Origin: Fluviicola sp.
GTDB taxonomy: Bacteria > Bacteroidota > Bacteroidia > Flavobacteriales_D > Crocinitomicaceae
Assembly: GCA_021300395.1 (NCBI GenBank)
Contig: JAJTEO010000001.1
Coordinates: 1 to 37,481, forward strand
Length of the DNA stretch: 37,481 nt
Direction: 5' to 3'
Both the position numbers and the translations under genes were made by a program. Position 1 is the first letter of the stretch. Each line of letters starts with the position of its first letter. This document shows, piece after piece, positions 1-37,481 of the stretch. The notes beneath the pieces were generated by a model. It searched no databases. It worked only from the letters and a program-made list of their open reading frames with translations, and was not told the DNA's origin.

Positions 1-3
1 GTC

Positions 4-765
4 ATGATCGAACTTGAAAAAAACAAAACAATTGAAGAACCAATAATTGCTCCGACAAAAGAAGATAAACCTTTAATAGATTCGACTACAACTCCAGTAG
101 AAATTGAATTGAATTTAGAAAAAGAATTAGCACAACAAACGACAACACCAACAACAGAAGTAAACGTAGTAGGTTTTAATGAGATTGATAAAAATAATTT
201 CGATGCATCCTTATTTAAGCCGGTAAACATCGTGTTTGTATTAGATATTTCAGCTTCAATGCAAGCAGGAGAGAAGATGGAATTGATGAAATATTCATTG
301 AACAAATTAGTAGAAATGCTTCGACCACAAGATCAGATTACGTTGGTAACGTATTCAACTGATGCGAGAGTTTTATTGGAAACTATTCATGGAGATCAAA
401 AAGACGAAATTTTCAAAAAAGTGGATGAATTAAAAGCTGCAGGTTTAACAGCTGGAGGAGATGGAATCAAATTAGGTTATAAGCAATCATTAAGACATTA
501 TTTAAATGATGGAGTAAATCATTTGGTCGTTATTACAGATGGTGCATTTAATAGAAATTCAGGTGATTACAAAAAGGCGATAAAAAAGTATAAGAAAAAA
601 GGAGTTAACATGTCTGTTGTTGGAATTCAAAACAGTGAAAAAGACAAAGTGAATATGGAAGAAGTGGCTAATTTGGGAGGAGGAAGATATATTCCAATTT
701 ACAAATTAGTAGATGCGCAAAACAACTTAAAACAAGAAATTCGATTTATTGCTTTTAGAAAGTAG
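4..765 (+). CDS. von Willebrand factor A (VWA) domain protein, probably 5'-truncated by the window edge
   Basis: VFVLDISASM matches a MIDAS DxSxS motif, followed by TYSTDARV and VVITDGAFN VWA strands. The frame is open to the first base of the window, so the true start may lie upstream. Confidence 0.85.
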   Translation: MIELEKNKTIEEPIIAPTKEDKPLIDSTTTPVEIELNLEKELAQQTTTPTTEVNVVGFNEIDKNNFDASLFKPVNIVFVLDISASMQAGEKMELMKYSLNKLVEMLRPQDQITLVTYSTDARVLLETIHGDQKDEIFKKVDELKAAGLTAGGDGIKLGYKQSLRHYLNDGVNHLVVITDGAFNRNSGDYKKAIKKYKKKGVNMSVVGIQNSEKDKVNMEEVANLGGGRYIPIYKLVDAQNNLKQEIRFIAFRK

Positions 766-917
766 CTAAACTAGATTCTAGAATATTCAAATGTTTGAAT
801 GAGTTTCATTCGATAAACTTAAATCAATTCTTTTTTAGCAACTTTCATTACAAAAGGACTAAACTCAAAAAATTAAATTTGTGATTGTAATTTCAGTTTA
901 CTCTAAAAATAGAAAGT

Positions 918-1508
918 ATGAATTTGAATGAAAAAATAATGACCATCAACTATACAGATTACATCACTTTAGTTGCTAAACTAGTCGAGGAAAATAAAAC
1001 TACAGGAAGTGATCAATCTGAAAAGCTAGTTGAATTTACAAAATTGAATCAACAAAGAATGAACCGTTTAAATAAGACGATTCGTTTATCAGATGAGCAA
1101 TTAGAGCTTTTAAAAAAATTAAATACTCCAAAAAAAATACTCGTAATCGGAGAAGCATGGTGTGGAGATTGTGCGCAAATCATTCCTGTTTTAAATAAAA
1201 TAGTTGAGGCTTCAAATAATCAATTGAGTTTAGAGATTATTTCAAGAGAAGAGTCTCCAGAACTTATTGAAAAATATGGTACAAATGGAATCATTTCAAT
1301 TCCTAAATTATTAATTTATGAAGATGAAAAATTAACTCAAACATGGGGTTCAAGACCAAAACCAGCAGTTGACATTTTGAATAAATGGAAAGCGAATCTA
1401 GACACCATGACACACGATGATTTTGAAAAAGAATTACACCTTTGGTACGCAAAAGACAAAGGGAAATCAATTATTGATGAGGTATTATCGTTGATTGTAA
1501 CTAGCTAA
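918..1508 (+). CDS. thioredoxin family protein
   Basis: GEAWCGDCAQIIPVL carries a WCxxC active site in a thioredoxin-fold context; 196 aa intact ORF. An internal ATG at 939 is an alternative start. Confidence 0.88.
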   Translation: MNLNEKIMTINYTDYITLVAKLVEENKTTGSDQSEKLVEFTKLNQQRMNRLNKTIRLSDEQLELLKKLNTPKKILVIGEAWCGDCAQIIPVLNKIVEASNNQLSLEIISREESPELIEKYGTNGIISIPKLLIYEDEKLTQTWGSRPKPAVDILNKWKANLDTMTHDDFEKELHLWYAKDKGKSIIDEVLSLIVTS

Positions 1509-1649
1509 TATTCAAAATAAAAACAATTGAAAATGTGTCTATTTTCTAGAATTATAATCTCGAGATAAGATTTATATAATATTTTTAACTTCAAAAACCC
1601 TTGCCAGAAACGGACTTTTTTCTTAAATTCAGTAGAAAAAGACTAACTT

Positions 1650-1910
1650 ATGGCTAAATCGAGTAAGAAAATTGAGGTTTTGGGTATTGAAATTTCAATT
1701 GTTAAAAAAGACAATCTAGATTATATTTCATTGACAGATATGATTAAATCCAAAGATGGAGATTTTTTCATTTCGGATTGGTCGAGAAATAGAAATACTG
1801 TTGAATTTATTGGAATTTGGGAAAGTGTTTTTAATCCAAGTTTTAATTATGGCGAATTTGCCATAATTAAAAGTAAAACGAATTATAAAAATCTAAAATC
1901 TAAAATCTAA
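1650..1910 (+). pseudogene. KilA-N domain protein, C-terminally truncated (remnant)
   Basis: KIEVLGIEISIVKKDNLDYISLTDMIKSK...WSRNRNTVEFIGIWESVFNPSFNYGEF resembles the N-terminal part of Bacteroidota KilA-N proteins. The usual C-terminal half is missing and the ORF ends inside a 7-bp repeat. Confidence 0.65.
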
Positions 1911-1925
1911 AATCTAAAATTCAAA
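1891..1925 (+). repeat. 7-bp tandem repeat, 4 x ATCTAAA plus ATTCAAA
   Basis: Read directly: ATCTAAA ATCTAAA ATCTAAA ATCTAAA ATTCAAA. Confidence 0.95.
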
Positions 1926-1990
1926 ATTAATCAACATCAACATATTTCATGGTTTTTCTTTCAAAAATTATATCTTTATCCTAACCAAAC

Positions 1991-3913
1991 ATGAAAGAAA
2001 CCTCATTCATAGAACAAAATAAAGAAAAATGGAAACGTTTTGAACGTGCCGCTTCTTCATCTGTCAGTGACCCAGAAGAGTTGAGTGATTTGTATATGGA
2101 TATTACGGATGACTTGAGTTATGCGCAGACATTTTACAAAAGAAGAACGGTTCGTGTTTATTTGAATGGTTTAGCTCAAAAGGTTTATTCAGGAGTTCAT
2201 AAACAGAAAGGAGAAACATTTAAAAAGTTTATTTCTGTTTGGAAAACCTCGTTGCCATTAGAGATTTATAGATCTCGAAAAAATTTGACGTTCGCTTTAA
2301 TTTGTTTCTTGATATATGTTACGATTGGCGTAATTTCTTCCCAATTAATTCCTGATTTCTCGAATATCGTTTTGGGGGATGAATATATTCGAATGACGAA
2401 TGAAAATATCCAAAATGGAAATCCTCTAGGCGTTTATGCCGATGAAGATCAACTTCAAATGTTTATTAGAATTACGACGAATAATTTAAAAGTATCTTTT
2501 TTGACCTTTTTTGTAGGTTTTTTCTTTACCATCGGAACGCATATTTTACTTTTTTCAAACGGTGTAATGCTTGGAGCTTTTCAAAATTTCTTTTACATGA
2601 AAGGCTTATTAATTAATAGCTTTTTAGGGATTTGGATTCATGGTGCTTTTGAAATTTCATGTATAGTATTAGCAGGTGGTGCAGGCTTAACTGCAGGTCA
2701 TGGATGGCTTTTTCCTGGTAGTTTTACAAGAATGCAATCCTTACAATTGTCGACGAAAAGAGGTTTGAAAATCATGTTAAGCATCGTTCCATTTGTTGTT
2801 ATTGCTGGATTTTTAGAGAGTTTTGTAACTGCAAATTATCAAGATTTAGAAGACTGGACAAAATGGATGTTGATTCTTTTTTCATTCGGAATTATTTTGT
2901 TTTTCTATGTTTTTTATCCACTTTATGTGGCACGAAAACATCCAGAATTAATAGATGTTGAGGATACTCAAATTGTTCCCAAAAAAACGGATTTTGTTTT
3001 TGATAAAATTAGAAATACAGGTGAAATTGTTTCTGAAACATTTCGTTTTTACAGCACTCAGTTTTTTAAATTAGGTAAAATCATTTTTGCATTTATTCTA
3101 CCGCTTTCTGCGACATTAATCTATTTACAAGATGTGAATCATTACCAAGAAATGAGAACAGAACACTGGTTTGATTGGTCGTACCAATTGCAAATTATGT
3201 TTGGAACTGGATTGAAAAACAGTCAAGATTTTGTTGTTTTAGGTTGTTGGACATTCATTTTAGCGTTGTTTAACGCAGCTGTTTTTTGGTCTGTTAAAAC
3301 GTTAAAGGCCACTTTTTCTTGGCGTAGTTATTTTCAGTTTTTGAGAAAGCATTTTATTATTTCATGGTTAGGAACAGTTGTGATTTATGGGATTCTTTTC
3401 TTTATTCCATGGGTTACAATTATCTTTGGTATTATTGCTATTCCTTTTTTAATTCTGATCAGTCCGAGTTTAGTGTTAGGTGAAGGAACATTTAAAGTTA
3501 GACTTAAAAAAGGATTTCTTTTCAGTAGAAAGCAATTCGGAAATTCATTTCTATTATTGATTTTATTATCACTTTTTGTAGCCTTAATTGCACAGCCGTT
3601 TGCTTTTGTTTTGAGTATTTACAATGAAGGCACGCAACAACCAATCGTTTCTAATGACTTATTAGACATGGCGGCCGATTTTGTAAAACGAGTAGCTAAA
3701 ATTTACACGACTGATTATTTAGTAATCTCGAATATCGTTCGTCAATTGGTTTACATTTTGTTCTTGTTTGGTATTTTACCGCTGATTATAATCGCTTCTA
3801 TGTTCAATTATTATTCTGAATTAGAAAAAACAGAAGCAATTGGATTGAAAAAGCAATTTGAGAAATTTGGAAAGCGAAATAGATACTTAGAAACGGAAGT
3901 TGATTTTGATTAA
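1991..3913 (+). CDS. SpoIIM-family (stage II sporulation protein M-like) membrane protein with additional C-terminal multi-TM region
   Basis: The N-terminal half is SpoIIM/DUF95-like (FIEQNKEKWKRFE...LYMDITDDLSYAQTFY...; GIWIHGAFEISCIVLAGGAGLTAGHGWLFPG). It is the first gene of a block leading to MoxR and DUF58. Confidence 0.82.
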   Translation: MKETSFIEQNKEKWKRFERAASSSVSDPEELSDLYMDITDDLSYAQTFYKRRTVRVYLNGLAQKVYSGVHKQKGETFKKFISVWKTSLPLEIYRSRKNLTFALICFLIYVTIGVISSQLIPDFSNIVLGDEYIRMTNENIQNGNPLGVYADEDQLQMFIRITTNNLKVSFLTFFVGFFFTIGTHILLFSNGVMLGAFQNFFYMKGLLINSFLGIWIHGAFEISCIVLAGGAGLTAGHGWLFPGSFTRMQSLQLSTKRGLKIMLSIVPFVVIAGFLESFVTANYQDLEDWTKWMLILFSFGIILFFYVFYPLYVARKHPELIDVEDTQIVPKKTDFVFDKIRNTGEIVSETFRFYSTQFFKLGKIIFAFILPLSATLIYLQDVNHYQEMRTEHWFDWSYQLQIMFGTGLKNSQDFVVLGCWTFILALFNAAVFWSVKTLKATFSWRSYFQFLRKHFIISWLGTVVIYGILFFIPWVTIIFGIIAIPFLILISPSLVLGEGTFKVRLKKGFLFSRKQFGNSFLLLILLSLFVALIAQPFAFVLSIYNEGTQQPIVSNDLLDMAADFVKRVAKIYTTDYLVISNIVRQLVYILFLFGILPLIIIASMFNYYSELEKTEAIGLKKQFEKFGKRNRYLETEVDFD

Positions 3914-4760
3914 GTTGTTGATTTTCCATATAGCCCTATTATTGTCATTCAATTTTTATGCACAAACTCATAAGAAAGAAGATAAGATTTCTGTTTGGAA
4001 ACGAGAAAAAAAATCAATTCAATACGAAAAGGGAGAGAAATACAACGGTCCATCGGATTGGTACGCTTCTTCACCTGGAGCAATTGATGAACCTGAAGTA
4101 GAAGACCAATCAACTTCTTATGAAGGCTTGGATTATCAACCTGAACAAATTCAACGTGATCGACAAGTTAGGCGTGAAGGATTTGATAGAGGTGGAGGAA
4201 ATGGAACCGAAGCGTATGATCCAGATGTTCTTGCACCTGAAATTGATACGCCCGAAATTGACCCTACAGATGATAGTGCAGATAGAGAACCTTTGTTTTC
4301 CGATGGATTTTGGAAAGTATTAGGGATTTTGATTCTTTTCGCATTAGCCATTTTCTTAGTTTATCAGCTTATTAAAAATGCAAAACCATCTGTAAAAGAA
4401 GTGAAAGTTCAATCCATTGATAAGAATTGGAATCCAACGATTATTTCCAAAACAGAATTGGAACTTTTATTAGAAAGTGCTCTTGAAAAGGAAGATTATC
4501 GTGAAGGCGTTCGAATTTACTTCAATTTTATTTTAAAAGAATTGATCAAAAAAGGTTGGATTAAATGGAAACAAGAAAAAACGAATTATAGTTACATTCT
4601 TGAAATGAAAAGCCGTTCGAACAGTCATCTTTTTGAGGAATGTGTTCGAATTTATGATCTTGTTTGGTATGGCGAATACCAACTTTCTAAAAGTGATTTT
4701 GAAGAAATTCAACCTGTTTTATTGAGTTACTATAAATTAATCGAAAAAGATGATAAGTAG
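3900..4760 (+). CDS. DUF4129 domain-containing membrane protein
   Basis: Signal/TM segment, acidic linker, one TM, then a C-terminal region ILEMKSRSN...YDLVWYGEYQLSKSDFEEIQP typical of DUF4129. Overlaps the previous gene by 14 nt. Confidence 0.78.
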   Translation: MILIKLLIFHIALLLSFNFYAQTHKKEDKISVWKREKKSIQYEKGEKYNGPSDWYASSPGAIDEPEVEDQSTSYEGLDYQPEQIQRDRQVRREGFDRGGGNGTEAYDPDVLAPEIDTPEIDPTDDSADREPLFSDGFWKVLGILILFALAIFLVYQLIKNAKPSVKEVKVQSIDKNWNPTIISKTELELLLESALEKEDYREGVRIYFNFILKELIKKGWIKWKQEKTNYSYILEMKSRSNSHLFEECVRIYDLVWYGEYQLSKSDFEEIQPVLLSYYKLIEKDDK

Positions 4761-6438
4761 TAAAAATAAAATAGCGCTTATCCTTGGGTTTTTCTTACTC
4801 ATAGTCCTTTTATTATGGGCTGTTGATGGCATTTCAAATGGGAAAAAGATTGAAATTTTTAGATCAAACAATTGGCACAGAAAATATCAGTTAAAAGATA
4901 AAGATCCATATGGATTATTCTTATTTAATGAAATTTTAGCAGCTCATTTAGATTCCAATCATTCCGTTAAAAACATCAATAAATGGTCGGATTATGATTC
5001 TTTAGTAAAAGAAAAAGAGAAATCTACTTATATCTTTATTGGTCACGATTTTCAATTATTGAATAAGGAAATTGATACTTTGTTAAAAGATGTCGAAAAT
5101 GGATCAGATCTGATGATTAGTTTCTATGATTTGACATCCAATTTGTACGATCGTTTCTTCAATTATGTAGACTTTGATTACGATTATTCGGATAGTATCG
5201 TTGTATATGCAAATAACCGTAAACATACGATGTACAACATTCATCAAACAGATACGGTAGCGATGAAATGGGAAGCATTTGTGAACGAAGCATTGGTTGA
5301 TTCTAGTTTCGAATCGTTGTCTTCATTTATGGAAATGTCTAATTTCATAAAGATTAAACGTGGAAAAGGGCATATATTTTTACATGCAAATCCTCAGTTT
5401 TATTTTAACTATCAAGTCCTAAGAAAAGATGGATTTTATTATTCGAATTTCACCATCAATCAATTCTCAAAACATAGAAATGTCTATTGGTTAGAATTGG
5501 GTCGAAAAATGGATAATGAAGGCAAGGAAAACACCACTGTTAATGAAGGAAAAGATTCTAAAAAAGACGACAGTTTATTGCAATTGTTCTTCAAAAATCC
5601 TTCTTTGTTATGGGCAATGTTAACAGCAATTTTTGGATTTATTTTATTCATCATTTTCAGAGCTAAGAGAATGCGTCCAGTGGTTCCGATGATTCCTCCA
5701 AAACGAAACATGACAACTGCTTTTGCTGATACAATTACATCAATTTATTATCAAAATCATAGTCCATATGGTATTTTAAAAGTTCAGAGAAAGAATTTTT
5801 ATCATGCGATTCATAAGCATTTTTACATTGATTTAACAAGAAGAAATGAAGATCGTGAAATTCGATTATTGGCAGAAAAAAGTAATGTTTCAATTGAATC
5901 TTTAAAAGAATTATTAGCATTAATAGAAACAAAAGAATCGTTTAATGTAGACGAACGTTACATTGCCAATGTAGCGACTCAACAACGTGAATTTTATTTA
6001 AAAACGGGTATTATTTCTAATTTCATATTGAATCGAATTGAGAAAAAAGATCGTATTTTTAATCGAATCATTTGGTTGCCAATGTTATTAATCTTGTTCG
6101 GTATCATGATGATATTAGTAGGTTTTTACTATTTGACTCAATCGATTGGAATGGGAATTTTATTATGGCCTATCGGAATCAGTTGGATAACAATAGCTGT
6201 TTTACAATTGAAAAAACCGTTAGTAGAAATTACAAATGAGCAATTAATTCTCTACCCAATTTTCGGTAAAAAGAAAACGTACAATTGGGAAGATTTAGTA
6301 GACGCAGTGAATGGAAATTCTGCTACTTTGATTACTTTTTCAGGAAATAGAATTATTAAAATAAATTATTGGGAAATGAGTCGATTCGACAAAAGTAGTT
6401 TCCAACAATACATATCAAACCTTCATAAATTTGAATAA
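4750..6438 (+). CDS. DUF4350 domain-containing membrane protein
   Basis: The N-terminal region (DPYGLFLFNEILAAHL... YIFIGHDFQL) and position between DUF4129 and MoxR match the conserved Bacteroidota order. The C-terminal end has a TM pair plus a PH-like segment. Confidence 0.72.
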   Translation: MISSKNKIALILGFFLLIVLLLWAVDGISNGKKIEIFRSNNWHRKYQLKDKDPYGLFLFNEILAAHLDSNHSVKNINKWSDYDSLVKEKEKSTYIFIGHDFQLLNKEIDTLLKDVENGSDLMISFYDLTSNLYDRFFNYVDFDYDYSDSIVVYANNRKHTMYNIHQTDTVAMKWEAFVNEALVDSSFESLSSFMEMSNFIKIKRGKGHIFLHANPQFYFNYQVLRKDGFYYSNFTINQFSKHRNVYWLELGRKMDNEGKENTTVNEGKDSKKDDSLLQLFFKNPSLLWAMLTAIFGFILFIIFRAKRMRPVVPMIPPKRNMTTAFADTITSIYYQNHSPYGILKVQRKNFYHAIHKHFYIDLTRRNEDREIRLLAEKSNVSIESLKELLALIETKESFNVDERYIANVATQQREFYLKTGIISNFILNRIEKKDRIFNRIIWLPMLLILFGIMMILVGFYYLTQSIGMGILLWPIGISWITIAVLQLKKPLVEITNEQLILYPIFGKKKTYNWEDLVDAVNGNSATLITFSGNRIIKINYWEMSRFDKSSFQQYISNLHKFE

Positions 6439-6440
6439 TT

Positions 6441-7526
6441 ATGAGTGATGAATTAACAAATGAAAACAATGAGTTTGCTTCTTACATGCCAAAAGAAGAA
6501 GCTTCGAATGTAAACGATACAACTGAAAATACACTTTCAACTCCTGAGGGTAATTTTGGTTTTGAGCGTAAAAATGAAGACTTAATGTGGGTCGCTCAGA
6601 AAGTGAATAATGTTCGCCAAGAATTAGGAAAATATGTTATCGGTCAACATGAAATGGTTGAACTATTAATTGCCGGTATTTTTTCAAACGGACATATTTT
6701 ATTAGAAGGCGCACCTGGTGTAGCGAAGACATTATCATCTAAAGTATTATCAAAAGCGTTAGATATTGATTTTTCGAGAATTCAATTTACGCCGGATTTA
6801 ATGCCTTCAGATGTAATCGGGACGACTGTTTTCAGCATGAAGGATTCAACGTTTTCATTCAAAAAAGGACCAATTTTTTCTAATATTGTCTTGATTGATG
6901 AGATCAATAGAGCTCCAGCAAAAACACAAGCAGCACTTTTTGAAGTAATGGAAGAAAGACAAATTACATATGATGGAAACACGTATGCAATGAGTTTTCC
7001 GTTCCTAGTGATTGCAACTCAAAACCCAATAGATCAGGAAGGAACATATAACTTACCTGAAGCACAATTGGATCGTTTTATCTTCAAGATTAAATTGGAT
7101 TATCCTGAATTAGAGCAAGAAATTGAAATTTTACATCGTTATAAAAACAATATTAAATCAGCTGGTTTAGATGAAATAAAGCCTGTTTTTACAGCAACTG
7201 AAATTAAAAAAATTCAAGATGTAATCGAGGAAATTATCATTGAAGATCATTTGATTTCATACATCGCAAACATTATTCACAAAACAAGAAGTCACGGTAA
7301 AATTCATTTAGGAGGATCGCCAAGAGCTTCTTTGTCAATTCTTCGTTCAGCTAAATCAATTGCTGGAATTAGAGGAAGGGATTTTGTAACACCTGAAGAT
7401 ATTCAATTTGTGGCACCACACGTTTTAAATCATCGTATTGTATTGACTCCAGAAGCAGAAATGGAGGGGTTGACAACAGAAGATGTAATTTTAGAAATCG
7501 TTCAAACGGTAGAAGTTCCAAGATAA
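6441..7526 (+). CDS. MoxR family AAA+ ATPase
   Basis: ILLEGAPGVAKTL (MoxR-type Walker A), NIVLIDEINRAPAKTQAALFEVMEERQ (Walker B), IATQNPIDQEGTYNLPEAQLDRF. Confidence 0.96.
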   Translation: MSDELTNENNEFASYMPKEEASNVNDTTENTLSTPEGNFGFERKNEDLMWVAQKVNNVRQELGKYVIGQHEMVELLIAGIFSNGHILLEGAPGVAKTLSSKVLSKALDIDFSRIQFTPDLMPSDVIGTTVFSMKDSTFSFKKGPIFSNIVLIDEINRAPAKTQAALFEVMEERQITYDGNTYAMSFPFLVIATQNPIDQEGTYNLPEAQLDRFIFKIKLDYPELEQEIEILHRYKNNIKSAGLDEIKPVFTATEIKKIQDVIEEIIIEDHLISYIANIIHKTRSHGKIHLGGSPRASLSILRSAKSIAGIRGRDFVTPEDIQFVAPHVLNHRIVLTPEAEMEGLTTEDVILEIVQTVEVPR

Positions 7527-7532
7527 TATTAA

Positions 7533-8861
7533 ATGAAATTAAAGTCCATATATCTAACACAATTTTTCTTTCTCTTGATGGGAATTGTTGTGGTATTATT
7601 TGCTACATCTTTCGCAGTCCCATTTCTCTTTTTTTGGGGGAAAGTTGGATTGTTGGCAGTTGTAGGAATTGCGATATTGGATGGTTTAATTGTTTTCATG
7701 AACAAAAAGCCAATTCATTTCCAAAGAAAAATTGAAGAGCGATTGAATTTGGGCGATTCCAATGAAGTTGAATTATTGGTTGAAAATTTACTTTCTCAAC
7801 CGATTTCATTTCGTTTAATAGAAGGATATCCAGTTGAATTACAAGAACGATCAAAAGAATACTCCGCTTTATTATCTGCAAATTCAAGTAAAAAATTCAG
7901 TTATAATTTCACCCCAACTAGGCGAGGAGAATATGAGTTTCAAGATGTATTTTTCATTATTAGTTCAGTTTTTCGTTTAGTAAGTCGTAGAATTGAACTT
8001 TCAGCTAAACAAACAATTCGTGTTTATCCATCTGTGAAACAAATGAAGAAGTACGAATTGATGGTGTTTCAGCAGCAAAAAACTTCTTCTGGAATTAAAA
8101 AAATCCGTCGTTTAGGAAATAATAGTGAATTTGAACAAATCAGAAACTACATTCAAGGCGATGAATTAAAAACGGTCAATTGGAAAGCAACCAGTAGAGG
8201 TCGCGACTTGATGGTAAACCAGTATCAAGAAGAAAAATCGCAACATATTTATTGCATCATTGACAAAAGTAGAACGATGCAAGTTGAATTTGATAATCTT
8301 TCGATGTTAGATTATTCGATAAATTCAGCGCTAGTTTTTTCAAATATCACCTTAAAAAAAGGAGACAAAACGGGAGTAATTACATTCTCAGATAAAATTG
8401 GATCTCAATTAGCTGCAGAGAAAGTAAACGGTCAATTACGCCGAATTATGGAATTGCTTTACAATCAAAAAACGCATTACAGAGAGGCCAATTTTGAGTT
8501 GTTATTTGAATCCATTCGTAAAACGATCAAAACTCGTTCGATGCTTATTCTATATACCAATTTCGAAACAGAATTTGCAATGCGAAGAGCTTTACCGATT
8601 CTTCGTAAAATCAATCAAAAACATGTATTGGTTGTTGTGTTTTTTAAAAATAATGAGCTAGAAGAAATGGCTTATCAACCGGTTAAAACAACAAGAGATA
8701 TTTACAAAACGGTTGTTTCGGAGAAAATGGTATCTGTTAAGTCACGAATTGCGCAAGAGCTTTCTCAAAATGGCATCCACACAATCCTTACTCGACCTGA
8801 AGAATTATCGATCAATTCCATCAACAAATATTTAGAATTAAAAGCCAAAGGAGCTATTTGA
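7533..8861 (+). CDS. DUF58 domain-containing protein
   Basis: Two N-terminal TMs; the DUF58 signature IRNYIQGDELKTVNWKATSRGRDLMVNQYQEEKSQ; follows MoxR directly. Confidence 0.93.
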   Translation: MKLKSIYLTQFFFLLMGIVVVLFATSFAVPFLFFWGKVGLLAVVGIAILDGLIVFMNKKPIHFQRKIEERLNLGDSNEVELLVENLLSQPISFRLIEGYPVELQERSKEYSALLSANSSKKFSYNFTPTRRGEYEFQDVFFIISSVFRLVSRRIELSAKQTIRVYPSVKQMKKYELMVFQQQKTSSGIKKIRRLGNNSEFEQIRNYIQGDELKTVNWKATSRGRDLMVNQYQEEKSQHIYCIIDKSRTMQVEFDNLSMLDYSINSALVFSNITLKKGDKTGVITFSDKIGSQLAAEKVNGQLRRIMELLYNQKTHYREANFELLFESIRKTIKTRSMLILYTNFETEFAMRRALPILRKINQKHVLVVVFFKNNELEEMAYQPVKTTRDIYKTVVSEKMVSVKSRIAQELSQNGIHTILTRPEELSINSINKYLELKAKGAI

Positions 8862-8863
8862 TT

Positions 8864-8883
8864 TTGTATAGTCTACTATACAA
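8864..8883. promoter_or_regulatory. putative operator 1: TTGTATAGT-ct-ACTATACAA, perfect 9+2+9 inverted repeat
   Basis: Direct reading; every arm base is complementary. Confidence 0.75.
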
Positions 8884-8891
8884 TTTAATGC

Positions 8892-8899
8892 TATTTTTG
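8892..8899 (+). promoter_or_regulatory. putative Bacteroidota -7 promoter element TATTTTTG
   Basis: Exact match to the TAnnTTTG consensus, upstream of the alcohol dehydrogenase ATG at 8929. Confidence 0.55.
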
Positions 8900-8916
8900 T
8901 ATAGTACACTTTACAA
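8897..8916. promoter_or_regulatory. putative operator 2: TTGTATAGT-ac-ACTTTACAA, one mismatch in the inverted repeat
   Basis: Direct reading; the left half-site is identical to operator 1. Centre-to-centre distance is 33 bp. Confidence 0.72.
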
Positions 8917-8922
8917 TTTCAT

Positions 8923-10089
8923 TTGACTATGTTAAACTTCGATTTTAAAAATCCGACGAAAATAATTTTTGGGAAAGACACTATTGCAAAACTTGCAGAA
9001 GAAATACCATCAACTGAAAAAGTATTATTGCTTTACGGTGGTGGAAGTATTCTACAAAATGGAATCTATGACCAAGTAAAAGCAGCTTTAGAAAATTACG
9101 ATATCGTAGAATTTGGTGGAATACCAGCGAATCCAGAATATGAAGTTTTATTAGAAGCTTTAAAAATCATCAAAAGTGAAAAAATAACTTATTTACTAGC
9201 TGTTGGTGGAGGTTCTGTAATTGATGGAACGAAATTTTTATCTTCTGCTGCCTTGTATGAAGGAGATGAACCTTGGGATATTTTAGCAAAATACATACGA
9301 ACTGAGAAAGGAATGCCTTTTGGAACAGTTTTAACGATGCCAGCAACTGGTTCTGAAATGAATTCTGGTGCGGTTATCACAAAGGTTGCAACACATGAAA
9401 AATTGGGAATGGGTGGACCGGGATTGTTTCCTCAATTTTCAATTTTAGATCCTCAAGTTATTCAATCCATTCCAAAACGTCAATTAGCGAACGGAATTAC
9501 AGATGCTTTTACACATGTGATGGAGCAATATATGACGTATCCAACACAGGCAAAATTACAAGATCGTTTTGCTGAAAGCATTATGCAAACATTGGTTGAA
9601 GTTGCCCCAACAATCATTGAAAACCCAGCTTATTACGATGCAGCCGCAAATTACATGTGGTGTTGTACAATGGCATTGAACGGATTAATTCAAAAAGGTG
9701 TTCCAACAGATTGGGCAATCCATGGAATTGGACATGAATTAACAGCAATGTATGGAATTGATCATGCTCGCACATTGGCAATCATTGCACCATCTCATTA
9801 CCGTTATAATTTTGAATCAAAAAAAGAGAAATTAGCGCAATTTGGAGAGCGCGTTTGGGGAATAACGACGGGTTCAACGGAAGAAAAAGCAACAAAAGCT
9901 ATAGAACGTATGGAAAGCTTTTTTCATTCATTAGATATCAATACAAAACTCTCAGAATATACAACTGAATACGCAGGAACAGCAGAGAAAATTTCAGATC
10001 GTTTTATCCAAAGAGGTTGGTTAGGTTTAGGTGAACATAAAGCTGTGAAACCAGAAGATGTTGTGAAAATTGTAGAAATGAGCTATTAA
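8923..10089 (+). CDS. yqhD: iron-containing alcohol dehydrogenase, YqhD-like (BDH/YqhD family); ATG at 8929 is the more likely start
   Basis: Strong similarity to E. coli YqhD: NPTKIIFGK, VLLLYGGGSI, EFGGIPANPEYE, LLAVGGGSVIDGTKF, MPATGSEMNSGAVI, GHELTAMYGIDHARTLAI. The listed start at 8923 is TTG. Confidence 0.93.
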   Translation: MTMLNFDFKNPTKIIFGKDTIAKLAEEIPSTEKVLLLYGGGSILQNGIYDQVKAALENYDIVEFGGIPANPEYEVLLEALKIIKSEKITYLLAVGGGSVIDGTKFLSSAALYEGDEPWDILAKYIRTEKGMPFGTVLTMPATGSEMNSGAVITKVATHEKLGMGGPGLFPQFSILDPQVIQSIPKRQLANGITDAFTHVMEQYMTYPTQAKLQDRFAESIMQTLVEVAPTIIENPAYYDAAANYMWCCTMALNGLIQKGVPTDWAIHGIGHELTAMYGIDHARTLAIIAPSHYRYNFESKKEKLAQFGERVWGITTGSTEEKATKAIERMESFFHSLDINTKLSEYTTEYAGTAEKISDRFIQRGWLGLGEHKAVKPEDVVKIVEMSY

Positions 10090-10121
10090 GAATTTTGAAT
10101 TATAGATTTTGAATTTTGGAT
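10090..10121 (-). repeat. degenerate heptad repeat (minus strand ATCCAAA ATTCAAA ATCTATA ATTCAAA ATTC)
   Basis: Reverse complement of 10090-10121 divides into 7-bp units of the same ATYYAAA family as 1891-1925. Confidence 0.7.
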
Positions 10122-10200
10122 TGGGTTTTGGGCGATACCACTAATACAAACAAAGAATTCAAATATATTTTTTATTTTTACGTAAAATTAAATCAAGAAT

Positions 10201-11613
10201 ATGAGTTGTGCCAGTTGTAGTAGTGGAGGAGGAACTCCCCGCGGATGTAAAAACAATGGTACTTGTAGTTCTGGTGGTTGTAATAAATTAGAAGTGTATG
10301 ATTGGTTGGCTAACATGACGTTACCAAGCTCTCAAGCACCATATGATATAGTAGAAGTAAGATTCAAAAACAGTAGAAAAAGTTTCTATAAGAACACTAA
10401 AAACTTGACATTACAAGTTGGAGATGTTGTTGTTGTAGAAGAAAGTCCAGGATATGATGTTGGAGTTATTTCAGTTGTTGGAGAATTAGCCAGAATACAA
10501 GTAAGAAAAAAAGATTCCAATTTTAAACCATTGGAAGCTAAGAAAATACATCGTATTGCTTCGCAAGAAGACATCGATAAATGGGTAAAAGCGAGATCTT
10601 TAGAGAAATCGTTGATGTACCGTTCAAGAACATTAGCTATCGATTTAGGATTGGAAATGAAAATTTCTGATGTTGAATACCAAGGAGATTTATCAAAAGC
10701 AACGTTTTATTACACAGCTGATGGTCGTGTAGATTTTCGTCAGTTGATTAAAAACATGGCTGAAGAATTCAAAGTTCGTATCGAAATGCGTCAAATTGGT
10801 TCTCGTCAAGAAGCTTCTCGTTTGGGTGGAATTGGTTCATGTGGAAGAGAATTGTGTTGTTCTACTTGGTTAACAGATTTCAGATCTGTTTCAACTTCTG
10901 CTGCTCGTTACCAACAATTATCATTGAATCCTCAGAAATTAGCTGGTCAATGTGGTAAATTGAAATGTTGTTTGAACTACGAGTTGGATATGTACATCGA
11001 AACATTGAAGTCATTTCCAAAGGTTGACACTAAATTGAGAACTGAAAAAGGGAATGCTTTCCATATCAAAACAGATGTTTTTAAGCGTCAGTTATGGTAT
11101 GCATACGAAGGTGATATGGCTTCAGGATTAATTGCTCTAGCTCCAGAAAGAGTAAGAGAAATTATTGAAATGAATATTGCAGGTAAAAAACCAGTTGAAT
11201 TATTGGAATATACTGCTCCTGTTGCAATTAAAGAGCCTGATTATTCGAATGTTGTTGGTCAAGATAGTTTAAATCGTTTTGAACACACTTTCAATAAATC
11301 TAAAAATAAGAAGAAGAAGAAAAAGAAACCAGCTGCAACAAATCTTATTGAAGGAACGGCAGTTGCAACTGAAAATTCTTCAAGACCTGAAGTTCAAAAA
11401 CAACCTATTGCAAATAGACCTGTTGTGAATAAACCGAGGGTGAATCCAAATCAAAATCCGAATCAAAACAAACCGGCACAACCACAGCCTCAAGCTCAGG
11501 CAGCTCCTCAGTTGAATGAAAATGGTGAGCCAATTGTTAGAAAGAAGAAGAAGAAAAATTACAAGAAAAAACCAAATCCAAATAATCCTTTGAACAATGA
11601 AAACAAAGCGTAG
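10201..11613 (+). CDS. ricT: RicT-like PSP1 domain protein with Cys-rich N-terminus and basic/disordered C-terminal tail
   Basis: PSP1 core: RSRTLAIDLGLEMKISDVEYQGDLSKATFYYTADGRVDFRQLIKNMAEEFKVRIEMRQIGSRQEASRLGGIGSCGRELCCSTWL...CGKLKCCLNYE. Confidence 0.9.
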   Translation: MSCASCSSGGGTPRGCKNNGTCSSGGCNKLEVYDWLANMTLPSSQAPYDIVEVRFKNSRKSFYKNTKNLTLQVGDVVVVEESPGYDVGVISVVGELARIQVRKKDSNFKPLEAKKIHRIASQEDIDKWVKARSLEKSLMYRSRTLAIDLGLEMKISDVEYQGDLSKATFYYTADGRVDFRQLIKNMAEEFKVRIEMRQIGSRQEASRLGGIGSCGRELCCSTWLTDFRSVSTSAARYQQLSLNPQKLAGQCGKLKCCLNYELDMYIETLKSFPKVDTKLRTEKGNAFHIKTDVFKRQLWYAYEGDMASGLIALAPERVREIIEMNIAGKKPVELLEYTAPVAIKEPDYSNVVGQDSLNRFEHTFNKSKNKKKKKKKPAATNLIEGTAVATENSSRPEVQKQPIANRPVVNKPRVNPNQNPNQNKPAQPQPQAQAAPQLNENGEPIVRKKKKKNYKKKPNPNNPLNNENKA

Positions 11614-12067
11614 GATTTTTATAGTATTTATCATTTTAGGGGCGTTCTTCACAAGCTGTGGAGAACAACCTTATTATGAAAAAGTATATTCTTTTGATAA
11701 CAATGTTTGGAGTCAAAAAGTGAAGCCTCGATTTGAAGTGGACATTAAAGACATTTCTAAGCCATATAATTTTATTGTGACTATTCGTACTACAACGGAT
11801 TACAAATACAGTAATTTGTGGATGTATATGAATACCATTACACCATCAAAGGAAAAAGGTCGCGAGCCTTTCCAAATGTTGATTACCAATCCAGATGGAA
11901 CTTGGACAGGAATCAAAACGGGAACAGTTGTAGAAAATTCATTGTATTTCAAAAAGCGTAAATTACCTAAAAAAGGAAAGTACGTCTTTATCTTAGAACA
12001 AGGTATTACTGAATCAGTAATCGATGAAATTTTAGACATCGATTTAAGAGTTGAGGAAGCGAAATAA
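11597..12067 (+). CDS. gldH: gliding motility lipoprotein GldH
   Basis: Lipobox FFTSCGE; central region YSNLWMYMNTITPSKEKGREPFQMLITNPDGTWTGIKTGTVVEN characteristic of GldH. Overlaps ricT by 17 nt, a ricT-gldH arrangement. Confidence 0.87.
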   Translation: MKTKRRIFIVFIILGAFFTSCGEQPYYEKVYSFDNNVWSQKVKPRFEVDIKDISKPYNFIVTIRTTTDYKYSNLWMYMNTITPSKEKGREPFQMLITNPDGTWTGIKTGTVVENSLYFKKRKLPKKGKYVFILEQGITESVIDEILDIDLRVEEAK

Positions 12068-12278
12068 GTTATTTCGTTAACTAGTTTTTTAAAATTATAA
12101 CAAATAAAATTTATTTATACCACCTATTAATTTAAAACACACACTTGTTATTTAATAAACTGAACTTTTATTTCATAAACATTTTTTAATTTTACATTGT
12201 AAATAGACTATTTTATACTTATGTATATATCCTTTTGGATGTAAATCTTTACAATTTGTAACCAATAAAATAGTAAAT

Positions 12279-13304
12279 ATGAAAAAAAGTAAATTTTTAG
12301 TGTTTGGATTAGTGTTTGTGATGTTTTCATGTGGCTCATCAAAGTTAGTCTATAAAAAAACGAATGCAAAAGAATATAATCTTGAAACGGCAAAAACGGG
12401 TGTAGTAATGCGTCCACTTATGGCAGATTTAGATGTTAATATTGAAAGAAAAAGTGTAACTTATTCAGCTCCAATTAATTTAGAAATGACAGATCTTAAA
12501 AATAATGCGATGCAGTTATTTTTAGAAACTTACAAATGTGATTATGTTGTAGATCCAATTTTCACAACTACTACTACTGAGGAGAATAAAAGACTAAGTC
12601 AAATCGAAATTAAATTAACTGGTTTAACTGCGACTTATAAAAAAATATATCAAGTTGATAGTTTACCAAAATCAATCAGTCAATATGCTAATTTAAATAA
12701 AAATTTAGCTAGATTAGATTACTACAATTCTTATGATGAGGTAAAAAGTAAAATTGGTTTAGAGTTTTGTACAGGAAACAACAAAGCATTTCAAATTGAT
12801 TACCCATTATCATTTAATCCAACTTTCAGATTATATGTTGGTGTAGATATCCCAAAAAACAATGCTTCTGGATTTAAAGCTGATGAGTTTACAAATTATG
12901 ATACAACGAATGCTCAAACATATTCTGGAAAATTACTTCAAACTAATTTCTCTGTAGGTATTTTTAAAGAATTAGTTGCATCTCAAAACATCGCTTTGAG
13001 ATTACAAGCAGGAGTTAATTATTCTATGTTTACTCCAGAAAATGATTATGTTGTAAATCCTTATTATTCTGTAAATGGTTTATCATCTTTAGGTTTAAGA
13101 TTTGGAGCAGGTATAGATTACAAACTTTATAGAAACATACATATTGTTGGTAAATTCCATACAAATCTTGGTTTATTGAATAAAGCGCATACAATTGAAA
13201 CTGAAGTTGATCCATTAGGTTTAGCAAAATTATCTTATAAAAAAGTTAATTTTACAGATCTTCAAACTTCATATTTAAGTTTAGGGATTAGATTTTTATT
13301 TTAA
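12279..13304 (+). CDS. hypothetical protein with lipoprotein-type signal and C-terminal beta-barrel-like region
   Basis: Lipobox-like FVMFSCGSS; C-terminal half has alternating beta strands (LRLQAGVNYSMF, LGLRFGAGIDYKLY, NIHIVGKFHTNLGL) and ends in YLSLGIRFLF. Confidence 0.7.
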   Translation: MKKSKFLVFGLVFVMFSCGSSKLVYKKTNAKEYNLETAKTGVVMRPLMADLDVNIERKSVTYSAPINLEMTDLKNNAMQLFLETYKCDYVVDPIFTTTTTEENKRLSQIEIKLTGLTATYKKIYQVDSLPKSISQYANLNKNLARLDYYNSYDEVKSKIGLEFCTGNNKAFQIDYPLSFNPTFRLYVGVDIPKNNASGFKADEFTNYDTTNAQTYSGKLLQTNFSVGIFKELVASQNIALRLQAGVNYSMFTPENDYVVNPYYSVNGLSSLGLRFGAGIDYKLYRNIHIVGKFHTNLGLLNKAHTIETEVDPLGLAKLSYKKVNFTDLQTSYLSLGIRFLF

Positions 13305-13320
13305 TATTTTATAATAATTA

Positions 13321-13352
13321 AAAGCGATAGTTGATTTTTTAACTATCGCTTT
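13321..13352. terminator. bidirectional intrinsic terminator between convergent genes
   Basis: AAAGCGATAGTT-gatttttt-AACTATCGCTTT, perfect 12-bp stem with a T-tract on one strand and an A-tract on the other. Confidence 0.9.
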
Positions 13353-13366
13353 TTTATTGAATATTA

Positions 13367-14521
13367 TTAAATCATAGATAAAGCAAACGCTCTAGCTTCT
13401 CGATCACTTTCTACAAAATCTTCATACGTTGGATTTTTGATATTTTGACACGTCAACAATGTTTTTTCATTGATTCGTGCAATGTCTAAGAATCCTATTT
13501 TTTCTTTTAAGAAAGCTTCTACTACAATTTCATTAGAAGCATTTAGCAAACAAGCGGCTGTTCCTTCCATTTCCATTGCTGTATATGCAAGGTCCAAGTT
13601 TCTAAAAGTATTTCTATCAGCTTGTTCAAATGTTAATTGAGGATAATCCATAAAATTGAAACGAGGAAAATCAGATTTCAAACGATTTGGATATGCCAAA
13701 GCAAATTGAATCGGTAATTTCATATCTGGTAATCCCATTTGCGCTTTCATACTTCCATCTTCGAATTGAACCAATGAGTGGACGATTGATTGCGGATGAA
13801 CGATAACATCAATTTGTTCCGGTTTCAAATTAAACAACCATTTCGCTTCAATTACTTCTAATCCTTTGTTCATTAAAGAAGCAGAATCAATGGTGATTTT
13901 AGCTCCCATATCCCAATTTGGATGTTTCAATGCTTGAGCAGGTTTTACATCTCTTACTTGTTCAGTAGACCAGCCTCTAAATGGACCTCCAGAGGCTGTC
14001 AGATAGATTTTTTCAATTTTATTATGGAATTCACCAACGATACATTGAAAGATCGCTGAATGCTCTGAATCGACCGGATAAATGTTTACTGCATTTTCTT
14101 TTGCCAATTTTGTGACTAATTCACCTGCTACTACTAATGTTTCTTTATTTGCAAGAGCAATTGTCTTCTTTGCATTGATAGCGCTAATAGTTGGTTTCAA
14201 TCCAGCATAACCAACCAAAGCAGTTAATACGGTATGCACTTCATTTGATTCAACAACTTGACAAAGTGCTTCATCTCCAGCGTAAACAATAATATCATGA
14301 TCCCAAAGAGCTTGCTTTACTTTTTCGTATTGACTTTCATCACCAATAACAACTGATTGAGGTTTAAATTCAATCGCTTGTTGAATTAGTAAATCCGCAT
14401 TTCGATGTGCAGTTAAAACCTGTAAATCAAATTTATCTTGATGTGCTTTAATAACATCTAATGCTTGCGTACCAATCGAACCAGTCGATCCTAAAATTGC
14501 TATACCTTTTTTGGAATCCAT
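13367..14521 (-). CDS. dxr: 1-deoxy-D-xylulose 5-phosphate reductoisomerase
   Basis: GSTGSIGTQALDVI; VDSEHSAIFQC; LTASGGPFRGW; HPNWDMGAKITIDSASLMNKGLEVIEA; HPQSIVHSLVQFEDGS. Confidence 0.98.
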   Translation of the reverse strand: MDSKKGIAILGSTGSIGTQALDVIKAHQDKFDLQVLTAHRNADLLIQQAIEFKPQSVVIGDESQYEKVKQALWDHDIIVYAGDEALCQVVESNEVHTVLTALVGYAGLKPTISAINAKKTIALANKETLVVAGELVTKLAKENAVNIYPVDSEHSAIFQCIVGEFHNKIEKIYLTASGGPFRGWSTEQVRDVKPAQALKHPNWDMGAKITIDSASLMNKGLEVIEAKWLFNLKPEQIDVIVHPQSIVHSLVQFEDGSMKAQMGLPDMKLPIQFALAYPNRLKSDFPRFNFMDYPQLTFEQADRNTFRNLDLAYTAMEMEGTAACLLNASNEIVVEAFLKEKIGFLDIARINEKTLLTCQNIKNPTYEDFVESDREARAFALSMI

Positions 14522-14591
14522 AAGTACAAAAGTAATTAATTTAGTTTCAATATATGTCTATTTAAAACCATTTAAGGCATATAAGATTGAA

Positions 14592-15317
14592 TTAACTTTT
14601 CGAAAAATAAATCTCACCCTCATCAACTAATTCATCACCTTTCATGCGAAGGAAAAGTTGGATTAAAGCAACGACATCTTTTTCACAATATACTTTGATG
14701 CGTTCCAAATCATTGTCTTCGTAATAAACTCTTGCAACATCAGCTCCTGAAATATCATCTTTTGGAGTTGGAATTTTGAATATATGACATAGTAATGCCA
14801 AAGATGTAAACGATTTATAATCACCGAATTTCCATAATTCCATCGTGTCTAAATGAGAAATTTCCCATGGTTTTTTTCCAGCGATATCTAAAATTGCTGG
14901 TAATTTCATTCCATTGATCAATAATCTTCTGCAGATGTATGGGAAATCAAATTCCTTGGCATTGTGTCCACATAAAATATGATAAGGAGTATTGTAACGG
15001 TCGTTCAATAAATCAACAAATTGCTTTAATAGAATTTCTTCATCATCGTGGTAAAATGATTTCATTCGAATTTGTCTACCTGTCCTTGTTTCATGAACAA
15101 ATCCAACAGAGATACAAATGATTTTTCCGAATTCGGCATAGATGCTTGATCGCTCATTATACAATTCTTCAAATGATTTTGCATCGTTTTGCATGAAGCG
15201 TGTTTTTGATTCAAACAAATGTTGCGCTTCTTCTTCTAATTCGTTGAATCGATAAACTTGTGGTGCGGTTTCGATATCCAAAAATAAAACCTTGTCTAAA
15301 GGAACTTTTTCTAACAT
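14592..15317 (-). CDS. 3'-5' exonuclease, DEDDy (PolB-like exonuclease family)
   Basis: ExoI LFLDIETAP; ExoII CGHNAKEFDFPYICRR; ExoIII VYCEKDVVALIQLFLRM. Confidence 0.88.
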   Translation of the reverse strand: MLEKVPLDKVLFLDIETAPQVYRFNELEEEAQHLFESKTRFMQNDAKSFEELYNERSSIYAEFGKIICISVGFVHETRTGRQIRMKSFYHDDEEILLKQFVDLLNDRYNTPYHILCGHNAKEFDFPYICRRLLINGMKLPAILDIAGKKPWEISHLDTMELWKFGDYKSFTSLALLCHIFKIPTPKDDISGADVARVYYEDNDLERIKVYCEKDVVALIQLFLRMKGDELVDEGEIYFSKS

Positions 15318-15463
15318 ATTTTTAATTTGATTACTTGAAGTTACGCAAAAAGTTGAATTAAAAATTGTTTTTGAAAAAATATTTGAAATGAACTTTCAAA
15401 ACTGAGTTTTCAACAAAAATCGCATTTTTTAAACTATTAAAGCGGATAGTAATACAATTCTGC

Positions 15464-15471
15464 TACATTTG
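15464..15471 (+). promoter_or_regulatory. putative -7 promoter element TACATTTG
   Basis: Exact TAnnTTTG; overlaps the TTG at 15469 used in the ORF track, favouring the ATG at 15490 as the start. Confidence 0.45.
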
Positions 15472-15489
15472 TTTCAAACGAAAACGGAT

Positions 15490-16620
15490 ATGATACCAAG
15501 AATTCAATATACTTCAATCAAAGAAAAGATATTTAACAATCGTTTATTAATGCTTTCAGGACCAAGAGCTGTTGGCAAAAAAGAGATGGTTCAACAGATT
15601 TTAACGGAAGAAAATCAAGCTTTTTTAGAACTAAATGCAGCAAAGAAAAGTGTTAAGAAAATGTTTGATGAGGTGAATGAATTGGTCTTAAAAAACGTTT
15701 TTGGTGATCATCGTTTTGTGATTTTACAAGAGGCTCAATACGTCGATAAATTGCAATTAATTATTGAAGAAATTCTATCAGGAAATTTTGACGTTACGTT
15801 AATCATGACGTGTTAATACGAACCTGTAATGGATGAAATCTTAAAAGAAGTTTTACAATTACAAGAGTTGGAAGTTTACATAATGCCTCCATCTTTTTAT
15901 GAATTAGCACAACACAATGGTTTACCAGTTGAAGAAAGTTTGCTGGAAAAACGATTAATTTATGGGAATTATCCATCAGTAGTTTCTGATTTAGAATTTG
16001 CTGAACCTAAATTAAGAGAATTGGTTGAACAGGTTGTTTTTACCAATTTAGGTGTAACGGATCGAATTAACAAAGGTGATAAATTGATGCGAATGCTTCA
16101 AATTTTAGCTTTCGAAGTAGGGGATGCGATTTCATATAATGATATAGGTGAACGTTGTGGTTTAGACAATGAAACAGTTGAGCGTTATATTGATTTATTA
16201 GAAAAATCTTTTGTTTTAATCAAATTGCCTTCTTTCTTCAATAATCATCGTTACGAATTAAAGAAAAGTCACGCTATTTATTTTGTTGACAACGGAATTC
16301 GTAATGTTTTGATTAACAATTTTAACCCGATGCTTCTAAGAAATGATTGGGATCAAATTTGGAAAAATTGGATTATTTCTGAAAAAATTAAATGGAATCG
16401 TTTGAATAACAAACAAGTTGAAACTTATTTTTGGAAAACACATACCAAACAAATAATGGATTATATTGAAGTCATTGATGGAAAAGTATCTGCTTATAAA
16501 ACATCTTGGGAGAAACGTAAAAAATTAAAAATTCCAGCAAGTTTTACTGCTGCATATCCATTTGCAACAACACATGGATTAAACCGTTCGACATATTGGG
16601 GATTCCTAACAAAGAAATAA
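15490..16620 (+). pseudogene. AAA-type ATPase with DUF4143-like C-terminus, interrupted by one in-frame TAA at 15814-15816
   Basis: ORFs 15469-15816 and 15829-16620 share a reading frame and are separated by one TAA (...LIMTC*YEPVMDEILKEVLQLQELEVYIMPPSFYELAQ...). The joined product resembles AAA_14/DUF4143 ATPases. Confidence 0.8.
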
Positions 16621-16633
16621 AGTTATTATCAAA

Positions 16634-16664
16634 AAAAATGCTGTCCTTTTGAGACAGCATTTTT
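16634..16664. terminator. bidirectional intrinsic terminator between the ATPase remnant and infB
   Basis: AAAAATGCTGTC-cttttga-GACAGCATTTTT, perfect 12-bp stem. Confidence 0.9.
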
Positions 16665-16680
16665 AATATTTAAGAGAATA

Positions 16681-19572
16681 TTACAATTTTCTTGCAACTT
16701 CTGTTTCTTCGAATGCTTCCATGATATCTCCGGCTTTAATATCGTTGAATTTGTCAACATTTAAACCACATTCATAACCATGTTTCACTTCTTTCACATC
16801 GTCTTTGAAACGTTTTAATGAACCAAGAGATCCTGTGTGAATAACAATTCCATCACGGATAATTCTAATTCTAGAACTACGTTTGAAAATACCTTCTGTT
16901 ACGAAACATCCAGCAATTGTTCCAACTTTCGTTATATCGAATGTTTCTCTAATTTCTGCAGAACCAGTGATTTTTTCTTCGATATCAGGAGATAACATTC
17001 CTTCCATCGCAGCTTTAATCTCATCGATTGCTTTGTAGATTACAGAGTAAAGACGAATATCAATTTCTTCTTGATCTGCTAATTTACGAGCACCAGCTGA
17101 AGGTCTAACTTGGAAACCAATAATGATTGCATCAGATGCAGAAGCTAAGTTCACATCAGCTTCAGAGATAGCTCCAACACCTTTGTGTACTACTTTCACT
17201 TGAATTTCATCCGTTGATAAGTTCAATAATGAAGCTGATAATGCCTCAATTGAACCATCCACGTCACCTTTAACAATTACGTTCAACTCTTTAAAGTCTC
17301 CGATTGCTAAACGACGTCCAATCTCATCCAATGTGATATGTTTCGTTGTTCTTAATCCTTGCTCTCTGTGTAATTGCTCACGTTTAGTTGCGATGTTTTT
17401 CGCTTCTTTCTCGTCATCCATTACATAGAATTTATCACCTGCACTTGGTGCGCCATTGATACCTAAGATAGAAACTGGTTTTGCTGGTTCAGCTATTTTC
17501 AAACTTACTCCATGTTCATCATGCATCGCTCTTACACGACCATAATTTCTACCAACTAATACGATATCTCCAACTCTTAAAGTACCTGCTTCAACAAGCA
17601 TGTTTGTAACATAACCTTTTCCTTTATCCAAAGTAGATTCGATTACAGTACCAACCGCATTTTTGTTTGGATTTGCTTTTAAGTTCAACATTTCAGCTTC
17701 TAAAAGAACTTTTTCTAATAAAGCATCGATGTTTAAGTTTTTCTTAGCTGAAATCTCTTGGCATTGGTATTTACCACCCCAATCTTCAACTAAGATATTC
17801 ATTTGAGAAAGTTGTTCTCTAATTCTTTCTGGATTTGCACCGTCTTTATCAATCTTATTGATTGCAAAAACCATTGGTACGTTAGCTGCTTGAGCGTGAG
17901 AGATTGCCTCTTTCGTTTGTGGCATCACATCATCATCTGCTGCAACAATGATAATCGCAACGTCAGTTACTTGAGCACCACGAGCACGCATCGCTGTAAA
18001 GGCTTCGTGACCAGGTGTATCTAAGAACGTCATCTTACGACCATCTTTCAACGTTAACGAGTAAGCTCCGATGTGCTGAGTAATACCTCCAGCTTCACCT
18101 TCTGTTACATTCGCATTACGTAATTTATCTAATAAAGATGTTTTACCATGATCTACATGTCCCATTACCGTAATAATTGGTGGACGTGAAATCAAATCTT
18201 CTTCTCTATCTTCAACTTGAGGAATCGCCTCTTGAATATCTGCACTTACGAATTCTGCTTCAAAACCGAATTCATCTGCTATAATTTGAATTGTCTCAGC
18301 ATCTAAACGTTGATTAATTGAAGCAAAAATACCTAAAGACATACAAGCTGAAATAACTTGTGTAGGTGATACATTCATCATTGTTGCTAACTCAGAAACA
18401 GTTACGAATTCTGTTAACTTCAAGATGCTTGCTTCTAATTCAGTTTGATCTAACTCATCCTGACGTCTTTGTGCATTAACATCACGTTTAACTTTTCTAT
18501 TTTTAGAAGCTTTAGATTTAGTTCCTTTATTTGATAACCTCGCTAAAGTATCTTTAATCTCTTTTTGGATGTCTCTTTCGTTAATTTCAGGTTTAACAAA
18601 TTTCCCTCTATTAGCGTTATTTTGACCTCCTTTATAATTTGGAGAAACTGGTCTGTTTTGACCTGGACCACCTTGACCTGCTGGTCTATTTTGTCCTGGT
18701 GCATTTCCACCTTGTGTCCCTGGCGCATTTGTCCCTGGTTGACCTGCTTTCGTAGGATCAATTTTCTTGATACGTTTACGTTTCTTACGGTCATTTTGAT
18801 TTTGACCTGGTGCACCCGGTTTTCCTGGAGCTGTTTTTGGTTTAGAAACTGGTAATTCAATTCTACCTAATACAGTTGGTCCAGTTAATACTTTTCGTTC
18901 AACACGAATTGTTTCAATTTCTTTTGGAACAACAGGTTCAGCTTCTTTCGGTTCTTCTTTTGGTTCAACTTTCGCTTCAACTTTTGGAGTAGGAGCTGGA
19001 GTTGGTTTTTGAGGAACGTAAGGTGCTTTTTTCGGTTTTTCAAATTTCTTTTTGTCTGGACGAGTTTTTGTATTTAGTTTATCTAAATCAATCTTTCCAA
19101 CAATTTGAACTTGAACATCACCTTCACCTAATGTATGAGGTTCTACTGTTTTTTCAGAAACAACTTCTGGTGTTTTCTCAACACTTTCTTTTACTTCATT
19201 CGCTGGTTCAATAGAAGGTGTTTCTTCTTTTTTAACAGCTTGATTAACTGGAGCAACACTTTTAATGCGTTCAATTACATCATGATCAACTTCATCTTCA
19301 TCTTCAACTCTAGGAGCTTCATTTGGTTTTGAATCACGAATAGAGATTGTCTCTCTTTTCTCTCTTTTAACAGAAGTCAATTTTGACTGCTCTTTTAAAG
19401 TCTGATCTGCAGCAAATTGTTTTTGTAGAATATCAAAATGTTCGCCTTCCAATTTTGTATTTGGATTTGCGTCAATTGTTACTCCTTTGGAATGCAAGAA
19501 TTCAACTAATGTAGAAACTCCTACATTTAATTCTCCTGCTGCTTTTCCTAATCTTATCGGTTTTCCCGCCAT
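16681..19572 (-). CDS. infB: translation initiation factor IF-2
   Basis: [52 protein letters not shown]; low-complexity Pro/Gly-rich N-terminal linker. Confidence 0.99.
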
Positions 19573-19633
19573 ATAATTGTATGCGTCCTGTGTTAACTTA
19601 TTCAGTTTTCGTTGCTAAAGTAGTAAATTTTGA

Positions 19634-20872
19634 TTAATTGTCAAACTCAGCTCTTAGTATTCTAAATACTTCTTCGATTGTAACTTGCTCTAAATCTGTA
19701 CGTTTAACTAAGTCTTCAACACCTAATTCTAATACTGATTTTGCACTATCACAACCAACAGCTTTTAATTCGTCAATAATCCAGCTATCAATCTCATCAG
19801 CAAATTCTTCTAAATCAACATCATCGATATCAACTTCACCATCACGGTAAACATCTAATTCGTATCCAGTTAATTTACCTGCTAATTTAATATTGTGACC
19901 ACCACGACCAATTGCTAATGAAACTTGGTCTGGTTTTAAAAATACTTTTGCTCTTTTATCTTCTTCGTTGATTTCAACCGATGTAATTTTCGCTGGTGAA
20001 AGTGCGCGTTGAATAAATAATTGATTGTTGCTTGTGTAATTGATTACATCGATATTTTCGTTTTTCAACTCACGAACAATTCCGTGAATACGAGAACCTT
20101 TCATACCAACACATGCTCCTACTGGATCAATACGATCATCATAAGACTCAACTGCAACTTTCGCTCTTTCTCCTGGTTCACGAACGATACGTTTAATTGT
20201 AATCAATCCGTCGAATACTTCAGGAACTTCTAATTCAAATAATCTTTCTAAGAATTCAGGTGCTGTTCTAGATAAAATAATAACAGGGCTACTGTTACGC
20301 ATATCCACTTTCGCAACTACTGCACGAACAGCTTCACCTTTTTTGAAATAATCAGATGGAATTTGTTCTGATTTCGGTAACAATAATTCGTTTCCTTCAT
20401 CATCCAATACCATAATCTCTTTTTTCCATACTTGGTATACTTCTCCAGTAACGATTTCACCGATTCTTTCTTTGTATACTTTGTAAAGATTATCTTTCTC
20501 TAACTCCATGATTCTAGAAATCAAGTTTTGACGTAAAGAAAGAATGTTACGACGACCAAAGTCACCAAATGTAAACTCTTCTGTTACCTCTTCACCGATT
20601 TCAAAATCTGGCTCAATTTTCACTGCATCAGAATAAGCGATCTCCGTATTTTGATCTTCTACTTCTCCGTCAGCTACGATTTCTTTATTTACAAAGATTT
20701 GAACATCTCCTTTATCAATATTTACAATCACATCAATGTGCTCGTCTGTATTGAATTTTTTCTTCAACATTGCACGGAATACATCTTCCAAGACATGCTG
20801 CATTGTTGTTCTATCAATGCTTTTTAATTCTTTAAATTCCGAAAAAGATTCAACTAATTCAAGGCTATTCAT
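19634..20872 (-). CDS. nusA: transcription termination/antitermination protein NusA
   Basis: S1/KH architecture: IILSRTAPEFLERLFELEVPEVFDGLITIKRIVREPGERAKVAV...DPVGACVGMKGSRI...LAIGRGGHNIKLAGKLTGYELDV. Confidence 0.98.
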   Translation of the reverse strand: MNSLELVESFSEFKELKSIDRTTMQHVLEDVFRAMLKKKFNTDEHIDVIVNIDKGDVQIFVNKEIVADGEVEDQNTEIAYSDAVKIEPDFEIGEEVTEEFTFGDFGRRNILSLRQNLISRIMELEKDNLYKVYKERIGEIVTGEVYQVWKKEIMVLDDEGNELLLPKSEQIPSDYFKKGEAVRAVVAKVDMRNSSPVIILSRTAPEFLERLFELEVPEVFDGLITIKRIVREPGERAKVAVESYDDRIDPVGACVGMKGSRIHGIVRELKNENIDVINYTSNNQLFIQRALSPAKITSVEINEEDKRAKVFLKPDQVSLAIGRGGHNIKLAGKLTGYELDVYRDGEVDIDDVDLEEFADEIDSWIIDELKAVGCDSAKSVLELGVEDLVKRTDLEQVTIEEVFRILRAEFDN

Positions 20873-20878
20873 AAGTAC

Positions 20879-21355
20879 CTATTTAAATGAAATAACAATT
20901 TTTGTTTCTTTTATTTTATTCAAAGGTAGAACAAGTTGTTCCACAATGATTTCTTTTTTCTTTTTGCCTTCAGGAACTTCTGTTCGTGTTTGTTCAACAG
21001 TCAATTCAGTCGCTGTAGCAGCTTTCAAAACACCTTCCAATTTAGCTCCATCATTTAAAATGATTTCAACTTCTCTTTCGATGTTTTTAATGTATTGAGG
21101 CAAAACGCGCAAAGGTCTGTCGATTCCTGCAGATGAAACATGTAATTCAAAATCTTGCTCTTCTCTGTCTAAATTGTGTTCAACATTACGTGAAACAGAA
21201 ATGCAATCTTTTACAGAAACACCTCCTACATGTTTGTCGATCTCTACAGAAATTGAATTTGATTTTGAAATGGAAATATCTACAATAAACAACCCATTGT
21301 CTAACTCTGCAATGCGTTCGTTTACCAATTCCTCTACTAATTTTTTACTAATCAT
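20879..21355 (-). CDS. rimP: ribosome maturation factor RimP
   Basis: Conserved rimP-nusA-infB order; VEIDKHVGGVSVKDCISVSRNVEHNLDREEQDFELHVSSAGIDRPL is a RimP signature. Confidence 0.95.
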   Translation of the reverse strand: MISKKLVEELVNERIAELDNGLFIVDISISKSNSISVEIDKHVGGVSVKDCISVSRNVEHNLDREEQDFELHVSSAGIDRPLRVLPQYIKNIEREVEIILNDGAKLEGVLKAATATELTVEQTRTEVPEGKKKKEIIVEQLVLPLNKIKETKIVISFK

Positions 21356-21362
21356 GCCTTAT

Positions 21363-21387
21363 AAAAAGAGGGGACCTCAGTCCCCTC
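21363..21387 (-). terminator. terminator-like hairpin plus T5 in the rimP-nusA-infB leader (candidate attenuator)
   Basis: Minus strand: GAGGGGAC-tgag-GTCCCCTC-TTTTT-ataaggc-ATG(rimP). Perfect 8-bp GC-rich stem immediately followed by T5. Confidence 0.75.
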
Positions 21388-21415
21388 ATTTGTTCATTTC
21401 TAAATAACGATGGTG

Positions 21416-21445
21416 CAAATATACGATTTCTTTTTTAATTATCAA
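21416..21445 (-). promoter_or_regulatory. putative rimP operon promoter TTG-N19-TATATTTG
   Basis: Minus strand: TTG at 21445-21443, 19-nt spacer, TATATTTG at 21423-21416; matches the Bacteroidota -33/-7 consensus and spacing. Confidence 0.75.
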
Positions 21446-21555
21446 GTGTTTAATGAAAAATGAGTTTAATTTAATCTTTTAATAACAAACTATATAGTTA
21501 CGTTTTCTTTGACTATTCAATAAAAAAAAGCAATTTTGTTCTAAAATATTTAAGG

Positions 21556-22035
21556 ATGGCAGAAGATTTACAAATTACTTCAATTACGAAAGCGGAAAAA
21601 TACAAGGAAATCATTCCTCAGATAAAAGCGTTAGTTGAAGGTGAATCAGATTTAATTGCAAATCTAGCAAACGTTACTGCCGCTTTGAAACAAACGTTTG
21701 ATTTCTTTTGGGTTGGGTTTTATATCGTAAAGAATGATGAATTGGTACTAGGTCCATTTCAAGGTCCAATCGCTTGTACTCGAATTAAAAAAGGAAAGGG
21801 TGTTTGTGGACATGTTTTTGAAACAAAGAATACTGCTCTTGTTCCAGATGTAGATGCATTTCCAGGTCATATTGCTTGTAGTTCCTTGTCGAAAAGTGAA
21901 ATAGTCGTACCTTTGTTGCGAAATAACGAAGTACTTGCTGTTTTGGATGTAGACAGTGATTCACTGAATGATTTTGATGAGATTGATGAATTGAATTTAA
22001 CAGCTTTATGCACATGGCTTTCAGATCGTTTTTAG
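21556..22035 (+). CDS. GAF domain protein, probable free methionine-(R)-sulfoxide reductase (fRMsr family)
   Basis: FWVGFYIVKNDELVLGPFQGPIACTRIKKGKGVCGHVF...VPDVDAFPGHIACSSLSKSEIVVPL keeps the three expected cysteines of fRMsr enzymes. Confidence 0.88.
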   Translation: MAEDLQITSITKAEKYKEIIPQIKALVEGESDLIANLANVTAALKQTFDFFWVGFYIVKNDELVLGPFQGPIACTRIKKGKGVCGHVFETKNTALVPDVDAFPGHIACSSLSKSEIVVPLLRNNEVLAVLDVDSDSLNDFDEIDELNLTALCTWLSDRF

Positions 22036-23588
22036 TTTTTGGAATACTCTTAATTCTCGCTTCGTGTGCCCAAATTGGGACGTTGTCAGGTGGTGAAAAA
22101 GATGAAATTGCTCCAAAACCGATTGAAAGTAAAGTCGAACCGTTAAATGGTTCAACTTATTTTATGTCAAAAACGGTTACCATTCCTTTTGATGAATACA
22201 TTAAATTAAACAATCCGACAGACAATATTTTAATTGTTCCACCACATGCAAAAATTGAGGCGAGTTTACATAAGAAAAACCTGATTTTAAACTGGAAAGA
22301 TACTTTAGAGGAAAACACGACTTATACCATTTATTTAAATAGAGCTGTTAAAGACATTAGGGAAGGTAAAGATTCATTGATGCAATATGTTTTTTCCACA
22401 GGTGCTTTTATAGATTCACTTTCTTACAAGGTAAATGTTGTAGATGCTTTTTCAAATGCACCGATATCAGGATGTTTAGTTGCTTTATATGAAAATAAGA
22501 TAGACTCTGTTTTACCAACGTATTTTTCACAAACTGATAAAACGGGATGGGCAAGTATAAAATACATTAAAAAAGGTGCCTACTCGTTGATTGCTTTTGA
22601 AGATAAAAACAAAGATTTGCTGTATCAAAAAACGGAACGTATTGCTTTACGATCTAATAAAATATTAATCGATTCCTCAAGTGTTGATTCATCTCGATTG
22701 CGTTTATTTTCTCCAGAATTACCTCCCAACATTACAAGTTTAAAATACCAAGCACCGGGATTATTCGAATTAGAAGCAAATCGTTCTATTGATAATGCGA
22801 ACATTTATTTGAATCGAAAAAAATTAAATACTTCTGAATTCAAATTTCTGAATGATCATAAGTTCACATTTCTCCATTCAGTAAAAGATACAAGTATTAA
22901 AACCCTTGAAGTTATTGTTCAAAATGAACTAATAAATGATACTATTTCACTTCGAATTTTAGAAAAAGAAAAACTGGGAAAAACGAAAATCGCTAACAAT
23001 CTAGAGAACTTAAGTTTATACGAGAAAGATACCTTGAGATTAAACTTTACGGATCAAATCTTAAAAACGAATGCTTCACAGTTTCATTTAAAAAACAAAA
23101 AAGATTCATCTGAAGTTAAGATTGATAAAATTGAAGAAAATCAAAATTACTTATCAATCATTTTCTCAAAAAAAGGGTTGAAAGATGTTCTTTTAAAAGT
23201 TGATACAAACGGAATTGAATTGAAAGATTCACAACTAAAAGATACTATCAAACTGGATTTCACGATCAAAGAAGAAAAGGAATTTGGGGCGATTAATTTA
23301 GATGCTTCATTGTATACTCAACCAATTGTTGTTGAAGTATTGAATGGTGAAACAGTAGTTAAAACGTTACATTTTTCTTCAGGAGGAAAAAAATTAATCG
23401 AACGTTTGGAACCTGCAGATTATAAATTTAGAGTCATTATAGATCAAAATAAAAATGGAAAATGGGATACAGGTGATTTCAATTCGAAAATACAACCTGA
23501 AGAAATACATCTATTTTTAGAAGCAACAAAAGTACGAGCAAATTGGGAGATTGATTTGAAATTAATTCCGAAAAAAGCAAATGAATGA
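22008..23588 (+). CDS. Ig-like (Big_5-type) domain lipoprotein
   Basis: Lipobox LILASCAQIGTLSGGEKDEIAPKPI, typical of Bacteroidota Ig-like lipoproteins. Starts inside the upstream gene; ATG at 22014 is an alternative start. Confidence 0.82.
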   Translation: MHMAFRSFLVFGILLILASCAQIGTLSGGEKDEIAPKPIESKVEPLNGSTYFMSKTVTIPFDEYIKLNNPTDNILIVPPHAKIEASLHKKNLILNWKDTLEENTTYTIYLNRAVKDIREGKDSLMQYVFSTGAFIDSLSYKVNVVDAFSNAPISGCLVALYENKIDSVLPTYFSQTDKTGWASIKYIKKGAYSLIAFEDKNKDLLYQKTERIALRSNKILIDSSSVDSSRLRLFSPELPPNITSLKYQAPGLFELEANRSIDNANIYLNRKKLNTSEFKFLNDHKFTFLHSVKDTSIKTLEVIVQNELINDTISLRILEKEKLGKTKIANNLENLSLYEKDTLRLNFTDQILKTNASQFHLKNKKDSSEVKIDKIEENQNYLSIIFSKKGLKDVLLKVDTNGIELKDSQLKDTIKLDFTIKEEKEFGAINLDASLYTQPIVVEVLNGETVVKTLHFSSGGKKLIERLEPADYKFRVIIDQNKNGKWDTGDFNSKIQPEEIHLFLEATKVRANWEIDLKLIPKKANE

Positions 23589-24750
23589 GGAACTTCAATT
23601 CCAAAAAGCATTTAGTCAGTGGAAAATATGGATTGCCATTTTCCTTGGTGTTTCCATTGCTTCTTGGATGATTTATAGAAGTTTACATCAACAAAATTTT
23701 ATTGAAACAGCTCCTTTAAAAGGAAATTACAATTGGGTAGATGCCAATCATAATCAGATTGTAGATTCTTCAAATCCTGCTGAATTTCAACTTACCGAAA
23801 AAGGGAATTACAAAATTGAAACACTTTCGGACACGTTGGGAATGATTCATTGGACATACGCCTCCTTCTTTTGGTTAATCTGTGCTCTCCTTTTTATGGT
23901 TGGACGAGATTTCTTCTATATTTTAAGAATTCGAATTTTGACTAAAAAGCAATTATCATGGAAACAATGTTTTAATGTGATTATGATTTGGGAATTTGCT
24001 TCTGCCTTATCACCTGGAGTTGTTGGTGGAACTACCGTAGCGATGTTTATTCTCAAAAAGGAAAAAATTGACTTAGGACGTTCAACAGCAATAGTGATGG
24101 TAACGGCAGTGATGGATAATCTATTTTATTTATTACTGATACCTTTTGTTTTTATTTTCATCAGTCAAGATCAACTTTTTCCAACTCATTTTGCGGCTTC
24201 TAAAAGTGTCGAATTTGTTTTTTGGACTGGTTTTGGAATAAAATTGTTGTTGTGTCTTTTCATTATTTTCAGCTTGTTTATCTTTCCAAAAGTATGTGTT
24301 CGACTTTTACAAATTGTCTTTTCACTTCCAGTTTTAAACAAATGGAAATCATTCGCGGATAAAACGGGTATCGAATTGGAAATGGCTTCTGCAGCTTTTA
24401 AAAAAGAGAAAATTGGATTTTGGATATCTGCCTTAGGAGCTACGTTTCTTAGTTGGATTTCTAGATATTTAGTCATTAGTTGTATTTTAAATGCGTTTAT
24501 CGAATTAGACTTTTTACAAAATATACTGTTATTGGGTAAGCAAATCGTATTGTGGCTATTGATGATGATTAGTCCGACACCTGGAGGAAGTGGAGTAGCA
24601 GAATATGCTTTTGGTGAATTGATGATTTCTTTCAGTCGTTCAACCTTATTAATTGCTGCTTTGGCTTTACTTTGGCGTTTGATTTCGTACTTTCCATATC
24701 TTATAATTGGAGCAATAATTTTACCACGTTGGCTTAGAAAAAAGAACTAA
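23581..24750 (+). CDS. flippase-like / lysylphosphatidylglycerol synthase TM-region family membrane protein
   Basis: ELASALSPGVVGGTTVAMFILKKE-like segment (WEFASALSPGVVGGTTVAMFILKKEKIDLGRSTAIVMVTAVMDN) and C-terminal SPTPGGSGVAEYAFGEL, both hallmarks of this family. Confidence 0.85.
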   Translation: MNEELQFQKAFSQWKIWIAIFLGVSIASWMIYRSLHQQNFIETAPLKGNYNWVDANHNQIVDSSNPAEFQLTEKGNYKIETLSDTLGMIHWTYASFFWLICALLFMVGRDFFYILRIRILTKKQLSWKQCFNVIMIWEFASALSPGVVGGTTVAMFILKKEKIDLGRSTAIVMVTAVMDNLFYLLLIPFVFIFISQDQLFPTHFAASKSVEFVFWTGFGIKLLLCLFIIFSLFIFPKVCVRLLQIVFSLPVLNKWKSFADKTGIELEMASAAFKKEKIGFWISALGATFLSWISRYLVISCILNAFIELDFLQNILLLGKQIVLWLLMMISPTPGGSGVAEYAFGELMISFSRSTLLIAALALLWRLISYFPYLIIGAIILPRWLRKKN

Positions 24751-24752
24751 AT

Positions 24753-26189
24753 ATGAAAAAATTAGTAGTATTATTTTTGTTTTTCCAATTGGTTGGTTTT
24801 TCTCAAGAAATCCCAAAAGATTCTTCGTTTATCAAACATACTTTTCTTGAAACCGGAGGTTTAGTATCTTATTATTTTTGGGAAGAAGACAGTTTGGGAT
24901 ATATAATCAATTCAAAAGTAGACAAGCCTTACTTGAAAAATTACAAGATTTTATTTCATGATCGATGGAAAACAAAATCAGAAGTGAATTCAGAGCAACT
25001 TCAACGAATTATTAATGCATTTGCTCATGATGTAACAGGAGAAAAAGAACGTTCACATTTTGAATTCAAAGATTCAATTCATAAAGAAAAGTATACAGTT
25101 GGTTTAAAACGTGTTATTTCAGAAAACTCAGAAAGTGTCTTTTTTATTCGAACGAATACAACTTGGAAAAGTAGAGTAGGGAAGAAAGTAACTTATTTTT
25201 CAATAGATAAAAACAATCGTTTAAAATATATCAAGTCGAGTGATTCAGTGATTCTTGAGAAATTGAATGTAAAAAGTATGGCAAATGGTCAATATGTCAT
25301 TTTTTCTTATTTAAAAAATAACGATGAGATCAAAGATCAACAAATTTTCAGCTATCAAGGAGAAGATGTCACGACTTTTTTCAAAGAAAATAAAACGATG
25401 CAAGCCGATCGAGTGATGGTTTTCATCAATGGTTATCGAGGTCCAACAAGAGAAAAAGATGAAACAGACCATTTAGTGATTTCAAAAGATCGTTACCGTT
25501 ATTGGTTTAAAATAGATGATCACTTCATTGAAACATTAAAACCTTCTAAGGCTTATTATTTAGATGGCAGTATGAGTATCAAAACATCCAATCATCGATC
25601 AATGTTGAATTTCATCAAGAGTTTTGCATTGTCGACCTATGTTTTTAGAAAGAAAAAAGCACGAGATAATTACAAGCGATTAAATACCGAACAAAATTTA
25701 GCTGGTTTTGAGCGCAGGATAGATTATGGTAAAATTGGGGGAGAAGCATTGTTAACAGCCTTGTGTAATTCACCAGCTTGTCAGAATACGATTGATACGA
25801 TTGATATTGTTTGTCACAGCATGGGTTATGCTTATACACTCGGTATGATTGAGTCGTTAAAAGGGAAAGTTGTATTTGGAAGGATATATATATTAGCCCC
25901 CGAAAATGCTTGTCAAGAAGGAGCAGATTGGTCGCAATTTGAACAAGTTTGGCAATACGGAAGTAATTTAGGAGAAAAAGATGCTGATCCACTTTGGGAA
26001 CAAGATGGAATTGCACCTCAATGTGCAGTGAAAGGAATTGAGAAATTAGATCCAACAAAAGGAGGGAGGGCATTTTTCCCAAAAGATTGGAAACGCAAGA
26101 ACTTTGTAGATAGTCATATGCTCTACAACTTCGATTGGATTTTTGAACAAATTACAAAAGGTCAGGTTGGATTTATTGGGAAATATTAG
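24753..26189 (+). CDS. secreted alpha/beta-hydrolase-like protein
   Basis: N-terminal signal peptide; VMVFINGYRGP strand/loop and IDTIDIVCHSMGYAYTLGMIE nucleophile-elbow-like motif; C-terminal VDSHMLYNFDWIF. Confidence 0.65.
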   Translation: MKKLVVLFLFFQLVGFSQEIPKDSSFIKHTFLETGGLVSYYFWEEDSLGYIINSKVDKPYLKNYKILFHDRWKTKSEVNSEQLQRIINAFAHDVTGEKERSHFEFKDSIHKEKYTVGLKRVISENSESVFFIRTNTTWKSRVGKKVTYFSIDKNNRLKYIKSSDSVILEKLNVKSMANGQYVIFSYLKNNDEIKDQQIFSYQGEDVTTFFKENKTMQADRVMVFINGYRGPTREKDETDHLVISKDRYRYWFKIDDHFIETLKPSKAYYLDGSMSIKTSNHRSMLNFIKSFALSTYVFRKKKARDNYKRLNTEQNLAGFERRIDYGKIGGEALLTALCNSPACQNTIDTIDIVCHSMGYAYTLGMIESLKGKVVFGRIYILAPENACQEGADWSQFEQVWQYGSNLGEKDADPLWEQDGIAPQCAVKGIEKLDPTKGGRAFFPKDWKRKNFVDSHMLYNFDWIFEQITKGQVGFIGKY

Positions 26190-26197
26190 ATATAAAA

Positions 26198-26224
26198 AAA
26201 ACCGAGAAGTTAATTCTCGGTTTT
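26198..26224. terminator. bidirectional intrinsic terminator between the hydrolase gene and metK
   Basis: AAAACCGAGAA-gttaa-TTCTCGGTTTT, perfect 11-bp stem with flanking A and T tracts. Confidence 0.9.
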
Positions 26225-26245
26225 AATATTTTAAAAACTCAGATC

Positions 26246-27526
26246 TTACAATCCGAATCCAGCTTTTACTTTATCAACGAAATCTAATTTCTCCCAAGTA
26301 AATAATTCAACTTCTTTAGAAACGATTGTTCCATCAGGAGATTTGAAAGTTTTAGTAACTACTTCGTTTTTACGTCCCATGTGTCCGTAAGCAGCAGTTT
26401 CACTATAAATTGGGTTTCTTAATTTCAAACGTTGCTCGATTGCATAAGGACGTAAATCAAAAATTCCTTCAACAATTCTAGCGATTTCACCATCTGTTTT
26501 ATTAACTTTTGCAGTACCGTATGTGTTAATGTATAAACCACATGGTTTAGCAACACCAATAGCATAAGAAACTTGAACTAATACTTCGTCAGCTAATCCT
26601 GCAGCAACTAAGTTTTTAGCAATGTGACGTGTTGCATAAGCTGCAGAACGGTCAACTTTTGATGGATCTTTTCCAGAGAATGCACCACCACCGTGAGCTC
26701 CTTTACCACCGTAAGTATCAACGATGATTTTTCTTCCTGTTAAACCTGTATCTCCGTGTGGTCCACCGATTACGAATTTTCCAGTTGGATTAATATGGTA
26801 TTGGATTTCATTTGTGAATAACACTTGTAATTCTGGTTTCAATTTCGCTTTAACACGAGGAATTACGATTGAAATGATATCACTTTTAATTTTAGCTAAC
26901 ATTTCTGCTTCAGTTGCGAAGTCATCATGTTGTGTAGAAACTACGATTGAATCAATTCTTTGAGGAACATTGTCATCAGAATATTCAATTGTAACTTGAG
27001 ACTTAGCATCTGGACGTAAATAACCAATTAAATTTGGCTCATTGTTTCTGATGTAAGATAACTCTTGTAATATTTTGTGCGCTAAATCTAACGCTAATGG
27101 CATATAATTTTCTGTTTCTTTAGTTGCATAACCAAACATCATTCCTTGGTCACCTGCACCTTGAGCATTTGCTTTTGCCTCGAAATCATCATTTGCTACA
27201 ACTCTATCAACACCTTGATTGATATCGTCTGATTGATCATGAATTGCTGAAAGGATTCCACAAGAATTCGCTTCGAACATATATTCAGATTTAGTATATC
27301 CAATTTTTCTGATTACTTCTCTAGCAATACTTTGAACATCTAAATATGTTTTTGTTTTTACTTCACCAGCCAAAACTACTTGACCAGTTGTTACTAATGT
27401 TTCACATGCAACTTTAGACGTTGGATCAAATGCCATGAAATTGTCAATTAATGCGTCTGAAATTTGATCAGCTACTTTATCTGGATGCCCTTCAGAAACT
27501 GATTCTGATGTAAATAAATATGACAT
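26246..27526 (-). CDS. metK: S-adenosylmethionine synthetase
   Basis: [72 protein letters not shown]. Confidence 0.99.
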
Positions 27527-27672
27527 TATCTATTGTTTAAAAATTAGGATGCGAATTTAATAAAATTTATTCGAAAAATCTTCGTTGATAAAAACAATTG
27601 ACACAGAATCTTTTTTTTAACTTAATTTGTAACTAAATGGACGCTATAACGGTCCTAAATTAAACTATATTT

Positions 27673-30075
27673 ATGAAATACATCTTGATCCTGATATCGA
27701 TTCTATTAACCACATTTTCATTTTCACAATTAAATTTTCAAATAAAAGAGGATCAAACACTTGTAGCCATTCCTTTTTCTAAGGTTATTCCAAATGATGG
27801 TTCACCAATTCTTGCTGATATTGATGGTTTATTTAGTATCGATACGACTAAAGTAACTTCATTAAAGATTTCAACTTTTGGATTTAAAGATACGATTGTG
27901 ATAGTAAAAAATATTACTGGAAATGAAATCATTTTGAATCCATTAGCAACGAGTATAGAGGAAGTGAAAATTATACCTGGAGAAAACCCAGCACATCGAA
28001 TAATGAATCAGGTCATCGAAAGAAGAAAGATCAATAGTCCAACACATAATGATGCTTTTACTTATGATTCATACAGTAAATATATTTTTGATTTAAATGA
28101 AGAAGCAATGGCTTCGATATCAGACACCACAAAAGACACCACTTTGCTGTTAATTAAAAAATATTTTAATTCTAAGTATTTAATGCTTTTAGAAAGTGCA
28201 TCAACAAGAACCTTTTCTCCACCTTCAAGAGATAAAGAAGAAATAACAGCCTACAAAGTTTCGGGATTTACAGATCCAATGCTGTCTTCTTTTGCAAATG
28301 AAATGCAATCGTTTAGCTTTTATGAGAATCAATTTGAAATTTTTGGAAAATCGTATGTTAATCCGATTGCATTCGGAGGAACGAAGCGCTATTTCTTTTT
28401 AATTGAAGATACAACATTTGTTGGAGCAGATACGGTTTTCACCATTTCATTTAGGCCAAGAAAAGATAAAAATTTTGACGGATTAAAAGGACAATTATAC
28501 ATCAATACCAATGGTTTTGCAGTTGAAAAAGTAATAGTTGAACCATTAGATTCAATAGGGGGTGCAAAATTGAAAGTAATTCAGGAATATGCATTTATTG
28601 AAAATAAGAAATGGTTCCCATCGAAACTTTCAACCGAAATCAAACTACCGTCTTTACAAATTGGCGGTTTAAAAAACGGTTATATTCAAGGAAAGGGTAA
28701 TATGTACATAAAAAATATTGTGCTAAATCCTGAAAATAAAATGAAACGTTCCATAAATAATACTGCATTAGTTACATCGGAGGACGCCAATTATAAAAGC
28801 GAAAAAGAATGGGATTCGCTACGAGTTTTTAAAATCACTGAAAAAGAGAAAAATACATATCGAGTTCTTGATAGTGTTTCTAAAAAGGAACATTTAGATT
28901 ATAAATTAAGAGCGATTACCAGTTTATTACAAGGAAAGTTGCCTTTAGGTTATGTCAATATGGATATTACAAAAATCATTGATTATAAGCTATTTGAAGG
29001 TTACCGTTTTGGAATGGGCTTAGAAACGTCTTATAAAACATTTAAAAAAGGAACGATTGGTGGTTACGCTGGATGGGCCACTAAAGATGAACAATGGAAA
29101 TATGGTGGTTTTGCGGAATTTAAATTAAACAATTCACATTCAATAAAATGGAATTTAAAATATCAATACGATTTGATTGAACGAGGAGGATATTCATTTC
29201 AAAAAGAAGGATTTAATCTAAGTAATGATGAGAACTATCGCCATATTTATATCAAAAACATGGAATATCAACGATTAGCTGAAACATCTTTATCAGGTTT
29301 TATTTCTTCTAATTTTAAAGTTACGCTAGGAGTAAATTATCAACGTATTTGGTTAACGGATAATTACACTTTTCAAATTCCTTCTGCTTCTATAGTTTCT
29401 TCCCAGTCTCCGTTTGATTTAGCAGAAACATTCACTGAAATCAATTGGAATATTCGAGAAAAAGTAATGCAAATGGGTGATAATCGTATCGGAAAAGGGA
29501 CAAAATATCCGAAGTTGAAAATTAAATACACAAAAGGTATTAAGGGAATTTATGATTCTAAATATGATTATTCAAGATTGATTATTGATGTATCTCAAAA
29601 TGTAGGTATAAAAACAATTGGAAAGTTAAATTGGCTAATTCATTATGGACAAACAATTGGCAATGTTCCGTTATTTCTTCAACAAGTAGCAATAGGAACT
29701 GGTGGAAATGGGAATTTATCAATCAAAAACACCTTCGAAACAATGCTTCCGTCTACTTATTTTTCAAAACAACAATTGAATTTATTTACTCGATTTACAT
29801 TTCGTGCGATGAAGACAAATTTAAAATTCACGAAACCTCAACTTGGATTTCACCATGCATTAGGATATGGTTATTTTTCAAATCCAACCGAACATACAGC
29901 CAGTTTCTCAACTTTATCTGAAGGATATTATGAAGCAGGAATGATTCTAGACGGAATTTTCGTTTCTGGTTTTTCTAGGATTGGAATGGGTGTATTTTAT
30001 AAATATGGAACAAATGCAAGTCCTTATGTGAAAGAAAATCTAATGTACAAAGTGAGTCTTTCGATTCAATTTTAA
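27673..30075 (+). CDS. DUF5686-family outer-membrane protein
   Basis: Signal peptide, carboxypeptidase-like regulatory region, IIPGENPAHRIMNQVIERRKINSP, long beta-rich C-terminus ending in MYKVSLSIQF. Confidence 0.8.
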   Translation: MKYILILISILLTTFSFSQLNFQIKEDQTLVAIPFSKVIPNDGSPILADIDGLFSIDTTKVTSLKISTFGFKDTIVIVKNITGNEIILNPLATSIEEVKIIPGENPAHRIMNQVIERRKINSPTHNDAFTYDSYSKYIFDLNEEAMASISDTTKDTTLLLIKKYFNSKYLMLLESASTRTFSPPSRDKEEITAYKVSGFTDPMLSSFANEMQSFSFYENQFEIFGKSYVNPIAFGGTKRYFFLIEDTTFVGADTVFTISFRPRKDKNFDGLKGQLYINTNGFAVEKVIVEPLDSIGGAKLKVIQEYAFIENKKWFPSKLSTEIKLPSLQIGGLKNGYIQGKGNMYIKNIVLNPENKMKRSINNTALVTSEDANYKSEKEWDSLRVFKITEKEKNTYRVLDSVSKKEHLDYKLRAITSLLQGKLPLGYVNMDITKIIDYKLFEGYRFGMGLETSYKTFKKGTIGGYAGWATKDEQWKYGGFAEFKLNNSHSIKWNLKYQYDLIERGGYSFQKEGFNLSNDENYRHIYIKNMEYQRLAETSLSGFISSNFKVTLGVNYQRIWLTDNYTFQIPSASIVSSQSPFDLAETFTEINWNIREKVMQMGDNRIGKGTKYPKLKIKYTKGIKGIYDSKYDYSRLIIDVSQNVGIKTIGKLNWLIHYGQTIGNVPLFLQQVAIGTGGNGNLSIKNTFETMLPSTYFSKQQLNLFTRFTFRAMKTNLKFTKPQLGFHHALGYGYFSNPTEHTASFSTLSEGYYEAGMILDGIFVSGFSRIGMGVFYKYGTNASPYVKENLMYKVSLSIQF

Positions 30076-32750
30076 CGAATTACTGCAACAAATCCAGATA
30101 ATTCATGCACATTATCAGCACTTTCACATGATTCATAGATTAAATAATAGGTATAAATTCCATCTGGAACTTTTCGACCTTTATATGTTCCGTCCCAAAA
30201 TTCATCTTGATCATTGGTCTGAAATATAATCTCTCCCCAGCGATTATAGATTTTAAAATCCCAAGATTGAGCTGGTAAATAGGTAACAACTTTAAAATCA
30301 TTATTATATTCATCTCCATCAGGAGTAAATGTGTTTGGAATATAAACGGTATAAGGTAGTATGATAACTTTTTCAAAACTTGAATCGACACATAAAAACT
30401 CGTTAGTGACATATTGAATCGGATAAAACATGCCATCTTCTTTGAAGGTGTAACTTGGATTTTGGACTGTTGTTCCTTCTATATTATCAAACATATAAAA
30501 ATAAGTTAATCCACCTTCAGAACGGTCAGTAAATTGAATGGTAGAATGGCAGATATCTGTTTCATCTTTATCTACAATAAATTTTGAAACAGGACTTGGG
30601 TTAACTTGTATTAAATCATATTTCGTCAAATACAATGTGTCTGTACATCCAACATCTGCATGTATCATTAAACTTACATCATAAGTACCGACATTATAGT
30701 ATGTATTAATTGGATTTGCAGAAGTTGAAGTTCCACCATCCCCGAAATTCCAGCTATAATTTAATGTCGTAACGTAGTTACATAATTCATTAAAATGAGC
30801 TTCAAAAGGAACACATTGTAAACCGGGTTCAATCATAAAATCGATTGTCGGTTCAGGATAAATATATATAGATTTTGTATAGGTATCGACGCAATTTTCA
30901 TAATTTCCTGTTAAGGTTATCGGTATCGAACCAGATTGATTGAATTGAACATTTGATACATCCAATGTTGTCGCATTTTGAATTGAAGCAGAATTTCCAA
31001 AATTCCAAGAAAAAGAAGTTGTAGGAGATCCAACCAATGTTCCATCAAAATTAAAGCTGTTTCCAGTTATACAGATTGAATCATTTGAAGTGAATGAAAC
31101 ATTCAAGATTTCATTCATTATTAAATTTTTATAAGTTGTATCAATACAAGCACCATTAGATCCTGCGATTAATTGAACGGTGTAAACACCAGGAGTTGGA
31201 AAAGTATATGTTGGAGAGATCGCAGTACTTATATCGGTATTAATTCCATTTACTCCAAAATCCCAATTATATTGATCACAACCAGTTGAAGTATTGAATA
31301 ATGTTGTTGTTAAACCTTCGCACAAGTAATTTGGAGGAGGATTAAAATTAACAATAGGTAAAGGAAACACATAAATTGAATCAGTATAACCAGTAAAGCA
31401 AGTTCCTATATTAGAATTTAATGTCACAACTATGAATCCTGAAGTATCGAAGACTACATTATTAACATCTAATGTAGTTGCATTTTGAATGGAAGCATGT
31501 GGACCAAAATCCCATTCATAGGCTGCATTATTTGTTCCGATTACGGAGCCATTAAAATCAAAATTATTTCCTATGATACAAAGTGAATCATTCGAAGTAA
31601 AACTTACCGATAGCTCTTCGTTTACAATCATCGTTTGGTATGCGGTATCTGTACAAGGCCAACCCGGATTTACGACTAAAGTTGCAATATAAGTTCCAGG
31701 TGACGGATAGGTATAACTTGGTTCGAAAATCGTACTTACATCTGTTGTAATATTTGGCACTCCAAAATTCCAAGAATAATTCGTTCCCCCATAAGAGTTA
31801 TTGTCAAATGTTACCGTTAAACCTTGACAATATGAAACGAAATAATCCATATCAACTTGAAGAGGGATTGTCGCTTGCATTGAAATATTACAACTAATCA
31901 CTTTAAATAAAAAATCGCGAACTGTTTGACCAAGTAAAACACCATTTCTGTATTCTTGAACTCGAATTCCAACAACAAATAATCCTTGTAAATTTGGTTG
32001 AGCGGTTAATACTCCAGTTGTAGGATTGATACTTATCGAAGCACCTGGACCAAGTGGATTTGCACTTGAAAATCCATTTGCAAATTGAACTAATCCATAT
32101 GCAGGAGGAGGAATTGTTGAAGGCATTGGTTGAGCGGAAGTTGCTCCTTCAAAAGGTGTTACCAATGAATAAACCAATTGATCACCATCTGGATCTGAAG
32201 CATAATGGTTGAATATCAGTTCGTCATTATTGCATATTACAATTGGTGGGTAATTGACAAAATGAGGACTACTATTGGCTGTCATTGAAGTTTCTGAACC
32301 TGGAATATGAGTAGTTAAAGTTAAACCTGTGTCTTCAGGCGCAACTAAGTTTGAAACATTTGGACCTCGACAACAACGTTGATATGAAGCGGTATAACCA
32401 CCTGGAATAGGAGGTAAATTAATGGTTGTAGTATACGTTGCTTTTTCTACACAAATACCACCTGGTGCTGTTACACAGGGATTATTGAATACAATTGGAA
32501 CGTTTGTGCTACCTGGAAAAGGAATATTTATTGTTTGCACTTCAACATTTGAGGCATTGTAAATTGTCAAATGTAATGGATTGTCATAAGCAGCACCGGT
32601 TGAATAGCAATCTCTATAAAGCGTGACATTAATTTGGTAGTTATTGTTGCCCAGATAATTATAATAGATGTCTCCTCCAACAATATGCGATGCATGAACT
32701 GTTTGGTAAAAAAAGAAAAGGAGTACAAATAATATAAATCTCATTAGCAA
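30072..32750 (-). CDS. large secreted PKD-repeat protein with gliding motility-associated / T9SS type B C-terminal domain
   Basis: Signal peptide; several PKD motifs (YSWNFG, YNWDFG, YSWNFGDGGTS); C-terminal VYIPNTFTPDGDEYNNDFKV...FKIYNRWGEIIFQTND...WDGTYKGRKVPDGIYTYYL is the CHU_C type. Confidence 0.93.
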   Translation of the reverse strand: MLMRFILFVLLFFFYQTVHASHIVGGDIYYNYLGNNNYQINVTLYRDCYSTGAAYDNPLHLTIYNASNVEVQTINIPFPGSTNVPIVFNNPCVTAPGGICVEKATYTTTINLPPIPGGYTASYQRCCRGPNVSNLVAPEDTGLTLTTHIPGSETSMTANSSPHFVNYPPIVICNNDELIFNHYASDPDGDQLVYSLVTPFEGATSAQPMPSTIPPPAYGLVQFANGFSSANPLGPGASISINPTTGVLTAQPNLQGLFVVGIRVQEYRNGVLLGQTVRDFLFKVISCNISMQATIPLQVDMDYFVSYCQGLTVTFDNNSYGGTNYSWNFGVPNITTDVSTIFEPSYTYPSPGTYIATLVVNPGWPCTDTAYQTMIVNEELSVSFTSNDSLCIIGNNFDFNGSVIGTNNAAYEWDFGPHASIQNATTLDVNNVVFDTSGFIVVTLNSNIGTCFTGYTDSIYVFPLPIVNFNPPPNYLCEGLTTTLFNTSTGCDQYNWDFGVNGINTDISTAISPTYTFPTPGVYTVQLIAGSNGACIDTTYKNLIMNEILNVSFTSNDSICITGNSFNFDGTLVGSPTTSFSWNFGNSASIQNATTLDVSNVQFNQSGSIPITLTGNYENCVDTYTKSIYIYPEPTIDFMIEPGLQCVPFEAHFNELCNYVTTLNYSWNFGDGGTSTSANPINTYYNVGTYDVSLMIHADVGCTDTLYLTKYDLIQVNPSPVSKFIVDKDETDICHSTIQFTDRSEGGLTYFYMFDNIEGTTVQNPSYTFKEDGMFYPIQYVTNEFLCVDSSFEKVIILPYTVYIPNTFTPDGDEYNNDFKVVTYLPAQSWDFKIYNRWGEIIFQTNDQDEFWDGTYKGRKVPDGIYTYYLIYESCESADNVHELSGFVAVIR

Positions 32751-32829
32751 TTACTTAAACGTAAAGATAGCTTAAAAGTTGCAAATCAATAAATTTTTTG
32801 AAAACATTAACAATCTTATCTGTTTGATT

Positions 32830-33630
32830 TTAAAAACATTGAGAAAAATCTAGTAAATCAGTTTTGTATTGAAAATGGTAGATATTTTGAGATTTTTCAC
32901 TTTCAATTTGTTTATTTCTTGAACTACCTTTTATGAATGTAGGTCTAGGAAATTGAAAGTAATCTGCAGCAGCTGTATAATATTCTTCTCTTGTTGGATG
33001 AGATGGATGACAAACATTAACAATATCGCCAAATTTTTGCTCTTGGATTAACAATTCAATAAATGCAATCACATCATTTAAATGAACTAAATTAACTGGA
33101 GAATCACCATTAGGAATATCAATTCGACCTTGAAGTTGTTTAATTGGATGTCTATTTGGACCTATCAATCCTGCTAATCTAAGAATTGTTAAACGTTGAT
33201 TTATTGAATTAGAAATTGTTTGTTCTATTTGAATATTTGAATTGGTTAATTCTGTTTCATTAAATGGATAATTTTCAGATGCTAATGGTAGCTTTTCGGG
33301 GTAAACTCCTGTCGAACTAATTAAAATTATTTCAGTAGAAGCAGTTAATTTTTGAAGGAAATCAGTTACTGTAACTAAATTTTTAAAGACATGTGAAGCA
33401 GGAATTGCAATAATACAAATATCAGCTTTCAAACTTTGTTCAATCAAATTGTTCGGACTATTTTCCTCCAATGACCATTTGATAGCAGTTATATCATTGG
33501 ATGCATTTATTGATTCAATTTTATCATCTGATGTAGAAGTTCCTATCACATTTAACCCTTTTTTAATCAATGATTTTCCAAGTGGCAATCCCAACCAGCC
33601 CAATCCAAGAATTGTAATATTTCTCATCAA
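32830..33630 (-). CDS. NAD(P)-dependent oxidoreductase, SDR/YeeZ-like
   Basis: ITILGLGWLGLPLGKSL Rossmann motif; ISSTGVYPE; LRLAGLIGPNRHPIKQL; VNLVHLNDVIAFI. Confidence 0.85.
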   Translation of the reverse strand: MMRNITILGLGWLGLPLGKSLIKKGLNVIGTSTSDDKIESINASNDITAIKWSLEENSPNNLIEQSLKADICIIAIPASHVFKNLVTVTDFLQKLTASTEIILISSTGVYPEKLPLASENYPFNETELTNSNIQIEQTISNSINQRLTILRLAGLIGPNRHPIKQLQGRIDIPNGDSPVNLVHLNDVIAFIELLIQEQKFGDIVNVCHPSHPTREEYYTAAADYFQFPRPTFIKGSSRNKQIESEKSQNIYHFQYKTDLLDFSQCF

Positions 33631-33694
33631 ATGAATTTTGTCAATTTATATAGAACAAATTAAACGAGAATTTATGAATTTCTTTGAATAAAGT

Positions 33695-33702
33695 TACCTT
33701 TG
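33695..33702 (+). promoter_or_regulatory. putative -7 promoter element TACCTTTG upstream of the COX15/CtaA gene
   Basis: Exact TAnnTTTG about 25 nt upstream of the start; the -33 element is not clear. Confidence 0.45.
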
Positions 33703-33726
33703 TTTTAACTTTATAAAAATGGCGTT

Positions 33727-34746
33727 GTGATGAATTATTCAAGATTATTTGTTCGTTTTAATTGGATTACACTTGTACTCATCTTTTTAGTTGTTGTTGC
33801 AGGAAGTTTTGTGAGAATAACAGGTAGCGGAATGGGTTGTCCAGATTGGCCAAAATGTTTTGGAAAATGGGTTCCTCCAACTCAAAAAAGTCAACTTCCA
33901 ACAGATTATAAAGAGATTTACGCTGAAAAAAGGGGAAAGAAAATAGAAAAATTTTCAAAATTACTTCGCTCAATTGGCATGGCGAATGTTGCTGATAAAA
34001 TCAAAGAGGATAAATCAATCTTAATTGAACAAAGTTTTAATGCTCGAAAAACATGGACGGAATACGCTAACAGATTGGTTGGTTTTTTAGCTGGAAATGC
34101 CGTTTTAGTTGTTTTATTATGGATATTATTTAAATATAGAAAACGAAAATTAGTGTTGTTAGCAATTGCGAACTTGATCTTTTTAGGTTTTGAAGCATGG
34201 TTTGGTTCTATTGTCGTAGCAACAAATTTAGTTCCGTGGACTATCACAGTGCATTTATTTTTCGCACTCTTGATTATCGCTTTACAACTTCTAATCATTC
34301 ACGAAATAAGTCCGATTCAAAGTACTAAAATTCATATTAGTCGTTCTTTAAAATTGCTGATTGTATTTTGTTTTGTCATCACCTTTATCCAAATGTTTTT
34401 GGGAACACAAGTAAGAGAAAGTATCGATGAATTAACAAAACAAGGATATAGCAGAGCAGTTTGGATTGAAAAATTAGGCCTTCCGTTTTTTATTCACCGT
34501 AGTTTTTCATGGTTAGTATTAATTATCCTTTCATTTATTGCTTGGAAAAACGAGAAAGAAAACAAATATTGGATCATTCGCACTTCTTTCATCCTTCTTA
34601 TGTTGGAGCTAATTTCTGGAATTTTATTAGCCTATGCAAACATGCCTGGTTTAGTTCAAACAAGTCACTTGATTTTTGCAACAATCATTTTAGGAACGTT
34701 GGGTATGGCATCGCTTCGTATGAGCTCTGTAACAAAAGTTGCATGA
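33727..34746 (+). CDS. ctaA: COX15/CtaA family heme A synthase
   Basis: VVAGSFVRITGSGMGCPDWPKCFGKWVPP; YANRLVGFLAG; MFLGTQVRESID; PFFIHRSFSWLVL; LLAYANMPGLVQTSHL. Confidence 0.92.
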   Translation: MMNYSRLFVRFNWITLVLIFLVVVAGSFVRITGSGMGCPDWPKCFGKWVPPTQKSQLPTDYKEIYAEKRGKKIEKFSKLLRSIGMANVADKIKEDKSILIEQSFNARKTWTEYANRLVGFLAGNAVLVVLLWILFKYRKRKLVLLAIANLIFLGFEAWFGSIVVATNLVPWTITVHLFFALLIIALQLLIIHEISPIQSTKIHISRSLKLLIVFCFVITFIQMFLGTQVRESIDELTKQGYSRAVWIEKLGLPFFIHRSFSWLVLIILSFIAWKNEKENKYWIIRTSFILLMLELISGILLAYANMPGLVQTSHLIFATIILGTLGMASLRMSSVTKVA

Positions 34747-34777
34747 GTAAATTAATTAATGACCTAATTTTGACACT

Positions 34778-35569
34778 ATGCATATAATTGGATTTATTGT
34801 CACAATATTCATAGGCGTAATTTTAGGCTTAGTTGGCGGTGGAGGTTCTATTTTAACCTTACCCGTAGTTCATTATTTTTTCGGAGTATCAATGTCGCAA
34901 GCAGCTGTTTACTCTTTGTTTATCGTTGGAATGTCGGCCTCGATAGGTGTTTTCAAACGAATTAAAACAAAAGATTTCGAACTAAAAGAGGCAATCATTT
35001 TTGTGATACCAAGTACTTTAGTCGCTTTTACAATGCGTTTGTGGGTCATGCCGTTAATTCCCGTTCAATTTAATCTTTTTGGAATGGAAACTTCAAAAGA
35101 TTCAATGATGTCACTTTTATTAATCATCGTAATGACCATAACTGCCGTTCGTATGATCTTTAAAAGTGATTCACAAAAAGAATACGAAAGCAGCATTTCT
35201 AGAACCCTTTTATATGGATCATTTACAGGTGTTTTAGCTGGGATTATTGGAGCAGGAGGTGGATTTATTATTGTTCCAGCATTAACAAAAATGGGGTTAT
35301 CGATGCGAAAAGCAATTGGAACTTCCATGTTAATTATCACAATTCAATCATTCGGAGCGCTAGTGGGCGATATGTTGAATAAGCAAATTTCAAACGAACC
35401 TTTCAATTATACCTTATTGATTTATTTAACGATTTTGACTGCATTAGGTGTTTTCGTTGGTACATATTTACAACGTTTTTTTACCGGTAAAATTCTTCGA
35501 AAAGTATTTAGTTATTTACTAATAGCAGTATCGTTGTTTATTTTAATCGACAGATTTATAATAAACTAA
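34778..35569 (+). CDS. sulfite exporter TauE/SafE family membrane protein
   Basis: GVILGLVGGGGSILTLPVVHYFFG and GVLAGIIGAGGGFIIVPALTKMGLSMRKAIGTSMLII duplicated glycine-rich motifs. Confidence 0.93.
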   Translation: MHIIGFIVTIFIGVILGLVGGGGSILTLPVVHYFFGVSMSQAAVYSLFIVGMSASIGVFKRIKTKDFELKEAIIFVIPSTLVAFTMRLWVMPLIPVQFNLFGMETSKDSMMSLLLIIVMTITAVRMIFKSDSQKEYESSISRTLLYGSFTGVLAGIIGAGGGFIIVPALTKMGLSMRKAIGTSMLIITIQSFGALVGDMLNKQISNEPFNYTLLIYLTILTALGVFVGTYLQRFFTGKILRKVFSYLLIAVSLFILIDRFIIN

Positions 35570-35601
35570 AAGTCAAAATCGAAATAATTTTCCATTTTCT
35601 C

Positions 35602-35631
35602 TTGTATTTCCATTTCAGACTCTTATATTTG
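35602..35631 (+). promoter_or_regulatory. putative tRNA promoter TTG-N19-TATATTTG
   Basis: TTG 35602-35604, 19-nt spacer, TATATTTG 35624-35631; same architecture as the rimP promoter. Confidence 0.7.
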
Positions 35632-35665
35632 CAACCCGAAATCAATCATTTATTGATTATTTCTC

Positions 35666-35739
35666 GGTCCTATAGCTCAGTTGGTTAGAGCACCTGACTC
35701 ATAATCAGGTGGTCCCTGGTTCGAGCCCAGGTGGGACCA
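35666..35739 (+). tRNA. tRNA with CAU anticodon (tRNA-Ile2 favoured over elongator tRNA-Met); CCA not encoded
   Basis: GGTCCTA/TGGGACC acceptor, GCTCAGTTGGTTAGAGC D-arm, CCTGA-CTCATAA-TCAGG anticodon arm, CCTGG-TTCGAGC-CCAGG T-arm, discriminator A. C4:G69 and C5:G68 resemble Ile2 (TilS substrate) determinants. Confidence 0.95.
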
Positions 35740-35750
35740 CGGTGAAACTT

Positions 35751-35778
35751 AAAGGCTTACAGAAATGTAGGCCTTTTT
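35751..35778 (+). terminator. intrinsic terminator after the tRNA
   Basis: AAAGGCTTACA-gaaa-TGTAGGCCTTTTT; 11-bp stem with one U-G wobble and a GAAA loop, followed by T's. Confidence 0.85.
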
Positions 35779-35820
35779 AATTTATAGCTTTTTATCATCA
35801 AATTATAACCTACTTTAGAT

Positions 35821-37481
35821 TTGAAGACCTACATTAACACTATTATTTTACTTTTCATCTTTAATGGGAGTTACACAGTTTTAGCATCTAATGATAAAAT
35901 TACAAAGCAACCTGAAAAATTAATTTTAGCTGAGCAATTAATAGAAGATGGTTCAATTAATTTAGCCTATTTAATATTAAAAGAATATTCAGAAACAAAA
36001 ATTTCTAAGAATTTAAAGTATCGAGTTTATAAAGATTTAGCAAAAATTCATTTGTTTGAACAAGATATGGTGAATTATGAAAAACTCAATAAAAAAGCCT
36101 ACCAATTAAAGAAAGAAGACGGAGAAATATATAAAGGAATGTATTATGCTGAAAAAGCTTTCTTCTGGCATTACTTGATGTGGGGAGATAGCGCTGCTTT
36201 TTACTCTAATCGTTCAATGGAAATCATACAACGAAATCGAAAAGATTTTTCAAAAATTAACGTTCCTTTTGTTTATCAAATGTATGCCATTGGATACTTA
36301 TATAGAAAATTGGAACCAACTCCTAAAGTCAAAATAATTTATGAAATGCCTGTTGCAAGAATTTTAATGAATCAATGGTTCGATTCTGCAAAAGTGTACG
36401 AGAAAAAATTCCCTTTTCAATTTAGTTCAGAGCGAGTCTATTTATATAGGGGTGTCGGCACGCGTTATTTGGATCATGTTTCGGGTTATCAGTACCAAAC
36501 AAAGGAATACCAAAAATCAATGAATATCTCACAATGGTATTCCTATAAAAAAGCCATGGAAGCTTATAATTACACGATTCAAAATGTGATAAACCCAAGG
36601 AATTGGAATGATATTATTTTAACAAAATCTCTTAAAGGATTATGTTACATGTGTGTAGGGGAAAAGATTAAGGCGAAACACCTTTTTAATTCAGTGTTAG
36701 TTCAATATTTAAAGCGGTATAAAAATTATTCCAATTCACCGAATGCAAGAGCTTTGATGACTTTGTATTCCTATAAAACAATCAATGATGAAACATTGCC
36801 TTTTAACGATACGCAAACCAAAAAAGACATTCAAATATTAAAAAACTTAAATAATAATTGGTGGGCATCATTTATTCAAGCGAAAGAATATAACTATGAT
36901 CCTTATAGTGAATCACCAAATAATTATTTATTTAAACTTTACCTAAGAAGATATTTCATTCAAAAGAATAAAAAAGATTTGACCGAGGCTACTTCACATT
37001 TATTATCTCAAATATTAAACTTTCACTTTATTCAAAAAGAGTTAAAAAGCAATGATTTTAGACTGAATAATGCAAACTTTGAATTATTGAAAGTTGATAA
37101 TTTAGATTTGAAAAGAAAACTTCAACAGTTTACTCAATTCAGTTTTTCAAAATTGAAATCAGCTCCCAAAGTATCTATAAGTGACATTCAGCGTAAATTG
37201 AATGAAAATGAATGTTTGATAATCCCTTGTTTTATAAAAAACGCCAATGATTCATATAAAATTGTGATTGAAAAGGAAAACATCTCTATTGTAAAGTCAA
37301 AAAATGACATCAATTATAGAATGTTAGATTATGATACGATCTCTTTTGAGAAATACAAAAAAATATCATTTGAGGAATATAATGAGAAAATTAAACCTGT
37401 AATCTCTCATCGTAAGCCATTTAAAAAAATTTACACGATGTATTTTGATTATTCGAATTATTCAACCATGATTTCAGATTC
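35821..37481 (+). CDS. secreted TPR-like helical-repeat protein with probable CHAT (caspase-like) domain start; 3' end beyond the window
   Basis: Hand translation is open from the TTG at 35821 to the last base: (M)KTYINTIILLFIFNGSYTVLASNDKITKQPEKLILAEQLIEDGSINLAYLILKEY... then VSISDIQRKLNENECLIIPCFIKNANDSYKIVIEKENISIVKS...FEEYNEKIKPVISHRKPFKKIYTMYFDYSNYS, a pattern seen at the start of CHAT domains. Missing from the ORF track because it has no stop in the window. Confidence 0.6.
   Translation, partial: MKTYINTIILLFIFNGSYTVLASNDKITKQPEKLILAEQLIEDGSINLAYLILKEYSETKISKNLKYRVYKDLAKIHLFEQDMVNYEKLNKKAYQLKKEDGEIYKGMYYAEKAFFWHYLMWGDSAAFYSNRSMEIIQRNRKDFSKINVPFVYQMYAIGYLYRKLEPTPKVKIIYEMPVARILMNQWFDSAKVYEKKFPFQFSSERVYLYRGVGTRYLDHVSGYQYQTKEYQKSMNISQWYSYKKAMEAYNYTIQNVINPRNWNDIILTKSLKGLCYMCVGEKIKAKHLFNSVLVQYLKRYKNYSNSPNARALMTLYSYKTINDETLPFNDTQTKKDIQILKNLNNNWWASFIQAKEYNYDPYSESPNNYLFKLYLRRYFIQKNKKDLTEATSHLLSQILNFHFIQKELKSNDFRLNNANFELLKVDNLDLKRKLQQFTQFSFSKLKSAPKVSISDIQRKLNENECLIIPCFIKNANDSYKIVIEKENISIVKSKNDINYRMLDYDTISFEKYKKISFEEYNEKIKPVISHRKPFKKIYTMYFDYSNYSTMISD

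Follow-up and report, generated by a model that had tools for sequence, protein, structure and literature searches.

A putative promoter-proximal intrinsic terminator in the rimP-nusA-infB leader of Bacteroidota

What is a hairpin with the form of a terminator doing between the promoter and the first gene of an operon, and to which of the downstream genes does it belong? The question is raised by the rimP-nusA-infB locus of the window analysed here, a single stretch of 37,481 nt of Fluviicola sp. DNA. Transcription termination has been little studied in the phylum Bacteroidota, and NusA, encoded by the second gene of this operon, is a factor acting on intrinsic terminators.

Promoter, leader, hairpin, U-tract and rimP ATG were all read off the minus strand (Table 1). 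A sequence-only reading of this DNA had described a TTG-N19-TATATTTG promoter followed by a short leader, an intrinsic terminator 12 nt before the rimP ATG, a divergent neighbouring gene and two mini-ORFs; each of these is present, and the coordinates it gave were exact. The stem comprises 8 bp and is followed by TTTTT, ATAAGGC and the start codon, leaving 12 nt from the end of the stem and 7 nt from the end of the U-tract to the ATG. We infer a transcription start site at about 21411 (minus strand).

Table 1. Features of the rimP-nusA-infB locus, in coordinates of the window
Feature	Position	Strand	Basis or remark
Bacteroidota-type promoter TTG-N19-TATATTTG	21416..21445	-	sequence
TTG element of promoter	21445-21443	-	19-nt spacer to next box
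TATATTTG promoter box	21423-21416	-	sequence
Putative 5' leader of rimP-nusA-infB transcript, ~56 nt	21356..21411	-	from promoter and rimP ATG
Predicted terminator stem-loop GAGGGGAC-tgag-GTCCCCTC	21368..21387	-	order-level leaders and covariation
U-tract TTTTT, interrupted distally (TTTTTATA)	21363..21367	-	T conservation
rimP ATG	21355-21353	-	
rimP, operon gene 1	20879..21355	-	PF02576 RimP_N, 37 bits vs cut-off 22.7
nusA, operon gene 2, proposed effector	19634..20872	-	NusA_N, S1, KH domains (NusA_N-S1-KH-KH)
infB (IF-2), operon gene 3	16681..19572	-	IF-2 and GTP_EFTU domains
GAF-domain protein gene, divergent neighbour of rimP	21556-22035	+	domain match
Chance mini-ORFs MNK* and MRGLRSPLFIRHD*, outside mechanism	21348..21397	-	frequency as in shuffled leaders
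MNK* mini-ORF	21397-21386	-	sequence
MRGLRSPLFIRHD* mini-ORF	21389-21348	-	sequence; spans stem

The RimP protein (20882-21355, minus strand) is 99-100% identical in several genomes of the genus that are counted as separate species (G003, G006, G009, G010). Elsewhere in the window (15469-16620, plus strand), two consecutive ORFs of 115 and 263 aa, the second starting 12 nt past the end of the first, resemble fragments of a single ATPase-like protein and are possibly a frameshifted gene.

Hairpin, U-tract and promoter box among relatives

The 100 nt before start codons were scanned with a simple hairpin-plus-T-tract score at a threshold of at least 20. All 58 rimP leaders of 57 genomes of the order reached this threshold, compared with 0.3% of mononucleotide-shuffled sequences; conservation upstream of rimP had been named earlier as a check. 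Background rates were taken from 400 kb of one relative, where 115 genes had 100 nt or more upstream and 5 of them a comparable hairpin; for genes with a divergent neighbour the figure was 1 of 58. Within the window, the one positive among 25 genes was rimP itself. The leader hairpin is more than chance. The 58-nt leader folds with -16.5 kcal/mol (z -2.63); folding lacks significance when the stretch is extended to 106 nt (z -1.44).

The pattern GAGGGG-N2-12-CCCCTCTTTT occurred about once per genome (63 matches in 59 genomes), with about 48 of the 63 just before RimP hits when the two lists were compared. The tighter pattern GGGGAC-N3-7-GTCCCCTCTTTTT was matched in a public genome collection; 80 loci in named genomes were given, and 73 of them have rimP directly downstream. 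Among the other seven, two end at the locus edge and one is next to rimP on the opposite strand. Matches include Flavobacterium, Capnocytophaga, Polaribacter, Mucilaginibacter and Fulvivirga. A covariance model run over 297 genomes of the phylum put rimP leaders at the top, but ordinary GC-rich terminators match lower down (L104, L106, L112-L118), so that by itself it lacks the specificity needed for a leader count.

Stem covariation across relatives, likewise named earlier as a check, was assessed in a MAFFT alignment of 54 leaders. Over the eight stem pairs, 30 cells were changed on both sides, compared with 8.7 after shuffling (0/500), and the hairpin structure beat every slid version. Double changes were used as a better measure than the percentage paired, which leans towards the hairpin because the alignment was centred there. 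Downstream of the stem, T occupies positions 1-5 in 91-100% of leaders and position 6 in 36%; the U-tract is therefore conserved and stops at about five. Set against 27 ordinary 3' terminators from the genome of one relative, the leader U-tract is shorter (p=0.0015) and the stem weaker (mean dG -14.6 vs -16.3), yet GC-rich.

All 55 distinct leaders have a TAnnTTTG box in the 75 nt before the hairpin, as against 3 of 54 control segments and 5% of shuffled sequences. Its median distance from the stem is 28 nt, so that the hairpin comes right after the expected start site. Pairing of the leader to the 5' arm was no better than in shuffled sequences (3.04 vs 3.27 bp), in keeping with the earlier remark that an antiterminator is not evident.

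Reach across the phylum and genomes without rimP

The survey of the class covered 66 leaders from about 45 families, of which 64 keep the hairpin: 58 were recovered by the automatic scan and six by eye, the latter with longer loops, a bulge or a corrected start. A T-rich tail follows in all but a few of them. The hairpin is absent among these 66 leaders in two families, f93 and f100, whose loci (L243 and L237, respectively) carry rimP without a leader hairpin; their NusA proteins belong to the most divergent (44-47% identity). The gene is apparently leaderless in f93, where the promoter box directly adjoins the start codon.

Within class Bacteroidia the stem, GGGGAC/GTCCCC, varies unusually little in sequence. 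Outside the class, hairpin and T-tract are found in most leaders with a stem sequence that differs by lineage. Replacement stems are AAGTCCCGC/GCGGGACTT, AAAGTGGGG/CCCCACTTT, TCGCCC/GGGCGA and ATAGCCCG/CGGGCTAT, written more briefly as CCCGC/GCGGG, GTGGGG/CCCCAC, CGCCC/GGGCG and AGCCCG/CGGGCT. As the stem sequence is swapped wholesale while hairpin and U-tract stay, the conserved thing is the intrinsic terminator; a form that is kept while its sequence is exchanged is more in line with a terminator than with a fixed sequence to which a protein binds. Stem replacement between classes thereby separates a requirement, a hairpin and U-tract just after the promoter, from lineage habit. Some lineages outside the class (L068, L129, L143, L147, L155) have tandem terminator-like hairpins before rimP, the first with a G-rich and the second with a C-rich 5' arm, reminiscent of the gammaproteobacterial tandem in reversed order.

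Lineages without rimP offer a natural test of whether the terminator goes with rimP or with the genes behind it. A RimP match was absent in 13 genomes (searched with the full-length RimP profile in class members and with RimP_N in the others), and the RimP C-terminal domain had 0 matches above cut-off in the same 13. In these genomes nusA is apparently the first gene of the operon and infB the next (L248 and L252-L260 among the loci). A promoter-like box, hairpin and T-tract stand directly before nusA clearly in 10 of them and weakly in 2, and are absent in 1. By family, the element was seen in 4/4 genomes of f74, in one of f79, in 4/4 of f43 (including one element whose loop is 10 nt and another whose stem is 4 bp) and in one of f57, whereas in f95 it was weak in two and unseen in one. 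The rimP-less label changes five times on the NusA tree, at least three of these changes being forced by well-supported branches; rimP has been lost at least three and probably five times in Bacteroidota.

Judged by this comparison, the terminator element belongs to nusA-infB and not to rimP. That it usually stays with nusA-infB after rimP loss argues against RimP as a necessary sensor and points to NusA; as the element persists without rimP, RimP is not needed as a factor. NusA and IF-2 remain as candidate effectors, and NusA was chosen because it acts on intrinsic terminators and because such feedback has been reported elsewhere.

Proposed mechanism and alternatives

We consider it likely that the rimP-nusA-infB leader contains a promoter-proximal intrinsic terminator at which NusA stimulates premature termination, with no antiterminator involved. 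RNA polymerase would start about 24 nt before the hairpin, and the GC stem with its short, distally interrupted U-tract would make some of the complexes release an RNA of ~45-50 nt before rimP. The operon's own NusA would raise the fraction terminated, so that its level, together with those of RimP and IF-2, would be held at a set value; antiterminator, ligand and leader peptide would all be dispensable. We infer where transcription starts, that the hairpin ends it in these cells and that this depends on NusA; sequence alone does not single out NusA over IF-2 or over constitutive partial termination. The GC-richness of the stem and the absence of the hairpin from f93 and f100 count against the model. 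The attenuator that the sequence-only reading had proposed for the operon leader thus survives in part: a promoter-proximal intrinsic terminator without antiterminator, plausibly made stronger by NusA, is backed by covariation, phylum-wide conservation and the rimP-less genomes, and the nested-uORF part is dropped.

All structural evidence would fit equally well if the terminator were constitutive and partial, with a fixed read-through fraction setting the operon level and no NusA feedback. However, a fixed level could come from promoter strength, and a terminator kept through stem replacement and rimP loss, in every case on an operon that encodes a termination factor, speaks for regulation, as does the NusA feedback reported in B. 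subtilis; we therefore regard purely constitutive termination as unlikely. Also unlikely is a scenario in which, within class Bacteroidia, the near-fixed GGGGAC...GTCCCC is itself recognised, presumably by the S1/KH domains of NusA, making the terminator NusA-specific, and other classes have swapped the recognition sequence as a whole, or in which the released ~50-nt leader RNA acts in trans.

The constancy of GGGGAC/GTCCCC within the class and the nearness of the stem to the start codon would also suit an RNA-protein switch or translational operator, in which RimP, IF-2 or NusA binds the conserved stem and blocks translation while the U-tract is incidental. Conservation of T over five positions, replacement of the stem in other classes and a hairpin-to-start-codon distance ranging from 8 to 40 nt among relatives speak against such an operator, and RimP is ruled out as a necessary binder by the genomes without rimP; we give this explanation little credence. 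Coupling of the switch to translation initiation (IF-2) by a ribosome that translates MNK*/MRGLRSPLFIRHD* and melts the hairpin, as the sequence-only reading had envisaged, is highly improbable. Both mini-ORFs exist, MRGLRSPLFIRHD* spans the stem, and several leaders of the genus share an ATG placed two bases ahead of the stem, but ATG-initiated uORFs running through the hairpin occur in 16 of 55 leaders, where 15.7 +/- 3.3 are expected from shuffled leaders, vary within the genus and are missing from several of its leaders. Selection on uORFs was accordingly rejected, the observed number being at chance level. Although the hairpin has the form of an ordinary intrinsic terminator, the idea that it is the 3' terminator of an upstream gene, before rimP by accident, is refuted for this window, where the neighbour is divergent, and runs counter to the promoter box that closely precedes the hairpin in 55/55 relatives.

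Comparison with known leaders

The predicted NusA-responsive terminator is of a kind already known. The 'rimP-leader' attenuator (Naville & Gautheret 2010; PMC2965389) is described as a short G-rich/C-rich hairpin with a T-stretch, 4-130 nt before rimP and without antiterminator, present in most species and with NusA feedback proposed; the main text of that paper leaves Bacteroidota unmentioned. The present hairpin agrees in position, lying 12 nt upstream of rimP, with a hairpin before rimP in 58/58 relatives, and in the absence of leader-to-arm pairing beyond that of shuffled sequences. The published consensus is GGGc...gCCC (PMC2965389), whereas Bacteroidia have GGGGAC...GTCCCC; a G-rich 5' and a C-rich 3' arm are found here, with the exact 'c...g' after GGG in a minority (e.g. 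L040, L049, L052) and C-rich 5' arms in some other classes. Shortness of the leader is no novelty, because the 'rimP-leader' as published is itself a short hairpin and T-stretch without antiterminator, and the earlier description of rimP attenuators as the long gammaproteobacterial kind was in this respect incomplete (PMC2965389). New are the phylum-wide reach, the stem replacement and the persistence after rimP loss.

In B. subtilis, NusA-stimulated termination in the 5' leader is reported to autoregulate nusA (2025 review PMC12288461, on Mondal et al. 2016). A predicted intrinsic terminator likewise lies between promoter and nusA operon here, and directly before nusA where rimP is missing. 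The leader measures ~180 nt in B. subtilis (PMC2965389) and ~56 nt here, and NusA dependence, shown in B. subtilis according to the review (PMC12288461), is a prediction here. Factor-dependent terminators of B. subtilis tend to have weaker hairpins; the U-tract here is short and interrupted after five T, but the stem is GC-rich. The rimP-nusA-infB operon of S. agalactiae, a member of another phylum, has a very short leader with termination mapped 31 nt after the transcription start site and NusA feedback proposed (PMC4448216); its 3' ends are experimental, whereas our hairpin is known from sequence.

Rfam family RF01770 (rimP), a model of 102 positions whose cut-off is passed by one control genome, occupies the same operon position and had no match at the site; its best score in the genome was 28.1 bits, elsewhere, with a gathering cut-off of 47 bits. 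Across the window, the only Rfam family at gathering score was a tRNA, with nothing convincing at the site. For the same gene and within the same class, a structured stretch of transcribed 5' sequence ahead of rimP has been described in Flavobacterium psychrophilum (2021), conserved in other Flavobacteriaceae genera and without Rfam hits, to which the text of PMC9723704 assigns neither a mechanism nor the label of a nusA-operon terminator. In predicted form, the feedback known in Firmicutes and Gammaproteobacteria would extend to essentially the whole phylum.
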